From positions 62,001 through 126,000 of the forward strand of contig NC_009012.1 in NCBI RefSeq assembly GCF_000015865.1: a stretch of 64,000 nt of DNA. Direction: 5' to 3'. Shown piece by piece: positions 1 to 64,000 of this stretch. The position numbers and the translations under genes are program-made. The stretch is from Acetivibrio thermocellus ATCC 27405 (GTDB taxonomy: Bacteria > Bacillota > Clostridia > Acetivibrionales > Acetivibrionaceae). The notes under the pieces are model-generated. The model had not been told where the DNA came from, did not search any database, and saw nothing but the letters and a program-made list of their open reading frames with translations. Positions within the stretch are counted from its first letter, which is position 1, and every line of letters begins with the position of its first letter.

Positions 1-237
1 TTTAAAATAACTGAAACAACAAAGGTAACATTTATAATAAACGAAGGAAATGCAAAATTTTATACTCATCCCAAAATGCCTGATGGTGAATATTATATAA
101 CAGTAAGGCTTTCTGACATAGACTTAAGTAAAATGTCCGGGATGGACTACAGTTCGATAAAAGATGTATTGAAGGGAGTAATTTTAGACAGAATCAAAGT
201 CAACGTAAAAGGTTCAATATATGGTGATATAAGTTAA
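1..237 (+). CDS. C-terminal end of an unidentified protein (5' truncated by window)
   Basis: An open frame runs from base 1 to a TAA at 235-237 and encodes 78 residues, so the gene begins upstream of the window. The fragment is rich in beta-prone and charged residues and has no motif that I recognise; it could be the end of a secreted or lipoprotein-like protein, similar in character to the surface proteins downstream, but that is only inference from context. A rho-independent terminator follows about 50 bases later, so this is the last gene of its transcript. Confidence 0.6.
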   Translation, partial: FKITETTKVTFIINEGNAKFYTHPKMPDGEYYITVRLSDIDLSKMSGMDYSSIKDVLKGVILDRIKVNVKGSIYGDIS

Positions 238-287
238 TAATAAATTTTATATTTAATTTAAAAAAATTAGTGCTAAAAATAACAACT

Positions 288-344
288 GACCGTGTTATCC
301 TGAAAAGTGTGTTTGCACTTAGTTTTCAGGGGACACGGTTTTTG
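288..344 (+). terminator. Rho-independent terminator after the partial first gene
   Basis: An imperfect inverted repeat (arms about 289-306 and 323-339, containing CCTGAAAA and TTTTCAGG plus ACCGTGT and ACACGGT) is followed by TTTTTG. It lies just after the stop codon of the truncated first gene and before the promoter region of the stalk-domain genes. Confidence 0.8.
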
Positions 345-470
345 TTAGCTTTTATACTTGTGAATTTTAGTTTATTCAAAATCAGTACATGATTAAATGT
401 TTTGTTTTTCTTGAAATATGTGCGAAATTGTTGTAAAATTCCATCTAAATAATCCTAAAAGTTGATATAG

Positions 471-990
471 GAGGAAAAAGAGGGATGAAAAAAATAGCAA
501 TAATGATATTGATAATATTCATGTCAACCCTTCTTCTGACAAATGTAGGATATGCAATTGATATACCGCTTCGAGTGGTTGTGAATGGGGAAGAGGTGAA
601 ATTTCCGGATGCCCAGCCGTTTATTGACGCAAACGGAAGAACACAGACACCGGCAAGGTTTATAGGGGAAGCTTTGGGAGCGACGGTAACCTGGGACGGA
701 AATGCGAAGAAAGCTGTATTCGAGAAAAGTGAAACAACCTTGGTATTGTTTATTGGTAAAAGAGAATACGAGGTGAACGGGCAAAAGAAGCAGATGGATA
801 CGGAAGCGTTGTTGATAGAGGGAAGGACGTTTGTACCGGCTCGTTATGTGGCGGAAGCATTTGGTGCGACAGTTAGTTGGAATGCTGCGATTAAGACGGT
901 GTATATAAATATGAATAAGACGGGTAAGGTGGAAAATGAAGGTGATACCAGGGAAGTAGCCGGATTTATAGTGCCGAAGGATATAGATTT
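471..990 (+). repeat. First copy of a perfect 520-bp direct repeat
   Basis: Bases 471-990 are identical to 1300-1819 (offset 829). The block begins at the Shine-Dalgarno sequence of the first stalk-domain gene and ends inside codon 169. Downstream of the block the two genes are clearly diverged, including at synonymous sites, so the identity boundary is sharp. This suggests a recent local homogenisation of the 5' part. Confidence 0.95.
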
Positions 991-1294
991 AGCAGTTGGG
1001 GGTTCGAAAGAAGATTCTAACTATGAAGCAACGTTTACAATATCTTTTTTGAGAGATAATGTCGAGAAACAGAAAGATGATTTAGAAAAAATATTGTTAC
1101 AAAAGTTTAGTGAAGATACAGTAAAAGAAATCATGAGTGTTATAAGAACAAAAGTAAAGGACACGGATGTTATTGAGAAAAGATATTTTTACGACAAAAA
1201 GACTGACCAATATATTTACCTTGCCAAGTCATGGCCAATGAGAGGGTCCACAATTTCTCTCTATGTATATAAAAAGGGATATAAACCTTTTTAA
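485..1294 (+). CDS. Secreted stalk-domain (copper amine oxidase N-terminal-like) protein, copy 1
   Basis: The 269-residue protein starts with a clear signal peptide (about residues 1-24: Lys-rich start, long Ile/Leu/Met core, ending near YA). Residues about 27-145 contain two tandem copies of the copper-amine-oxidase N-terminal-like (stalk) fold, seen in the repeated pattern of RTxxPARFIGEALGA and RTFVPARYVAEAFGA, each followed by W-x and a short beta segment. The last 100 residues are a charged domain of unknown function. The start follows a strong GGAGG 8 bases upstream. Stalk domains are common in clostridial cell-wall proteins, where they are thought to act as binding modules; catalysis is not implied. 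The next gene is a tandem paralogue. Confidence 0.85.
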   Translation: MKKIAIMILIIFMSTLLLTNVGYAIDIPLRVVVNGEEVKFPDAQPFIDANGRTQTPARFIGEALGATVTWDGNAKKAVFEKSETTLVLFIGKREYEVNGQKKQMDTEALLIEGRTFVPARYVAEAFGATVSWNAAIKTVYINMNKTGKVENEGDTREVAGFIVPKDIDLAVGGSKEDSNYEATFTISFLRDNVEKQKDDLEKILLQKFSEDTVKEIMSVIRTKVKDTDVIEKRYFYDKKTDQYIYLAKSWPMRGSTISLYVYKKGYKPF

Positions 1295-1299
1295 GATTG

Positions 1300-1819
1300 G
1301 AGGAAAAAGAGGGATGAAAAAAATAGCAATAATGATATTGATAATATTCATGTCAACCCTTCTTCTGACAAATGTAGGATATGCAATTGATATACCGCTT
1401 CGAGTGGTTGTGAATGGGGAAGAGGTGAAATTTCCGGATGCCCAGCCGTTTATTGACGCAAACGGAAGAACACAGACACCGGCAAGGTTTATAGGGGAAG
1501 CTTTGGGAGCGACGGTAACCTGGGACGGAAATGCGAAGAAAGCTGTATTCGAGAAAAGTGAAACAACCTTGGTATTGTTTATTGGTAAAAGAGAATACGA
1601 GGTGAACGGGCAAAAGAAGCAGATGGATACGGAAGCGTTGTTGATAGAGGGAAGGACGTTTGTACCGGCTCGTTATGTGGCGGAAGCATTTGGTGCGACA
1701 GTTAGTTGGAATGCTGCGATTAAGACGGTGTATATAAATATGAATAAGACGGGTAAGGTGGAAAATGAAGGTGATACCAGGGAAGTAGCCGGATTTATAG
1801 TGCCGAAGGATATAGATTT
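1300..1819 (+). repeat. Second copy of the perfect 520-bp direct repeat
   Basis: This copy is identical to 471-990. It starts at the Shine-Dalgarno of the second stalk-domain gene, only 5 bases after the stop codon of the first. The exact match includes signal peptide, both stalk domains and the linker. Confidence 0.95.
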
Positions 1820-2123
1820 GGTAGTTGGACCTGGTACGAAAGATTCTAGCTATGAAGCAACGTTTACAATAAACTTTTTAAAAAACGATGTAGAGAAACA
1901 GAAAGATGACATGGAAAAAATATTGTTACAAAAGTTTAGTGAAGATACAGTAAAAGAAATTATGAGTGTTGTGAGGACAAAGGTAAAGGATACGGATGTT
2001 ATTGAAGAAAGATATTTTTATGATAAGAAGACTGGCCAATACATGTATATGCCTAAATCATGGCCGTTAAGAGGTTCTACAATTACTCTGTATATATACA
2101 AAAAAGGAGTTGTGCCATTTTAA
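1314..2123 (+). CDS. Secreted stalk-domain protein, copy 2 (tandem paralogue)
   Basis: The protein has 269 residues, the same length as copy 1, and is identical over the first 168 residues (signal peptide plus two stalk domains). The C-terminal 100 residues differ at roughly one residue in five. An upstream in-frame ATG at 1263 exists but lies inside the coding end of copy 1; the ATG at 1314 has the same GGAGG context as copy 1 and places the signal peptide at the N-terminus, so I chose it. The 19-base gap between the genes means they are probably co-transcribed. The diverged C-terminus may give the two proteins different partners. Confidence 0.85.
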   Translation: MKKIAIMILIIFMSTLLLTNVGYAIDIPLRVVVNGEEVKFPDAQPFIDANGRTQTPARFIGEALGATVTWDGNAKKAVFEKSETTLVLFIGKREYEVNGQKKQMDTEALLIEGRTFVPARYVAEAFGATVSWNAAIKTVYINMNKTGKVENEGDTREVAGFIVPKDIDLVVGPGTKDSSYEATFTINFLKNDVEKQKDDMEKILLQKFSEDTVKEIMSVVRTKVKDTDVIEERYFYDKKTGQYMYMPKSWPLRGSTITLYIYKKGVVPF

Positions 2124-2208
2124 GATGCAAAAGCAAATTAAAATAGGAAAATATATACAACCATAATATCAACAATATCAACATATACATAGAAAAGGTG
2201 AAAAATAT

Positions 2209-2871
2209 ATGAACAGATTAGGCGCGGAAATTGGAAGACTGAGAAAAGAACTTGGAATTACTCAAAAACAGCTTGCCAAATTGGTGGGTGTGTCAGAAGG
2301 ATTTATCATTGATGTAGAGTCAGGCAGAAGGATACTCAATGAAGACCTCATAAAGAAATTTTCCAGAGTATTGCGGGGAGAAGTGGGAAAGTTGGAATTA
2401 TATGAACCTAACCAAGACAAGCCGGAACCGGACAGAAATGTGGTGAAGGTTGTTGAAAAGCCTGTACAGGATATCTGGAATGATGCCCTTTCGGGAATTC
2501 TTATGACTGTGCCTGTATACCGTTATAAAATGGACAAAGCTGTTGATGCAAAGCAGCTACCTATAATACAGAATAAAGTTGAAGGCTTTCCCAAGGATAA
2601 AGTGTTCTATCTGATTATTGAAGATGATGATATGTCCGGTTTTAGAATACTTAAGGACGATCTTGCTTTGGTTTACAAAACCCATGACATTGATAAGGAT
2701 GGAATTTATTTTGTTGATTACAAAGGAAAGCGTACGGTAAGACAGATAAAAGACATCGGAAACGGCAAATTGTTGCTTGTCAGCAACAGCGGAAGACTTA
2801 TAACGGATACAATCTACAGAAAAGATTTAAACGTCCTGGGAAGATTGATTCGAATCGAAATTATGCTGTAA
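2209..2871 (+). CDS. XRE-family regulator with a degenerate S24/LexA-like C-terminal domain
   Basis: Residues about 5-58 form a Cro/C1-type helix-turn-helix (IGRLRKELGITQKQLAKLVG, then VSEGFIIDVESGRR). Residues about 110-220 have the layout of the LexA/CI-like S24 domain. The usual catalytic Ser in the GDSM-type motif is absent: the equivalent stretch reads EDDDMSGFRILKDDLAL. The usual catalytic Lys is replaced by Arg at KGKRTVRQI. The protein is therefore probably a DNA-binding regulator whose C-terminal half only dimerises or senses and cannot cut itself. It follows the stalk-domain genes by 85 bases and has a terminator of its own. Confidence 0.8.
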   Translation: MNRLGAEIGRLRKELGITQKQLAKLVGVSEGFIIDVESGRRILNEDLIKKFSRVLRGEVGKLELYEPNQDKPEPDRNVVKVVEKPVQDIWNDALSGILMTVPVYRYKMDKAVDAKQLPIIQNKVEGFPKDKVFYLIIEDDDMSGFRILKDDLALVYKTHDIDKDGIYFVDYKGKRTVRQIKDIGNGKLLLVSNSGRLITDTIYRKDLNVLGRLIRIEIML

Positions 2872-2936
2872 AGTCAAGACCTTAAATTTTCAATTCTGTT
2901 ATTTGCAAGTCTGTCTGCTTGACTGAAACTTAATTT

Positions 2937-2983
2937 ATGGGTGCTTAAGCTTTTTGCAACACGAATTACAGCACCCATTTTTA
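2937..2983 (+). terminator. Terminator after the XRE regulator
   Basis: A 9-bp perfect stem (ATGGGTGCT at 2937-2945, AGCACCCAT at 2970-2978) with a 24-base loop is followed by a T-rich run. It lies 65 bases after the regulator stop codon. The remaining sequence up to 3100 shows no convincing gene. Confidence 0.65.
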
Positions 2984-3109
2984 TATACTTCTCAGCGTGT
3001 TTTTATTTCTGCCAATTTTTTAAAATAAGCAACGTAAAAAAAGATATTCCCAAAACTCAAATAAATGGGGTTCCGTTCAGGCAGTCAGGGGCAATAGTTT
3101 TCTTATATC

Positions 3110-3136
3110 TTGACTTTTTTACAAGTATTATATAAT
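3110..3136 (+). promoter_or_regulatory. Sigma-A-like promoter for the lipoprotein gene
   Basis: TTGACT at 3110-3115 and TATAAT at 3131-3136, separated by 15 bases, lie 35 bases upstream of the ATG. The spacer is shorter than the ideal 17, so the exact -10 could be shifted by a base or two. Confidence 0.5.
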
Positions 3137-3171
3137 AAACTCCTAAAACATTTAGAGAGGAGACATAATCT

Positions 3172-4131
3172 ATGAAATCAAAAAGAATCTTGGTTGTACT
3201 GGTAGCAACTGTAATGGTTTTTTCACTGATTTCATGCAATTTAGGTCTTGCATTGTACATTAATGCCAAAGCCGGTGAGAGCTACAAGTATCATGTTGAA
3301 ACCGTCCAAACAGTGGATGTGAAGCAAAACGGTCAAAAGATAACAACTAATCAAAATATAGCCTTTGACTTTATTGCAACCGTTAATGAAGTGGATTCGG
3401 AAGGCAATCTTACAGTGGAGTATAAATATGATGCCATGAAATTTGATATGGATGCAAATGGGATAAATGAATCTTTTGATTCAAAAGATGCAAATTCCGA
3501 TAATCCGATGGCTGCGATATACAACAGCTTTATAGGCAAGGGTTTTACCGCTAAAATGACTAAATATGGTGAAGTCAAGGAAATTGGCGGTGTTGATGAC
3601 CTTTTAAATTCAATAGTGGATTCTGTGGATTTGGGTGATGATGAAGGAGCACAGAATTTAAAAGAAAAGATAAAAGAAAGTTTGGGAGGAAGCTTTAGTG
3701 ATGAAGCAATGAAATCATATGTTCAGTCAGCAGTGATATTTCCTGAAAATGACGGTATGAAGGTGGGAGACTCGTGGACTGCTAACAACAGCATTAAATC
3801 CATTATTGATGTAAATATGACCATTACATATACTCTTGACAAAATTGAGGGGGACACTGCCTATATTTCGGTTGAAGCTGATTTCAAAACGGACCCTTCC
3901 AAGCCTATTGAATATATGGGAATGGAACTGGTTTCAGATTTATCGGGTACGATGACAGGAGACGTAAAAGTTAACACTAAAAACGGCTTTTTGTCTGAAG
4001 GAGAAATTATTCAGCAAATATCAGGTAATATGAGTCTTGTAATACCGGCAATGGAGGGTATTGAAAGCCAGACGCTGGAATTGCCCATGGAGTCAAAAGT
4101 GACTATTACTTATTCGACAACTAAAATGTAA
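3172..4131 (+). CDS. Lipoprotein, DUF6263-like
   Basis: The 319-residue protein begins with a lipoprotein signal peptide whose lipobox is LISC, with the lipidated Cys at residue 23. The remainder is a mixed alpha/beta secreted domain with repeated beta-strand patterns, for example YTLDKIEGDTAYISVEADF and LSGTMTGDVKVN, which resembles the DUF6263 family of clostridial lipoproteins of unknown function. It should sit on the outer face of the membrane. A GAGAGGAGA Shine-Dalgarno precedes the start and a good terminator follows the stop, so it is a single-gene unit. The family assignment comes from recall of overall pattern and is moderate. Confidence 0.7.
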   Translation: MKSKRILVVLVATVMVFSLISCNLGLALYINAKAGESYKYHVETVQTVDVKQNGQKITTNQNIAFDFIATVNEVDSEGNLTVEYKYDAMKFDMDANGINESFDSKDANSDNPMAAIYNSFIGKGFTAKMTKYGEVKEIGGVDDLLNSIVDSVDLGDDEGAQNLKEKIKESLGGSFSDEAMKSYVQSAVIFPENDGMKVGDSWTANNSIKSIIDVNMTITYTLDKIEGDTAYISVEADFKTDPSKPIEYMGMELVSDLSGTMTGDVKVNTKNGFLSEGEIIQQISGNMSLVIPAMEGIESQTLELPMESKVTITYSTTKM

Positions 4132-4175
4132 TTTAATAGTTATAGGATAATAATTAAAAGCAGAAGGAGAAAATT

Positions 4176-4217
4176 AAAAAGAAGTTGACAGGAGTGATTC
4201 TTGTTGACTTCTTTTTT
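4176..4217 (+). terminator. Terminator after the lipoprotein gene
   Basis: A long hairpin with arms AAGAAGTTGACAGGA and TTCTTGTTGACTTCTT (several G-T pairs), preceded by A's and followed by TTTTTT, lies 45 bases after the stop codon. Confidence 0.8.
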
Positions 4218-4265
4218 CGCAATTCGTTTTCAAAGTTTTCATGTTTAAACGTGCCCATGCCAAGC

Positions 4266-4290
4266 AAATAATATTACAAAAATATTATTT
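4266..4290 (+). promoter_or_regulatory. Perfect 10-bp AT-only inverted repeat upstream of the DUF4015 gene
   Basis: AAATAATATT and AATATTATTT flank a 5-base ACAAA spacer, 21 bases before the start codon of the DUF4015 gene. It has no G or C, so it would be a weak RNA hairpin; a protein operator is possible. Chance occurrence in such AT-rich DNA cannot be excluded. Confidence 0.3.
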
Positions 4291-4311
4291 GAATGGGATG
4301 GGACAAAAGGA

Positions 4312-5571
4312 ATGCTAAAGAACAAACAGTTGTTAATGGCTTTAAGTGTTTTTTTGATTGTTTTTACAACGACTTATGCATTTGTATATTACAACGATGG
4401 TTTAAATAAAAATAATCGGAAAATTAATGACAATCAAAATATTCAGATAAAGCACTTTTTACCAAATGAGAACGGTAATAATGAAAATGGCAGCGAAAAT
4501 AATAATGAAGAAGAAAGTCTATCCAGCCCCCGGCCTGAAAGAAAACCGGTAAAGGTAAAAGGCCTGTATATCACCGGGACTTCCGCCGGAAACAAAAAGT
4601 TTATGGAAAGGCTTGTAAATCTTATCAATACAACGGAACTGAATACAGTGGTCCTGGATGTAAAAGAGGACGGAAAAGTCAATTATGCTTCCGAGGTGGA
4701 GAGTGTAAAAAAGATTGGTGCATACCACGAGTTGTATAATGTGGATGAAGTGATAAAGCTTTTGCATGACAACAATATATATGTAATTGGAAGAATTGTT
4801 TGCTTCAGGGATAACTATCTGGCAGGAAAGAGAGTGGACCTTGCCATAAAACGCAAGGACGGATCGATATGGAGGGAAAACGGAAGTATAGCGTGGACAA
4901 ACCCATATAACAAAGAGGTCTGGAGATACAATATTGACATAGCGAAAGAAGCGGTAAAGAAAGGTTTTGACGAGATACAGTTTGATTATGTAAGATTTCC
5001 CGCAGCAGGAAAAAATGAAGTTGATTACGGGGAAAATCCTATCCCTAAGGCTGATGCAATATCGGGCTTTCTTAAAGAAGCGGCAAGTGAAATAAATAAA
5101 ATGGGTGTGCCGGTTTCGGCAGATATATTTGCCATTGTTTGTGAAACTCCGGGTGACACCGAAGGCATAGGACAGGTATTGGAGAGGATTGGAATGGATA
5201 TAGATTATATATCTCCGATGATATATCCTTCCCATTTTGCCAATGCATCCCGTGGGATGATGGGAAACGGAAAAGGTCAGTCTATTAACGGTATACTTTT
5301 TACGGCACCGGATTTAAAGCCGTATGAAGTTGTATATAATGTTCTTTTGAAAACAAAAGACAGAATATCAAAAGTGGAGGGATATAGAGCAAAGGTAAGA
5401 CCGTATCTTCAAGGTTTTACGGCTTCTTATCTTCCGAAGGGTTATTATCAGCATTATGGGCCGGAGCAAATAAGGCAGCAGATAAAGGCGGTCTATGACG
5501 CCGGGTATGAAGAGTGGATATTCTGGAATGCGGCAAACACTTACACGGAGTCAGCATTTGCCAGAGAATAA
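4312..5571 (+). CDS. Putative glycoside hydrolase, DUF4015 (GHL-type TIM barrel), membrane-anchored
   Basis: The 419-residue protein has an uncleaved-looking N-terminal hydrophobic segment (about residues 6-26), an Asn/Glu-rich linker (28-70) and a DUF4015 domain from about residue 80 to the end. DUF4015 belongs to the TIM-barrel hydrolase-like group; typical features are LNTVVLDVKEDGKVNY, GFDEIQFDYVRFP with acidic residues at a strand end, and VSADIFAI. No substrate is known. The protein would act at the cell surface. Its closest relative is the next gene, of identical length (419 residues), so the pair arose by duplication. No strong Shine-Dalgarno is visible at optimal spacing (AAAGGA abuts the ATG). 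Confidence 0.8.
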   Translation: MLKNKQLLMALSVFLIVFTTTYAFVYYNDGLNKNNRKINDNQNIQIKHFLPNENGNNENGSENNNEEESLSSPRPERKPVKVKGLYITGTSAGNKKFMERLVNLINTTELNTVVLDVKEDGKVNYASEVESVKKIGAYHELYNVDEVIKLLHDNNIYVIGRIVCFRDNYLAGKRVDLAIKRKDGSIWRENGSIAWTNPYNKEVWRYNIDIAKEAVKKGFDEIQFDYVRFPAAGKNEVDYGENPIPKADAISGFLKEAASEINKMGVPVSADIFAIVCETPGDTEGIGQVLERIGMDIDYISPMIYPSHFANASRGMMGNGKGQSINGILFTAPDLKPYEVVYNVLLKTKDRISKVEGYRAKVRPYLQGFTASYLPKGYYQHYGPEQIRQQIKAVYDAGYEEWIFWNAANTYTESAFARE

Positions 5572-5681
5572 TTTTAAAATAAATAAAACTTTTATTGTTA
5601 TTTTTTCGTCTAAATAATATTATTAAATATATACCAAATATAATAATCTATGCAAAAAGTCTATATGGTATTTATTTGATA

Positions 5682-5709
5682 ATGACAACGGATATATTTA
5701 TGTTATAAT
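5682..5709 (+). promoter_or_regulatory. Sigma-A-like promoter for the second DUF4015 gene
   Basis: ATGACA at 5682-5687 and a perfect TATAAT at 5704-5709, with a 16-base spacer, lie about 60 bases upstream of the start codon. The second paralogue can therefore be transcribed independently of the first. Confidence 0.6.
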
Positions 5710-5771
5710 CTTAATAATAGCAAAAAGTATATCTGATTTATCAAAAACAAAAATCACAACGGGGGGTCAAT

Positions 5772-7031
5772 ATGTCAGCCAAAAATGCACAAACAATTTT
5801 AAGCAACAAATGTTTTTCAGTAATTTTAGTGGTATTGGTTTTAGTTTTTTCTTTAGCAGCCTGCAAAGATACAGGTGTCCAGGTAAACAATCCGGCACCT
5901 ACTGCACAAGCGACCGATAATGTAGAAGCAAACAATGGCGGTAATACGGACGGCGAAGCTCCTGAAACTTCAGAACCGAGTGAAGAAAGTCCGGTACCGA
6001 ACAATTCCGGCGAGGATGCCAAACCTGTAAAGAAGGATATCAAGGTAAAAGCATTGTATCTTACAGGATGGACTGTGGGAAGTGATGAAAGACTGCAGCA
6101 TTATGTTGATCTTGCAAACAGGACGGAGATTAATGCCTATGTTGTTGACATCAAGGATGATGACGGATATGTCGGTTATGAGTCGAATATACCGGCAGTG
6201 AGAGAAATAGGCGCATGGAAGAGTAAGTACAATGTGGACAAAGTATTGAAAACCTTCCATGATAACAATATTCATGTTATTGGAAGATTGGTGTGCTTTA
6301 AGGACCCTGTTTTATCTTCCAAAAAGCCGGAGTTGGCGGTTAAGAGCGTAAATGGAGGTTCCTGGCGTGACAATCATAATCTTACATGGCTGGACCCCTA
6401 TAACAAGGATTCATGGCCTTATTTGATTGAGATAGCCAAGGAAGCGGTTGAAAAAGGTTTTGATGAAATACAGTTTGACTATATCAGATTTCCCAATGAC
6501 GGAAGCAAAAAGAGCATGAGCTTTAATACCGGCGGCAAGGAAAAGCACGAAATAATAAATGAGTTTTTGGCTTATGCCAGAGAGCAGCTTCCGGGAGTTG
6601 TCCTGTCCGCGGATGTGTTTGGGATAATACTGGAGAGTCCGGCAGATACCGAAGATATCGGTCAATATCTTGAAAAGATAGTAAAAGATGTGGATTATAT
6701 TTCGCCGATGGTCTATCCGTCCCACTATGCCGTTGGACAGATAGTTAACGGTGTTCAGTTCATGAAGCCGGATCTTGATCCTTATGGAGTGGTGTATCAA
6801 AGTCTTGTTAAGTGCAATAACAGACTGGCACAGGTGGAAGGCTACAAAGCCGATGTAAGGCCATATATCCAGGACTTTACTGCATCGTGGCTTGGCAAGG
6901 GTTATTACCAGAGTTACGGACCCGAGCAGCTAAGACAGCAAATTCAGGCCGTTTATGATGCAGGCTATGAGGAATGGATCTGCTGGGATGCGAACAATAC
7001 GTACTCGGAAGAAGCATTCTTGAAAGAGTAA
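5772..7031 (+). CDS. Putative glycoside hydrolase lipoprotein, DUF4015
   Basis: This 419-residue paralogue of the preceding gene carries a lipoprotein signal with lipobox LAAC, so unlike its neighbour it is predicted to be lipid-anchored. A low-complexity Pro/Glu/Asn linker (about residues 38-85) leads to a DUF4015 TIM-barrel domain (about 92-419) with INAYVVDIKDDDGYVGYES, GFDEIQFDYIRFP and LSADVFGI matching the neighbour. The ATG follows GGGGGG at good spacing. The enzyme activity is unproven for the family. Two anchoring modes for near-duplicate domains suggest related roles at the cell surface. Confidence 0.8.
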   Translation: MSAKNAQTILSNKCFSVILVVLVLVFSLAACKDTGVQVNNPAPTAQATDNVEANNGGNTDGEAPETSEPSEESPVPNNSGEDAKPVKKDIKVKALYLTGWTVGSDERLQHYVDLANRTEINAYVVDIKDDDGYVGYESNIPAVREIGAWKSKYNVDKVLKTFHDNNIHVIGRLVCFKDPVLSSKKPELAVKSVNGGSWRDNHNLTWLDPYNKDSWPYLIEIAKEAVEKGFDEIQFDYIRFPNDGSKKSMSFNTGGKEKHEIINEFLAYAREQLPGVVLSADVFGIILESPADTEDIGQYLEKIVKDVDYISPMVYPSHYAVGQIVNGVQFMKPDLDPYGVVYQSLVKCNNRLAQVEGYKADVRPYIQDFTASWLGKGYYQSYGPEQLRQQIQAVYDAGYEEWICWDANNTYSEEAFLKE

Positions 7032-7083
7032 ACCTTATGCTTTAGAATAGACTTTAGAATAAAATGATATTGTGTTATTATTG

Positions 7084-7123
7084 TGGATAGCAAATGGATT
7101 TTTTCATTTGCTATCTGTTTTTT
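7084..7123 (+). terminator. Terminator after the DUF4015 pair
   Basis: A perfect 11-bp stem, GATAGCAAATG (7086-7096) and CATTTGCTATC (7105-7115), is followed by GTTTTTTT. Confidence 0.9.
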
Positions 7124-7218
7124 TATCTTCTTTTTTAAATAATTCTGATTTTCCTTTTCTTGCTTTAATATCTCATTATTATGTTAAATAACTCCTTATA
7201 ATGATGATTTTTTTCAGC

Positions 7219-7246
7219 TTGACTTGTAATAGATAAATGATACAAT
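7219..7246 (+). promoter_or_regulatory. Sigma-A promoter of nrdJ
   Basis: TTGACT at 7219-7224 and TACAAT at 7241-7246 are separated by 16 bases. Transcription would begin near 7253, about 55 bases before the nrdJ start. Confidence 0.65.
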
Positions 7247-7268
7247 ATACAGTATGACGCTATACGAA

Positions 7269-7285
7269 ACTACACAAAATGTAGT
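7269..7285 (+). promoter_or_regulatory. Candidate operator palindrome in the nrdJ leader
   Basis: ACTACA and TGTAGT flank CAAAA, about 20 bases downstream of the predicted transcription start and 24 bases before the start codon. A short palindrome here could be a repressor site for ribonucleotide reductase control. It does not match the NrdR box well, so the regulator is unknown. Confidence 0.3.
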
Positions 7286-7308
7286 GAATTAGTGAGGAGG
7301 CTAATATA

Positions 7309-9693
7309 ATGAATTTAACCGAAAACGCAATTAAAGTCCTGAAAAAAAGATATCTTGCGAAGGATGAAAACGGAAATCTGCTGGAAGACCCGGAGGGAAT
7401 GTTCAGAAGAGTTGCCAGGACTGTTGCATCTGCTGACAAAGAGTATGTCTCAGAGGAAGAGCTTAAAAGTATAGAGCAGGAATTCTATGATATGATGGTA
7501 AATCTTGATTTTTTACCGAATTCGCCCACTCTTATGAATGCAGGAAGACCCTTGGGACAGTTGAGTGCATGTTTTGTTTTGCCTATAGAAGATACAATGG
7601 AAGGAATATTTGAAACCATAAAGAATGCTGCGCTTATACATAAAAGCGGCGGTGGTACCGGTTTTAGTTTTTCACGCTTAAGACCCAAAGGAGCTTCGGT
7701 AAACTCCACCGGAGGGGTTGCCAGCGGGCCTGTGAGTTTCATGAAAGTATTTAACGCTGCCACGGAGGCCGTAAAACAGGGTGGAACCAGAAGGGGGGCC
7801 AATATGGGCATACTCCGTGTGGACCATCCCGATATTGTAGAATTTATAACATGCAAGAAGAACAACGCCGACATTACGAACTTTAATATTAGCGTTGGTA
7901 TAACGGAAGAATTTATGAATGCCGTTGAAAACAATGAATATTACAATCTTGTTGAGCCTCATACAGGCAAAATAGTTGGCAAGCAAAATGCGAGAGAAAT
8001 ATTTGATTTAATTGTTGATATGGCGTGGAACAACGGTGAGCCGGGAATAATCTTTTTGGACAGGTTAAACAAGGACAATGTTACTCCCGAACTGGGGGAA
8101 ATTGAAAGCACAAATCCTTGCGGCGAGCAACCCTTGCTGCCTTATGAAGCATGCAATCTGGGTTCAATCAATTTAAGCAATATGTTAAAATATGTTGACG
8201 GAAAACCGGAAGTTGATTTTGCCAAACTTAGAACTACGGTATGGAAGGCCGTACATTTCCTCGATAATGTAATAGATGTAAACAAATATCCTTTGCCTGA
8301 AATTGACAAAATGACAAGGGGAACAAGAAAAATAGGACTGGGAGTTATGGGATGGGCCGACATGCTTTGCAAACTGAATATTCCTTACAACTCTCAGAGT
8401 TCGATAGATCTTGCGGAAAAAATAATGCATTTTATACAGGATGAGTCAAGAAAAGCTTCCATGGAGCTGGCTGAAAAGAAGGGAGTATTCCCTTATTATG
8501 ATAAAAGTATTTACAAGAACCTTGGAATCAGAGTAAGAAATGCCACTACTACAACCATAGCACCCACGGGCACGTTGAGTATTATTGCCGGTGTGTCCAG
8601 CGGAATTGAGCCTTTGTTTGCAATTTCATATATAAGAAATGTAATGGATAATGATGAACTTGTGGAGGTCAATCCGGTCTTCAAGCAGGTGGCTAAAGAA
8701 GAAGGATTTTATTCCGATGAGTTGATGAGAAGGATAGCAAAGAAAGGGTCAATAAGAGGATTTGACGAGATACCGGAGTGGATTCAGGATGTGTTTGTTA
8801 CCGCCCATGACATTTCTCCGGACTGGCATGTAAGAATGCAGGCCGCTTTCCAGAAGTATACCGACAATGCAGTATCAAAAACCGTTAATTTAAGAAACGA
8901 GGCTACCCGCAAAGACGTTGCCGATGCTTTCTGGCTTGCTTACAAGACAAACTGCAAAGGTATAACGATATACAGGGACGGCAGCAGAGATTTGCAGGTA
9001 CTTAATATTGGAAAAGTGAAAGGCAAGGAAGAAAGCGTTTCAAAAGCCAGGGAAGAAGGCCCTGCAAAGCCCAAAGAGCAGATCAAGCCTGTATCGGGCA
9101 TAGCCCCAAGACCGAGATCGGAGATAGCGACAGGCTTCACCGAAAAGGTTAAGATAGGCTGCGGTAATTTGTACATAACAGTAAATTATGACGACTATGG
9201 TATTTGTGAGGTATTTACGAATACTGGACGGGCGGGAGGATGTCCTTCCCAGTCGGAAGCAACGGCAAGGCTTGTGTCTATCGCCCTTCGTTCCGGAGTT
9301 GATTATAAATACATTGTTGAGCAGCTGAAAGGTATAAGATGTCCGTCGACAATAAGGCAGAAAGGTTTGAAGGTTCTGTCTTGTCCCGACGCTATCGGAA
9401 GACTCATTGAAAAGGTTGCAAAATTGCAGAACGGGCAGAAGATCATGGCAACTGAGGCTCATATCACAGATGAACAAAGATTTCAACGGCCTACGGCAAA
9501 TACCTATTATAAATTTGAAGATGCGTCGGAAGAGGAAGAAGTGGATTTTAGAATTGCAGAGCTGGAAAATGATACAGAAGAAAATGATACAGAAAATGCA
9601 GACACTGCGGTTTGTCCTGAGTGCGGCAGAAAAGTTGAGCACGAGGGCGGCTGTGTGGTGTGCAGAAACTGCGGATATTCAAAATGCGGATAA
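7309..9693 (+). CDS. nrdJ: Adenosylcobalamin-dependent ribonucleoside-diphosphate reductase (class II)
   Basis: The 794-residue enzyme makes deoxyribonucleotides using a B12-derived radical and so works with or without oxygen. Visible class II features are PLGQLSACFVLP (redox Cys88), the active-site loop NPCGEQPLLPYEACNLGSIN (Asn269, Cys271, Glu273), the phosphate-binding TTTIAPTGTLSIIAG, a TSCPD domain at about 620-690 (GCGNLY to IRCPST), and a Cys-rich zinc-ribbon-like tail with CPECGRK and CRNCGYSKCG. The length is typical of NrdJ with TSCPD. It is monocistronic, with its own promoter and terminator, and sits between surface-protein genes with no obvious functional link. The start has a strong GAGGAGG. 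Confidence 0.95.
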   Translation: MNLTENAIKVLKKRYLAKDENGNLLEDPEGMFRRVARTVASADKEYVSEEELKSIEQEFYDMMVNLDFLPNSPTLMNAGRPLGQLSACFVLPIEDTMEGIFETIKNAALIHKSGGGTGFSFSRLRPKGASVNSTGGVASGPVSFMKVFNAATEAVKQGGTRRGANMGILRVDHPDIVEFITCKKNNADITNFNISVGITEEFMNAVENNEYYNLVEPHTGKIVGKQNAREIFDLIVDMAWNNGEPGIIFLDRLNKDNVTPELGEIESTNPCGEQPLLPYEACNLGSINLSNMLKYVDGKPEVDFAKLRTTVWKAVHFLDNVIDVNKYPLPEIDKMTRGTRKIGLGVMGWADMLCKLNIPYNSQSSIDLAEKIMHFIQDESRKASMELAEKKGVFPYYDKSIYKNLGIRVRNATTTTIAPTGTLSIIAGVSSGIEPLFAISYIRNVMDNDELVEVNPVFKQVAKEEGFYSDELMRRIAKKGSIRGFDEIPEWIQDVFVTAHDISPDWHVRMQAAFQKYTDNAVSKTVNLRNEATRKDVADAFWLAYKTNCKGITIYRDGSRDLQVLNIGKVKGKEESVSKAREEGPAKPKEQIKPVSGIAPRPRSEIATGFTEKVKIGCGNLYITVNYDDYGICEVFTNTGRAGGCPSQSEATARLVSIALRSGVDYKYIVEQLKGIRCPSTIRQKGLKVLSCPDAIGRLIEKVAKLQNGQKIMATEAHITDEQRFQRPTANTYYKFEDASEEEEVDFRIAELENDTEENDTENADTAVCPECGRKVEHEGGCVVCRNCGYSKCG

Positions 9694-9714
9694 TTGGCTG
9701 AGATTTTGACGCAA

Positions 9715-9758
9715 CGGGGAGTGTTGCAAACTTAATTGGTTTTGCGGCACTCCTTTAT
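9715..9758 (+). terminator. Terminator after nrdJ
   Basis: GGAGTGTTGCAAA (9718-9730) pairs with TTTGCGGCACTCC (9741-9753) with one or two mismatches, followed by TTTATTT. Confidence 0.8.
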
Positions 9759-9863
9759 TTGTACTGATAATACAAATTAATGGGTGTATAGCTTGATATT
9801 CATTTGTAGAATTTTGCTATTAAGATGTTACAGAGGAAAAACATAATAAACAGGATTTTCAGG

Positions 9864-9892
9864 TTGACTTCTTAGCCTTCAAAACATAACAT
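9864..9892 (+). promoter_or_regulatory. Sigma-A-like promoter of the GHL10-SLH gene
   Basis: TTGACT at 9864-9869, a 17-base spacer and TAACAT at 9887-9892 lie 55 bases upstream of the ATG. Confidence 0.6.
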
Positions 9893-9947
9893 TGTGTTAT
9901 AGAAATATTATTTTTTATTATTATTTTGTTGGGGGTCAAAAGTTTTT

Positions 9948-12137
9948 ATGGAGAGACGTTGCAAAAGACTTGTATGTATTTTGTTGTCATTTCTTGTGAT
10001 TGCCGGTGTTTTTACGTTCAGTGGTGCAAAAACCGAGCCCTGGAGTGCCTATCAAAAGTTTATACCCAATGAGACACCGGTTGTAAAAAGGCATCTTAGG
10101 GGAGTGTGGATTAGTACTGTTGCAAACCTTGACTGGCCGTCCGTAGAGACACGAAAAATAGAAAATCCTTCGGAACGGATAAGAAAAACTAAAGAAGAGC
10201 TTGTGGAGATTTTCGACAAGGCTGTGGAGATGAATTTAAATGCCGTTTTCCTCCAGGTCAGTCCGGAGGGGGATGCATTCTACAAATCAGATATAGTGCC
10301 CTGGTCACGTTATCTTACAGGAACCTTTGGAGAGGACCCCGGCTTTGATCCCTTGGAGTTTGCAATTGAGGAAGCTCACAAGCGAAATCTGGAGCTCCAT
10401 GCATGGTTTAATCCTTACAGGGTGTCGACAAACACGTCGGCTGCAACCATTTCATCTTTAAAAGTCGAAAAAAGTGTGTACAAGGAACATCCTGACTGGA
10501 TTAGGACAGCCATGAACAGGTTTGTTGTCGATCCTGGAATACCTGAAGCGAGGCAATGGGTGATTGACCGTGTTATGGAGGTGGTGAAAAAATATGATGT
10601 GGACGGAGTGCATTTTGACGACTATTTTTATTATGAGCAATATGTGGGAGAGCTGAAGGATCAGGATACTTACAACAAGTACAATAAGGGACAGTTTTCC
10701 AATATAGGCGATTTCAGAAGAAACAACACGTATTTGCTGGTAAAGGAGCTTTCGCAGAAGATAAGGGCAACCAAGCCCTGGGTTAAATTTGGCATTAGTC
10801 CTTCCGGCGTATGGGGGAACAAAAGCGACGGCCACAGCTACGGTTCCAATACGAGTGCAAGTCTTACAAATTACGATAAAAGTTTTGCGGATACAAAGAA
10901 ATGGGTTCAGGAGGAGCTTATCGATTACATTGCTCCCCAGGTTTATTTCACTTTTGCAAATTCCAGAGCACCTTACGGTGAGATTGCTTTGTGGTGGTCG
11001 GATGTTTGCAGGGGGAAAAATGTGCATCTTTATATAGGTCAGGCGTTTTATAAGATAAATGATGACAGCGATCAATATTTTAAAGGTGAGAATGCTGTGC
11101 CGGAGCTGACAAGGCAATTGAAATTCAATGCGGTAAAACCTGAGATAATGGGAACTGTTTTGTTCCGTTTTGCAAATTTTAAAGATTCCGGTAAACAGCA
11201 GGCGGTAAATGCCGTAAAGAATGACTTGTGGTCACAAAAAGCCTTGATTCCACCAATGCCGTGGAAGGGCGGCAATGCTCCTGATGCGCCTATACTGGGA
11301 AGATTGGAATCCCTGCCCGACGGAGTGGAAATATCGTGGATGGATAATGACCCGGACACCGCGTATTTTGCAATTTACCGCTTTAATGCCGGAGAAAAAA
11401 TGGACATTACCTCTGACAGCAGTGCATACAAACTTATTGCCACTGTCAGAAAAAACAGTAACGGTGTGCAGAAATTTGTGGATTATGGGGTTTTGGATGC
11501 TGACAGCGTATATTATGTTGTTACTGCTTTGGACCGGCTGCACAATGAAAGTGAAGGACTTGCAATAAGCACCAATCAGTCCGAATATTTTCCGGATGTC
11601 GGGATGAAATATTCCTGGGCCGTTGATGCAATTGACATGCTTTATGAAAAAGGAGTTGTCAAGGGTGATGAAAGCGGGATGTTCAACCCGGGGGTGAACA
11701 CGAAAAGAGCTGATTTTACTATTATGATTGTAAAGGCGCTGGCCCTGAAAGCTGATTTTGAAGACAATTTTGCCGATGTCAGGAAAGATGCATATTACTA
11801 TGAGGCGGTAGGCGTTGCCAGGGCTCTGGGAATTGTAAAAGGAGACGGAAAGAATTTTAATCCCGATGCCAATATAACCCGGGAGGATATGATGGTTATC
11901 GTGGTCAATGCCCTTAAAGCGGCCGGGGCAAAGATTGACGAAGCCGATGAGCAATTCCTTGAAAATTACGGTGATGCGAACAGTATAAGCGGCTATGCAA
12001 GGAAATCGGTGGCTGTTCTTACGAAAGCGGGAGTTGTAAACGGCTACGACGGGAAAATACATCCTAAAAGTCTGGCCACAAGGGCTGAGATTGCAGTGGT
12101 AGTATCAAAGCTGTTAACCAATATTGAGTATTTATAA
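9948..12137 (+). CDS. GHL10-type (DUF187) glycosyl-hydrolase-like surface protein with SLH domains
   Basis: The 729-residue protein starts with a signal peptide (about 1-28). Residues about 48-420 match the family 10-like hydrolase (GHL10/DUF187) TIM barrel: HLRGVWISTVANLDWPS, LNAVFLQVSPEGDAFY, ELHAWFNPYRVS and DGVHFDDYFYY, with acidic residues at the strand ends. Residues about 445-540 resemble a fibronectin type III module. Three SLH repeats (about 546-729; FPDV, WAVDAIDMLYEKGVVKG, ITREDMMVIV and TRAEIAVVVSKL) should bind it to the secondary cell-wall polymer under the S-layer. It is followed by a strong terminator. Family members are mostly uncharacterised; a role in cell-wall or polysaccharide processing is inference. 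Confidence 0.88.
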   Translation: MERRCKRLVCILLSFLVIAGVFTFSGAKTEPWSAYQKFIPNETPVVKRHLRGVWISTVANLDWPSVETRKIENPSERIRKTKEELVEIFDKAVEMNLNAVFLQVSPEGDAFYKSDIVPWSRYLTGTFGEDPGFDPLEFAIEEAHKRNLELHAWFNPYRVSTNTSAATISSLKVEKSVYKEHPDWIRTAMNRFVVDPGIPEARQWVIDRVMEVVKKYDVDGVHFDDYFYYEQYVGELKDQDTYNKYNKGQFSNIGDFRRNNTYLLVKELSQKIRATKPWVKFGISPSGVWGNKSDGHSYGSNTSASLTNYDKSFADTKKWVQEELIDYIAPQVYFTFANSRAPYGEIALWWSDVCRGKNVHLYIGQAFYKINDDSDQYFKGENAVPELTRQLKFNAVKPEIMGTVLFRFANFKDSGKQQAVNAVKNDLWSQKALIPPMPWKGGNAPDAPILGRLESLPDGVEISWMDNDPDTAYFAIYRFNAGEKMDITSDSSAYKLIATVRKNSNGVQKFVDYGVLDADSVYYVVTALDRLHNESEGLAISTNQSEYFPDVGMKYSWAVDAIDMLYEKGVVKGDESGMFNPGVNTKRADFTIMIVKALALKADFEDNFADVRKDAYYYEAVGVARALGIVKGDGKNFNPDANITREDMMVIVVNALKAAGAKIDEADEQFLENYGDANSISGYARKSVAVLTKAGVVNGYDGKIHPKSLATRAEIAVVVSKLLTNIEYL

Positions 12138-12154
12138 CAAGGAAGACGATAAAA

Positions 12155-12196
12155 CGGATGTCCCTACTTTTTATGAGTGGTGGACATCTTTTTTCT
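12155..12196 (+). terminator. Terminator after the GHL10-SLH gene
   Basis: GATGTCC (12157-12163) pairs with GGACATC (12182-12188), followed by TTTTTTC. A short open frame across this site is an artefact of the terminator. Confidence 0.8.
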
Positions 12197-12378
12197 TTTA
12201 AAGCGGCAAGTATTCTTTTGACTTGTGGAAACGCCACATCCGCGGCAAAAATTTACATAAACAAGAAATATAAACATACCTCACTGATAATAATTGATAT
12301 ATTTGCGAAATCAATACAAGCAAAGCATGATAATTATTTTGCACAGTATGGTTATACTACTTTTAAGGAGGTGTAAAA

Positions 12379-12915
12379 ATGAAATTTCATAAAATTGTCA
12401 TTGTGACTGCCATAACGGCTGTTTTGTCTTCCGTTTCTGTTTTTGCAACTCCCAAGGCTACAGAGACCCCGAAAACTGATACAACGCAGCAGAAGAATCA
12501 CTGTGAGCAAAAACGCGGAAGTGAAATAAATAAAGACAGAGCAAAGGAGAAAGGCTCCGATACTCAAATAGATCCCATAGAGAGGCTTAAAAAGAAGAAG
12601 GCAAAGGTTAAGGAGCTTTATGATGCAGGAAAGATTACAAAGGAAGAAGCGGATGATCTCAATGCAAAAATAGATGCGAAGATTAAGGAAATTGAAGAGT
12701 TTAACAAACTTACCGTGGAACAGAAGCGGGAAAAACTTAAAAAAGCATTCAAAGAAAAAATCGACAAAAAGGTGAAGGAAGGAAAAATATCCCGGGATAA
12801 GGCGGATGAGATCATCAGGAAGTTTAACAAGAAAATTGATGAATGGGATGGAACGGGTTATCCCCCATTTATCCATAAATCCTGTATAAAAAAGCATAGA
12901 TGCAAGCAAAGATGA
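12379..12915 (+). CDS. Small secreted charged protein, DUF2680-like
   Basis: The 178-residue product has a signal peptide (1-24, ending VFA) and a Lys/Glu-rich helical body. Two copies of a motif are visible, KVKELYDAGKITKEEADDLN (about 75-94) and KVKEGKISRDKADEIIRKFN (about 131-150), each a helix-turn-helix hairpin typical of DUF2680/SHOCT-like short domains. The C-terminus is GYPPF plus a basic tail with two Cys. AAGGAGGTG precedes the start at good spacing. Function is unknown; such proteins are often extracellular or wall-associated. Confidence 0.75.
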   Translation: MKFHKIVIVTAITAVLSSVSVFATPKATETPKTDTTQQKNHCEQKRGSEINKDRAKEKGSDTQIDPIERLKKKKAKVKELYDAGKITKEEADDLNAKIDAKIKEIEEFNKLTVEQKREKLKKAFKEKIDKKVKEGKISRDKADEIIRKFNKKIDEWDGTGYPPFIHKSCIKKHRCKQR

Positions 12916-12942
12916 GTTTTTAAATTGTAAAGCTATATCAAG

Positions 12943-12982
12943 GGAATTCGACCTATTATAACCGGGTCGAATTCTTTATTTT
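12943..12982 (+). terminator. Terminator after the DUF2680-like gene
   Basis: GAATTCGACC (12944-12953) pairs with GGGTCGAATTC (12964-12974), followed by TTTATTTTG. Confidence 0.85.
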
Positions 12983-13405
12983 GTAAAATTATTCAAATAA
13001 ATATAATGTTTTTTTGTTACTTATTATTAAATTTTTATATACTAAATCCATTTTTATGATATAATATTGTTAGTTTTAAAAATTGCATAATAAATGCAAA
13101 TATTCTAAGATATTGAGTTATTTATTTCTTTTGGGGGGCATGAAAAAAGAAAAGCTTTTTTCCGTACTTTTATTCATTTTTAATAAGTAAATATTTCCTA
13201 CATGTCTATAATAATCCTCAATTTAATATTAATATTATAATATTGGCATTGGCTGCATCAGCTGTATTTTTCGATTGATGAATTAACTAATTGGCAGGGT
13301 TGATATTTTATATGATTCTATAGCGAAAGGAAGTGTTGCAAGTTGGCAGGACCTGTTTAAAACCTGTGATACAAATAGAGAAAAATAATAATATTGGGGG
13401 TAAAT
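12983..13405 (+). other. 423-base leader/intergenic region before the giant surface protein gene
   Basis: The region is AT-rich. A TATAAT-like element near 13058-13064 could start a transcript with a leader of over 300 bases. Inside it is a 16-codon open frame at 13140-13190 with a signal-peptide-like start (MKKEKLFSVLLFIFNK) behind TTGGGGGG, and an 8-bp hairpin (GAAAAAAG/CTTTTTTC). Near 13345-13365 are repeated ACCTGT words. No known riboswitch was recognised. Confidence 0.4.
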
Positions 13406-16400
13406 ATGAGGAAAAATTTTAAAGTACTTATTTCCATTCTGCTGTGTTTTATGATGCTTTTTGGGGAGATAGTACCTGCCGGATTGCCGTCGGCCAAGGC
13501 TCTGGCGGAAACCGATAATGTTCTTGAAGTTCAGGATTCATCTTTTAATCAGGAAAATAATAATTTCTCACCCGAAAAGACTGTTTCAGAAGATGTCTAC
13601 GAGGAAGAAGAATTGCTTCAAAACCCTGATGAAGAAATTCCGGGGTTAAAAGCTGCTTCTTCGACTATGAGCGTATCCAGTGTATTTAGCATATCCGGTA
13701 AAGTTGTCCTGCCGGAGGGAAAAGTAGCTCCATCCGGAGGTTTGACTGTAAGAGTGTATGCTAAAAGCAGCTCAAAAACTAACAATATAACTGTTATTAT
13801 CCCCGAAGGAAAAAGCAGTGCTGATTACACTGTGATTGTTCCTGAGGCAACTACGTATACTTTGTATTATCAGACATCGAATTCCGATTATGTGGACACA
13901 GGTTATTACAGTGTAATTGGAACTGTCAGAAGCTTTTCTGCGGCGGATCAGATAAGACTGACAGCAGATGTGCCTTCAGAGACGGATATAGATCTTACTC
14001 TCATAGCAAAAAGGATTATTTCGGGAACTGTAACCCTTCCTGACGGCGAAATCGCCCCAGCCGGCGGAGTGTCAGTAACCGTAACGGCGGTAAGCGGATC
14101 TGACAAGGCAACGGCTAATGTAGTCATTCCGGAAGGATTGGATTCTGCAAATTATACATTAAAAGTTCCCCCAAGCACATCGGGAAAAGGATATCTTGTC
14201 AGCTGTCAAACTTCGAACAAAATTTATTTGCAGACTGCATATTACAGTATGCGCGGGTCTGTAAGATATGACACTCTTGCAACTTTGGTTGATGTTATTG
14301 ACGAAGATAGGAAAGATATCAACTTAAACCTTATTGCAAAGAAAAAAATAACCGGTACTGTATCTTTGCCTGAAGGTACGGCACCTAAAGACGGTGTTAC
14401 AGTTACCGTATGGGCAACCTATGGTTCGGATAAAGATTCTCAAACTGTAACAATACCTGAAGGAGCTTCATCGGTTGAATATGTATTGTATGTTCCCGAT
14501 GGTTCAGGCTATACATTGTATTATGAAACAACGAATGTGGCATACCTTAGTAAAGGTTATTACAACGAAAACGGAACGGTTAAGGACAGTAAAGCGGCAA
14601 CGCCTGTGGATACCGTTTCGAAAGATGCGGCAGATAAAAATATAACACTTATTGCAAAACGTATTGTTTCGGGAAAAGTGTCTTTGCCAAAAGGAGTTGC
14701 TCCTGAAGGCGGTATAAAAGTAGAAGTAATTGTGGCATTGAATAATACCAAAATTGAAAGTACAACAATTACAATACCTGAAGGCGAATCGGAAGCCACT
14801 TACTCCATGTATGTTCCGACAGGTTCGGGCTATAATGTTTCTTACAAGACATCCAACAGCTTGTATGTCGAACAGGGTTATTATAAAAAGGGTTCAACGG
14901 TCAGATATTTAAGTTCGGCAACTTTGATTACCGTTGAAAATGAGGACCTGAATGACATAGATCTTGAACTTATTGAAAAGAGAACCATAAGTGGAATTTT
15001 GTCCATGCCGTCCGGTACGGCACCCAAGGGAGGAATAAGCTTTGAAATTACGGCTTACAACAGCTCTACTGAAGCAAAGGTTACTGTTACAATTCCGGAA
15101 GGCGAAAGCTCGGTACCGTATTCAATAAATGTTCCGGCGGATGAAGGGTACATAATCAAATGCAAATTGCTGACGCTTCAGGCAATATATATGAATGAAC
15201 AGTATTACAGCAGCGGCGGTACCGTATACAATGTCGCTTCTGCTTCGAAAATCAGCACTCTCAGCGGTAACCAGCCGAATATAAACATAATGCTTCTTGA
15301 AAAAAGAACCGTAAGCGGTACATTATCTTTTCCCGAAGGATATTATGCTCCTCCGGGCGGGATAATTTTCACCCATGAGACCGACGGAAGAATAACCTTC
15401 ATTTATATTCCAGAAGGAGAAAGGTCCGCACCTTTTACAATTTACTACAATCCTGGAGTATACAAACTTTATTACGAATGTGATGAAGATGATATATTTG
15501 TTTCACCGGGATACTACAGCAAGGGCGGTACTGTTATGGACAAAAACAGTGCCGATGATATTGACGTCAGAGAAGGAAACCAGGTGGGTATAAATCTGGT
15601 TCTGCTCCTTAAGAAAACCATATCGGGTAAAGTGGTTCTTTCCAATGGAGTTGCGCCGGAAGGTGGCTATACTGTAAAAGTAAAGGCTTCCGGAAGCAAG
15701 GGAAGTGCGGAACAGACCGTTGTGATTCCAAAAGGAGAAAAGTCTGCGGATTATATTCTGTTTGTCAACCCCGGAGACAAATACAGGGTATGGTATGAGA
15801 CTTCAAAAGAATATAATTTCGTAAGTCCTATGTATTACAATTCCGACGGAATGGTAAGAGACAGTAGTAGCGCATCTCTCTTGGATTTAACCAAGGAAAA
15901 CAAGACAGATATAGATTTGACTCTTACCGAAATGCGTTCTGTCAGCGGTAATATTGTTCTTCCATCCGGTGTTGCACCGTCGGGAGGTATTTCGGCAGAT
16001 ATTGTTGTTTCCAACGGAAAAGACAGTGGAAAAGTAACAGTAAAAATTCCGGCGGGAGAAAGATTTGCAAGCTACACCGCATATGTTCCTGCAGGAAAGG
16101 ACTATAAGGTTAAATATACGGTAGATGCAAAAAGCGATTATGCTACCGACGGTTACTATGGGGTAAGCGGAACCACGCTCAACGCAAGTTCTGCTGCATC
16201 TCTTGACCTTACTTCGGAAAACAAAACTGAAATAAATATGACTTTGATACCTAAAAGAACAATAAGCGGTACGGTATCTCTGCCTTCGGGAATGACTCTT
16301 GGCAGTGATACAAAAGTGACTGTTTATGCAGGGGACAGCTACAGCACAACTGTTACAATACCTAAAAACGGTTCTTCTGTGGAATATGCTATCAAGGTTC

Positions 16401-19400
16401 CGCCAAACAGTGCGGGATCAGGCTATAAGGTATATTACAAACTTAGCTCCACTACTATGCTTATTTCACCGGGATACTACAGCAGCAGCGGAATGACTGC
16501 TTCGGAGATTGGAGCGGAGCTTGTGGATGTAAGCAGCACAGACGCGACGGTAGACCTTGTCCTGATACCGAAGAGCAGTATTAACGGAAGCGTAATACTT
16601 CCGGAAGGTGTTGCTCCAAAAGGTGGCTTGAAAGTAACTGTTACAGCTTCAAATAATAAAAACAAAGGGTCTGTTACCGTTACAATACCGGAAGGAAAAA
16701 GCTCGGCAGAGTATTCTGTTTATGTTCCGTCAGGAACCGGATATCTTGTAGAATACTCAGTTACTGATGAAGAATACGTTAAAAAAGGTTATTACAGCAC
16801 ATCGGGAACTGTCAGGGATTCAAGTGCTGCAACTTTGATTAGCCTTGACGGAGAGAGCAAGCAAAATGTAAACCTTACACTGCTTAGAAACAATAAAATA
16901 ACAGGTAATGTCACTCTTCCAAAGGGAGTTGCTCCGTCAGGAGGATTAAAAGTTACGGTTTGTGCCTCCAACTCAACGGGCAGCGTTAAAACTACGGTAA
17001 CAATACCTCAAGGCTACAATACAATAAGCTATACTCTTTTTGTACCGCAAGGAAAGAATTATACCGTATGGTATGAAGCTTCGGACAGGAGATTTATGCC
17101 GACAGGTTATTACAGCGACGGAGGTACAACGGTTGATAAATCCAAAGCTAAGCTTATTGATGCAACTATCAATGTTTCATCGATTAATATTGATTTGATT
17201 CCGAAGATGGAAGTAAGCGGAAGTGTAAAACTTTTATCGGCACCTGCACCTGCAGGGGGAATCAGTGTAAAACTTACAATAGACAACAAGATTTCCAGTG
17301 ATTCGGTGGATGTGGTGATTCCGGAAGGGTTTATGTCTGCTCCTTATGCCCTTTATGTTCCGGCAGGCGAAAACTACATCTTAAAATACACTACATCAAG
17401 TTCAGGTTTTGTAAGTCCTGGATTCTATTCCGAATCCGGTTCGAAAGAGACTGAAAAGGAAGCTTCCTATCTGAATATAACAGGTGACAGGACAGGTATC
17501 GATATACCGCTTATTACCAAAAGAACCATTCGCGGTACGATATTGCTTCCTGAAGGATATGCTCCGGCAGGCGGAGTCAGCGTAAAAGTAACTGCGCAAA
17601 GCTCGTCTGATAAAATAACGGCAAGCTTTGTCATTCCTGAGGGAGAAAACGCAGTGCCCTACACATTGTATGTTTCCTCCGGCAAGGAATATATTGTAAA
17701 ATACGAAACTACTGATGAAAAGTATGTAAGTACAGGTTTCTACAGTATGTTAAAAACCACCCGTCTGGAATCGGAAGCGGATAAATTGGACACGACCGAA
17801 GCAGACCAGGTGGGTATCAACCTTAAACTTATAAGCAACAAATATATAAGCGGAACTGTCTCAATTCCGTCAGGAATAGCACCTTTCGGGGGCATAAAAG
17901 TAACGCTCAAAGCTACGAACGGCAAGGACACAAAAACTGTTAACGTTGTCATACCTGAAGTAAGCAGTTCGACAACCTACAAAATTTATGTTCCTGAAGG
18001 CAAAGATTATGAACTCAGTTATTCCATAAGCAACGGAGACGGAAAATATTTCCCTACCGGATACTATAATGGACTTACAGCAACCAGGGAAAAAGGAGAA
18101 TGTGTGCTTCTTGACCTTTCCGGCGAAAGCAAGGAAGGAATAAATATTACATTGATACCCAACAGGCTGGTCACCGGAAGCCTTATATTGCCTTCGGGAG
18201 TGGCTCCTGCAGGAGGCTTGAAGATTACTGTCAGGGCTTCAAACAAAAGGGATTCGGTACCAACTACGGTAAACATGCCTCAGGGCAGCAGCTCCGTAGT
18301 GTATAGAATGTATTTGCCGGAAGGCAGTGATTATACTATCGGATATACCATAAGCCATGAAGATTATTTGAACGGTTACTACAATATTAATGAAACGGTT
18401 CTTACTCAATCTGAGGCAACAACCTTTAATGTTGAGAAGAGTGACATCTTGGGATTAAACATTGTTCTTATCGCAAAAAGGACAATAACCGGTATTGTAA
18501 GTCTGCCTGACGGCAAGACGGCCCCGGCAGGAGGAATTGATGTTACGATATCTGCCGGAAGCTACAGTACCAAGGTGACAATTCCTCAGAGCAAAAACTC
18601 TGTGTCTTACACATTGAAGGTGTCACCAAATGCAGTCGGTTCGGGATACGCAATAAAATACGCAATTACCTCTGCTACGGATTTTGTCCAGACCGGTTTC
18701 TATGGTGAGGATAAAACTGTGGCGAGGGTACAGGAAGCGGATTTGGTTGATGTCAGCCTGGAAAACAAAGCCGGTATCAACCTTACCATACTGGAAAAAC
18801 GTGTTATCGCCGGTGTGTTCAAGCTTGATTACGGTTATGCGCCTTCAGGAGGTATGAATGTCACAATATCTGCGACAGGTAAGAACGCCGAAGGCAAAAG
18901 CATGACCTATCAGCAGGTAATTTACTTGCCGTTTGGCCACAGCCAGGCAGAATTTAAGCTGAATGTGGATCCAAGCTATTATGCTATGGGTTACAAGCTT
19001 AAATATACTATGGATTCTGAGTATGGTTATGCTGAAATCGGATATTACAATGATATAGAAGGAACAGTGCAAAATGAAAAAGAGGCAACATTGATTTATG
19101 TGGATTACGAGGATCAGTTAGGCAAAGAAATAACTGCCATCAGCAAGAACCATATAAGCGGTAGTGTTTCTCTTCCTGACGGAGCAATAGCTCCAAAAGG
19201 AGGAATAAAAGTAAGTGTTCATGCTGAAGGGCCGGGCGGCAGCGGTTCTGCAAATGTTACTATTCCCGAAGGCCAGTCCGGTGCAGGCTATGTACTGATT
19301 GTTCCTCCGGGAACACAATACAAGCTGTATTACAGCATGGCACCAAATAACATGTACGTTTCAAGCGGATACTTAAGTTCTGAAGGAACTGTTTTAGACT

Positions 19401-22400
19401 CTAAAAAAGCAGAGCTGTTTGATGTAAAAGGAGATGTTGACAACAAGAATATTGTACTTATACCCAAGAGAAAAGTATCCGGAGAAGTGACACTGCCGGT
19501 AGGGGTATTTGCGCCCAAAGGCGGCCTTAAAGTGGAAGTGACCGTTCAAAGCAGTCAAAGCAGTGATTCATTGACTGTTACCATACCGGAGAACGGTCAG
19601 TCGCAAAGCTTTGAGCTGTATCTGCCGCCACAGAACGGATATAAATTGTTCTACAGTTTAGCTTCCGGTACCACCTATGTAAGCAAGGGATATTATGCTC
19701 AAAGCGGTACTGTCATAGATGATAAGCTGGCATCGGAGATAGATTTGAGAGACAAGGATTTGACCGGTGTAAAGCTTTCGCTTGTAGAAAACAACATTAT
19801 TAAAGGAAGCGTAATTCTGCCTTACGGTGTCGCACCTGAGGGAGGAATTGAGGTAAGAATTACTGCCGACAATGGTAAATTCAAAAATACAACGAATGTA
19901 ACAATCCCTGAAAACGGCAATAAGATTGATTATGTGCTGCCTGTGCCTCCGGCATCGGGATATAGGGTATCTTATCAGGTTTCAACCGGACTTGATTTTA
20001 TACCTACCGGCTATTATGGCAGTGAAGGAACGGTTACGTCCTCAAGCGGAGCATTAAAACTTGATTTGACTTCGGGAGGAAAAGAAGGAATTGATCTTTC
20101 TCTTGTTTACTATAACTCGATAAGCGGAACCGTATCCTTGCCTGAAGGAGTTGCACCGAAGGAAGGAGTAACGCTTACAGTATTTGCAGCCAACTCCAGA
20201 AACAAGAGAGAGACAACAGTTACAATCCCGAGCGGTAAAAGCTCTGCAAATTATAATATTTACATTCCTGACGGCTATGGATACAAGGTATATTATGTCA
20301 TGACCTCGGATGTAAAATATGTTGACAAAGGATTCTATGCAGGCATCGATACGGTTACCGATGAAAAAGAGGCTGCCACCGTGGATGTCAGCGGGGGTTC
20401 GGTAACAGACATAAATCTTACTGTCATTGCAAAAAGAACAATAAGCGGAACCATATCTTTAAAAGACGGCGAAAAAGCACCTCAAGAGGGTATTGCTGTA
20501 AGGATAACGGCTATTGACGGAGATGAACAGACAGTCGTAATTCCTTATGGTAAAAGCTCGGTTGCATACTCATTGAATGTGGTTCCAAATGCAGCAGGAA
20601 AGGGCTACAAAGTAAGATTTGAAACCATTAAGAACTACGGATATGTGCGTTACGGTTATTATACAAAAGACGGCGCGGTAAGAAGCGAAGCTAATGCTGA
20701 GTTTGTGGATGTAAGCAGAGGGGACAAAGACAATGTGAACTTTGAATTGGTACGTCCGCGTACAATAAAAGGTACGGTCGGACTTCCGGAAGGTGCTGCG
20801 GCAAGCAGGGATATAACTGTAACCGTTATAGCATCCAACAGTATTGACAGCGCGGACACTGTTGTCTATATACCGAAAGGCTCAAAAGAGGCCGCTTATA
20901 CCCTCTTAGTTCCGCCTAATGACAGCAATGATGAATACAAGGTAAGGTATGAGAACTGGCATGACAACAGTTTTGCCGATATTGGATACTATGGTTCGTC
21001 GGAAACTGTCAGAAGTGCTGATTTGGCAAAGGGAGTCAATGTAAGAAAAGAAAATGCCGAAGGCATCAATCTTACCCTTATTGCCAAAAAGACTGTTTCA
21101 GGAAAGATTTCGCTTCCTTATGGAACAGCACCAAGAGGTGGACTTACTGTAACGGTTTATGCTGAGAATAATACCGATAAGGTTATTTCCTATGTAACCA
21201 TACCCGAAGGCAAAAACAGCATGGACTATTCATTAAGCGTTCCTGTGGGCAAAGGATACAGGATAGGATATGAAATGTCCATAAAAAATGACTTTGTTCC
21301 GTGGGGATATTACGGAAACAAGGGCATGGTCTTTATGCCCGGCGAGGCCTATCTTATGAATATAAGCAGTGATATTGGCGGCATTGATTTGGAACTTATA
21401 GAAAAGAAGTCCATCAGCGGTAAAGTAATTCTTCCTGAAGGAACAGCTCCAAAAGGAGGAATTAAAATAGAGGTCTATGCTGAAGATGCCGGAGACACTT
21501 GGGTTACAATTCCTGAAGGACAAAGCTATGCTGAGTATACGATGAAGGTTCTGCCGAGCCTTCAGGGCAGCGGTTACAAAGTTAAATACGTAGTTTCGTC
21601 GGATTATGGCCTTGTAGGATACGGTTATTACAACAAAAACGGTACGGTCAGAAACAGCAAGCTGGCTGAGCCGGTTGACGCAAACTACAAAGATGTTGCC
21701 AATATAGACATTGAATTAATGAAACCGAGAGTAATAAGCGGAAAGGTTTCTTTGCCGGACGGTGTTGCACCTTCAGGAGGTATTTCATTAAATATTGCGA
21801 TATTTAATGAAACAGACGGAAATTCGCAGATTATTACAATACCGGCTGGAAAATCTTCGGCAACTTATTCCATAAGCGTGCCTCCGAATGACCCGGGCTA
21901 TGAGTATACAGTCAGGTATGAAAACTGGTCGAACAAGATTTATACAACCTATGGATACTATAACAGCAAGGGAACGACCAATAATATGTCCTATGCACAG
22001 TTGGTGGATGTAAATGAGAAGGACGCTTCAAACATTGACATGGTTCTTCTTAAGAAGGCCACGGTCAGTGGAGTTATTGAAGTACCCGAAAATGCAGTGC
22101 TTCCGGAGGAAGGACTCCATGTAAGGATATACGTATCCAACGATGTCGAAACCTACTCAGCGAATGTGACTATACCTTACGGTACATCATCAGTGCCATA
22201 TTCAGTGCATGTGGAAGAAGGAACCGGCTACAGGCTGTTCTATGTACTGGATAGCAATGAAAGCTTTATGGAATACGGATATTATGCTGACAGCGGAGTA
22301 TATACCGATAAAAAGATGGCTAAGGTATTCAACGTATATAATCAAAACATCAGCGGCTACAAGTTGAAGCTTTTAGAGAAGAGAAGAATCTCGGGTAAAC

Positions 22401-25400
22401 TGATTGTGCCGGACGGTGCCTTTGAAAACGAAGGCTACTTTGAGGTTGCCATTAGTGCAACAAACGGATTTGACACCGGTACAGCCAAAGTTCTCGTTCC
22501 TTATGGTAAGGCAGAAGCGAATTATACATTGACTTTACCGGCAGGCAGCGGATATATACTTCAGTACGAGATTTCCAAGATAAAAGGATATACATCCGTT
22601 GGATATTATGGTGCGGAAGGTACCGTAAGAAACAGAAACGAAGCATTAGCCCTGGATTTGAGGGAAACTGATTTAACAGACATTGATATTTCCCTGATTC
22701 AGGACATGACGATAAGCGGTACAATCAGAATTCCACAAGGAACGGCTCCGGCAGGAGGCATCGAAGTTGTTGTAACAGCAACCGATGAATCCGGAAACAT
22801 GGCATCAGAGAAAGTAACCATTCCGGAAGGCGAAAGTTCGGCGGACTATTATCTGAATGTTCCGCCAAACGCTCCTGATTCAGGATACAGGGTAAGGTAC
22901 AGTGTGGCAGCTGATAAATATGCGGCTATTGGTTATTACAGTGAGAGCGGTACAAAGGCATTGCCGAATGAGGCAACACCGGTGGATGTAAGCAGTAAAA
23001 ATGCGGAAGAGATAAATCTGGTGCTTATTGAAAAGAAGATAGTGAGAGGTGTTGTATCCATTCCGGAAGGGGCTGCCGGAAAAGGCGGGCTGCCCGTAAC
23101 CATAAAGGCGACAAGCAGATTGTTCAGCGTGGAGGATGCGGTAACGGTGACCATACCGGAAGGAGAGAGCATGGCTCCGTACACCTTGTGGGTATCACCG
23201 AATGTAGAAGGAGCAGATTATATAATTTCCTATGAGGTAAGTAATACGGCTTATATAAACAGCGGATATTACAATCAGGCAGGTACGGTAGTGGATATTA
23301 ATATGGCAACTCCTGTTGACGTAAGCAACGGGGATTATACCAATGCCAATATTTCACTGATAAGAAGCAGAAAGATAACAGGTAAATTGATACTTCCTGA
23401 AGGAGAAACCGCTCCTAAGGGTGGTTTGCCGGTAACAGTTTTTGCAGAAAAAACAGGTTATACCGGTTACAGAGTGACAAAGACCGTAACAATACCTGAA
23501 AAACAGAGCAGTGTGGACTACATCCTGTACGTACCTGAAAGTACGTCAAAGGCAGTAAAACTTAAGCTCCAGGCTTCAACCGGAAACGGAACGGAGGACA
23601 AAGCCGACGATTATGTTTTGAATACGGAAGTCTTTGTACCGGTAATTGACGGCAGCGGAAGTTCCGAATACAAAGTGGGTTATTCGTATACTCAGGATGA
23701 ACAGTACTTTAGAAGCGGATTCTATACTAAGGATGGAACAGTGCCTGCAATAAGCATGGCCGGCACAGTGAATGTAGCCAAAAAGGATGTTCAGAATGTA
23801 GATTTGACTCTGCTTAAAAAGAACAGAACAATAAAAGGAGTTGTCAAACTTCCGGACGGCAAGACGGCTTCCGGAAATATTGAGGTGGAAATAACAGCTG
23901 AAAACGATGCGTTGGACTTTGCTCCGCAGAAAACAGTAACAATAGGCAAAGGAAAATCATCTGTTGAATTTGAGATTGCAGTTCCGTCACTTGACAGCTA
24001 TCGCATAAAATATACGATTAAATCAACAACCGACGGATATGTAACCAGCGGTTATTACGCAACAACCGGAACCGTAGGAAAACCTGAACTTTCAACACTT
24101 GTAAGCACCTCATCCGGAAATGTGGACGGAATTAACTTAAATCTGATACCCGGCATGGAAATAAGAGGAGGAGTTTCTCTTCCGACAGGACAGCAGGTAA
24201 ACCGCAATGACTTCTGGCTGTGGGTTTCGGCCTCTAATGAGAATTATGAATCTTCGGTATATGTCACAATAGCTAAGGGAAGTTCTTCAGCAAATTACTC
24301 TTTATATGTACCCGAAGGTTCAGGATATATTGTGAGTTACTCAATTCTGCCTCTGTTTGGAGAGTATGTGCAAAAGGGTTATAACAATGCAAGTGTAACC
24401 ACAGCAAATAAAGACAGTGCGACAAAGTATAACGTGACAAAGAACCTGAGTGGTATCAATCTCACACTTTTGCCTCTGGACAGAGCTATATCGGGTACTG
24501 TATCGCTTCCTGACGGTACGGCTTCGGTGGGATACACAATCCATGTTCCCGCCAACAAGAGAGGCAGTGGCTATCAATTGGAGTATTCGGTTGTTTCGGG
24601 CAATGAAGGCGGTGCATACAAGGAGAAAGGATACTTTAGCCTTGCCGGAACTTCGGCTGACAAGGCAAAGACATCAATTATCGATGTAAGCTCAAAAAAC
24701 AGCACGGGCAATGACATGACACTGCTTGCAGATACCATGGTACCTGTAGATGCAATTATGCTGGATAAGTATCAGGTAACCATACAGAGCGGCAAAACGG
24801 TAAATCTCAAAGTTAAATATTTACCGGAGAATGCTACAAACAAGACAATTAAATGGACTTCCGGCAACACAAATGTTGCAGAGGTTTCGTCCGAGGGTGT
24901 TGTCAAGGCAAAAGCAACGGGAACGTCAGTTATAACTGCAAGAACTCACAACGCAGTAATAACAGTATTTACTGTCAGAGTTGTTCCGGCCGAAAGTTCT
25001 GCCTTGAGTATTGATAAACTGTCTGTGAGCATAAACCCCGGAGAAAAGGAACAGCTCGAGGCAATATTCACTCCTCAGAGTGAGGATGACAAAGTAATAT
25101 GGAAGTCTGACAACACCGATGTGGCAACAGTATCGGAGAACGGTCTGGTAACGGCGAAAAAATCCGGTACGGCGGTAATTACAGCTATGAGTTCGAAAGA
25201 TCCTTCAGTATATGCAACTTGTGAAGTTGTTGTCATAACTCCTGTTACCGGTGTGGAAATTGACAAGACCAGGCTTGAAATAAAAGTAGGATATAATGAA
25301 AAACTTACAGCCGGGGTACTGCCCGAAACTGCAAGTTATAAAGGAATTACGTGGATATCAAGTGATGAAAGTATTGTCAGGGTGTCACAATCCGGAGAAG

Positions 25401-27286
25401 TGACTGCCGTGAGTATCGGAACAGCGGTTGTAACCGCCAGCAGCATATATAATCCTTCTTTGAAGGCGGTATGCACTGTTAAAGTAATACCGGTTCCTGT
25501 AGAGGAAATAAAACTTGACAAGCAAACAGTCACATTGTATCCGGATGAGTATATCCTGATAAATGCGGAGGTCCTTCCTTCGAATGCTTCAGACAAGAGA
25601 GTTGCATGGAAGTCAGAGAATACAAATATTGCAACTGTGACGGCAGAAGGTCTCGTAAAGGCGGTAAATATCGGTGAAACAAAGATAATTGCAACCAGCC
25701 TTTACGATTCATCCAAAACGGCTGTGTGTGTAGTTAAAGTGGTTGCAAGACCGGTTACAAAAGTGACATTTAAGAATGTACCTGAGTCCATACTGGTTGG
25801 CCAAAGCAAAGCGTTGGAGGTAACCGTATCTCCGTCCAATGCTACCGATAAAACACTGGTTTGGACATCAAGCGATGAAAAAACTGCAACGGTAACCCAG
25901 GATGGCGTTGTGACAGGAAAGGGAGTCGGAACGGTTACAATTACCGCAGCATGGAAGAACGACCCGAGTGTAGAGGCAGTATGTACATTGAAAGTTGAGC
26001 CGGTAAAAGTAACAGCAATCAAATTGAAACAAACCAGCATATCTTTGGGTATTGGAGACGAAGTAAAACTTGTTGCCGAAATAATACCGGAGAATGCCAC
26101 TAACAAAGAAATTATATGGTCAACAAGCGACAGGGATATTGTAACGGTATCATCCGACGGAGTGGTTAAAGCTGTTTCCATGGGAAGAGCTACAATAACT
26201 GCTACCAGTAAAGAATCCTCAAGCATTAAAGCTACATGCAGCGTAACAGTGACAGGAATAGAAGTAAGTCAGGTAAGAATTAACAACAAACCTTCAACGC
26301 TGGCTGTGGGAAGCACCCACAAACTGACAGTTACTATAAATCCGACAAATGCTTCGGATAAAACACTGGAATGGAGTTCCAGCGATACATCCATAGCAAC
26401 GGTAAGTTCTTCCGGAGTTGTAACGGCGAAAAAGGTCGGTACTGTAACAATTACGGTAAGCAGCAAGTCGAAACCGTCCTGCAAGGATTCGTGCACAATA
26501 AAAATAGTTGAAGCAACACCATCACCGACACCTGCGGAAATTGTCAATGAACCCGTTGTAATTCCGGGCGGACCTGGCGGAGGCGGCGGAGGAGTTCCGG
26601 TTGCTTCCATCGGTGGCTCACCTACACCTTCGGCGACACCGACAGTGACTCCGACAGCAACGCCGACATCAACACCGTCAGCAGGAAAGACTCCGGCAGC
26701 GAGTCCGACACCGGCACCGGTTGTTACGGATACAAACAGTCTGGACTTCTTTACAGATATAAAGGGTCATTGGACGGCAGAATTCTTTGCTGATTTGCTA
26801 AGAAGAGAAATCGTCAATGGATATCCGGACAGAACTTTAAGGCCAAATGCTCCGATAACCAGAGCCGAGGCAACGGTAATGGTAGTGAAGGCGGCAGGCT
26901 TTGAAGTGTCCGATAGTATACCACTTACATGCACTGATAAAGATTCGGTACCGGCATGGGCAAAACCCTATGTTGCAACGGCAATGCATAAAGGTGTGGT
27001 TAAGGGTTATGAAGACGGATCCTTCAGGCCTTCGAACCGACTTACCCGTCAGGAGACAGTGGTTTTGGTACTGAGGGCATTCGGAATAGAAGAAGCGCAG
27101 GATAAGACCCTTGCCTTTGCTGATTCGGATAAGATACCGGCCTGGTCGAGAGGCTATATAAAGAAAGCAGTGGAATTGGGAATAATCAAAGGTTACAGCG
27201 ACAACACCTTTGGGCCGCAAAGGGAGATTACCCGTGCCGAAGTTGTTACCATAATATCAAAGTGTATTCAGCTTAAGGGAAGGTAA
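13406..27286 (+). CDS. Giant SLH-anchored surface protein with 34 tandem beta repeats and seven Big_2 domains
   Basis: The 4,626-residue protein has a signal peptide (about 1-34), then about 34 repeats of roughly 108 residues (about 95-3776). A typical repeat begins ISGTVSLPEGVAPKGG, continues with a beta strand ending in AxN, then VTIPEGxSSxxY, a YVPxGxGYKVxY strand, GYYxxxGTV, and ends with a DxxxINLTLIAKR segment. Seven bacterial Ig-like group 2 domains (about 3778-4369, with NATNKTIKWTS and GVVKAKATGT patterns) follow, then a Gly/Pro/Thr linker (about 4370-4444) and three SLH domains (about 4446-4626). A TTG at 13394 is in frame, but the ATG at 13406 sits correctly behind TTGGGGG, so I chose it. 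It is probably a long fibrous S-layer-bound protein. Repeat function is unknown. Confidence 0.92.
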   Translation: MRKNFKVLISILLCFMMLFGEIVPAGLPSAKALAETDNVLEVQDSSFNQENNNFSPEKTVSEDVYEEEELLQNPDEEIPGLKAASSTMSVSSVFSISGKVVLPEGKVAPSGGLTVRVYAKSSSKTNNITVIIPEGKSSADYTVIVPEATTYTLYYQTSNSDYVDTGYYSVIGTVRSFSAADQIRLTADVPSETDIDLTLIAKRIISGTVTLPDGEIAPAGGVSVTVTAVSGSDKATANVVIPEGLDSANYTLKVPPSTSGKGYLVSCQTSNKIYLQTAYYSMRGSVRYDTLATLVDVIDEDRKDINLNLIAKKKITGTVSLPEGTAPKDGVTVTVWATYGSDKDSQTVTIPEGASSVEYVLYVPDGSGYTLYYETTNVAYLSKGYYNENGTVKDSKAATPVDTVSKDAADKNITLIAKRIVSGKVSLPKGVAPEGGIKVEVIVALNNTKIESTTITIPEGESEATYSMYVPTGSGYNVSYKTSNSLYVEQGYYKKGSTVRYLSSATLITVENEDLNDIDLELIEKRTISGILSMPSGTAPKGGISFEITAYNSSTEAKVTVTIPEGESSVPYSINVPADEGYIIKCKLLTLQAIYMNEQYYSSGGTVYNVASASKISTLSGNQPNINIMLLEKRTVSGTLSFPEGYYAPPGGIIFTHETDGRITFIYIPEGERSAPFTIYYNPGVYKLYYECDEDDIFVSPGYYSKGGTVMDKNSADDIDVREGNQVGINLVLLLKKTISGKVVLSNGVAPEGGYTVKVKASGSKGSAEQTVVIPKGEKSADYILFVNPGDKYRVWYETSKEYNFVSPMYYNSDGMVRDSSSASLLDLTKENKTDIDLTLTEMRSVSGNIVLPSGVAPSGGISADIVVSNGKDSGKVTVKIPAGERFASYTAYVPAGKDYKVKYTVDAKSDYATDGYYGVSGTTLNASSAASLDLTSENKTEINMTLIPKRTISGTVSLPSGMTLGSDTKVTVYAGDSYSTTVTIPKNGSSVEYAIKVPPNSAGSGYKVYYKLSSTTMLISPGYYSSSGMTASEIGAELVDVSSTDATVDLVLIPKSSINGSVILPEGVAPKGGLKVTVTASNNKNKGSVTVTIPEGKSSAEYSVYVPSGTGYLVEYSVTDEEYVKKGYYSTSGTVRDSSAATLISLDGESKQNVNLTLLRNNKITGNVTLPKGVAPSGGLKVTVCASNSTGSVKTTVTIPQGYNTISYTLFVPQGKNYTVWYEASDRRFMPTGYYSDGGTTVDKSKAKLIDATINVSSINIDLIPKMEVSGSVKLLSAPAPAGGISVKLTIDNKISSDSVDVVIPEGFMSAPYALYVPAGENYILKYTTSSSGFVSPGFYSESGSKETEKEASYLNITGDRTGIDIPLITKRTIRGTILLPEGYAPAGGVSVKVTAQSSSDKITASFVIPEGENAVPYTLYVSSGKEYIVKYETTDEKYVSTGFYSMLKTTRLESEADKLDTTEADQVGINLKLISNKYISGTVSIPSGIAPFGGIKVTLKATNGKDTKTVNVVIPEVSSSTTYKIYVPEGKDYELSYSISNGDGKYFPTGYYNGLTATREKGECVLLDLSGESKEGINITLIPNRLVTGSLILPSGVAPAGGLKITVRASNKRDSVPTTVNMPQGSSSVVYRMYLPEGSDYTIGYTISHEDYLNGYYNINETVLTQSEATTFNVEKSDILGLNIVLIAKRTITGIVSLPDGKTAPAGGIDVTISAGSYSTKVTIPQSKNSVSYTLKVSPNAVGSGYAIKYAITSATDFVQTGFYGEDKTVARVQEADLVDVSLENKAGINLTILEKRVIAGVFKLDYGYAPSGGMNVTISATGKNAEGKSMTYQQVIYLPFGHSQAEFKLNVDPSYYAMGYKLKYTMDSEYGYAEIGYYNDIEGTVQNEKEATLIYVDYEDQLGKEITAISKNHISGSVSLPDGAIAPKGGIKVSVHAEGPGGSGSANVTIPEGQSGAGYVLIVPPGTQYKLYYSMAPNNMYVSSGYLSSEGTVLDSKKAELFDVKGDVDNKNIVLIPKRKVSGEVTLPVGVFAPKGGLKVEVTVQSSQSSDSLTVTIPENGQSQSFELYLPPQNGYKLFYSLASGTTYVSKGYYAQSGTVIDDKLASEIDLRDKDLTGVKLSLVENNIIKGSVILPYGVAPEGGIEVRITADNGKFKNTTNVTIPENGNKIDYVLPVPPASGYRVSYQVSTGLDFIPTGYYGSEGTVTSSSGALKLDLTSGGKEGIDLSLVYYNSISGTVSLPEGVAPKEGVTLTVFAANSRNKRETTVTIPSGKSSANYNIYIPDGYGYKVYYVMTSDVKYVDKGFYAGIDTVTDEKEAATVDVSGGSVTDINLTVIAKRTISGTISLKDGEKAPQEGIAVRITAIDGDEQTVVIPYGKSSVAYSLNVVPNAAGKGYKVRFETIKNYGYVRYGYYTKDGAVRSEANAEFVDVSRGDKDNVNFELVRPRTIKGTVGLPEGAAASRDITVTVIASNSIDSADTVVYIPKGSKEAAYTLLVPPNDSNDEYKVRYENWHDNSFADIGYYGSSETVRSADLAKGVNVRKENAEGINLTLIAKKTVSGKISLPYGTAPRGGLTVTVYAENNTDKVISYVTIPEGKNSMDYSLSVPVGKGYRIGYEMSIKNDFVPWGYYGNKGMVFMPGEAYLMNISSDIGGIDLELIEKKSISGKVILPEGTAPKGGIKIEVYAEDAGDTWVTIPEGQSYAEYTMKVLPSLQGSGYKVKYVVSSDYGLVGYGYYNKNGTVRNSKLAEPVDANYKDVANIDIELMKPRVISGKVSLPDGVAPSGGISLNIAIFNETDGNSQIITIPAGKSSATYSISVPPNDPGYEYTVRYENWSNKIYTTYGYYNSKGTTNNMSYAQLVDVNEKDASNIDMVLLKKATVSGVIEVPENAVLPEEGLHVRIYVSNDVETYSANVTIPYGTSSVPYSVHVEEGTGYRLFYVLDSNESFMEYGYYADSGVYTDKKMAKVFNVYNQNISGYKLKLLEKRRISGKLIVPDGAFENEGYFEVAISATNGFDTGTAKVLVPYGKAEANYTLTLPAGSGYILQYEISKIKGYTSVGYYGAEGTVRNRNEALALDLRETDLTDIDISLIQDMTISGTIRIPQGTAPAGGIEVVVTATDESGNMASEKVTIPEGESSADYYLNVPPNAPDSGYRVRYSVAADKYAAIGYYSESGTKALPNEATPVDVSSKNAEEINLVLIEKKIVRGVVSIPEGAAGKGGLPVTIKATSRLFSVEDAVTVTIPEGESMAPYTLWVSPNVEGADYIISYEVSNTAYINSGYYNQAGTVVDINMATPVDVSNGDYTNANISLIRSRKITGKLILPEGETAPKGGLPVTVFAEKTGYTGYRVTKTVTIPEKQSSVDYILYVPESTSKAVKLKLQASTGNGTEDKADDYVLNTEVFVPVIDGSGSSEYKVGYSYTQDEQYFRSGFYTKDGTVPAISMAGTVNVAKKDVQNVDLTLLKKNRTIKGVVKLPDGKTASGNIEVEITAENDALDFAPQKTVTIGKGKSSVEFEIAVPSLDSYRIKYTIKSTTDGYVTSGYYATTGTVGKPELSTLVSTSSGNVDGINLNLIPGMEIRGGVSLPTGQQVNRNDFWLWVSASNENYESSVYVTIAKGSSSANYSLYVPEGSGYIVSYSILPLFGEYVQKGYNNASVTTANKDSATKYNVTKNLSGINLTLLPLDRAISGTVSLPDGTASVGYTIHVPANKRGSGYQLEYSVVSGNEGGAYKEKGYFSLAGTSADKAKTSIIDVSSKNSTGNDMTLLADTMVPVDAIMLDKYQVTIQSGKTVNLKVKYLPENATNKTIKWTSGNTNVAEVSSEGVVKAKATGTSVITARTHNAVITVFTVRVVPAESSALSIDKLSVSINPGEKEQLEAIFTPQSEDDKVIWKSDNTDVATVSENGLVTAKKSGTAVITAMSSKDPSVYATCEVVVITPVTGVEIDKTRLEIKVGYNEKLTAGVLPETASYKGITWISSDESIVRVSQSGEVTAVSIGTAVVTASSIYNPSLKAVCTVKVIPVPVEEIKLDKQTVTLYPDEYILINAEVLPSNASDKRVAWKSENTNIATVTAEGLVKAVNIGETKIIATSLYDSSKTAVCVVKVVARPVTKVTFKNVPESILVGQSKALEVTVSPSNATDKTLVWTSSDEKTATVTQDGVVTGKGVGTVTITAAWKNDPSVEAVCTLKVEPVKVTAIKLKQTSISLGIGDEVKLVAEIIPENATNKEIIWSTSDRDIVTVSSDGVVKAVSMGRATITATSKESSSIKATCSVTVTGIEVSQVRINNKPSTLAVGSTHKLTVTINPTNASDKTLEWSSSDTSIATVSSSGVVTAKKVGTVTITVSSKSKPSCKDSCTIKIVEATPSPTPAEIVNEPVVIPGGPGGGGGGVPVASIGGSPTPSATPTVTPTATPTSTPSAGKTPAASPTPAPVVTDTNSLDFFTDIKGHWTAEFFADLLRREIVNGYPDRTLRPNAPITRAEATVMVVKAAGFEVSDSIPLTCTDKDSVPAWAKPYVATAMHKGVVKGYEDGSFRPSNRLTRQETVVLVLRAFGIEEAQDKTLAFADSDKIPAWSRGYIKKAVELGIIKGYSDNTFGPQREITRAEVVTIISKCIQLKGR
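13690..24735 (+). repeat. Coding array of 34 diverged tandem repeats of about 320 bp
   Basis: The array encodes the repeat region of the giant surface protein. Units are easily aligned at protein level by the [IV]-x-G-x-[VIL]-x-[LI]-P-x-G-x-A-P motif but are strongly diverged at DNA level, which speaks against recent expansion. Some units use an APxGG-type opening and others lack it (unit 9, TLGSD; unit 33, NRNDF). Unit 31 carries an insertion of about 40 residues and unit 34 is internally shortened. Confidence 0.85.
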
Positions 27287-27317
27287 AATCCCAAAAGGCA
27301 GAAAGGCTGAATTAAAA

Positions 27318-27356
27318 AACGGAGTTGGGATAAACAGGTCCCACTCCGTTTTTTTG
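27318..27356. terminator. Bidirectional terminator between the giant gene and the DUF4163 gene
   Basis: ACGGAGTTGGGA (27319-27330) pairs with TCCCACTCCGT (27339-27349); A's precede and T's follow it, so it can stop transcription from both convergent genes. Confidence 0.85.
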
Positions 27357-27361
27357 TGTGT

Positions 27362-27994
27362 TCACAGCATGGCTGCCAGAGGACTTCCTTCTCTTATAAT
27401 GTCTTGTATTTCATACACGGATATAGGAAACATGGGAAAACCAAAAGCATAAGGAGTTATTTCGTACAGTTGGAAATATATTACCAATGCTTTGTCGGCT
27501 ATGTAATAGTCCTGATTCGGTCTTATTCCCTTGAATTCACCGAGGATTGGAATTTCGCGTTCCTTTATCTGCCTTTCGATTATTTTTGACAGTGTGCCGA
27601 CATAATCGCTTCCCGGTTTGAAGAGCTCTTCCAGCCTGTACTCTTTGCCTGTGCTTATATCAAAGGTTAGTGATTTAATTATAGTCAATCCGTGGGCGGC
27701 AGGGTATGCAATGGTATAATTTCCAATCGAAAGGCTAAGCACCCCTTTTTCATTGGTCTTTATTTCATACCAGCCCTGGACGGTCATTTGAGGGGATTTA
27801 TACCCTTGCTCCAGCAGTTTGCCCGTTTGCTCGTAAATAAGTTCATTTACAGTTTTTATTATCCTGGAGTTTATTATATTCTGAATGTTAAGGGTCTTAA
27901 AACCTGTGGCGAAGGGATAATCAATAATCAGGTCCTGAAACGGAGATACAATTCTTCTTGTGAATATGTAAACGGGATTTTGAATATTGTTCAT
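27362..27994 (-). CDS. DUF4163/DUF3298 (RsiV-like) domain protein
   Basis: The 210-residue protein shows the DUF4163 half (about 15-100, including VNELIYEQTG and SIGNYTIAYPAAHGLTI) and the DUF3298 half (about 105-205, including TGKEYRLEELFKPGSDYVG, YYIADKALVIYFQLYEITPY and GFPMFPI). This pairing also forms the sensory part of the anti-sigma factor RsiV. Here there is no membrane segment or signal peptide, so it is a soluble stand-alone version, probably cytoplasmic. It lies divergently from sigI with about 217 bases between start codons. The YA-x-G-x-P pattern near the end is typical of the family. Function is unknown. Confidence 0.75.
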   Translation of the reverse strand: MNNIQNPVYIFTRRIVSPFQDLIIDYPFATGFKTLNIQNIINSRIIKTVNELIYEQTGKLLEQGYKSPQMTVQGWYEIKTNEKGVLSLSIGNYTIAYPAAHGLTIIKSLTFDISTGKEYRLEELFKPGSDYVGTLSKIIERQIKEREIPILGEFKGIRPNQDYYIADKALVIYFQLYEITPYAFGFPMFPISVYEIQDIIREGSPLAAML

Positions 27995-28158
27995 TTTTTA
28001 CTCACTTCTTTTAAATTTTACTGATATAATAATATTCGTGAGTGTTAAATTTGTTACTTGTTGAAGTGTAAATAACAGTATGTTAATTAATATAAAAATT
28101 AACTACGGCAGAAGATGTTTCATTGTATGAAGCAAGAGCCGATATTAATCGATAATAT

Positions 28159-28184
28159 ACACAAAAAAAGCAGATGTATACGAA
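28159..28184 (+). promoter_or_regulatory. Possible SigI-type promoter of sigI-rsgI
   Basis: ACACAAAA (28159-28166) and CGAA (28181-28184), 14 bases apart, resemble the A-rich -35 and CGAA -10 elements of SigI promoters, as expected for autoregulation. The match is short and judged from memory of the consensus. Confidence 0.35.
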
Positions 28185-28211
28185 GTAATCTACTGAAGGG
28201 AGAATGATCTG

Positions 28212-28982
28212 GTGGAAGTCCGGAAAATTAATACCCATAACAGGGAGAAAAAACTGGATGATATAGTCTATGACGACTTTATTTCTACCCTTAGACAGAT
28301 AAAGGAAGGAAATCATCAGCTCAGAGAAGAGTTTATATCGGAATATAAACCCTTCATTTTGAAAGTTACCTCAAATGCCACGGGAAAATATATCGACACC
28401 CGCAACAGTGATGAGTTTAGCATTGCATTGTCCGCGTTTAATGAAGCAATTGATAAATTTGACATCGAGAAAGGTTATAATTTCTTTCTCTTTTCTGAGC
28501 AGGTAATAAGAAGGCGCCTGATTGATTATTCAAGAAGCAACAAAGATGATAAGGAATATCCTTTTTCATTTTTTGATGACGAATATTTTTATAACAATGA
28601 AAAACTTTTATCCAAGTCGTATATTGGATTTGAAGATATTGAGGCAAGGGAAGATATTGAAGAATTAAAGAAGAAGCTTCAGGAATTTGGCATAACATTT
28701 CTCGATTTGGTGTTAAATGTTCCGAAGCACAGGGATTCAAGGCAGCTTTGTATAAGGTTGGCCAAGATGCTGGCTGAGGATGAGCAAATGTACAATGCAT
28801 TAATGAAGAATAAAAACATACCCAGAAATGAATTAAAAAAGAAAGCCAAGGTTCACGGGAGGACCATAGGCAATAATAGAAAATATATTATAGCGCTTTG
28901 TTTAATTTTCAGAAGTAACCTGAATCTTTCAAAGAGATATTTGGAGTATTATACTATGGACGGGGAAAGTGACCTTATATGA
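28212..28982 (+). CDS. sigI: RNA polymerase sigma factor SigI (SigI1 type)
   Basis: The 256-residue protein has the SigI layout: sigma-70 region 2 (about 15-125, with [40 protein letters not shown] and LIDYSRSNK) and the SigI-specific C-terminal domain (about 145-245, with [20 protein letters not shown] and [17 protein letters not shown]). In cellulolytic clostridia, SigI factors switch on cellulase and related genes when the membrane partner RsgI senses polysaccharide outside the cell. The start is a GTG behind GAAGGGA; an ATG at 28204 is in another frame. The stop overlaps the rsgI start by 4 bases (ATGA), implying coupled translation. By position it fits sigI1 of C. thermocellum (recalled, not checked). 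Confidence 0.92.
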
Positions 28983-30439
28983 ACAGATTGGGAATAATAT
29001 ATGAAATTCAGGGCATGAAAGCTGTAGTTCTGACAAGCGAAGGCGAATTTTTGATTATTCGCAGGCGCAAAGATATGAAGGTTGGACAGCAGGTGAGTTT
29101 TGAAAATGAGGATATATATAATGTCAGGGGAAAGAGATTTTTATATGTTGCTGCCGCCGTTTCAAGTGTTGCGGCAGTGCTGGTTGTAATGTTTCTGTAT
29201 TTTCAGTCTGCATTTTTGAGTAATACCGATAATATTTACGGATATATATGCGTTGATATAAATCCCAGCGTTGAGCTGGTAATTGATGAAACTTGCAGGG
29301 TTTTGGAAGTTAGACCTCAAAATAAAGACGGAGAGCAATTGATTTCGGGATTGGAACTTTTGGACAAAAATGTTGAAGATGTTGTTTACGAGCTTATTAA
29401 CAGGTCCATAAGTTTTGGTTTTGTCAAAGCTGATGATAACAGAAAAATTGTTCTTATCAGCGGTGCTCTTAATGATAAACGGAACGAACTCAAAACGAAA
29501 AAAGAAAACGATGAGGCTGAATTGACGGAATTGCTTGACAATATCAAAGCCAGGGTAGATAGAATAGATAATATTAAAGTGCGCACCATAACGGCAACTT
29601 CCAGGGAAAGAAAAGATGCATTGAAATACGGGCTTTCCATGGGAAAATACTGCCTATACCTTGAAGCGCAGGAGTTGAACGGCAGCATTACCATTGACGA
29701 AGTGCATGATATGAGTATTTCAGATATGATAGAGAAATTGGAACAGATGAAGCTGGCATTAAAAGATGAGGCAAGTCCAAAACTGCAAACCACGCCGACG
29801 CTTGGAGGGGAAACTGCACAAATATCGCCGGAATCCATGCAACATTCCACAGTGCCCGGGTTGCCGGAAACTCCATCATCTTCAGAGAAGACAATCGCAC
29901 CGACACTCCATGGAACTCCAGGTGTGCCTGATGAGAAAACATTACAGCCTTCAACGCCGACAGAAAGCTCAGAATATGTGCAAGACGGTACAAAAGGGCT
30001 TAAAATACAATATTACAGCAGAAAGCCCCATGATTCCGCAGGGATCGACTTCAGCTTCAGAATGTTTAACACGGGAAATGAAGCAATTGACCTTAAAGAT
30101 GTTAAAGTAAGGTATTATTTCAAAGAAGATGTTTCGATTGATGAAATGAACTGGGCGGTATACTTTTACAGTTTGGGTAGTGAAAAGGATGTTCAGTGCA
30201 GGTTTTATGAGCTTCCCGGAAAGAAAGAGGCAAACAAATATCTTGAAATTACATTCAAATCGGGGACGCTTTCTCCGAACGATGTAATGTATATCACAGG
30301 TGAGTTTTATAAGAATGATTGGACAAAATTCGAGCAAAGGGACGATTATTCCTACAATCCTGCGGATTCCTATTCGGATTGGAAAAGGATGACTGCATAC
30401 ATTTCGAACAAACTGGTATGGGGAATTGAGCCCAATTGA
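28979..30439 (+). CDS. rsgI: Anti-sigma factor RsgI with extracellular CBM3 cellulose sensor
   Basis: The 486-residue membrane protein contains an N-terminal RsgI domain that binds SigI in the cytoplasm (about 3-52), one membrane helix (about 54-78), an extracytoplasmic domain (about 85-245) that starts with DINPSVEL, a Ser/Thr/Pro/Glu linker (about 262-335) and a family 3 carbohydrate-binding module (about 338-486, GLKIQYYS to the end). The Asn95-Pro96 bond is the place where RsgI proteins are reported to cleave themselves, a step needed for signal release. The CBM3 should bind crystalline cellulose, making this the sensor for the co-encoded SigI. No terminator with a strong hairpin is visible directly after the stop. 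Confidence 0.93.
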
Positions 30440-30557
30440 TAAGAAAAACTGCCATTTGGAGAATATATTACAAAATATATTTAATAAGGTTATATTCAGA
30501 TGCAGTATTGTGCTATAATATGAAAGGATTAATAGTCAAAATAAGCAAAGGAGAGAT

Positions 30558-31061
30558 ATGGTACATATGAGTCTTTATAACGAATGGCAAAAGCTTTGTG
30601 AAAAACAGAGGACGGAAGAGGAGAACAACGAATTTTGGAATACTTACCTTGAGAAAGAGATGAAAGTATATGAGTTTATTTTGGAGCACCACGATGAGGT
30701 TGTGGAAGGAAAACTTGCAGAGCTTGCGGAAAAATTTGACATGGAACCTGTGGTTTTCGCAGGATTCATGGACGGCATAAACACAAGTTTAAAAAATCCC
30801 GTGAAACTTGAGGAGCTTGGTGATGATTCAAACATCAGGCTTGAAGTTGATTTTGAAAAGCTGTATTACAATATGCTGGATGCAAAGGCGTACTGGCTTT
30901 ATAATCTTCCCCAGTGGGACAACATATTGAGTCAGGAAAGAAGAAACGAAATATTGAAGGATTATAACAGGGCACACATTGCGGTAAGCAGGAAAATTGG
31001 AAGAAATGACCCGTGTATTTGCGGCAGCGGCAAAAAATACAAAAAATGTTGCGGAGCATAA
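30558..31061 (+). CDS. SEC-C metal-binding motif protein
   Basis: The 167-residue cytoplasmic protein is mostly helical and acidic. It ends with a canonical SEC-C zinc motif, [20 protein letters not shown], the type found at the SecA C-terminus, where it binds Zn and contacts SecB or ribosomes. The upstream part (about 1-140) has no recognised enzyme motif. There is an ATG at 30558 and another at 30567; AAAGGAGA is 3-4 bases before the first and about 12 before the second, so the start is uncertain by 3 codons. A TATAAT at about 30514 suggests its own promoter. Function is unknown. Confidence 0.75.
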
Positions 31062-31130
31062 AATAAAAAAAAAGCCGCTAACCGTATACCATTGAATTTT
31101 ATACCGGTAAATTGTAAAGGCCGCGGCGGC
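31062..31130 (-). terminator. Terminator of bioY (minus strand)
   Basis: On the minus strand a two-part hairpin is formed by ACCGGTATA with TATACGGT, extended by GCCGC with GCGGC, and followed by a run of nine T's. The plus-strand SEC-C gene ends at its base. Confidence 0.7.
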
Positions 31131-31206
31131 AAGTCCGGAAGAATATAACAATGATAGTAATGAGCAGAAAGAAGAAATATTTTGTCTTGCAGAAATAGGC
31201 TTCATT

Positions 31207-31755
31207 TTAGGCCGATAACTGATACTCAAGGCTTTTATTTACCCTTACGCCGATCATGGTGGCAATAAATACTTTTATAATGTCTCCGGGTACGAAAGCC
31301 AACGTTGATACAACATGAGGCCAGGAAAACAGACTTCCGGTTATTTCAAAGCAGAGCCACGGAATACCTATTGCATATACTGCCAGCATGCCACCGACGA
31401 TGCATGCAGCCCCTACTTTTAAGGTGCCTTTTCCGTCTCCTTTGATCAGAGAAATTACTATGGCACCTATCAAAAAACCGATAATAAATCCGCCGGTGGG
31501 ACCTGTCAAATATGCTATTCCCGCTCCGCCTTTTTGAAATACCGGAAGGCCTGCGGCGCCCAGGGCAATGTAGGTTGTCATGCTTAGGCCTGCCTGCTTT
31601 GGGGTAAGAATTACGCCTGCCAGCATCACGCCCAAGGTTTGTCCTGTAATTGGAGCGGGAAGAACAGGAAGTGTGATGCTTATCCAGCCAAGCACGGTCA
31701 TCAATCCTGTGAAAACAGCGGCATACATCATGTCTTTAAGATACTTGTTTCGCAT
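31207..31755 (-). CDS. bioY: Biotin transporter BioY (ECF S component)
   Basis: The 182-residue protein is an integral membrane S component that captures biotin for the energy-coupling-factor transporter. It shows the BioY signature with six hydrophobic segments and VMLAGVILTPKQAGLSMTTY, FQKGGAGIAYLTGPTGGFI and the end segment LAFVPGDIIKVFIATMIGV. The ATP-binding and T components are not adjacent and must be shared from elsewhere. The upstream region has a strong promoter overlapped by a BirA-like inverted repeat, so the gene should be repressed when biotin is plentiful. This fits an organism that imports biotin. GGAGGAA precedes the ATG. Confidence 0.93.
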   Translation of the reverse strand: MRNKYLKDMMYAAVFTGLMTVLGWISITLPVLPAPITGQTLGVMLAGVILTPKQAGLSMTTYIALGAAGLPVFQKGGAGIAYLTGPTGGFIIGFLIGAIVISLIKGDGKGTLKVGAACIVGGMLAVYAIGIPWLCFEITGSLFSWPHVVSTLAFVPGDIIKVFIATMIGVRVNKSLEYQLSA

Positions 31756-31803
31756 TGCAATATTCCTCCAATTAGATTCAACATATCTTGTATGTCAATA
31801 AAG

Positions 31804-31832
31804 ATATTATTATATTATTAAATAATTGTCAA
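31804..31832 (-). promoter_or_regulatory. Sigma-A promoter of bioY
   Basis: On the minus strand, TTGACA (31827-31832), a 17-base spacer and TAATAT (31804-31809) form a near-consensus promoter about 50 bases upstream of the bioY start. Confidence 0.75.
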
Positions 31833-31858
31833 CATATTTTTAAGTCAAGGTTGACAAT
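31825..31858 (-). promoter_or_regulatory. Likely BirA (biotin repressor) operator
   Basis: ATTGTCAAC (31825-31833) and GTTGACAAT (31850-31858) are perfect inverted 9-bp arms separated by 16 bases. This matches the TTGTnAAC-N14-16-GTTnACAA architecture of BirA sites, and one arm covers the -35 element of the bioY promoter. Confidence 0.7.
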
Positions 31859-31926
31859 TAAATCAAAATTAATTTTCAGAGTATTTTTGATGTTAAATAA
31901 GTGTGTAGTAAAAGTATATGTTATAT

Positions 31927-31956
31927 TAAAAAGAGGCTTTACAAAGCCTCTTTTTT
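31927..31956. terminator. Terminator of the LtaS-like gene (bidirectional)
   Basis: AAAAGAGGCTTT and AAAGCCTCTTTT form a 12-bp stem around a short AC loop, with T's on one side and A's on the other. It lies just beyond the stop codon of the minus-strand LtaS-like gene. Confidence 0.9.
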
Positions 31957-31964
31957 AATATGCA

Positions 31965-33860
31965 TTAGTTTTCGAAACCGTATTTGAAAGCATCTTTGGT
32001 TATAATTATATCCGATACATTGAGTTCATTGATGTATGAAGTAATCTTGTCGTCATACAGATTTAAATCCAGTAATTTTCCGGTGTCATAATCATATACT
32101 TCTCTTAAATCATTGAAATATATGAAGTCCTTTGTTACTACCGAACCGTCTCTTAAGACAACGTAACCTTTATTTTCGTCATAGTTCAAAAGATCTTTTC
32201 CCAAAGCATACGGCGCATCAAAATCCATAAGATTTGCAATCGTCGGAAGAATGTCGATTTGACCGCCTATGGTGCTTATAACTTCAGGTTTTGACTGATC
32301 GGGATAATGAATTATAAGGGGTACTTTTTGAAGCTTCATCCATTCCGGCTCACTGTACTCCATGTCAAGAAGCTTCATAAGTCCGTCGGCCTCAATCTTT
32401 TTTACAGCAGCGTGGTCTCCGTAGAATACCAGCAGGCTGTTGTCGTAAAGCCCGCGTTTCTTAAGTTCAGCTATAAATTCACCTATGCATTTGTCAAGAT
32501 AATTTGCGGCCTTAAGGTAATTGCCTATGTACGTTCCCTCAAATTCTCCGACGTCAAAATCATAGTCTTCGAAATAAGTAAACGGATGATGGCTTGACAG
32601 AGTTATATAAAAGCTGTAAAAAGGCTTTGTAGTGTCTATTTTATCAAAAGACTGCCTGAAGAAGGATGAATCGCTGAGAGCCTGACCATCCCATCCGGCA
32701 AAATCGTCCAGTACAAAATCCTCTTCGTTAAAAAATCTGTCAAAGCCGAGGGACATGTGCATTTCATCCCTGTTCCAGAAGGTTTTGTCAAAACCGTGCA
32801 GCGAGTAAGTATTGTATCCTTTTTCCTTCAGTATTTTAGCCAGGGAATGATAAGTGTTTTCAGGATATAAATGATAAACTGCACCTTCTTTTGCAGGATA
32901 CAGTGAGTTGTTGGTTACAAATTCCGCATCGGAAGTATTTCCGCCTGACACCTGGTAGAATACGTTGTCAAAATAAAGGCTTTCGCAGATAAGCCTGTTT
33001 AAATTAGGAGTTACTTCTTTACCGTTAATTTTTAAGTTTATTACAAATTGCTGCAAAGCCTCCATCTGAACGACAATCAGATTTTTATCTTTGGCAATTC
33101 CCTTCAGCCTGCTGTCCAGGCTGTCTTTTTCATTCTTCTTTGTTTCATACAGGGCCATAATGGAGTTTTTATCCTCCTGGGTGAAGCTGTCGTCTTCCAG
33201 GAGATTCTCTTCAATTAACAGTTTTGTGTTGTAGTAATGGGAAAAGAGTACTCCCAGGCTTTTGGCCGAGTAGTTGTTGCTGTATGCAAAAGAATTTAAG
33301 TTCGAAGTATGGAACACCGATAAAAATGTAACCATGCCCACTACCAGAAAAGCTGCGAAGCGGTATACTCTCCGGGAAATATGCAGCTTTCGGGTGTTTT
33401 TGTTCAAAAGCAGAACTCCGATCAGCATAAACGGCAAATCAACAAGATATATTAAATCCTTAAGCATGAATTGACTCAGTATGCTCTCGTTGACGGAACT
33501 CACAAGCTTGATATTCAGTTGAAAGAATACAGGTATGGTGATTAAATTGTAGTAATATCTGAAAAAGTTTGTATCGGCTATCAGCAAAATTGTCAGAAGA
33601 AAATTTATTGTAAAAAGGGCAATGAATCTGAACTTGTTGAAAACAAGAGCTATAAAGGCTGATATTATCAGTAAAACCGCGAAAGACGAAAGGAACATGG
33701 TTATATTCACGGAAGACAGATAAGGAACCGTATTCAGTTTTGTTGTAAATTGAAAATAAATGCACTTCAGCATAAGGAATATAATAAACATTATCCAATA
33801 AATGGTTTCTGCAACGTTAAAGCGTTGATTTATGAAATTTTTTAGCCGCTCCATTGTCAT
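31965..33860 (-). CDS. LtaS-like membrane sulfatase / phosphoglycerol transferase
   Basis: The 631-residue protein has five predicted membrane helices in the first 190 residues and an extracellular alkaline-phosphatase-fold domain (about 255-600). Catalytic signatures include KNLIVVQMEALQQF, GGNTSDAEFVTNNSLYP with the Thr nucleophile position, SLHGFDKTFWNRDEMHMSLG, LSSHHPF and LVFYGDHAA. This is the layout of lipoteichoic acid synthase and related transferases that move glycerol phosphate from phosphatidylglycerol onto polymers or proteins. A second ATG two codons downstream has better spacing to GAGAGG, so the start may be at 33854. The gene stands alone with a bidirectional terminator. Substrate is unproven. 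Confidence 0.88.
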   Translation of the reverse strand: MTMERLKNFINQRFNVAETIYWIMFIIFLMLKCIYFQFTTKLNTVPYLSSVNITMFLSSFAVLLIISAFIALVFNKFRFIALFTINFLLTILLIADTNFFRYYYNLITIPVFFQLNIKLVSSVNESILSQFMLKDLIYLVDLPFMLIGVLLLNKNTRKLHISRRVYRFAAFLVVGMVTFLSVFHTSNLNSFAYSNNYSAKSLGVLFSHYYNTKLLIEENLLEDDSFTQEDKNSIMALYETKKNEKDSLDSRLKGIAKDKNLIVVQMEALQQFVINLKINGKEVTPNLNRLICESLYFDNVFYQVSGGNTSDAEFVTNNSLYPAKEGAVYHLYPENTYHSLAKILKEKGYNTYSLHGFDKTFWNRDEMHMSLGFDRFFNEEDFVLDDFAGWDGQALSDSSFFRQSFDKIDTTKPFYSFYITLSSHHPFTYFEDYDFDVGEFEGTYIGNYLKAANYLDKCIGEFIAELKKRGLYDNSLLVFYGDHAAVKKIEADGLMKLLDMEYSEPEWMKLQKVPLIIHYPDQSKPEVISTIGGQIDILPTIANLMDFDAPYALGKDLLNYDENKGYVVLRDGSVVTKDFIYFNDLREVYDYDTGKLLDLNLYDDKITSYINELNVSDIIITKDAFKYGFEN

Positions 33861-34120
33861 TTACCTCTCTTTTTGCTAATTGGAATTTGTCTTAACTAAG
33901 GTATATAAACAGCTATTTAAAAATTTACCATTATATTATACACAATTTTATTTTATAATAAAACGTTAAAAATTTATTAAAGAAATTCTAAAATAATTAT
34001 AAACAAATTTTAAACAATTGTTTAGTGTGTGTATTGTTAATTTTGTTGTGTTTAAAATATTTATCAAGTGGTATTAATAAATATGTCATTAGTAAATAAT
34101 ATGAAGTGGAGGAATGGTAA

Positions 34121-34456
34121 ATGAAAAAGCTTTGGAAGTGTTCGGTATGCGGTTATATTCATGAAGGGGAGGATGCACCGGAAAAGTGCCCCAAATGTGA
34201 TGCTTCGAAGGACAAATTTGTCCAGCTTAGCGATGAAGATGCCAACAAGGTGTACATGTCTGACAGAACAAACGATATTCATATGGAGATTGTCAACCTT
34301 GCAGCAAGGATAATAGCACTCTGTGAAGAAGGTATAAATATAAATCTGGACCCGCCTTGTGTGGAAGCATTCAAAAGAGCCAGGAATGAAGCATGGGTTA
34401 TAAAGCAAAGATCAAAAGCCGAAATGGAAGGTCATATGAAAAAGGGAAAATGGTAA
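34121..34456 (+). CDS. Rubredoxin-like iron-binding protein with a helical tail
   Basis: The 111-residue protein starts with a rubredoxin-like domain of the rubrerythrin type (about 3-36): WKCSVCGYIHEG and CPKCDASKDKF supply the four Cys for iron. The remaining 70 residues are predicted helix with no clear motif and could mediate a protein contact. Stand-alone proteins of this kind are usually small electron carriers in peroxide or oxygen protection in anaerobes. A GGAGG lies 11 bases upstream of the ATG. It converges on the Na/Pi symporter gene, with only 20 bases between stops. Confidence 0.8.
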   Translation: MKKLWKCSVCGYIHEGEDAPEKCPKCDASKDKFVQLSDEDANKVYMSDRTNDIHMEIVNLAARIIALCEEGININLDPPCVEAFKRARNEAWVIKQRSKAEMEGHMKKGKW

Positions 34457-34476
34457 GCCTGTAGAAGACGGTAAAA

Positions 34477-35433
34477 CTATTCTTTTTCCCTTATAAGCCA
34501 TTCTAAAAATTTCACATAGTATCCTGTTATCGGAAGAAAGACAAGGGCGCTTAATATATTGAAAATCGTATGGGCATTGGCAATCAGACGGGTTTCATCC
34601 TGCCCGATGCCGTAAGTTATGGCCTGAATCATAAAAGCAAAAGGCTTAAGAAAAATAAATGCTATTATGGTTCCAATAACGTTATAGAGGGTATGGGCCC
34701 ATGCGGTTCGCTTTGCGGAAATTGAAGTGCCGATACTGGAAAGTTGTGCGGTGATGCACGTTCCGATATTGTCGCCCAGGGTAAGACCGAGGGCGGATTC
34801 AAAGCTTATAAGGCCTGTATTGAAAAGTACAATGGTAAGGCCGACAGTAGCGCTGCTGCTTTGAACAAGCATGGTTGTCACCATGCCTGTAAGAAGGCCT
34901 ATGAGGGGATTCTGTCCGTAAACTCTGAAGAGTTCATAAATATTGTCATTTTCTTTTATATATGGCACTCCCAAATTCAGTATGTTGAGCCCTGCAAACA
35001 TGATGCCAAGGCCGGTAAGTGCCCAGCCCATGTTTGCAGGGGTTCTTCTTTTGGAGAAAAAAGCAATAAGAAGTCCCAGTCCGATTATGATGTATGAAAA
35101 ATTGGTAAGTCTGAAAGACATGAGCTGGGCTGTTATTGTGGTTCCAATGTTTGCGCCGTATATTATACCCACCGCCTGGGTCAATTTCAACATTCCGGAA
35201 TTTACCAGACCGACGGTTATAACAGTTATGGCCGTACTGCTTTGAACCAGTGCCGTAAGAACAGTACCGGTAAGGGTGGCCAGCGGCACTTTCTCGGTAA
35301 AAAGGGAGAGATACTTCTTCATCCTGCGGATGTTTGCTTTCTCGAGACTTGAGCTCATCAGTTTTACGCCGTATACGATGCATATTGTTCCGATTATTAT
35401 ATTTACAATAACTATAACAAGTCTGAAATTCAT
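34477..35433 (-). CDS. Na/phosphate cotransporter family protein
   Basis: The 318-residue integral membrane protein has the inverted duplicated Na/Pi cotransporter fold. The two symmetry-related QSSS-type motifs are LVQSSTAITVITVGLVNSG and LVQSSSATVGLTIVLFNTG. Each is followed by a gly-rich NIGTxxTAQL segment. It lacks the C-terminal PhoU-like domain often present in longer homologues, so this is the short form. It should import phosphate or a related anion using the sodium gradient. There is no Pho-like operator that I can see. AAAAGAAGA precedes the ATG. Confidence 0.88.
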   Translation of the reverse strand: MNFRLVIVIVNIIIGTICIVYGVKLMSSSLEKANIRRMKKYLSLFTEKVPLATLTGTVLTALVQSSTAITVITVGLVNSGMLKLTQAVGIIYGANIGTTITAQLMSFRLTNFSYIIIGLGLLIAFFSKRRTPANMGWALTGLGIMFAGLNILNLGVPYIKENDNIYELFRVYGQNPLIGLLTGMVTTMLVQSSSATVGLTIVLFNTGLISFESALGLTLGDNIGTCITAQLSSIGTSISAKRTAWAHTLYNVIGTIIAFIFLKPFAFMIQAITYGIGQDETRLIANAHTIFNILSALVFLPITGYYVKFLEWLIREKE

Positions 35434-35628
35434 TCTTCTTTTAAATACCGTTCCTTTTTAAAATTTTTTTAAGCCTGTTTCTATAATTAAAGATAAGCTT
35501 GACAGAACGAAATTAGAACAAAAACTTTGGACAGTCAAAAATTTGGTTTTTATTTTAAAACTTCAGTATAAAGTTAAAAAAAACAACATAGTTTATAGGA
35601 GAAACATTACAAGAAAAAAGGTGGTTTT

Positions 35629-35967
35629 TTGTCCGTTTTTCCAAGCAATATAATATACAACTTTTTAATAGCTTTCGGTGTGATTGTGGGTGCAAGCCTG
35701 TTTGCAGGGCTGGGAGCTTTGATAAACGACCATCCTCCCCTAAAAACGATGTTTCAGATAGCAAGCTCCATTAAAATATGGGCGGTGGCCGTTGCCCTTG
35801 GCGGTACGTTTTCCACTTTTGAAATATTGGAGAAAGGAATATTCAAAGGGGAAATAAGGTCAATAATCAAACAGGCGGTTTATGTTGTAGTGGCCGTGAT
35901 TGGAGCAAATGTCGGATACGGCTTTATAAGACTTATCCAAAAATGCGGGGAGTCAATGTTCAAATGA
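35629..35967 (+). CDS. ytrH: Sporulation membrane protein YtrH
   Basis: The 112-residue protein has three hydrophobic segments (about 8-30, 45-62 and 80-105) and matches YtrH, a conserved sporulation-specific membrane protein (LIAFGVIVGASLFAGLGAL, and VALGGTFSTFEILEKG). In Bacillus, ytrH is in a SigE-dependent operon with ytrI, as here. The start is a TTG behind AAGGTGG with 4-base spacing. Its stop overlaps the ytrI start (ATGA), indicating coupled translation. Exact function in spore formation is unknown. Confidence 0.85.
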   Translation: MSVFPSNIIYNFLIAFGVIVGASLFAGLGALINDHPPLKTMFQIASSIKIWAVAVALGGTFSTFEILEKGIFKGEIRSIIKQAVYVVVAVIGANVGYGFIRLIQKCGESMFK

Positions 35968-36440
35968 GAAAAATTGCTTATAAATTTTTTGTTTGCTTTG
36001 TCACCGGGCTGATAGGAGGAATTCTATTAGGATGTACTTTGATGAGCACATTGGTAAGCTACAGGATAGACAAGTACCATGAGGAAATAATGCTTCTGAA
36101 AACCCGGATTGAGGAGAGCGACGCCAAATACAACAAGCTCAAGGAATCCTTTGACAGTATGAACAAGAAAAAGTTTTTGGTTTCCGATATACAGGTGTTT
36201 TTGATTTTTAAAGGTAATGAAGAAGACGATTTTGACAAAATGCAGCTTGAAAAATATATAAAGGACAGGTATCAGGACCTTTTGTGGAAGGAAGTCAAAA
36301 GCATAGACATGGATTTGGTGGTAAAGCTGGTGGATGAGGATATTTACAGGATTGAAAACAAAAATTACAGGCTGGGAGTAAACAGAGTTTTAATTTCCGA
36401 TGTATTTAAAATATGGGTGACGGTTAAGAAAATTGACTAA
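35964..36440 (+). CDS. ytrI: Sporulation protein YtrI-like
   Basis: The 158-residue protein has one N-terminal membrane helix (about 7-30), a coiled-coil segment (about 36-62) and a soluble C-terminal part ending in VNRVLISDVFKIWVTVKK. It is recognised mainly from its place after ytrH and its size and topology, which agree with YtrI. An ATG at 35943 is in frame but lies within ytrH; the ATG at 35964 overlaps the ytrH stop as ATGA and follows GGGGAG at 11 bases, so it is preferred. Assignment is by context. Confidence 0.7.
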   Translation: MRKIAYKFFVCFVTGLIGGILLGCTLMSTLVSYRIDKYHEEIMLLKTRIEESDAKYNKLKESFDSMNKKKFLVSDIQVFLIFKGNEEDDFDKMQLEKYIKDRYQDLLWKEVKSIDMDLVVKLVDEDIYRIENKNYRLGVNRVLISDVFKIWVTVKKID

Positions 36441-36497
36441 ATTTTATGGTATAATTATATAGAACAACAATTTTGTTATAAGATAGAGGCGATAATT

Positions 36498-37223
36498 ATG
36501 GAAATTGACACTTTCAGGGAAATGGTCGAAAAAAGCGGTAGCATTGTGTTCTTTGGCGGCGCCGGTGTGTCTACGGAAAGCGGAATTCCGGATTTCAGGA
36601 GCAGCACCGGAATCTATGGACAAAAGACCAGGTATTCCTATCCGCCGGAGGTTATGCTCAGCCATAGCTTTTTTATGGAGCATACGGAGGAGTTCTTTGA
36701 GTTTTACAAAGAAAAAATGATATACAAGGATGCAAAGCCTAATGCCGCCCATATTGCACTGGCTAAGCTGGAGAAGCATGGGAAACTGAAGGCGGTCATA
36801 ACCCAGAATATTGACGGACTGCATCAGGCGGCCGGGTCCGAAAATGTTATTGAACTTCACGGAAGCATCCACAGAAACAGGTGCATGAAGTGCAATGAAA
36901 GCTATGACCTGGAGTATGTTTTAAACAGTCCCGGGACTGTGCCGCTGTGCAAAAAGTGCAACGGAATTGTAAAGCCGTGTGTGGTTTTGTATGAAGAGCC
37001 TCTCGATACCGACAGTATAGACCGGGCAGTGGATTACATAGAGAAGGCGGACATGTTGATTGTGGGCGGAACATCCCTTGCGGTTTATCCCGCGGCGGGG
37101 CTTATACAATATTACCGGGGGGACAGGCTTGTTCTTATCAACAAGTCGCCGACGCCGTATGACAGAAGGGCAAACCTGATTATAAGGGACAGCATAGGTG
37201 CGGTGCTGGGAAGCGTGGTTTGA
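36498..37223 (+). CDS. cobB: NAD-dependent protein deacylase (sirtuin)
   Basis: The 241-residue enzyme removes acetyl or acyl groups from protein lysines using NAD. Motifs in order are GAGVSTESGIPDFRS (NAD binding, about 22-36), TQNIDGLH (about 101-108, Asn/Asp of the active site), the catalytic His in ELHGSIH, a four-Cys zinc module (CMKCNES and CKKCNGIVKPC) and GTSLAVYPAAG near the end. Length is that of a bacterial class U/III sirtuin. It has its own short unit, starting after ytrI and ending in a near-perfect terminator. Confidence 0.93.
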   Translation: MEIDTFREMVEKSGSIVFFGGAGVSTESGIPDFRSSTGIYGQKTRYSYPPEVMLSHSFFMEHTEEFFEFYKEKMIYKDAKPNAAHIALAKLEKHGKLKAVITQNIDGLHQAAGSENVIELHGSIHRNRCMKCNESYDLEYVLNSPGTVPLCKKCNGIVKPCVVLYEEPLDTDSIDRAVDYIEKADMLIVGGTSLAVYPAAGLIQYYRGDRLVLINKSPTPYDRRANLIIRDSIGAVLGSVV

Positions 37224-37228
37224 CATAA

Positions 37229-37266
37229 TAAATGGATTGTCTCACTCTAATGAGACAATCCATTTA
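37229..37266. terminator. Bidirectional terminator between cobB and the cyclophilin gene
   Basis: TAAATGGATTGTCTCA and TGAGACAATCCATTTA form a perfect 16-bp stem around a 6-base loop. It lies between convergent genes. Confidence 0.85.
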
Positions 37267-37294
37267 AAGTATGGATATCTTTTTTTACGGATAT

Positions 37295-37906
37295 CTATTT
37301 TTCAAGCACCGTTACTGTCTTGATTCTGACTTCTTCCTTGGGAACGGAAAGTTCGGTAGGATTCGACGGATTTGGATCAACGGGAGTATTTGCTATTTTA
37401 TCCAATACATCATAGCCTTCTATAAGTTTTCCGAAAGCTGCGTAATCTCCGTCAAGATAGGGTGCGTCCCCGTGCATTATAAAGAATTGTGAGGTTGCAG
37501 AGTTTGGATCGTTGGACTTACGAGCCATGGATATTACTCCTCTGGTGTGAGACAGTTTGTTTTTGGTAAAACCGTTGTTGGCAAACTCACCTTTGATGGT
37601 TTTCCCGGAGCCGCCGGTACCGTCACCGTTTGGATCACCGCCCTGTATCATGAACCCTTTTATTATTCTGTGGAAAGTGAGACCGTCATAGAATCCTTCT
37701 TCTGCAAGGGTTATAAAATTGTCAACGGTTTCGGGCGCATATTCCGGGTACAGTTCAAGGATCATTTTACCCCCGTCTTCCATTTCAATCTGCACTTTTG
37801 GATGCTTGACACTGTACTTTGATTTGTTGCAGCCGACGGTAAAGACTGCGGTTATAAGACAAATTAAAATAATTGCAAGGAATTTTGTATTGGTCCTTCC
37901 AATCAT
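37295..37906 (-). CDS. Cyclophilin-type peptidyl-prolyl isomerase, lipoprotein
   Basis: The 203-residue protein has a lipoprotein signal with lipobox TVGC and a cyclophilin domain (about 38-200). Active-site features are FHRIIKGFMIQGGDP with Arg and Phe, and SATSQFFIMHGDAPYLDG. It should speed folding of exported proteins at the outer face of the membrane. A longer frame begins 12 codons upstream, but the ATG at 37906 has GGGGG at proper distance and directly starts the signal peptide, so I used it. Confidence 0.88.
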   Translation of the reverse strand: MIGRTNTKFLAIILICLITAVFTVGCNKSKYSVKHPKVQIEMEDGGKMILELYPEYAPETVDNFITLAEEGFYDGLTFHRIIKGFMIQGGDPNGDGTGGSGKTIKGEFANNGFTKNKLSHTRGVISMARKSNDPNSATSQFFIMHGDAPYLDGDYAAFGKLIEGYDVLDKIANTPVDPNPSNPTELSVPKEEVRIKTVTVLEK

Positions 37907-38020
37907 TTCAAAACCCCCATATCTTAAAAGTTCTAAAGACATGATACAACATTTTTATGGGTGTGTCTACATAACGTAAAGCTTTTTTCCGAATTTCTGA
38001 ACTCTATCAGAATATAACTA

Positions 38021-38049
38021 TTGGATTTGAGACTATTAAATGGTATAAT
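38021..38049 (+). promoter_or_regulatory. Sigma-A promoter of asnA
   Basis: TTGGAT (38021-38026), a 17-base spacer and TATAAT (38044-38049) lie 47 bases before the GTG start. No T-box leader is present in the short upstream region. Confidence 0.65.
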
Positions 38050-38096
38050 GTGAGTTGATTCTATTGTGTTGTCGTGATTATAGGAGGGAAAATATT

Positions 38097-39119
38097 GTGG
38101 TTGAGAAGATAGACAGGCTTATAATTCCGCCGGATTACCATCCGACTTTGTCGGTTAGAGAGACGGAAGCGGCAATTAAAAAAATAAAGGACTTTTTTGA
38201 GACGGCACTGGCAGCGGAGTTGAACTTAAGCAGGGTTTCTGCGCCTCTTTTTGTAAGACCTGAGACAGGCATGAATGATAACCTCAACGGAGTGGAAAGA
38301 CCGGTATCTTTTGATGTAAAGGCTATCGGCGGAAATACAGTGGAGATTGTGCATTCCCTTGCAAAATGGAAGCGTATGGCTTTGGCAAAATACGGATTTA
38401 AAGTGGGAGAAGGGCTTTATACCGACATGAATGCCATAAGAAGGGACGAGGATTTGGACAACCTTCATTCCATATATGTGGACCAATGGGACTGGGAATT
38501 GGTGATTAATAAAGAAGACAGAAATGAAGAGACTTTGAAAAATATAGTGAAAAAAATATATAATGTTCTTAAAAAGACCGAAGACTTTATTGCTGAACAA
38601 TATCCTCAAATACCAAAATTTTTGCCGGAAGATATATTCTTTATTACGACCCAGGAGCTGGAGGACATGTATCCCGAGCTTTCTCCGAAGGAGAGAGAGG
38701 ATGCAATTGCAAAGGAGAAAAAAGCGATATTTCTCATGAAAATAGGAGGTGTTCTCAAATCAGGGAAGAAACATGACGGAAGGGCACCGGATTACGATGA
38801 CTGGACGTTGAACGGGGACATAATTTTGTGGTATCCTTTGCTGGAAAGGTCTTTTGAGATATCTTCCATGGGAATAAGAGTGGATGAAAATTCATTGCTA
38901 AGTCAGCTGAAAGAAGCCGGTTGCGAGGAAAGAAAAGAAATGAAATTCCACAAAGATTTGCTTCAAGGAAAGCTCCCTTACACCATTGGAGGGGGTATCG
39001 GACAGTCGAGGATTTGCATGTATTTTCTGAAGAAGGCTCATATAGGAGAGGTTCAATCTTCGGTATGGCCGGATTCAATGATTGAAATTTGCGAAAATGC
39101 AAATATTAATTTATTATAG
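38097..39119 (+). CDS. asnA: Aspartate-ammonia ligase (asparagine synthetase A)
   Basis: The 340-residue enzyme makes asparagine from aspartate, ammonia and ATP. It is a class II aminoacyl-tRNA-synthetase-like fold; typical stretches are [34 protein letters not shown]-like [20 protein letters not shown] and [13 protein letters not shown] near the end. The longest open frame begins at 38055, but the GTG at 38097 follows AGGAGGG by 8 bases and gives a length close to E. coli AsnA, so it is the likely start. It is followed after 136 AT-rich bases by asnS, the enzyme that loads the product onto tRNA. Confidence 0.93.
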
Positions 39120-39255
39120 ATTATGATTATAATTAAAGATTATATTTAATTTTTAAAGAATTTATTAAAGATTATATTATTATATTATTGATAAATAGAT
39201 GCATTAATTTATGGAAAAACTAAAACATGAATTAACAAAAAGGGGTTAATGAAAA

Positions 39256-40650
39256 ATGAAAACTACACTGGTAAAAAGTCTTTATAGAAATACAAAAGAT
39301 TATGTGGGAAAGGAAATAGTTGTTGCCGGTTGGGTACGCACGGTCAGAGATTCAAAGGCTTTTGGATTTATTGAACTGAATGACGGTTCTTTTTTTAAAA
39401 ATCTTCAAATTGTGTTCGAAGAAAAGAACCTTCCCAATTTTAAAGAGATAGCAAAGCTTTCTGTTGGTTCGGCAATTATTGCGCATGGGGAATTAGTTGA
39501 GACTCCCGGTGCAAAGCAGCCTTTTGAGTTAAAGGCAACCAAGATTGAAATAGAAGGAGCGTCCACTCCCGATTATCCTCTGCAAAAGAAGAGGCACTCT
39601 TTTGAGTACTTAAGGACAATTGCCCATTTGAGACCCAGAACAAACACTTTTTCGGCAGTGTTCAGGGTCAGGTCCCTTCTGGCATACGCCATACATAAAT
39701 TTTTCCAGGAAAGAGGGTTTGTATATGTTCATACCCCGATTATCACAGGAAGTGACGCGGAAGGGGCAGGACAGATGTTCAAGGTTACAACCCTTGATAT
39801 AAACAACCCTCCCAGAAAAGAAGACGGAACGGTGGATTTTTCAAAAGACTTTTTTGACAGGGAAACAAATCTTACTGTAAGCGGACAGCTTGAGGGTGAA
39901 ACATACAGCATGGCCTTTAGAAATATATACACTTTCGGGCCGACTTTCAGAGCGGAGAACTCCAATACGGCAAGGCATGCGGCGGAATTTTGGATGGTGG
40001 AGCCGGAAATAGCCTTTGCCGATCTTGAGGATGACATGGAACTTGCAGAGGACATGCTCAAGTATATCATAAATTACTGCCTGGAAAATGCTCCGGAGGA
40101 AATGGAGTTCTTTAACAATTTTATTGACAATACACTGCTTGATCGGCTCAACAATATTGTAAGTTCTGATTTTGCCCATGTTACATATACCGAGGCCATT
40201 GATATTTTGTCAAAAGCCGATCAAAAATTTGAGTATCCTGTAAAGTGGGGTAACGACCTGCAGACCGAACATGAAAGATACCTTACGGAAAAGGTGTTTA
40301 AAAAGCCTGTGTTTGTGACTGACTATCCAAAAGATATAAAAGCCTTTTACATGAGGCTGAATGACGATAACAAAACCGTTGCGGCAATGGACCTTCTTGT
40401 GCCAGGTGTCGGAGAGATAATCGGAGGAAGCCAGAGGGAAGAGAGACTGGATTATTTGGAAAACAGAATGAAAGAGCTTGGACTTAAAATGGAGGATTAC
40501 TGGTGGTACTTGGATCTTCGCAGGTATGGAAGCACCAGACATGCAGGCTTCGGACTGGGATTTGAAAGGGCTATAATGTATATCACCGGCATGTCAAACA
40601 TAAGAGATGTAATACCTTTCCCGAGAACTGTGCACTCAGCGGAATTTTAA
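39256..40650 (+). CDS. asnS: Asparaginyl-tRNA synthetase
   Basis: The 464-residue class IIb synthetase charges tRNA-Asn. It has an N-terminal OB-fold anticodon-binding domain (about 18-105, [19 protein letters not shown]) and the catalytic core with [13 protein letters not shown]-type motif 2 ([20 protein letters not shown]), and motif 3 [13 protein letters not shown] near the C-terminus. Residues choosing Asn over Asp cannot be judged reliably by eye, but overall similarity and length favour AsnS. A GGGG-type Shine-Dalgarno lies before the ATG, and a terminator follows. Confidence 0.93.
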
Positions 40651-40683
40651 CGGAAATTCCGTTCAAAAAGATGTAAAAAAGAA

Positions 40684-40735
40684 AGGGGCGGTTTTTGTGA
40701 TGCACTTTTATAAAAACCGTCCCTTGTGTTTTATT
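40684..40735 (+). terminator. Terminator after asnS
   Basis: GGGGCGGTTTTT (40685-40696) pairs with AAAAACCGTCCC (40712-40723), then TTGTGTTTT. A short frame over this site is an artefact. Confidence 0.85.
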
Positions 40736-40851
40736 GCATCTTTTATTGACATCTTTTTATTTGTAGCTTTTTTATTCGTATTTTTTTTAGAGCTATGTTT
40801 ACATCTTTTTAAAATTCGTTTTTTATCTATTACAAATATTAGGCTTTTCTA

Positions 40852-43668
40852 TTACGGTTCGTTTCCCGATACAAGCCTTCCGGATATATAGAGGGCTATG
40901 TGGTTTGAATTTCCGTAGTCATTGGCGGATGCAGAGAAGGAGTAATCGTTTGCCTGGCTGTAATTGGACCAGTCATCCTTTGAAAATCTTGCCTGCACTT
41001 CCACGCTCATGCCGGGCTCTATGCTTCCTGCTCCTTCGGTAAAGCCTATTTCCAGGTAATAGTCGGCATTGTTTTTGGGAGAGGAAAGTTTTACAAATTT
41101 TCCGGTTACGTTGGAGTTTCCTGCAGAGCTCCAGTCACACCAGAATTGCTGACCTTTTTCCCCATCAATGGTGTAATAGTATCTTATCTTGACATCTGAC
41201 AGTTTAACAGGTGAACCGGAGTTGTTGATGAGTTTAAACCTTGGATTTATAGTATTTGTAGTATCTGAACCGTTGCCGTTGGCATATTGCAGTATTAACC
41301 TGCCTACGGTGTTATTACCTGCGGGTGATCCGGCTGTTGTGTTGGACGGTCTGGCTGGTGTATTGGGTGAGTTGGGTGCTGCGTTGGATGAATTATATGG
41401 AGTGTTGGCGGGATTAAGCGGTACGTTGGTTGGTGCTGAGGTGTTCTGCGGTGATGGATTTTCATCCGGGCTGTTTGTGTTTGCCGGACTTTCTGTTATT
41501 GTTGCATCGGAGGTTGACAAACTGTCCGGGGTATAATCCGGTGTTTCGGATTTTTGAGTTTCAGAGGATGAATTGCTGTCATCAGAGTTTATACCCGGTA
41601 CCAGTCCGTCTTTTTTCTGCTCAAAGAAAATGTGATACATGGCGTTTGCCATTGCCACTTCGGCCTGTGCCCAGTAACGATGATAGGTCATTACCGGATC
41701 TTTGCCGCTTTTTATGGCTTCTTCCACCATTTTATAATCTTTGTCTTCTTTGTATTTTGGACGAAGATCTATAAAGGTTATTCCGTTCTTTATTTCGGCG
41801 CCCTGGGCATTGATGCCGGAAAAATCATGAGGGATGTAAACTTCATCAAAGAAACGTTTGTAATCAGCCCTTGGTTCCTTTGCGGCCACACCCTTTTTAT
41901 CCCTGTAATTGTGCCACATTCTGTCGAGAAGCTGTTTGGCTGTTTCACGGGCTTTGTCATCAATTTTCTTTTCATGTTTTTCCGTGGCGGCGGCATAGTA
42001 AATAAGCGCTTTTGCATATGAAGCGGTTACTCCCACGTCCACTGTCCACTCTGTGACGGTACAGTGAAGGTTTTTATTTTCACTGGGTTTTCCTGTCCAT
42101 GGGTCGGGCTGGCCGGACCATTCCAGGGTGGAAGGAATCTCGTAGGTTCCGTCACTTTTTAAACGGGTGTTTTCTATTGCCCATGAGACCCATTTTTTGC
42201 AGAGTTCCTTAACCCGGCTGTCTCCTGTAAGATAATAGTATTCCATAATCCTTTCCATTGACCATGCCTGAAATCCAAACCATCTGTTGCTCGGTGGATC
42301 ATTGTAAACAGGATGCGGATCATAAGCCATATCGTAGAATGTGCTTGTGCCTTCAGGATATTTGCCGTACGCACCTGACCAGCTGTTGGTTACACCGCCG
42401 GCTATGGCACCTTCGGCACTTTGAAGGTACAAAAACAGTTCAATCTGACGGTCAAGACTTTGCTCCCAATCCTTTTTAGCGTTTTTGGATTTTGGAGTGA
42501 AAATGGATTCCTTTGCCAATGCGTAGGCGGCCATCGGATTTTGGTAGCCCTGATGGCAATGGGAGCTTCCGATTCTCCAGCTCCAGGTTCCGTTGATATC
42601 GCCTCCCCATGAGGCATACCAGGATAAAAGATAATGGCAGCTGTCATATCCTGTGCCGGCTCTTCCGCTGTCTTGCACCCCTATAGGTCTGAAATATTTG
42701 TCAAAGAAAGTATACCTTAGATAATCACCCATTTTTGCCGCTTTTTCAAAATAGGGCTGAAGTTCCTTTTCTTTGCCTTGCTCTTTGGACCAAAGGTAAG
42801 CCCAGTAAGTTGCCTGAATCTGTCTTGCATCGGCATCGGAGGCTGAGGTGTAACGCCACTGCCTTACAGGCTCGCCGAAGTTTCCAAAAAGTTTTAGAAA
42901 TCCTCCGTTGTTGACTTGTCCCCATCTAAAGTCTTCCCACGAGGGGTGGGGTATTGTTTCCCATACGGATTCACCGGAGCCTCTCTGATAAGTGTTTATA
43001 TAAGAACAGCGGCTTGTACCGTCCCCGTGATTTCCGTACCCGTACCAGTTGTCAACGTCCAGGAGCCAGTGCATTTGATATATGGCTTTTGTACCGTAAG
43101 TTGAGGCAAGTTCGTCTGCAATGGGATCTATGCCTGTGGGTGCATTGATATCGCCTGGTGTTGGATATTTTTCGGGAGAGTCGGCTTCCGGCGCATATTG
43201 GGCAGGCTGGGTCGGAATGTATGAATTAACGCCGGGTTGGTCTCTTTCGGGATCGGGTATTATGTATTGTTCTGTCTTGTCCCATGCATCTTTAAAATAT
43301 GTCCAGTCACCGGTAAGTTTCCCGTAGGTTGCTCCGAGCCAGACCATGTAGCTCATGGCTTCACTGGTAGTGAGATGTCCATAGTCCGGAGCTTCCACCA
43401 AAAGTGTTTCTATGGAATGGTACGGAATTCCTTCTTCGCTGAGATAACCTTGTTTCTGGATGTCTTCAAAAAGAGCTATAAACCTGTCGGAATAGACTGA
43501 TTGAACATTTTCTTTGGAATATGTAACATTTGAATTGGATGATTGTCTGGAAGGTTTAAAGCTGTTTTTGATTGTGATTATCAGAGTTGAAACAACGATA
43601 ACGGCGGCAATTATGCCGCAGCATGTAATAATCCTTCTTCTTCGCCTTACCTTGTATCTTAATTTCAT
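40852..43668 (-). CDS. cel48Y: Family 48 cellulase with C-terminal CBM3 (Cel48Y type, non-cellulosomal)
   Basis: The 938-residue exoglucanase should release cellobiose processively from cellulose chain ends. It has a very basic N-terminus with a hydrophobic signal or anchor (about 13-34), a GH48 domain (about 52-690) with [20 protein letters not shown], in which Glu92 and Glu103 match the catalytic-site Glu pair of family 48 (E103 the acid), a Pro/Thr/Asn/Ser linker (about 700-788) and a CBM3 (about 789-938). There is no dockerin, so it is not bound to the cellulosome but acts freely or attached to the cell by the anchor. GGGGAGG precedes the ATG. In C. thermocellum this is the second GH48 enzyme besides cellulosomal CelS (recalled knowledge). 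Confidence 0.95.
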
Positions 43669-43727
43669 GATCCTCCCCTGATAAACCTCCTTTTATAAAC
43701 TTTTATAAATATTTACCTCATGTAATT

Positions 43728-43756
43728 ATTATACTAGGTAACTTAAACCATTACAA
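43728..43756 (-). promoter_or_regulatory. Sigma-A-like promoter of cel48Y
   Basis: On the minus strand, TTGTAA (43751-43756), a 17-base spacer and a perfect TATAAT (43728-43733) lie about 60 bases upstream of the start. No CGAA-type SigI -10 at right spacing was seen, so basal transcription by the main sigma factor is likely. Confidence 0.55.
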
Positions 43757-43910
43757 ATATTTCTCTTGCAGAGGCGGTAAGAATTATTTTTATTTTTAAA
43801 ATTAATTTTTAAAACTTTTTTTTGTGTTGTCCGTATATATGATATGAAACAAAAGTGAATTGATAGTACTGTCATAAAGGCGTTTATGAAGCATAGAGGA
43901 GGAGAGGTTG

Positions 43911-44396
43911 ATGAAAAACGGTTTGGTCCGTTCAAAGTATGACAGGGTTATATCAGGTGTGTGTGGGGGAATAGGAGAATATTTTAATATTGACCCTACC
44001 ATTGTAAGGCTTGGTTTTGTTATAGCGACTGTTTTATTTAGTGGCCTTGGGCTGTTTGCGTATATTGTGGCAATTTTTGTAATACCCGAAGCTGACAGCG
44101 CAGCCAATGGCTTTACTGATTATGCCCAAAAAGGATTTAACGATTATTATGACCCTGACAAGGATTTCAGCAAAGTATTGGAAGATGATGAGGAATATAT
44201 AAAAAAGGATTCTCATGGCGGAAAAACCTTTGTTGGCATTTGTCTCATTGTCCTTGGACTTGTCTCCCTGTTAAGAGAACATTTTAGGGAATATATTAGC
44301 AAATTTATTCACATTGATTTTAAAATTTTAGTGTCTTTGCTGCTGATAGTTGTTGGAGCGTTGATTATATTCAGAGGCAGGAGGCGTTTGCCATGA
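43911..44396 (+). CDS. PspC domain membrane protein
   Basis: The 161-residue protein begins with a PspC domain (about 4-60; LVRSKYDRVISGVCGGIGEY and DPTIVRLGFVIATVLFSG), followed by an acidic linker (about 65-100) and two further hydrophobic segments (about 104-124 and 137-153). PspC-type proteins take part in envelope-stress responses. The ATG at 43911 follows AGGAGAGG; a TTG one codon earlier is less likely. Its stop overlaps the next start (ATGA), so it is co-translated with the LiaF-like gene. Confidence 0.85.
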   Translation: MKNGLVRSKYDRVISGVCGGIGEYFNIDPTIVRLGFVIATVLFSGLGLFAYIVAIFVIPEADSAANGFTDYAQKGFNDYYDPDKDFSKVLEDDEEYIKKDSHGGKTFVGICLIVLGLVSLLREHFREYISKFIHIDFKILVSLLLIVVGALIIFRGRRRLP

Positions 44397-45358
44397 AAAA
44401 GAATAACAGTGGCATATTTTTTGGACTTTTTATAATTTTTATTGGTATAGTGCTCATACTATCTCAGTTTGGTATGCTGGACCTTGACAAAATAGTGAAT
44501 TTCCTTTCAGATCATATATCAACTATAATCTCTTTGCTGCTTATTGTGACGGGAGTAAACCTTGTTTTTGACAAGTATAATGGGGTTAAATTCTTTGCGT
44601 GGACGGCTTTCTTTGCAGTACTGTTAATATCCGGCTGCATCTATGGTGGTGCAACGGAAAATAAGATTGAGAGAAGCACTAATAAGGCCTATATCAGACC
44701 CTTTACTGAGGAAAAGCTGCCCGAAACGGAGGAAGGGCGGTTAAAGATGAAGCTGAGCGGACAAAATCTGAAAATTGGTTCCACCGAGTCCGGGTTAATC
44801 AAGGGAGATATGACAGATTCCGGTGTTCAGTACAAAGTGGATTATAAAAAGAATAATAAAGTTGCTGATATTGATTTTAAAATGGAGTCAGGATTTTTCC
44901 TGGAGAACGTCAAAAATCTTGTTTCCATGAATGGGTCTGATTCAAAAAGTTGGACAACGGAAGAACCGCTGGAGGTTTTGCTGAATACGGATGTGCTGTG
45001 GGATATAGACTTGAAGTTTGGAGGCACTGACGGTGAGATAGATTTATCGTCTCTTAAAGTGGAAGAGTTTGAGTTGGACGGTGGTGCGGGAAATATCAAG
45101 CTTATATTGGGAGACAGACACCCTTCAACAAAAGTTGATATTGATGCCGGGGCTGCCAATTTTAAAATATTTGTACCTAAGAACTCGGGTATCAAAGTTG
45201 AGGTTGATGGACTGCTGAGCTCTGTAAGTTTCAAAGACTTGACCCTTGAACAGACTAAAAAGAAAACTTATGTTTCGCCGGAATATGACAACGCAAAAAA
45301 TAAAATAGAGATCGATATAGATATTGGAGCAGGTTCTGTTGAGATTAATGGGATTTAG
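44393..45358 (+). CDS. LiaF-like membrane protein (DUF5668 helices plus toastrack domain)
   Basis: The 321-residue protein has three or four hydrophobic segments (about 8-26, 37-56 and 68-86) of the LiaF/DUF5668 type and a long extracellular beta-rich domain (about 120-320). Alternating strands such as VEEFELDGGAGNIKLILG, KVDIDAGAANFKIFVP and KIEIDIDIGAGSVEI give the beta-helical toastrack pattern seen in LiaF C-termini and DUF4097. In Bacillus LiaF dampens the LiaRS cell-wall stress response; here no two-component genes are adjacent. It is coupled to the PspC gene, and a terminator follows directly. Confidence 0.8.
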   Translation: MKKNNSGIFFGLFIIFIGIVLILSQFGMLDLDKIVNFLSDHISTIISLLLIVTGVNLVFDKYNGVKFFAWTAFFAVLLISGCIYGGATENKIERSTNKAYIRPFTEEKLPETEEGRLKMKLSGQNLKIGSTESGLIKGDMTDSGVQYKVDYKKNNKVADIDFKMESGFFLENVKNLVSMNGSDSKSWTTEEPLEVLLNTDVLWDIDLKFGGTDGEIDLSSLKVEEFELDGGAGNIKLILGDRHPSTKVDIDAGAANFKIFVPKNSGIKVEVDGLLSSVSFKDLTLEQTKKKTYVSPEYDNAKNKIEIDIDIGAGSVEINGI

Positions 45359-45386
45359 GGTTTTGGCGGTTTTTTGGGTGTGATTT

Positions 45387-45427
45387 GTACCAAAGACGGC
45401 TTTTGATGCCGGACTTTGGTACTTTTG
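45387..45427 (+). terminator. Terminator after the PspC-LiaF operon
   Basis: GTACCAAAGACGGC and GCCGGACTTTGGTAC form a 14-bp stem with one bulge around TTTTGAT, followed by TTTTG. It overlaps the 5' edge of the decayed sigma gene fragment. Confidence 0.85.
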
Positions 45428-45576
45428 TGTTAAGGTATTTTCAGGACCTTTCTATAAAAGAGATTGCCTCAATAGTGGATATTCCTGAAGGTACCGTCAA
45501 GTCACTACTGAGTAACGGGCTGAAAGAATTGAGAAAACTGATGAAAGACGGCGTGAGAGGAGATGAGAATTTATGA
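45427..45576 (+). pseudogene. ECF sigma factor remnant (region 4 only)
   Basis: This 49-codon stretch reads VLRYFQDLSIKEIASIVDIP followed by EGTVKSLLSNGLKELRKL, a clear sigma-70 region 4 helix-turn-helix of the ECF class. Region 2 and the linker are missing: upstream lies the terminator of the LiaF-like operon. A longer in-frame ATG at 45385 only adds residues encoded by the hairpin. The stop overlaps the start of the anti-sigma remnant as ATGA, as in intact sigma/anti-sigma operons. Not expected to function as a sigma factor. Confidence 0.75.
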
Positions 45577-45724
45577 ATTGCGACAAATTTTTAGAGTTTA
45601 TGGAAGAGTATATAATGGGGGACTTGATGAGAATTTAAGCGGTATGATGAAAACACACCTTTTGGAGTGTGAAAAGTGTCGGACGGAGTATATAGAAACA
45701 AAGAAAGTTATTGAAAATCTTTAG
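45573..45724 (+). pseudogene. Zinc-finger anti-sigma factor N-terminus, frameshifted
   Basis: The frame starting at 45573 gives MNCDKFLEFMEEYIMG and stops at 45636-45638. In another frame the sequence continues as LDENLSGMMKTHLLECEKC, then RTEYIETKKVIENL, to a TAG at 45722-45724. Together this is a typical zf-HC2 domain with Cys3 and His-x3-Cys-x2-Cys. One extra G in the five-G run at 45617-45621 would join the two parts. Removing one T at about 45720-45722 would then run on into the membrane-protein gene downstream. So the sequence shown looks like one anti-sigma gene broken by two single-base changes. Confidence 0.7.
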
Positions 45725-45767
45725 ATATATAGAAAAAACGGTGATAATTAATGAGGACGTTTTAAAC

Positions 45768-46454
45768 ATGAATAAAAAGAATATTGCAAAAAAAGCTGCC
45801 GGCAAAAAAGATAAGCGGAATTTTAAAAGCTTTATTTCCGGGATTGCCGCTGTTGTATTCTTTCTTATGTTTCTTTTGACAGGCTCAATTGTGGCTTTTA
45901 CCAGTTTGGCTTCGACATATTTGCCTGAGGTTCCGGTTGTAAAGCAGCTAAAAGATGTGCAAAATGAGTATAATGCCATTAAGCGGCAGAATGAAGAGAT
46001 GGCAAAACTGAATGAGATATTGAAAAAGGAAAATGAGGAAATTAAAAAGGAGAATGAAGAACTGAAGATAAGGATAAAGGAAATTGGTGGGGTTTCCATT
46101 CCGGAATACCGGACCAGTGAAGGTATAAATGATGAATACAACCAAAAGATTCAGGAGATAGTGATAAAGTTTATCAGAGCCATGTACAGGGGGGACATTG
46201 AGACGGCCAGGAAAATTTCCACAGAAGAATTTAAACAGGAATTAGCACAAAATGCCAAGCATTATCTTATGATAAATAAAGGAGATATTTTATTTACCTG
46301 TATAACAAATGTTGCAAAAAATGGAAACTTGTACGGGGTGTTTGTAAGGCTTAATGATACTGTGGACCGAGAGCTTGGTGATTACCGGTGGAGTTTTGAA
46401 CTTGTAAAGCATGGTGACGAATTTCTTATTTCCTTTGCAGGGAAGGATGCATAA
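45768..46454 (+). CDS. Membrane protein with coiled coil; probable C-terminal part of a broken anti-sigma factor
   Basis: The 228-residue product has a basic start, one membrane helix (about 23-48), a coiled coil (about 60-105; NEEMAKLNEILKKENEEIKK) and an extracytoplasmic domain (about 120-228) resembling small NTF2-like domains (FIRAMYRGDIETARKIS and FELVKHGDEFLIS). The frame is open from 45711, but the first ATG is 45768 with a GAGG 11 bases before. It follows the zf-HC2 remnant and could be its sensory half; it may still be made as a separate protein. The domain reading is from pattern and is uncertain. Confidence 0.65.
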   Translation: MNKKNIAKKAAGKKDKRNFKSFISGIAAVVFFLMFLLTGSIVAFTSLASTYLPEVPVVKQLKDVQNEYNAIKRQNEEMAKLNEILKKENEEIKKENEELKIRIKEIGGVSIPEYRTSEGINDEYNQKIQEIVIKFIRAMYRGDIETARKISTEEFKQELAQNAKHYLMINKGDILFTCITNVAKNGNLYGVFVRLNDTVDRELGDYRWSFELVKHGDEFLISFAGKDA

Positions 46455-46652
46455 AATTGTTGTTATTTTTTGAAAAAACAAAATTTAAACACGATAAAAC
46501 CAATTTAATAAATTTTGCTGTAAAGACAGTTGAAACCGTAAAAAGTGTATAAATGGTAAAAAGTTACTAGTTTTTTCCTTTGAAATATAGTATAATAATA
46601 ACTGTGGATACAGTTTCAAATAAAACTATTATGGTCTAGGAGGTGCTCTTTC

Positions 46653-47042
46653 ATGGGAGTAATGGATTATCTTAGGAAAAGAAAAATTGAAAAGAAAAGA
46701 GCCGCAAGAAAGAAAGCCGTAAAGAACGCAGCAATAGGCGCAGGATTGGGAGCTGCTGTTGGTGTGACAGCAGGAATATTGTTGGCACCTAAATCAGGAA
46801 AAGAAACAAGAGAGGATATTGCCAGAAATGCCAAAAAGGCAACCGAAGCAGTATCCGAAAACACAAAAAAAGCCGTTGACAAGGTATCTGAAACTTCCAA
46901 AAAGGCTGTGGATACAATTAGAACAACCATAAATGAAGCAAAAGCGAAAATAGCGGAAAGAAAAGCCGCCAAAGCCAGGAAAGAAGCGGCCGCAACCGAG
47001 GAAGTTGAGGATGGCGGCGAGAGCACTGAGGTTAAAGAATAA
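46653..47042 (+). CDS. YtxH domain protein
   Basis: The 129-residue protein has a basic start, a short Gly/Ala hydrophobic segment (about 24-45, AIGAGLGAAVGVTAGILLAP), the YtxH signature KSGKETREDI and a Lys/Ala/Glu-rich helical tail with heptad-like repeats (EAVSENTKKAVDKVSETSKK). YtxH-like proteins are small membrane-associated stress proteins of Firmicutes. TAGGAGG precedes the ATG. It sits upstream of a DUF948 protein, a pairing often seen, although a strong terminator separates the two here. Confidence 0.85.
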   Translation: MGVMDYLRKRKIEKKRAARKKAVKNAAIGAGLGAAVGVTAGILLAPKSGKETREDIARNAKKATEAVSENTKKAVDKVSETSKKAVDTIRTTINEAKAKIAERKAAKARKEAAATEEVEDGGESTEVKE

Positions 47043-47085
47043 AAATGAATAAAGTTTGAACTTTGAAATATATTTGAAATTTAAT

Positions 47086-47125
47086 ACAAAGAAAAAACAA
47101 ATTTTAAAATTTGTTTTTTCTTTGT
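47086..47125. terminator. 40-base perfect palindrome, terminator after the YtxH gene
   Basis: The sequence is self-complementary over its full length (arms ACAAAGAAAAAACAAATTTT and its complement), with no loop, and lies between the YtxH and DUF948 genes. T's and A's on both sides allow it to act in either direction. Confidence 0.75.
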
Positions 47126-47204
47126 ATGATATTTAATTTACAAATGAGAAATATATAAGTCGGGAAGGGCAATGCCCCCGGGCTTATGAAAAGGGGGGAC
47201 GCAT

Positions 47205-47588
47205 GTGTCGGTAACAATTTCCTATGACTTGGCCAATTTTATTATGTATACTTTGGGCGCTGTTTTAATAATAGTTGCCGTTATTACTTTGCTTAATGTT
47301 AATAGATTTGTAAAAAGATTGGACAAGCTTGTGGAAAAGAATGAGGAAAATTTCAACAAGACGGCAAACACCATTCCTGAAATTGCGAAAAACGTAAATG
47401 AAGTAACAATAGGAGTCAAACAGAACGTGGATAAAGTCGGAGAAGCCATTGACGCAGTTGAAGACTCTGTTTGTGATAGTATATTGAACTTGCTTGAAGG
47501 AACGGAAGGACTATTTGATTTTATAAGCATAGTGGGTGAAGTGATCAAAGCTTTGTTAAAAAGGATAACCCTTGGAAAGGGGAAGTAA
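47205..47588 (+). CDS. DUF948 domain membrane protein
   Basis: The 127-residue protein has one N-terminal membrane helix (about 12-30) and a long helical region of DUF948 type (about 31-115, VNRFVKRLDKLVEKNEENFN and VNEVTIGVKQNVDKVGEAID). DUF948 proteins often sit beside YtxH proteins and are linked to general stress in Firmicutes; function is not known. The start is a GTG behind AAGGGGGG; the nearby ATG two bases earlier is out of frame. The leader between the palindrome and the start is unusually G-rich. Confidence 0.85.
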   Translation: MSVTISYDLANFIMYTLGAVLIIVAVITLLNVNRFVKRLDKLVEKNEENFNKTANTIPEIAKNVNEVTIGVKQNVDKVGEAIDAVEDSVCDSILNLLEGTEGLFDFISIVGEVIKALLKRITLGKGK

Positions 47589-47609
47589 TAACTGGAACTT
47601 ATAAATAAC

Positions 47610-47642
47610 AAAGGAGAGCTTTATCGCTCTCCTTTAATTTTT
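47610..47642 (+). terminator. Terminator after the DUF948 gene
   Basis: AAAGGAGAGC and GCTCTCCTTT form a 10-bp stem with TTTATC loop, then AATTTTT. It can also serve the convergent zinc-ribbon gene. Confidence 0.8.
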
Positions 47643-47658
47643 CATGAGTAGAAGAATC

Positions 47659-47865
47659 TTACCATCTATCGCCGGAGTTTCTTCCAAATCCTCTGTTTGA
47701 TCCGCTAAAACCGTTGTTCCTTCTTTGCTGTTTTCTTGCCTGTCTGCAGGCGGGACACCTTTGAGGTTCGTTTTGAAACCCTTTTTCCAGGTAAAAAGCC
47801 TGTTCACCTTCCGAAAACACGAATTCAGCGTTGCAATCTTTGCAGGTTAAAATTTTATCTGCCAC
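47659..47865 (-). CDS. Small zinc-ribbon protein
   Basis: The 68-residue protein has two CxxC pairs (CKDCNAEF and CPACRQARK) about 20 residues apart, forming a zinc ribbon of the zf_trcl type, and a Gly/Arg/Asn-rich tail with FSGSNRGFGRNSGDRW, like RNA-binding RGG tails. The start is a GTG. The AAGGAGG Shine-Dalgarno is 8 bases upstream and lies inside a perfect 17-bp hairpin (see the regulatory entry), suggesting translation is switched by RNA structure. It probably binds nucleic acid; the role is unknown. Confidence 0.8.
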   Translation of the reverse strand: MADKILTCKDCNAEFVFSEGEQAFYLEKGFQNEPQRCPACRQARKQQRRNNGFSGSNRGFGRNSGDRW

Positions 47866-47874
47866 TTTCCAGAC

Positions 47875-47937
47875 CTCCTTAATAATTTGGATTTAACTTA
47901 TTCGAGACTGCACATATTTCTCCAAATTATTAAGGAG
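47875..47937 (-). promoter_or_regulatory. 17-bp leader hairpin sequestering the Shine-Dalgarno of the zinc-ribbon gene
   Basis: Arms 47875-47891 and 47921-47937 are exact inverted complements with a 29-base loop. On the minus strand the 3' arm ends in TTAAGGAG, the Shine-Dalgarno of the GTG start at 47865. There is no T-run on either side, so it is not a terminator. The base pairing would block ribosome binding until opened, as in RNA thermometers or cold-shock leaders. Confidence 0.65.
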
Positions 47938-48149
47938 AAAATGAGTCATGAATCCAATTAAATCCCTTAATATGTTGATTATATCACAAATTTTTTCCAT
48001 AATCAATATATTATTATTTGAAAAAGATTACGTATAATCAAAAAATTCTTTTAACTCAAAGCATTATATAAAAAGCTAACAATTATTATGAAATTGTCAT
48101 AAAAATGTTATAGGAGGTTTTACAGTTTGGATATGAGAGGGTAAGAAAG

Positions 48150-48665
48150 ATGGATAACGGCAAAAAAGCAGTTCTGCCGTATAACAGGGTTAAAGCGGTG
48201 GAGTATGCGCACAAATGGGCTTTTGGGCGAAATCCGAAATATTTTAATTTTGACAAACTTGGCGGCGATTGTACGAATTTTGCATCACAGGTTTTGTTTG
48301 CCGGAAGCAATGTAATGAATTACACTCCCGTATATGGCTGGTATTATATAGATGCAAACAGAAGGTCTCCTTCATGGACGGGAGTAAACTACTTGTACAA
48401 TTTTCTGGTAAACAACAAAGGCCCGGGACCTTATGCAGAGGAAACAGATGTCAAAGACATACAGCCCGGAGATATAATCCAGCTGTCGTTCGGCGGAGCA
48501 CCTCATTTTGATCATTCGCCGGTTGTGGTGCAGGTGGGTTCCCCTGCAAGTCTTCGGAACATACTTGTGGCAGCCCATACGTACGACAGGGATTATTATC
48601 CTCTTACAAACTATAACTGGGTTAACATCAGATTTATACATATATTGGGTGTGAGGACACAATAA
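48150..48665 (+). CDS. Amidase-like protein (Amidase_6 type)
   Basis: The 171-residue protein has the NlpC/P60-like Amidase_6 layout: catalytic Cys in GGDCTNFASQVLFAG (about 31-45), QPGDIIQL, HFDHSPVVVQVG with the His (about 117-128) and AAHTYDRDYYPLTNY. No signal peptide or membrane segment is present, in contrast to the usual secreted family members, so it may act inside the cell or on a substrate in the spore or mother cell. The start follows GAGAGGG. It may be a degenerate or specialised wall-peptide hydrolase; substrate unknown. Confidence 0.8.
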   Translation: MDNGKKAVLPYNRVKAVEYAHKWAFGRNPKYFNFDKLGGDCTNFASQVLFAGSNVMNYTPVYGWYYIDANRRSPSWTGVNYLYNFLVNNKGPGPYAEETDVKDIQPGDIIQLSFGGAPHFDHSPVVVQVGSPASLRNILVAAHTYDRDYYPLTNYNWVNIRFIHILGVRTQ

Positions 48666-48716
48666 TTGAGAATACACTAATATTGAAGCGCAAAGTTGAA
48701 TCAAGAACGGTATTGA

Positions 48717-49148
48717 CTATTTTTGAGTTTCATTCAGTATGGGTTCAAAGTCAATAAGAAGTATGGAACGGTCCCCAAATTTGGCAGTTCCTTTGAGATA
48801 CTTTTTACAGTGACTTAAGGAAGAGTCTGAAACGGCAACTATTTCTTCGTCTTCAATGGAGATGATTTCCTCGACAACATCAACCATGAAAGCAAGGGTT
48901 TTGGAATTTATCATTACAATAATCATTTTTGCTTCTTCATCCATTACCTTTGTATCCGGAAGACGGAATTTTTCCTTCAGATTGAGCAGGGCGAAAACCT
49001 TGCCCCGGACATTTATAAGCCCTTCTACATAAGGCGGGGTGTCCGGCACTTTAAATACTTTTTGAGGCCAAATAATTTCCATTACATGGGCTATATTGAC
49101 GCCGAAATATTTGTCGTTTAGCTTAAATATAACGTATTGCTGCGACAC
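48717..49148 (-). CDS. cheW: CheW-like chemotaxis coupling protein
   Basis: The 143-residue single-domain protein shows QQYVIFKLNDKYFGVNI, then EIIWPQKVFKVPDTPPYVEG, LINVRGKVFALLNLKEKF and a C-terminal GTAKFGDRSILLIDFE, all typical of CheW. CheW links chemoreceptors to the CheA kinase. The open frame extends 63 codons upstream without CheW similarity, so the GTG at 49148 is preferred; GAAGGGA lies 12 bases before it, slightly far. No other chemotaxis gene is adjacent, so it is an orphan CheW. Confidence 0.85.
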   Translation of the reverse strand: MSQQYVIFKLNDKYFGVNIAHVMEIIWPQKVFKVPDTPPYVEGLINVRGKVFALLNLKEKFRLPDTKVMDEEAKMIIVMINSKTLAFMVDVVEEIISIEDEEIVAVSDSSLSHCKKYLKGTAKFGDRSILLIDFEPILNETQK

Positions 49149-49242
49149 AGTTACATCATTCCCTTCGTGATGGTCTTGTTTTGTATGGAATTTTACGGAA
49201 CAAGCAAAATAAACAGGACGTGAATAATCTGACCTTAATAAT

Positions 49243-49271
49243 ATTATATCAACTTTTGAGGCGATAATCAA
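49243..49271 (-). promoter_or_regulatory. Sigma-A promoter of cheW
   Basis: On the minus strand, TTGATT (49266-49271), a 17-base spacer and TATAAT (49243-49248) precede the cheW start by about 95 bases. This supports the short version of the gene, since a start at the far end of the frame would lie upstream of this promoter. Confidence 0.6.
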
Positions 49272-49302
49272 ATGCAAGAGAGGGCAATTTTGACGGTATT
49301 GA

Positions 49303-49346
49303 ACAAAAAACCATGCCCTTTGGGCTTTAAAGGACATGGTTTTTTA
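49303..49346. terminator. Terminator of argJ (minus strand), symmetrical
   Basis: AAAAAACCATGCCCTTT and AAAGGACATGGTTTTTT form a long stem with one mismatch. It lies beyond the argJ stop codon at 49423 and is flanked by A's and T's on each side. Confidence 0.8.
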
Positions 49347-49422
49347 ATTGTTGACATGGCAAAAGTGAAAGGAAAAAAGCAGAAGCAAAGGGAAACGATG
49401 TCCCAAATTCTGTGGGAGTATT

Positions 49423-50628
49423 TTAGGATCTGTAACTTCCGTTTATTTTTACATAGTCATATGAAAAATCACAGGTCCAGATTCTGTCGGATGCGGTTCC
49501 CTGGTTAAAGTCAACTTTTATTCTGACTTCATCTTCTTTAAGTATTTCTTTTGCCTTTTCCTCGTCAAAGTTTAATGCGGCGCCGCTTTTGCATACCAAA
49601 AGGTCTCCGATGTATATGTCAACCAGATTGGGGTCAAAATCCGCACCGGAATAACCGACAGCCGTTATGATTCTTCCCCAGTTTGCATCCTCACCGAAAA
49701 TGGCTGTTTTTACAAGGGGGGATTTGGCAATTGCGCTTACTGCTTTGTAAGCATCTTCAGCACTTTTTGCACCTTCGGCGACAACTTCAATAAGCTTGGT
49801 CGCCCCTTCTCCGTCTTTTGCTATCATTTTGGAAAGGTGTGTACAGACGTATTCAAGGGCGGATTTGAAAGTGGAATAGTCAATATCCTCCTTGACAATA
49901 TTTTCATTGTTTGCTTTTCCGTTGGCAAGGATGACAACCATGTCGCAAACACTGGTGTCTCCGTCAACCGATACCCGGTTGAAAGTATGGGATATTACAT
50001 CTTTGAGCGCTTTGTCCAGCAGTTCTCTGGAAATATTTGCATCCGTTGTTATGACTCCTATCATTGTTGCCATATTGGGATGTATCATTCCTGAGCCTTT
50101 TGCCATGGCTCCCATTCTTACTTTTTGCCCCTGAATTTCAAATTCCACGGCAATTTCCTTTAAAACAAGGTCTGTGGTCATAATAGCCTCAGCCGCATCG
50201 TGACCGCCTTCTTCGGAAAGTTTTGAAATTGCCTCCTTTATACCGGAACGCACCTTCGGCATGTCAAGCGGCATTCCGATAACTCCCGTGGAACCGACAA
50301 GGACGTTTTTGGCATCACAATTTAGAAGCTGAGCGGCAAGAGAAGCCATTTCCTCCGCATCTTTGTAGCCCTGTTCTCCGAGACAGGCATTGGCATTACC
50401 GCTGTTTATGACCAATGCCCGGGCATGGCCGCTTTTTATATGCTGCATGGTAAGCTGGAGCGAATGTCCTTTTACAACATTTTTTGTAAATACTCCGGCG
50501 GCAACTGCCAAGTCACTGGAGCAAACAACTGCGATGTCCTTTTTTTGGTTGTTTTTAAGCCCGCAGGCGACTCCTGCGGCTTTAAACCCTTTTGGGGCCG
50601 TAACTCCTCCATCTATTATGTTTATCAT
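49423..50628 (-). CDS. argJ: Bifunctional ornithine acetyltransferase / N-acetylglutamate synthase
   Basis: The 401-residue enzyme transfers the acetyl group between N-acetylornithine and glutamate in the arginine pathway. It matures by self-cleavage before the nucleophilic Thr in KGSGMIHPNMATMIGV, which is present. Other family stretches are VINSGNANACLGEQGYKDAE, LVGSTGVIGMPL, FNRVSVDGDTSVCDMVV and IFGEDANWGRIITAVGYSGA. Its start is the ATG at 50628, with GGAG 8 bases upstream; the GTG three codons earlier is less likely. No other arg gene is adjacent, so argJ is separated from its pathway. Confidence 0.95.
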   Translation of the reverse strand: MINIIDGGVTAPKGFKAAGVACGLKNNQKKDIAVVCSSDLAVAAGVFTKNVVKGHSLQLTMQHIKSGHARALVINSGNANACLGEQGYKDAEEMASLAAQLLNCDAKNVLVGSTGVIGMPLDMPKVRSGIKEAISKLSEEGGHDAAEAIMTTDLVLKEIAVEFEIQGQKVRMGAMAKGSGMIHPNMATMIGVITTDANISRELLDKALKDVISHTFNRVSVDGDTSVCDMVVILANGKANNENIVKEDIDYSTFKSALEYVCTHLSKMIAKDGEGATKLIEVVAEGAKSAEDAYKAVSAIAKSPLVKTAIFGEDANWGRIITAVGYSGADFDPNLVDIYIGDLLVCKSGAALNFDEEKAKEILKEDEVRIKVDFNQGTASDRIWTCDFSYDYVKINGSYRS

Positions 50629-51270
50629 TTCTTTCACTCCGTTTTTTATTAGATTTATATTGAAATTTTTTGTATTTTGTTTGGTATGGTTGGTATTTAT
50701 ATGACAGATTATATAATTTTATTTATTAGTATTCAATAGAATCGTTGTTTTTAGTTTAATATTTTTTTAGTAATTTCACAAACAAAAAAAGGGTATTTAG
50801 ACCTATTTTTATAGAGAGCGAACAGTAGTATAATTAAAATACACCCCCCTAACTTCAACTTCTGTTTTACTGTTCGGATGATGATGAAGCTGTTCCCTTT
50901 AATTCCAGATAAAAATAATTGAAATAAAGCCGGCTAAAGGTTATAATAATGAAGATTCACCACAGTATAATGCATATGTCCGTTGCCTATACTTCCCAAC
51001 TGTTTTATAACGCTGTTAAGCACATATAAAAAAGGGTATTAAAATATTAAGAAACGGTTTTAATATTAAATAGCTTTAAATAGCTTATGTACCGGGAATT
51101 TTGCGGAAATTGTTACGGCTTGTTATACTATTGAGGAAAAAGTATAGATAAAGCATTCTGTTCAGCACAGCATAAAATGCGAACCTTTGCGGCTTGTAAG
51201 TTTGAATGAGGTTTGTCGGCAGATTTAGAGTTTTGCTGAAAGCTTCAAATAATAGTAAGGGGATGGTCAA
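50629..51270 (+). other. 642-base intergenic region between argJ and lon (divergent)
   Basis: No gene is seen. It is AT-rich and should contain the promoters of both genes. A 9-bp inverted repeat, CGAACAGTA (50819-50827) and TACTGTTCG (50868-50876), encloses a TATAAT-like box and a run of six C's. A lon promoter candidate is at 51120-51148. No CIRCE, CtsR or ArgR site was recognised. Confidence 0.5.
51120..51148 (+). promoter_or_regulatory. Possible promoter of lon
   Basis: TTGTTA (51120-51125), a 17-base spacer and TATAGA (51143-51148) lie about 120 bases upstream of lon. Confidence 0.45.
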
Positions 51271-53718
51271 ATGTCCGAAGCAAAGAAAGTTATAAAAAAA
51301 CAGGTCTTACCGTTGCTGCCTCTCAGAGGGTTGACAGTGTTTCCCTATATGATTTTGCATTTTGACGTTGGAAGAATAAAGTCGATTAAAGCTTTGGAAG
51401 AAGCGATGATAAACAACCAGTTGATTTTCCTGGTTGCCCAAAAGGATGCAAAGAATGATTCACCCGGACCGGAAGATATTTATACCATTGGTACAATATC
51501 AAAAGTAAAACAGCTGTTAAAGCTTCCGGGAGACACGATAAGGGTTTTGGTGGAAGGAATAAGCCGGGCTGAAATATGTGAGTTTACCCAGACAGAGCCC
51601 TTTTTCATGGCTGAGGTTGAAGAAAAAATATATGTTGAAGAAGACAAAAACAGCAAGACGGAAATAGAAGCCCTAAAGAGGAGGGTCCTGTCCACCTTTG
51701 AGGAGTATTCAAAGCTCAATAACAAAGTTTCTCCCGAAACCGTTCTGTCCATCATGAACATTGATGACCCTGACCAGTTGGCTGACATTATAACTGCCAA
51801 CTTAATGCTGAAGGTGGAGCAAAAGCAGGAAATATTAAATGAGTTTAAAACCAAAATCAGGCTTCAGAAGCTTTTGGAAACTCTTGTCAGAGAAATTGAA
51901 ATAATGCAGATTGAAAGAGAGATTAATATAAAGGTCAGAAAACAAATTGACAAGACTCAGAAAGAATACTATTTGAGGGAACAGCTAAAGGCCATACAGA
52001 GCGAATTGGGAGACAAGGACGGCGTGGTCGGCGAGGTAGAAGAGTACAAGAGAAAGCTTGCAGAAGGCAATTTTGGCGAGGAAGTTGAGAAAAAGGTGTT
52101 AAAGGAGCTGGATCGTCTCCTTAAGATGCCTCCGGGTTCTGCGGAAGGTTCAGTTATAAGGACGTACCTTGACTGGATATTTGATTTGCCGTGGAACAAG
52201 AAAACGGAAGAGATTATAGATTTGGACCGCGCTCAGCAGATTCTTGACGAGGACCACTATGGCCTGGAAAAGGTTAAGGAAAGAATAATTGAGTATCTTG
52301 CCATAAGAAAGCTTAAAAAAGATCTCAAAGGTCCGATTTTGTGCCTGGCCGGACCGCCGGGAGTAGGAAAAACCTCAATCGCAAAGTCTATTGCCCGCGC
52401 ACTCAACAGAAACTATGTACGAATGTCTTTGGGCGGAGTTCGGGATGAAGCTGAAATAAGAGGTCACCGCAGAACTTATGTGGGAGCCATGCCCGGAAGA
52501 ATTATTTCCGCTTTGAAACAGGCGGGTTCCAAAAATCCTCTTATTCTGCTTGATGAGATTGACAAAATGAGCAGTGATTTCAGAGGAGACCCTGCGGCGG
52601 CAATGCTTGAGGTATTGGACAGCGAGCAGAATTATGCTTTCAGGGACCATTATCTGGAACTTCCCTTTGATTTGTCCGATGTGTTGTTTATAACTACGGC
52701 AAACAACCTTGACACGGTTCCGAGGCCTCTTTTGGACAGAATGGAAGTAATATCTTTGTCCAGCTATACTGAAGAGGAAAAGGTCCAGATAGCAATGAAA
52801 TATCTTTTCCCGAAACAGATTGAGGCTCACGGCTTTAAGAAAAGCAATCTGAAAATAGACGAACCGGCTGTGAGAGAAATAATAAACTGCTATACAAGGG
52901 AAGCCGGAGTGAGGGAGCTTGAAAGACAGATAGCCGGCGTTTGCAGAAAAGTTGCCAGAAAGCTGGTATCCTCAAATCAGAAGACGGTCAAAATTACTGC
53001 AGCCTCTATAGAAAAGTATTTGGGAACGAAAAAATACAGATATGACATGGCAAATGAAAAGGATGAAGTGGGTGTTGCCACAGGTCTTGCATGGACGCCT
53101 GTGGGCGGAGATACGTTGTCCATTGAGGTAACACTTATGGAAGGAAAGGGCAGCCTCGAGCTTACAGGACAGCTGGGAGACGTCATGAAAGAATCTGCCC
53201 GGGCTGCAATGAGTTATATTCGTTCAAGAGCGGAATATTACGGAATAGACAAGGATTTTTACAACAAGTATGATATTCACATACATGTACCGGAGGGAGC
53301 CATTCCAAAGGACGGTCCTTCAGCCGGTATAACCCTTGCAACCGCAATGGTGTCTGCATTAACCGGAAAGCCGGTAAGAAAAAATGTGGCTATGACCGGG
53401 GAGATAACCTTAAGAGGCAGGGTTCTTCCGATAGGCGGAGTCAAGGAAAAAGTGCTTGCCGCCCATAGAGCCGGAATAGATACAATTATAATTCCTGTGG
53501 AAAACAAGAAAGACCTTGAAGAGATACCTGAAAATGTAAGAAAGACAATAAAATTTGTTCTGGCAGACAATATGGAAACGGTGCTCAATACTGCATTGGT
53601 GAAAACCAAACCGAAGGGCAGGCAAAAGAGCGTTTCCGGTGAAGAAAAAACTGTTGTGCCGGAAGTTCCTCCGCAGTTGGAAGAATTGGATCACGGAACC
53701 GCAACAATTGAACAGTAA
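51271..53718 (+). CDS. lon: ATP-dependent Lon protease (LonA)
   Basis: The 815-residue protease degrades damaged and regulatory proteins in the cytoplasm. Domains are the N-terminal substrate domain (about 10-210), a long coiled coil (about 215-270), the AAA+ module with Walker A GPPGVGKT (361-368) and Walker [10 protein letters not shown], and the proteolytic domain with the Ser684/Lys727 dyad ([16 protein letters not shown]). The 43-residue distance between Ser and Lys equals that in E. coli Lon. The ATG follows AAGGGGATGG. The C-terminal tail (about 785-815) is extended and acidic. Confidence 0.97.
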
Positions 53719-53841
53719 TACAGGATGTCAATATATAAAGAATGTTGATATTTATAATAAACAATTCAAATATAAATGCAAGTTATATAATTGCTGTCAG
53801 ATAAATATGTAAATCATACAAAACCAATGTAAAATATACAA

Positions 53842-53880
53842 GAACAGCTGTTTTACAAAACGTAAGACGGCTGTTTTTTT
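53842..53880 (+). terminator. Terminator after lon
   Basis: ACAGCTGTTTTAC and GTAAGACGGCTGT form a 13-bp stem with two G-T-type pairs around AAAAC, followed by TTTTTTT. The rest of the 312-base gap up to 54030 shows no gene. Confidence 0.85.
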
Positions 53881-54030
53881 ATGTGAATTCATTAATGTAA
53901 ACAAAATGTAAAGGATAGTTTTCATATTGAATTTGTATAATTAAACAATTGCAGATTTAAGTATCTAATGGTAGAATTAGAACTATAGTAAAAAAATTGA
54001 AACAGCGGGTTACCATAATGAGGGCATGGA

Positions 54031-55710
54031 ATGAGAAGTATTATACGCGCCTTTTTAAAGTATAAGGAATATGTATTGCTTGCAATAATAGCTGTTGCTG
54101 CCGGTTTAGTATTTGGAATTGCATATTTTTTGAAGGAACAATTCAGTGCCGTAATGACTGTTGAGAGTTTTTTGGCATGGCACAATATACTTGAATTTAC
54201 AAGTGTACTGATCTCCTTTACTGTTTTTGCGGTCTCTTATTATACTTACGAACAAACCGGAAATTTGCGATCCGTTTTTTTGGGCAGTGTTTTTCTTGCA
54301 GTAGGTATGGTGGATGCTTTTCATACACTGTCATATAAGGGCATGCCCGCATTTCTGATTGAAAACAACAGTTCCAACAGAGCTACAATCTTCTGGATTA
54401 TTGCAAGATTGTTTACAGCTCTTGGCTTTTTCATATCAAGTTTGATACCGGCTAGTGTCAAGATTCGGACAAAGCGGATAATATTTGTAGCCGTTCCCCT
54501 GATTACAAGCATTTCCGCTTTGTATCTGGCCACTTATCATCCTGAACTGTTTCCGCCGATGCATATTGAGGGAAAAGGTCTTACTTTTTTTAAAATCTAT
54601 TCCGAACACCTGATTATTATATTGTTTGCCCTGTCTGTTTTAATGTTTATCCGTGAGTATAACAAAACAAAAAACAAAATGGTACTTCTTCTTTGTGTTT
54701 CTCTTGAGATAACTATTTTCAGTGAAGCTGCGTTTGTCCTGTATTTCAGTGTTTATGACATATATAATTATCTTGGTCACGTGTACAAATTTATAGCATT
54801 CTTCATTATTTTCAGGGCTATTTTTATTAACGATATACAAGAGCCGTATCGAAAGCTTTCAAAGGCAAAAGAAAAACTGAGGAACCATGCCGAAAACCTG
54901 GACATGATGATCAGGGAAAGAACAAGAGAGCTTGAAAATCTCAATCAGAAACTCATGCAAGATTTGAAATATGCCCGGGACATACAAAAATCGGTTTTTA
55001 AGCTGCGCAATCAGGATTGGGAAAAAGTGCGGTTTGAAGTGAAAAACTATTCTTCTGAAATGGTAAGCGGTGATTTTTGCAATGTTTTTAAAATTGACAA
55101 CGACAATATAGGGTTTTATATCGGAGATGTGTCCGGCCACGGTGTTCCGGCGGCAATGCTTACGATATTTTTGAATCAGACAGTGAAGACTTTGCTGGAG
55201 ATGGAAACAAACGAACTTAACAAAATCAGTCCGGCAATGGTTTTGGAAAACATATACCGTTCTTTCAACTCAACAAACTTCGACGAAAATGTATATATTG
55301 TCATGATTTATGCGGTATACAACAGGCACACACAGGTTCTTACTTATTCCTCGGCAGGTCTTAATGTTTCGCCGATTCTTATAAAACCTTCAGGAGAAAT
55401 TTTGGAAATAGAAATAAAAGGCTTTCCCATATGCAAATTTATTGAGTTTTATGACGGAGAATATCAAAATCATGCGTTAAAGCTTAATAAAGATGAGAAA
55501 ATTTTGTTTTACACCGACGGGCTTATTGAAGCACAGAATACGGACAGGAACTTTTTTGGAGACATGAGACTGAAAGAAATTTTACAGGAAAATTATAATA
55601 AATCCGCTTCCGAACTGTCAAAGCTGATTTCCGACGGTATTTTTGGATTTACCGGGAAAAAAGAAATTAAAGATGATATAACGTTCCTTATCATGGAAGT
55701 AGTAGAATGA
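54031..55710 (+). CDS. MASE3-SpoIIE-type serine phosphatase
   Basis: The 559-residue membrane protein starts with a MASE3 sensor domain of seven hydrophobic segments (about 10-270), seen in SFTVFAVSYYTYEQTGNLRS, DAFHTLSYKGMPAF and AAFVLYFSVYDIYNYLGHVY. A coiled-coil linker (about 275-320) leads to a PP2C-like SpoIIE/RsbU domain (about 335-558) with SSEMVSGDFCNVFKID, FYIGDVSGHGVPAAMLT, LFYTDGLIEA and IKDDITFLIMEV, which carry the metal-binding Asp residues. It should dephosphorylate an anti-anti-sigma-type Ser-phosphoprotein in response to a membrane signal. No such partner genes are adjacent, so the target is unknown. Confidence 0.9.
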   Translation: MRSIIRAFLKYKEYVLLAIIAVAAGLVFGIAYFLKEQFSAVMTVESFLAWHNILEFTSVLISFTVFAVSYYTYEQTGNLRSVFLGSVFLAVGMVDAFHTLSYKGMPAFLIENNSSNRATIFWIIARLFTALGFFISSLIPASVKIRTKRIIFVAVPLITSISALYLATYHPELFPPMHIEGKGLTFFKIYSEHLIIILFALSVLMFIREYNKTKNKMVLLLCVSLEITIFSEAAFVLYFSVYDIYNYLGHVYKFIAFFIIFRAIFINDIQEPYRKLSKAKEKLRNHAENLDMMIRERTRELENLNQKLMQDLKYARDIQKSVFKLRNQDWEKVRFEVKNYSSEMVSGDFCNVFKIDNDNIGFYIGDVSGHGVPAAMLTIFLNQTVKTLLEMETNELNKISPAMVLENIYRSFNSTNFDENVYIVMIYAVYNRHTQVLTYSSAGLNVSPILIKPSGEILEIEIKGFPICKFIEFYDGEYQNHALKLNKDEKILFYTDGLIEAQNTDRNFFGDMRLKEILQENYNKSASELSKLISDGIFGFTGKKEIKDDITFLIMEVVE

Positions 55711-55725
55711 TAAAGAATGTTAATC

Positions 55726-56271
55726 CTAATACTTCTGGTTTATGTAGCTGTCCACCAGGGAATTTCTTACTTCGTTTATGAAGACATTTTCTTTCATAAG
55801 CATGTTTAAAATAGCTTCACTTTTTGAGTGAAGAATAATGTTGTCATAGTCCAAAAGCACAATTTCAAACAACTTTTTTCTGAGATTTTTTGACTTTACC
55901 TTTACAAAATATGCTTCTATTCCTTTAAAGTCCAAAAGTCTAAGAAGTTTTGCCGTAACTTCGTCCTTTTTTGAATAGTAATAATTAGACTGTTCAAGAA
56001 AATCACTTCTCGCCTCATGATTGCGACTTAGGTCATGAGCCTTTTTTTGGTAATATTTTGCCAGAACATTGTAGTATTGATAATTGTATATTGCTTTTTT
56101 TACATTGTCAATTTTTTGAAATGGTTTTATATCGAGGGAATTTATGCACCTGTAGTTTGCTTCGATAAATTCCTCTTTTGTCAGGTCCCCTTTGGCATAC
56201 TGCTCGATAAGGCTTTCTCTGTTTTTCAGAAATTGCTCAAATTTATTCGGTACAATCTTCTTTGACGGCAT
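55726..56271 (-). CDS. Uncharacterised helical protein (DUF6648-like)
   Basis: The 181-residue protein is soluble, Lys/Asn/Tyr-rich and largely helical, with KFEQFLKNRESLIEQYAKGD, LTKEEFIEANYRCINSLDIK and NYQYYNVLAKYYQKKAHDLS. It resembles small clostridial proteins grouped as DUF6648, from memory; I would not name a function. It converges with the phosphatase gene, with 15 bases between stops. A TATAAT lies just before the start, suggesting a short leader. A Shine-Dalgarno is weak (AAGG directly before ATG). Confidence 0.6.
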   Translation of the reverse strand: MPSKKIVPNKFEQFLKNRESLIEQYAKGDLTKEEFIEANYRCINSLDIKPFQKIDNVKKAIYNYQYYNVLAKYYQKKAHDLSRNHEARSDFLEQSNYYYSKKDEVTAKLLRLLDFKGIEAYFVKVKSKNLRKKLFEIVLLDYDNIILHSKSEAILNMLMKENVFINEVRNSLVDSYINQKY

Positions 56272-56339
56272 CCTTATCCAACCTGTCCATATTATAATGT
56301 GTTAAATTTATTGTTGTTTATATATTAAAATATAAAAGA

Positions 56340-56550
56340 TAAAAAGTAAAGGACTACTGTTTTTAAGTGGAGCTTATCTTCCTGTGAGCTTGACAGGAAA
56401 CTTGGGAAAAATTGCATCGGCAAAAGTTGCAGGCTGTTTTAAACAGAGTATCCGTTCCAAAGTTTCAGGTTTGAAGGTCCGGAAGCATTAATTTGAATCT
56501 GCGAAAGAGAAGCATACCGATTTGCAACGAAAACGAAGAGTTAATGAAAC
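56340..56550 (+). other. Unassigned 210-base block, less AT-rich than surrounding intergenic DNA
   Basis: No open frame of usable length or known RNA is recognised. Small hairpins occur: TTCCTGT with ACAGGAA, and CTGTTT with AAACAG. The composition change relative to the flanks suggests a transcribed RNA or a gene remnant. The mecA terminator follows at 56551-56616. Confidence 0.3.
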
Positions 56551-56616
56551 CCAAAAAGACGTTATAGATAATCTCCGGTAATTTTGCAAAAAATACGGAA
56601 TCAGGAGATTATCTAT
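56551..56616 (-). terminator. Terminator of mecA (minus strand), overlapping the stop codon
   Basis: ATAGATAATCTCC (56564-56576) and GGAGATTATCTAT (56604-56616) form a perfect 13-bp stem with a 27-base loop. On the minus strand it is followed by AACGTCTTTTT. The 3' arm on the plus strand contains the stop codon of mecA. Confidence 0.7.
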
Positions 56617-57241
56617 GAAAATAGTCGTTTATTGTTTCCACCGCATTATACTCAATTATTTTTTCTCCGTGTTCATTCAGGTAGCCTTCGTAAAAGCTGA
56701 CGTTGCTGACCTTGGTTCCGAACTCGCTTAAAATAGGCTCAAACGACCTTAAATTTGCCACTGACCATGAATTTTTGGTAAGAACCAGGTAATAAACTCC
56801 TTTAAGTCTGTACAGAGTGCTTTCGCCTGAGTAAATGTCCCTGAGCTTCTGGCATACAGAGCACAAGTCTTCAAAATTATTGAAGAAATATATGACTATA
56901 GAAGAGGAGACCCTGGAATTTCTCTTTCTTACCCGAAGATCGGACTTTCTGAATCTGTTTTTTATATATTTGTGAATAGATTCGAATTCACCGTCTTCAT
57001 CCAGTTTTGTAATTATAATAACAAAACCTTCTTCAGGATCAGGGATAGCCTCAACACATATCTGGGAATCGGAAGCATCAAAACCGAACTGGATTTCCGC
57101 CTGTTCCATCATGTCCCAGAACAATTCCTGTGCCGCCGGAGTATTGTAATTTAGTGTGTCAAGGTCTATGTTTCTTTCCAGCAAGTCGTCAATGGAAATT
57201 GTGACTTTGATTTTATTTTCGTTTATTTTTTCAATTTTCAT
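56609..57241 (-). CDS. mecA: MecA adaptor protein
   Basis: The 210-residue protein starts with MKIEKINENKIKVTISIDDL and continues with RNIDLDTLNYNTPAAQELFW, which is typical of the MecA N-terminal substrate-binding domain. A variable charged middle (about 85-120) precedes the C-terminal domain (about 125-205; IVIYFFNNFEDLCSVCQKLR) that binds ClpC. MecA delivers proteins such as ComK to ClpCP and so controls competence and related differentiation. The ATG at 57241 is preferred over a GTG three codons upstream because the family begins at MKIE. clpC is not nearby. Confidence 0.9.
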   Translation of the reverse strand: MKIEKINENKIKVTISIDDLLERNIDLDTLNYNTPAAQELFWDMMEQAEIQFGFDASDSQICVEAIPDPEEGFVIIITKLDEDGEFESIHKYIKNRFRKSDLRVRKRNSRVSSSIVIYFFNNFEDLCSVCQKLRDIYSGESTLYRLKGVYYLVLTKNSWSVANLRSFEPILSEFGTKVSNVSFYEGYLNEHGEKIIEYNAVETINDYFHR

Positions 57242-57621
57242 AAGTATCACCAGATTTCTTTGTAAAAATTATATGCCTATATATATATTATACTTCTAAT
57301 AAATGAAAAAGAGAAGTATAAAAAAATTAACAACATATAAAAACTTTAATTAGAAATCTATATCAATTTTACTGATTAAAAAAGGTATTAACAGAAAATA
57401 TTATATGTCCGTAGATAAAAATACAAAGCGAAAAAATCCTTCTTGAGGATGAAAAAATAAGCTGTTTTGCAAACGTTATTTGTTCAAATAATAAATATGA
57501 TTAATAATAAATATCATTTTACTTGTACTTTAGTATATCCTGTGTAAAAAAATAAGTATTATCCTATGCCCAAAAATAGTTTATGGGCAAAGTTCAAGAA
57601 TTTAACCGGGGAGATGAAAAT
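57242..57621. other. 380-base AT-rich intergenic region between divergent mecA and the next gene
   Basis: No gene is seen. It should hold both promoters; a TATAAT on the minus strand near 57287-57292 could serve mecA. A small hairpin ATCCTTCTTGAGGAT at 57436-57450 is the only other structure. Confidence 0.4.
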
Positions 57622-58506
57622 ATGGGAAACTTTATAGACAGAACAGAAGAAAAGGAAGCTGGCAGTACACTGCCGGAAATTGTATATAATCAGGAAAAGG
57701 ACTTTTACAGAGCTATTGGCGGCGAATTGAGAATGAAAGCAGAAGGTTTGTTCAAAAAAGCAAAGGAAAAGGGAATATCGATTGAAGATGTTTCCATTAA
57801 CATTTTAAAAGAAAATCGTGCCGAATTTCCCGGCCTTGGAGAAGTGGAGCTTCCGACATTTATTGTTAAGATTCGGGGGAGGGATATGTCAACCGGGCAA
57901 ATTATTGTTGACGGAAAACAGATTGATTATTACAACAGATACCAAAAATATATTGCAAAAAAAATAGAGGAAAAGAATATGGTTGGAAACGATGAAGCAA
58001 AGGACAGCCAAAAAAACAGGGTAAAAGAAAATCCGGAATTTTACCTTACCGACTGGGAGAAATTCCAAATTGGAAAGGATATCATTGAGGACAAGGAATT
58101 TGGGCTGGAAAAGACCATAACCGGCGCATGTGACAGAATAATAAGAAAACTTATGGGGGAAAATGACTGGCTGTCTCCACAGGAAGCAAGACTTTTGGAT
58201 GAGGAGTTTAATTCTGTCCAGAGCAGCATGCAAAAAAGTCAGGAGAAAAAACAGAAGGAGTTGATCCGGAAAAAGAAAGCAACCCCAAGACAAATTAATT
58301 ATTTTAAACAGAGAATAAAGAATATGGGTATGAATCCTGACGATCCGAAGATGCTTTCAAAAATTTTTGACCGGGTGGGGATTGAGCCGGCTGATATCAG
58401 TGAATTAAGTATAGCCGACATGAGCAAAATTATAGAGAGTTTGAATGACATCGCGCCTAAAATCAGGGAAGGAAACGAGAATATGTCTGAAATCAGGGAA
58501 CAGTAA
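57622..58506 (+). CDS. Uncharacterised soluble protein with an ATPRQIxxFKxxI-type C-terminal domain
   Basis: The 294-residue protein is charged and mostly helical, with no signal peptide. The first 130 residues are mixed alpha/beta (DVSINILKENRAEFPGLGEV and FIVKIRGRDMSTGQIIVDGK). The C-terminal part, ATPRQINYFKQRIKNMGMNP, resembles a short module found at the end of some recombination or mobile-element proteins, but this is weak. The frame is open from an ATG at 57583 with no Shine-Dalgarno; the ATG at 57622 follows GGGGAGA by 8 bases and is chosen. No function can be assigned. Confidence 0.65.
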   Translation: MGNFIDRTEEKEAGSTLPEIVYNQEKDFYRAIGGELRMKAEGLFKKAKEKGISIEDVSINILKENRAEFPGLGEVELPTFIVKIRGRDMSTGQIIVDGKQIDYYNRYQKYIAKKIEEKNMVGNDEAKDSQKNRVKENPEFYLTDWEKFQIGKDIIEDKEFGLEKTITGACDRIIRKLMGENDWLSPQEARLLDEEFNSVQSSMQKSQEKKQKELIRKKKATPRQINYFKQRIKNMGMNPDDPKMLSKIFDRVGIEPADISELSIADMSKIIESLNDIAPKIREGNENMSEIREQ

Positions 58507-58773
58507 AAATTACTATTTAAAATCTGTATTCAAGTATAGTATAATTAGCAAAAACAAAATATATAAAAAAGTATATAAGAATTAATGGATTTGTAATAAG
58601 AAATTAATCAAAAAAATTCATATTTTGTTGAAATAGGACAGTATGTATGATTATAATATTTATATGCTTAAGTTTATATTTTGAGTCAAATTGGGATGTT
58701 CTGCTTAATATCAAATTTTATTTTATTTTTATTAAAACAGATTTAAAAAAGTTTTGTTTGTTATGGGGTGGAT

Positions 58774-59376
58774 ATGGTAAAAATTGTTTTGGCGTCCGGA
58801 TCACCTAGAAGATCCGAGCTTTTAAAACAGATAGGTCTTGACTTTGAAATTGTTCTGTCGGACATAGATGAAAGCAATGAAGAAAATCTTAAAGCCAACG
58901 AACTGGTACAGCATCTTGCGTATAAAAAGGCTTATGATGTTGCCAAAAAAGTGGCAAACAGAGAGAACGGAAAGGAAAGATACCTGGTTGTTGGGGCGGA
59001 CACCGTGGTTGTCAAAGACAGAATAATGGGAAAGCCCAAAGACAGGGATGATGCCGTAAGGATGCTAAAGCATCTTAGCGGAAGCTGGCATGAAGTAATG
59101 ACGGGTATAGCATTGATTGACACGAAAGATTTCAGAAGCGTCACAAGTGTGGAAATTACAAAAGTTAAGATGAAGGAACTTACGGACGATACAATTTTGG
59201 CATATGTGGACACAAAAGAACCCATGGACAAGGCCGGGGCTTATGGTATCCAGGAAAAAGGGGCCATACTGGTCGAGCGAATTGAGGGATGTTATTTCAA
59301 CGTGGTGGGATTGCCGCTTGGAAGGCTTTCCGATTTGCTTAAAGATTTTGGAGTTTCTGTACTTAAAAAAATTTAG
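58774..59376 (+). CDS. maf: Maf-type nucleotide pyrophosphatase
   Basis: The 200-residue enzyme hydrolyses non-canonical or pyrimidine nucleoside triphosphates and has been linked to septum inhibition. Motifs are [17 protein letters not shown] (about 6-22), [30 protein letters not shown] and [20 protein letters not shown]. Starts at 58768 (GTG) or 58774 (ATG) are possible; the ATG matches the family length better. It is upstream of mreB with 77 bases between, a conserved arrangement in Firmicutes, where maf, radC and mreBCD are neighbours; radC is missing here. Confidence 0.92.
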
Positions 59377-59453
59377 GTTATAACAGTACTTATGAGCGTA
59401 TTGATGTCTTATTACAAAAGATAAAATTGGAAGTGTTTAGGAGGAGAAAAATA

Positions 59454-60476
59454 ATGGGCTTTTTTACAAGAGATATTGGAATTGACTTGGGAACAGCAAA
59501 TACGTTGGTTCATGTTAAAGGTAAAGGAATTGTAGTAAGAGAACCGTCAGTCGTTGCAATAAATAAAAAGAACGGAGAAATACTTGCGGTGGGCGATGCC
59601 GCAAAGGAAATGATAGGAAGAACACCGGGAAACATAGTGGCAATACGGCCTATGAAGGATGGAGTTATTGCAGACTTTGAGGTTACTCAAAGCATGCTGA
59701 AGTATTTTATAAAAAAGGCCATGTCAAAAGGAGTTTTTGGAAAACCCAGAGTTGTCATCTGTGTTCCGTCGGGTGTTACGGAAGTTGAAAAGAGAGCGGT
59801 TGAAGAAGCTACCCTTCAGGCGGGAGCAAAAGAGGCTTATCTTATTGAGGAACCTATGGCGGCGGCAATAGGAGCCAACCTTCCTGTTGAAGAGCCATCG
59901 GGAAGCATGGTTGTTGATATCGGAGGTGGAACCAGCGAGGTTGCGGTTATTTCCCTGGGAGGGATTGTTACAAGCAAGTCCCTGAGAATTGCCGGAGATG
60001 AGCTGGATGATGCTATTGTGCACTACATTAAAAAAGAATATAATTTAATGGTGGGAGAAAGAACCGCTGAGGAAATCAAAATGAGTATTGGTTCTGCGTA
60101 TCCCAGGGCGAAAGAAGAATCGATGGAAATAAGAGGAAGGGACCTTATTACCGGGCTTCCCAAGAATATAATTATTACGTCGTCTGAGGTTATGGAAGCC
60201 ATAAAAGAGCCAATAAACGCCATAGTGGAAGCCATTAAATTTACTTTGGAAAAGACGCCTCCGGAGCTTGCGGCGGACATAATGGACCGGGGAATAATGC
60301 TCACCGGCGGAGGTGCTTTGCTGAGCGGACTGGACAGACTTATCCGTGAAGAGACGGGAATGCCCGTAAACGTGGCTGAAAATCCTTTGGACTGTGTGGC
60401 AGTAGGTTCCGGAAAGGTGCTGGAGGACATAGAAACATTAAGAAAGGTGCTGATTTCTCCTAGAAAACCTAGATAG
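59454..60476 (+). CDS. mreB: Rod shape-determining actin homologue MreB
   Basis: The 340-residue protein forms membrane-bound filaments that guide elongation of the wall. Actin-fold motifs are [19 protein letters not shown] (phosphate 1), [15 protein letters not shown] (phosphate 2) and [18 protein letters not shown] (adenosine). The ATG at 59454 follows AGGAGGAG by 6 bases; the longer frame adds nine residues not typical of MreB. It is followed by mreC and mreD, forming the shape operon. Confidence 0.97.
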
Positions 60477-60492
60477 AAGGGAGATAATTTCT

Positions 60493-61356
60493 TTGCGTTT
60501 TGTTAAAAACAAGCATTTTATATTGCTGACGGTAACGGTGGCAATTTTGATTATAATAGGGCTTTCTGCGAGAAAAAACAGCAAAATAAATACTGTCAGC
60601 AATGTTGTTACCGTTGCGTTAAGTCCCTTTCAGGAGTTTATTAATTATCTGGGAGACAGGGTAGAGGGGGCCGCTAAATATTTTCAGGATATTGAGGCGT
60701 TAAGTCAGGAAAATGAAGCGTTGAAGGTACGGATTAGCGAGCTGGAAAAAGAAGTAAAAGAGCTTTCCGACTACAGGGAAAAGAACAAAGAGCTTAAAGA
60801 GGCGTTAAATATAAAGGACCAATTCAGTGATGTGGAATTTCTTGGTGCGAATATTATTGCCAAGGATATGGGGAACTGGTTCCATACTTTTACAATAGAC
60901 CGGGGAATAGCCGATGGTGTTACCGTTGATTCGGCCGTAATAACAAAAGACGGACTTGTGGGAAGAGTGATAAGCACCGATCTTTTTACTTCCAAGGTAA
61001 TTACGATTATTGACGAAGACAGTACGGTAAGTGCAAGAGTGTCCAAAACAAGGGATTTGGTTTTTGTCAAAGGTGATTTGCAGCTTAAAAATCAGGGATT
61101 GTGCAGACTGGACAATATTTTTCCCGACATGGATATAGCGGTGGGAGATACGATAGAGACTTCAGGATTGGGAGGCATATATCCAAAAGGTATTATTATA
61201 GGCAAAGTCAAGGAAGTCAGACGTAAAACCAATGATCTCAACAGGTATGCAATTATTGAGCCTGCCGTTGATTTTAAACGGCTTGAAGAAGTGTTTGTGC
61301 TGGAAAGCAAAAATAATAAAGATAATTATGAAAAAGTAGGCGAAGACAACAAATGA
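60493..61356 (+). CDS. mreC: Rod shape-determining protein MreC
   Basis: The 287-residue protein has one N-terminal membrane helix (about 8-26), a coiled coil (about 64-108; LSQENEALKVRISELEKEVK) and the beta-sandwich MreC domain (about 115-275) with DRGIADGVTVDSAVITKDGL and TSGLGGIYPKGIIIGKVKEV. It bridges MreB, MreD and PBP2 at the membrane. The start is a TTG behind AAGGGAG with 9-base spacing, an uncommon start. It overlaps mreD by 4 bases (ATGA). Confidence 0.95.
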   Translation: MRFVKNKHFILLTVTVAILIIIGLSARKNSKINTVSNVVTVALSPFQEFINYLGDRVEGAAKYFQDIEALSQENEALKVRISELEKEVKELSDYREKNKELKEALNIKDQFSDVEFLGANIIAKDMGNWFHTFTIDRGIADGVTVDSAVITKDGLVGRVISTDLFTSKVITIIDEDSTVSARVSKTRDLVFVKGDLQLKNQGLCRLDNIFPDMDIAVGDTIETSGLGGIYPKGIIIGKVKEVRRKTNDLNRYAIIEPAVDFKRLEEVFVLESKNNKDNYEKVGEDNK

Positions 61357-61883
61357 GAGCAAAACCGGTTAGGGTTAAAATAATTTCGTATGCTGCTCTT
61401 ATATTTATTATAGCGCTAATTCAGTCGACGGTTTTAGAAAGCATCAGCATATTCAATATCAAACCGAATCTGTTGTTGATATTCATTATTTCCGTGGCAC
61501 TTTTAGGAAGCAATATCGAGGGTGCCGTGACAGGTTTTTTGTGCGGATTGACTCAGGATATGCTTTCAGGAAGGGTTATTGGCTTTTATGCTTTGCTGGG
61601 GCTTTATCTCGGCCTTGGAATTGCTTTGATAAATAAAAGATTATACAAAGAAAATGTGTTGGTGGCAATTTTCACGACTTTTGTTTCTTCGATAATATAT
61701 GAATTTGCCGTTTATTTTTTTGTAAATGTGTTTAAAGGCTCTTTAGAGCTGATTTTTCCTTTTAGATATATAATTTTGCCTGAGGCGGTTTACAATAGTG
61801 CGGTGTCAATTGTCATATTTTTAATAGTTTTAAAGATAAATCACTGGTCTGAGGAATTGGAGCGGCTTTCGAGACGTTATTAA
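61353..61883 (+). CDS. mreD: Rod shape-determining protein MreD
   Basis: The 176-residue integral membrane protein has about five helices (12-30, 35-55, 62-90, 100-125 and 140-165) and the MreD pattern KPNLLLIFIISVALLGSNIE, then GAVTGFLCGLTQDMLSG. It completes the MreBCD complex for elongation. Translation is probably coupled to mreC by the ATGA overlap. Confidence 0.9.
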   Translation: MRAKPVRVKIISYAALIFIIALIQSTVLESISIFNIKPNLLLIFIISVALLGSNIEGAVTGFLCGLTQDMLSGRVIGFYALLGLYLGLGIALINKRLYKENVLVAIFTTFVSSIIYEFAVYFFVNVFKGSLELIFPFRYIILPEAVYNSAVSIVIFLIVLKINHWSEELERLSRRY

Positions 61884-61996
61884 TGCTTTCAATCAAAGTT
61901 TGTTGCCTGACTCTTCAAAATAGCGATCAAAATAACGAACAGAGGAAGTGAATGGGGGTCTCCCCGACGTCGAGTGGTTGAACGGAGGGTGAAAAT

Positions 61997-64000
61997 ATGG
62001 GTGAGAAGAAGCCGGTGGACAAGATAAGCGAAAGATACAGGATTATGGTAATCAGTTTTACTTTGATTTTTGCCGTGATTGTAGCTCAATTGGTAAATCT
62101 TCAGATTATTAACGGAGAATACTATGATGAACAATCCCAGACCAAACTTTTGGCAGAAAGGGATATTATTGCTCCAAGAGGAAAAATTGTCGACAGGAAC
62201 GGAGTACCCATCGCTGTCAATAGAATGGGATATGCCGTAAAAATTGCAAAAACCGGCATGACGGAAAAAGAAAAAAATGAAATGATACTTAAACTTATAA
62301 ATATATTTGAAAAAAACGGCGACTCCTATGAAAAGAATTTGAGCAACTATCTTACGTTCAATCCCATAGCTTTTGGTCCGAAAAACCAGTCTGAAGACGC
62401 ACTTCAAAGATGGAAAAAAGACATGGTTGTCAAGGCTGATGATATGAAACTTTTAGAAACTCCGGAGGATGTTTTTAAGTATTTCAGGAAGAAATTTTAC
62501 ATTGATGACACATATACTGACGAGGAAGCATACAAGATAATGACCATAAAATATGATATGCTTATAAAGGGATATACTGCAACAAATCCTTTGCTTGTTG
62601 CCAAGGATGTTAAAGTGGAAACCGTTGCCCAGATAGAGGAAAGGAGTCATGAATTTCCCGGAGTCATTATTGACGTAATTCCCCAGAGAAAATATGTGGA
62701 TGCAAGCTCTGTGGCTCATGTGTTGGGGCATATAGGGGTTATCAGCGAAGAGGAATATAAGACCTACAAGGACAATGGCTACACCATGAATGATATGATT
62801 GGAAAGGGTGGAATTGAGAAGACTCAGGAAAGTCAGCTTAGAGGTATAAACGGAAAAAAGAGGGTTGAAGTTGACACCAACGGCAGGCTTACGGCGGAAC
62901 TGAGCAGTGAACCTGCTATACCCGGTAATGACGTTGTTCTTACAATTGATATGAGACTTCAGAAAGTAGCAATGAAGTCCCTGGAGGAAAATATAGAGAG
63001 AATCAGATCCAAGGCAGATTACAAGAAGAACTTTGGAGATGCTTCTTCGGGAGCGGCTGTTGTCATTGACGTAAACAGCGGAGAGGTGCTCGCCATGGCA
63101 AGCTATCCCAGTTATGACCCGTCTGTATTCCTGGCAGGACCGCAGGACAAGGAGGCACAGAAAACGATAAATGCTCTTTTGACTGATGAAAAGAATAAGC
63201 CTCTGTTCAACCGGGCTATACAGGGAGCATACACTCCCGGATCCACATTCAAGCCGCTGACCAGCATTGCAGGACTCGAAACAGGCGCAATTACTCCGCA
63301 GAACAGTTATATTACTGACAGAGGAACTCATGTAATAGGGGGCTGGACATTCAAGTGTATGGAGTATCCGACTTACGGTCATGGGACAATCGACGTCGTA
63401 AAGGCTTTGGCTACTTCCTGCAATATTTACTTTCATGAGCTTGGAGTAAAGGTCGGAATTGACAATATAGATTTGTGGGCGAAAAGATTTGGACTGGGTG
63501 AGTATACTGGTATTGAGCTGCCCTGGGAGAATAAAGGAATCAGAGCGAACAGACAAACCAAAAAGGAACTCAGGAATGATGAGTGGAGACCTGCGGATAC
63601 AGCCCAGACGGCAATAGGGCAATTTGACAATGCTTTTACTCCGATTCAGCTGGCAAATTACGTTAGCACATTGGCAAACGGAGGAAAGAAATACAAACCA
63701 CATATAGTAAAAGAAATACGTAAATATGACGGTTCAACGGTATTAAAAAGCGAACCTGAGTATGAGCAGCTGCCTATAAAAGAGGAGACAATGAAGATAG
63801 TTCATGAAGGAATGGTGGCTGTTGCCAATACGGAAGACGGAACGGTAAATCAGCTTTTTTCCGATTTTCCTTTTAAAGTGGCGGGAAAAACCGGTACTCC
63901 CGAGACAGGACTTGAGCATCTGGGACAGTCATCGAACGGTGTCTTTATTGCATATGCTCCGGCCGACAATCCACAGGTTGCCGTGGCAGTGGTAATAGAG
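61997..64000 (+). CDS. mrdA: Penicillin-binding protein 2 (MrdA/PBP2 type), 3' end beyond the window
   Basis: This frame is open for all 668 codons to the window edge, so the C-terminus is missing. It encodes a membrane anchor (about 16-37), a PBP dimerisation domain (about 55-280, IIAPRGKIVDRNGVPIAVNR) and a transpeptidase domain with the active-site Ser in YTPGSTFKPLTS (SxxK), SCN (SxN) and the KTGTPETG motif. It cross-links peptidoglycan during elongation. Position after mreBCD is classical. The ATG at 61997 follows GGAGGG by 7 bases. Confidence 0.95.
   Translation, partial: MGEKKPVDKISERYRIMVISFTLIFAVIVAQLVNLQIINGEYYDEQSQTKLLAERDIIAPRGKIVDRNGVPIAVNRMGYAVKIAKTGMTEKEKNEMILKLINIFEKNGDSYEKNLSNYLTFNPIAFGPKNQSEDALQRWKKDMVVKADDMKLLETPEDVFKYFRKKFYIDDTYTDEEAYKIMTIKYDMLIKGYTATNPLLVAKDVKVETVAQIEERSHEFPGVIIDVIPQRKYVDASSVAHVLGHIGVISEEEYKTYKDNGYTMNDMIGKGGIEKTQESQLRGINGKKRVEVDTNGRLTAELSSEPAIPGNDVVLTIDMRLQKVAMKSLEENIERIRSKADYKKNFGDASSGAAVVIDVNSGEVLAMASYPSYDPSVFLAGPQDKEAQKTINALLTDEKNKPLFNRAIQGAYTPGSTFKPLTSIAGLETGAITPQNSYITDRGTHVIGGWTFKCMEYPTYGHGTIDVVKALATSCNIYFHELGVKVGIDNIDLWAKRFGLGEYTGIELPWENKGIRANRQTKKELRNDEWRPADTAQTAIGQFDNAFTPIQLANYVSTLANGGKKYKPHIVKEIRKYDGSTVLKSEPEYEQLPIKEETMKIVHEGMVAVANTEDGTVNQLFSDFPFKVAGKTGTPETGLEHLGQSSNGVFIAYAPADNPQVAVAVVIE

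Follow-up and report, generated by a model that had tools for sequence, protein, structure and literature searches.

Two conserved, mutually exclusive folds in the leader of a clostridial zinc-ribbon gene, probably a translational on/off switch

We analysed a stretch of 64,000 nucleotides (the window) from Acetivibrio thermocellus ATCC 27405, whose genome consists of one contig of 3,843,301 bases. A minus-strand gene in the window encodes a small protein of the zf_Tbcl family (Table 1), which is the one match to that family at E <= 1e-6 in this genome among the matches listed. Acetivibrio species are among the closest named matches of the protein, and its matches to solved structures were weak (ZFAT, E 0.0037; 33 kDa chaperonin, E 0.88). 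The product has a tail rich in Gly, Arg and Asn, and Gly/Arg/Asn-rich tails likewise follow the zinc domain in an alignment of 16 zf_Tbcl proteins.

The gene is flanked by two plus-strand genes, a DUF948 gene (a sub-threshold match; 47205-47588) and an Amidase_6 gene (48150-48665). The DUF948-like gene and a YtxH-like gene (PF12732), together at 46653-47588 of the window, are convergent to the zf_Tbcl gene, and relatives of both lie near it in L003, L004, L006, L009, L012 and L023; in Bacillus, genes of these two kinds are general-stress partners. The Amidase_6 gene, whose relatives adjoin the zf_Tbcl gene in L003-L007, L009, L012 and L023, is divergent from the leader, so the two promoters probably share the intergenic stretch. 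A promoter-like TTGATT-17-TATAAT sequence places the predicted transcript start near 47971, upstream of both of the folds described below, and the leader is roughly 105 nt long. In a scan of the window, no terminator-like site was found between this promoter and the start codon, and a transcription attenuator was rejected.

Table 1. Features of the zf_Tbcl gene and its leader, in window coordinates
Feature	Position	Strand	Basis or remark
zf_Tbcl (treble clef / zinc-ribbon) gene	47659..47865	-	68 aa, GTG start; PF13451, E 1.3e-24
Terminator-like hairpin 3' of the zf_Tbcl gene	47609..47636	-	terminator scan
Predicted promoter, -35 TTGATT	48001..48006	-	consensus scan; 10/12 matches including the -10; 17-nt spacer
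Predicted promoter, -10 TATAAT	47978..47983	-	same consensus scan; transcription start expected about 47970-47973
Shine-Dalgarno AAGGAGG	47874..47880	-	sequence
SD-sequestering stem (fold A), 5' arm CTCCTTAATAATTTGGA	47921..47937	-	sequence, shuffles, covariation
SD-sequestering stem (fold A), 3' arm TCCAAATTATTAAGGAG	47875..47891	-	sequence, shuffles, covariation
SD-free hairpin (fold B), P1a 5' strand GGATTTAATT	47956..47965	-	pairs with 47889-47898; folding, covariation
P1a 3' strand AGTTAAATCC	47889..47898	-	final 3 bases common to the sequestering arm
P1b 5' strand ATTC	47950..47953	-	pairs with 47900-47903; covariation matched by 0/400 null alignments
P1b 3' strand GAAT	47900..47903	-	folding
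P2 5' strand GACT	47944..47947	-	pairs with 47906-47909; covariation matched by 2/400 null alignments
P2 3' strand AGTC	47906..47909	-	folding
P3 5' strand CATTTTCTCC	47934..47943	-	partner bases within 47911-47923; CTCC doubles as the anti-SD
P3 3' side	47911..47923	-	GGAGAAA 47923-47917 plus GTG 47913-47911; folding
Apical loop TTAATAATTT of the SD-free hairpin	47924..47933	-	complementary to 47879-47888 before the SD; possible toehold

The initial annotation had described a perfect 17-bp stem with a 29-base loop in this leader, with AAGGAG in its 3' arm, the GTG start 8 bases beyond and no T-run to make it a terminator, and we could confirm each of these points. A script check found 17 of 17 pairs enclosing a 29-nt loop (47920-47892). 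The 3' arm (47891-47875) contains AAGGAG, the Shine-Dalgarno sequence (SD) as a whole being AAGGAGG (47880-47874), and the GTG codon begins at 47865, 8 nt after it. No T-run lies 3' of the stem, and the scan called no terminator-like site there. The best duplex of the SD region, which takes in a few pairs beyond the 17, reached -27.3 kcal/mol (z -5.1), a value that no shuffle matched when the upstream stretch was dinucleotide-shuffled 100 times; the whole-strand fold of 47980-47800 also includes the stem (z -2.2, equalled by 2 of 200 shuffles).

We then sought the zf_Tbcl protein in 148 related genomes, at least 105 of which have a match at E <= 1e-6, and assembled a set of 70 leaders, namely the window's own and 69 among the best-scoring others. 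In 66 of these 70 leaders, no more than 5 of 100 dinucleotide shuffles paired as well with the SD region as the true upstream leader did, which argues that the stem is more than a chance pairing. A second run put the sequestering duplex at p <= 0.05 in 67 of the 70. From 80 loci in named records we took a further 46 unique leaders, leaving out 34 that duplicated earlier leaders or had too short an upstream stretch. The duplex reached p <= 0.05 in 37 of the 46, among them leaders from Clostridium and Caloramator species and from uncultured Clostridia, and failed to do so in 9 of these distant leaders, including those of the Clostridium species L173 and L194. The stem is also kept in Acetivibrio mesophilus, a mesophile by name (L004, identical to L156), at -23.6 kcal/mol in L004.

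When folding was run from the predicted start to shortly past the start codon, the minimum-energy structure was a second fold, a long irregular hairpin (47965-47889) built from P1a, P1b, P2 and P3 that leaves the SD outside. Both folds need the same CTCC (47937-47934), GGA (47923-47921) and TCC (47891-47889), so they are mutually exclusive. The hairpin claimed in the initial annotation is real as a stem, and the single buried site that it implied gives way to one of two competing folds. By eye, nearly all 70 leaders share one layout: a GATTTAAT-type or GGATT-type block, GAC, CTCCTT, TTGGAG, GTC, AATCC, AAGGAGG and the start codon. In one family of leaders (L011, L014, L016, L026, L038, L046 and L056), as we read the sequences, the GGA of fold A and the possible GGAG (or GAGG) of fold B appear to be separate, non-overlapping copies. 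Of the 65 leaders assessed out of the 70, 43 have a TATAAT-like site before the P1 strand, at a varying distance of 8-34 nt upstream, against 26 expected from shuffles.

Covariance models were built for the SD-free hairpin (R1) and for the stem (R2), and their matches were aligned (56 leaders at E <= 0.0003 and 67 leaders at E <= 0.001, respectively). These cut-offs were chosen because weaker matches mix with reverse-strand matches, and L021 was left out of the R2 search because its leader is split by an insertion. In the R1 alignment, 14 of the 17 P1/P2 pairs had changed on both sides, none of 500 column shuffles matched the covariation score, and slid partners scored far lower than the true P1/P2 pairing. 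In the R2 alignment, 13 of the 18 pairs of the sequestering helix had changed on both sides, and again no shuffle of 500 scored as high. We also used a tree-aware null, which preserves the tree and the number of changes per column, with 400 null alignments; it replaced an IQ-TREE AliSim null, under which no single pair was significant, because AliSim redraws column rates. Neither the stem nor the SD-free hairpin was matched by any of the 400 null alignments, and slid versions were ordinary. The middle of the sequestering helix covaries as well (0/400, in the alignment fitted to that helix). In P3, complementarity is kept and covariation is absent under the tree-aware null because its bases are fixed as the anti-SD. 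A comparison of orthologous leaders, which the initial annotation had proposed, thus finds both folds keeping their pairing through compensatory changes above the tree-aware null. The sequestering pairing is conserved in the homologues, and the predicted promoter (48006-47978) lies upstream of the whole leader, not at a place that would start transcription inside the loop.

Since a fitted alignment leans toward its own structure, each fold was also scored on the alignment of the other. On the stem-fitted alignment, 88.3% of P1 pairing was kept, with a score above 500 of 500 shuffles; 7 of 14 pairs were doubly changed, a count matched by 78 of 500 shuffles, and under the tree-aware null the double changes were matched by 9 and the pairing kept by none of 400 alignments. 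The flanks of the stem showed no covariation above chance on the hairpin-fitted alignment because the SD and anti-SD hardly vary. A MAFFT alignment of 28 leaders, fitted to neither fold, gave the hairpin 6 doubly changed pairs of 21, a count matched by 90 of 500 shuffles, along with a covariation score exceeding all 500; on the same unfitted alignment RNAalifold called nine pairs, all in the sequestering stem and none doubly changed. Covariation of the stem appears only once the helix is aligned as such. Both folds are rebuilt from quite different bases in L069, L177, L183, L190 and L160. From these comparisons we take both folds to be real, the stem being the more certain of the two.

A search of 100 related genomes with R1 (E <= 0.01) found 68 leaders, spread over 46 of them. 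All 68 belong to zf_Tbcl genes, and none of the matches lies on a gene of another kind. Sixty-six adjoin a zf_Tbcl gene from the protein search, and the remaining two are both in one genome, G041: L102 adjoins a zf_Tbcl gene cut by a contig end, and the other match lies 128 nt upstream of its zf_Tbcl gene because a 111-bp repeat has split the leader. That element (L103:349-459, G041:C279:1848-1958), with inverted ends ACTACAGCGGCAATT...AATTGCCGCTACAGT, sits between the hairpin and the SD; it has 41 matches in G041, itself included, and is MITE-like on that account. It amounts to a natural disruption of the putative switch.

In 58 genomes of the same order (G000-G057), an R1 match accompanies 63 of 83 zf_Tbcl genes found at E <= 7.5e-20; those of the other 20 that were fetched often show a like leader by eye. 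At least 15 weaker zf_Tbcl matches in these genomes lie outside the 83-gene count, and none of them has an R1 match. Several copies within a genome can carry the leader (among the matches listed, 3 of 3 zf_Tbcl matches in G007, G015 and G023 and 4 of 5 in G008), and some genomes, for example in family f4, have zf_Tbcl copies with no R1 match. Farther afield, R1 matched (E <= 0.01) in 3 of 42 genomes of the same class and another order, and 199 genomes sampled from the phylum as a whole gave a single match at E <= 0.001, the window's own copy. More divergent Clostridium leaders surfaced through the protein search and the per-sequence tests.

Twelve further zf_Tbcl relatives were also inspected. 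Ten have a second Cys cluster, L210 (62 aa) does not, and L211 (68 aa) is like the window's protein. Within the 70 nt before the first possible start, inspection by eye showed no such leader outside L211, which is a weak negative given how short that stretch is and how uncertain the true starts are. L202-L209, L212 and L213 form a second zf_Tbcl subfamily, with frames of 89-175 aa and an extra Cys cluster around [VI]PFxPxxD[RK]PVYC. A zf_Tbcl relative in a Brevinematales assembly (L201) has a different hairpin-like pair, GTTTAGCCAT...ATGGCTAAC, shortly before the SD.

The two folds of the window's leader are closely balanced in energy. Ensemble energies computed from the predicted start were -33.6 kcal/mol with the stem enforced and -34.9 kcal/mol with the hairpin enforced at 37 C, and -17.6 and -16.9 kcal/mol, respectively, at 60 C; from 20 to 65 C the two stay within about 1.5 kcal/mol of each other and cross near 55 C. 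A stricter definition, in which the SD is barred from all pairing in fold B, gives the stem a lead of 1.4 kcal/mol at 37 C, and a longer 3' stretch together with a start further upstream brings the stem into the minimum-energy structure. As modelled, the balance is fine and context-dependent. With the SD barred from pairing in B, equilibrium at 37 C favours the closed form A in 58 of 67 leaders, including the window's, so B may be only transient. When the growing chain was folded from 47973, B had the lowest energy at every listed length between nt 88 and nt 124, where the listing ends, at both 37 and 60 C. A heuristic path put the barrier to nested refolding from B to A at 18 kcal/mol at 60 C and 32 kcal/mol at 37 C.

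The leader thus combines two mutually exclusive pairings, each conserved in its own right and one of them SD-blocking, with alignment-free support weaker for the SD-free fold. Because both folds are kept across many Clostridia, the zf_Tbcl leader is probably an undescribed on/off switch. Our model, to which we give a probability of about 0.6, is a two-state translational switch that is born with its SD open and can be closed by invasion through the apical loop, with the product as the first-guess trigger. In state B, the P1a-P1b-P2-P3 hairpin (47965-47889) would fold immediately on transcription, while the SD is still to be made; AAGGAGG would then be left open and the zinc-finger protein made. 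In state A, the anti-SD strand (CTCC, apical loop and GGA) would quit the hairpin and form the 17-bp stem with the SD, presumably stopping initiation. We infer that B precedes A in the cell. Transcription completes the SD-free hairpin before it reaches the linker and SD, which points to a leader that is born open and closed by invasion under some control. The apical loop and the pre-SD linker are single-stranded in B and mutually complementary, so invasion could start there, and a non-nested invasion of this kind could sidestep the nested refolding barrier.

As a first guess at the trigger, the product would itself act on the leader, in the manner of an RNA-binding or chaperone-like protein, giving negative feedback. 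We single it out because no other gene family appears among the matches and because its Gly/Arg/Asn-rich tail, on our assumption, resembles RNA-binding tails; autoregulation, which the initial annotation had also suggested, stays possible because all 68 leaders belong to one gene family. More speculatively, and with considerable doubt, these leaders might form a widespread clostridial class of kinetically controlled, toehold-type switches in which the zinc-finger/RGG-like product is an RNA chaperone that speeds closure and so senses its own level.

An alternative that we consider unlikely is a ligand-binding riboswitch with a pseudoknot, in which P1-P3 stay folded, the apical loop pairs with the pre-SD linker and one form is stabilised by a ligand, either a small molecule or an ion such as zinc. 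Such a structure would fit the covariation of the loop-linker complementarity, seen in an alignment fitted to that helix, alongside the conservation of P1-P3, and it would fit the invariance of GATTTAAT and TTAAATC in 28 of 28 leaders, a subset chosen by those motifs. The conserved helix, however, takes in the SD and CTCC, beyond what a loop-linker pseudoknot needs. Riboswitches often serve several genes of one pathway, whereas this leader accompanies one gene family only (68 of 68 matches), which points to no particular ligand or pathway, and matches no Rfam class.

It is also improbable, in our judgement, that only the SD-blocking stem matters, as a means of low constitutive translation or of 5'-end protection, with the P1 repeat kept for some other purpose such as a protein site on DNA. 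The alignment-free shuffles lean toward such a reading, since P1 reached p <= 0.05 in only 26 of the 70 leaders (and in 13 of the 46 further ones) compared with 67 of 70 for the stem. Against it, P1a, P1b and P2 covary above the tree-aware null, as in the compensatory P1 change from GATTTAA:TTAAATC to GAATTAA:TTAATTC (L066, L069).

Two further readings make temperature the signal. The predicted unpaired fraction of the SD in the window starts at 0.31 (20 C), climbs to 0.45 (37 C), peaks near 45 C at 0.48 and then drops to 0.19 (60 C) and 0.10 (65 C), a non-monotonic course. A cold-on switch like the cspA leader, with the SD-free hairpin winning in the cold and the SD-closed stem at growth temperature (which we take to be near 60 C for this organism), would agree with the drop between 45 and 60 C and with the crossing of the window's folds near 55 C, and the open state would last longer in the cold, where refolding is slow. 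A cspA-type cold thermosensor has two conformers, the one formed in the cold being more open at the SD. Two conformers are present here and exposure falls from 45 to 65 C, yet it is also low at 20 C and so is not highest in the cold. Nor is the direction conserved: of 67 leaders, 23 show a drop in the A-minus-B energy difference between 20 and 50 C, a group without the window's leader, and 25, this time including it, show a drop between 37 and 65 C. With no common direction over the 67 leaders, we rejected a cold thermometer as a conserved rule and hold a cold-on switch to be improbable; judging from the modelled energies, temperature is a possible trigger in the window's species, with no conserved direction.

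In heat RNA thermometers of the ROSE and FourU type, warming within the physiological range opens a helix that blocks the SD. The initial annotation had suggested that the leader might be such a thermometer, the 17-bp stem melting on heating to free the SD, and the SD does lie in a stem in a presumed thermophile, with predicted exposure rising slightly from 20 to 45 C. The stem is perfect, however, with no internal mismatches, and the predicted SD closes in the upper range instead of opening with physiological warming; the stem is also retained in A. mesophilus, the 67 leaders share no temperature trend, and the conserved 5' hairpin would be ignored. On the window's energies from 20 to 65 C and the 67-leader comparison we rejected this reading, which we regard as very improbable. 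What stands of the regulatory proposal, on the computed evidence, is that access to the SD looks regulated and that the pairing is conserved; the simple thermometer is not supported.

We found no description of this RNA or of its protein family. The best Rfam match at the leader, in a search of window positions 47500-48200, scored 21 bits against a threshold of 73, and Rfam 15 called only tRNA-Sec and an intron fragment in 20 loci, neither at the leader. A literature search found no papers on the PF13451 / zf-trcl protein family and nothing on RNA motifs related to zinc; matches for zinc-ribbon together with C. thermocellum were unrelated by title, and the word "zinc" is absent from the main texts, as distinct from the supplements, of PMC2864571, PMC6429828, PMC8632094 and PMC11109978. 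Within main texts and Rfam 15 the leader RNA is apparently undescribed, and it may figure as an unnamed candidate in the supplements of an earlier survey. It adds an apparently undescribed conserved leader RNA with two covarying, mutually exclusive folds, tied to one protein family on which we found no paper. It also offers a direct handle on small zinc-finger proteins: if the product binds the leader, it is an RNA-binding regulator, and if it does not, the leader would point to another signal. With its predicted function, the leader would be a compact natural translational switch for clostridial genetics.

Several known systems resemble the zf_Tbcl leader. Translational riboswitches that sequester the SD use mutually exclusive helices, one of which is the anti-SD, and the same arrangement is seen here; unlike them, the zf_Tbcl leader serves a single gene family and has no Rfam match. 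In metastable or delayed-folding leaders such as that of the MS2 maturation gene, a structure formed early at the 5' end vies with an SD-blocking one that folds later, and the two folds of the zf_Tbcl leader can be likened to these. A type I toxin mRNA (PMC6733600) is another such case. Unlike them, the zf_Tbcl leader belongs to a chromosomal zinc-finger gene. Autoregulatory ribosomal-protein leaders, a category named in the main text of PMC11109978, likewise join one RNA to one gene family under control in cis, although the zf_Tbcl product is not a ribosomal protein by Pfam. The conformations of the E. coli cspA mRNA thermosensor (PMC9947658) give ribosomes unequal access, as the two folds of the zf_Tbcl leader would, and its product, a small RNA-binding protein, acts on its own mRNA, as the zf_Tbcl product may. 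The zf_Tbcl leader differs from it in lineage, in the lack of a conserved temperature trend and apparently in fold. Set beside these systems, the zf_Tbcl leader is a new example, with a fold of its own, of a known kind, the two-state translational leader.
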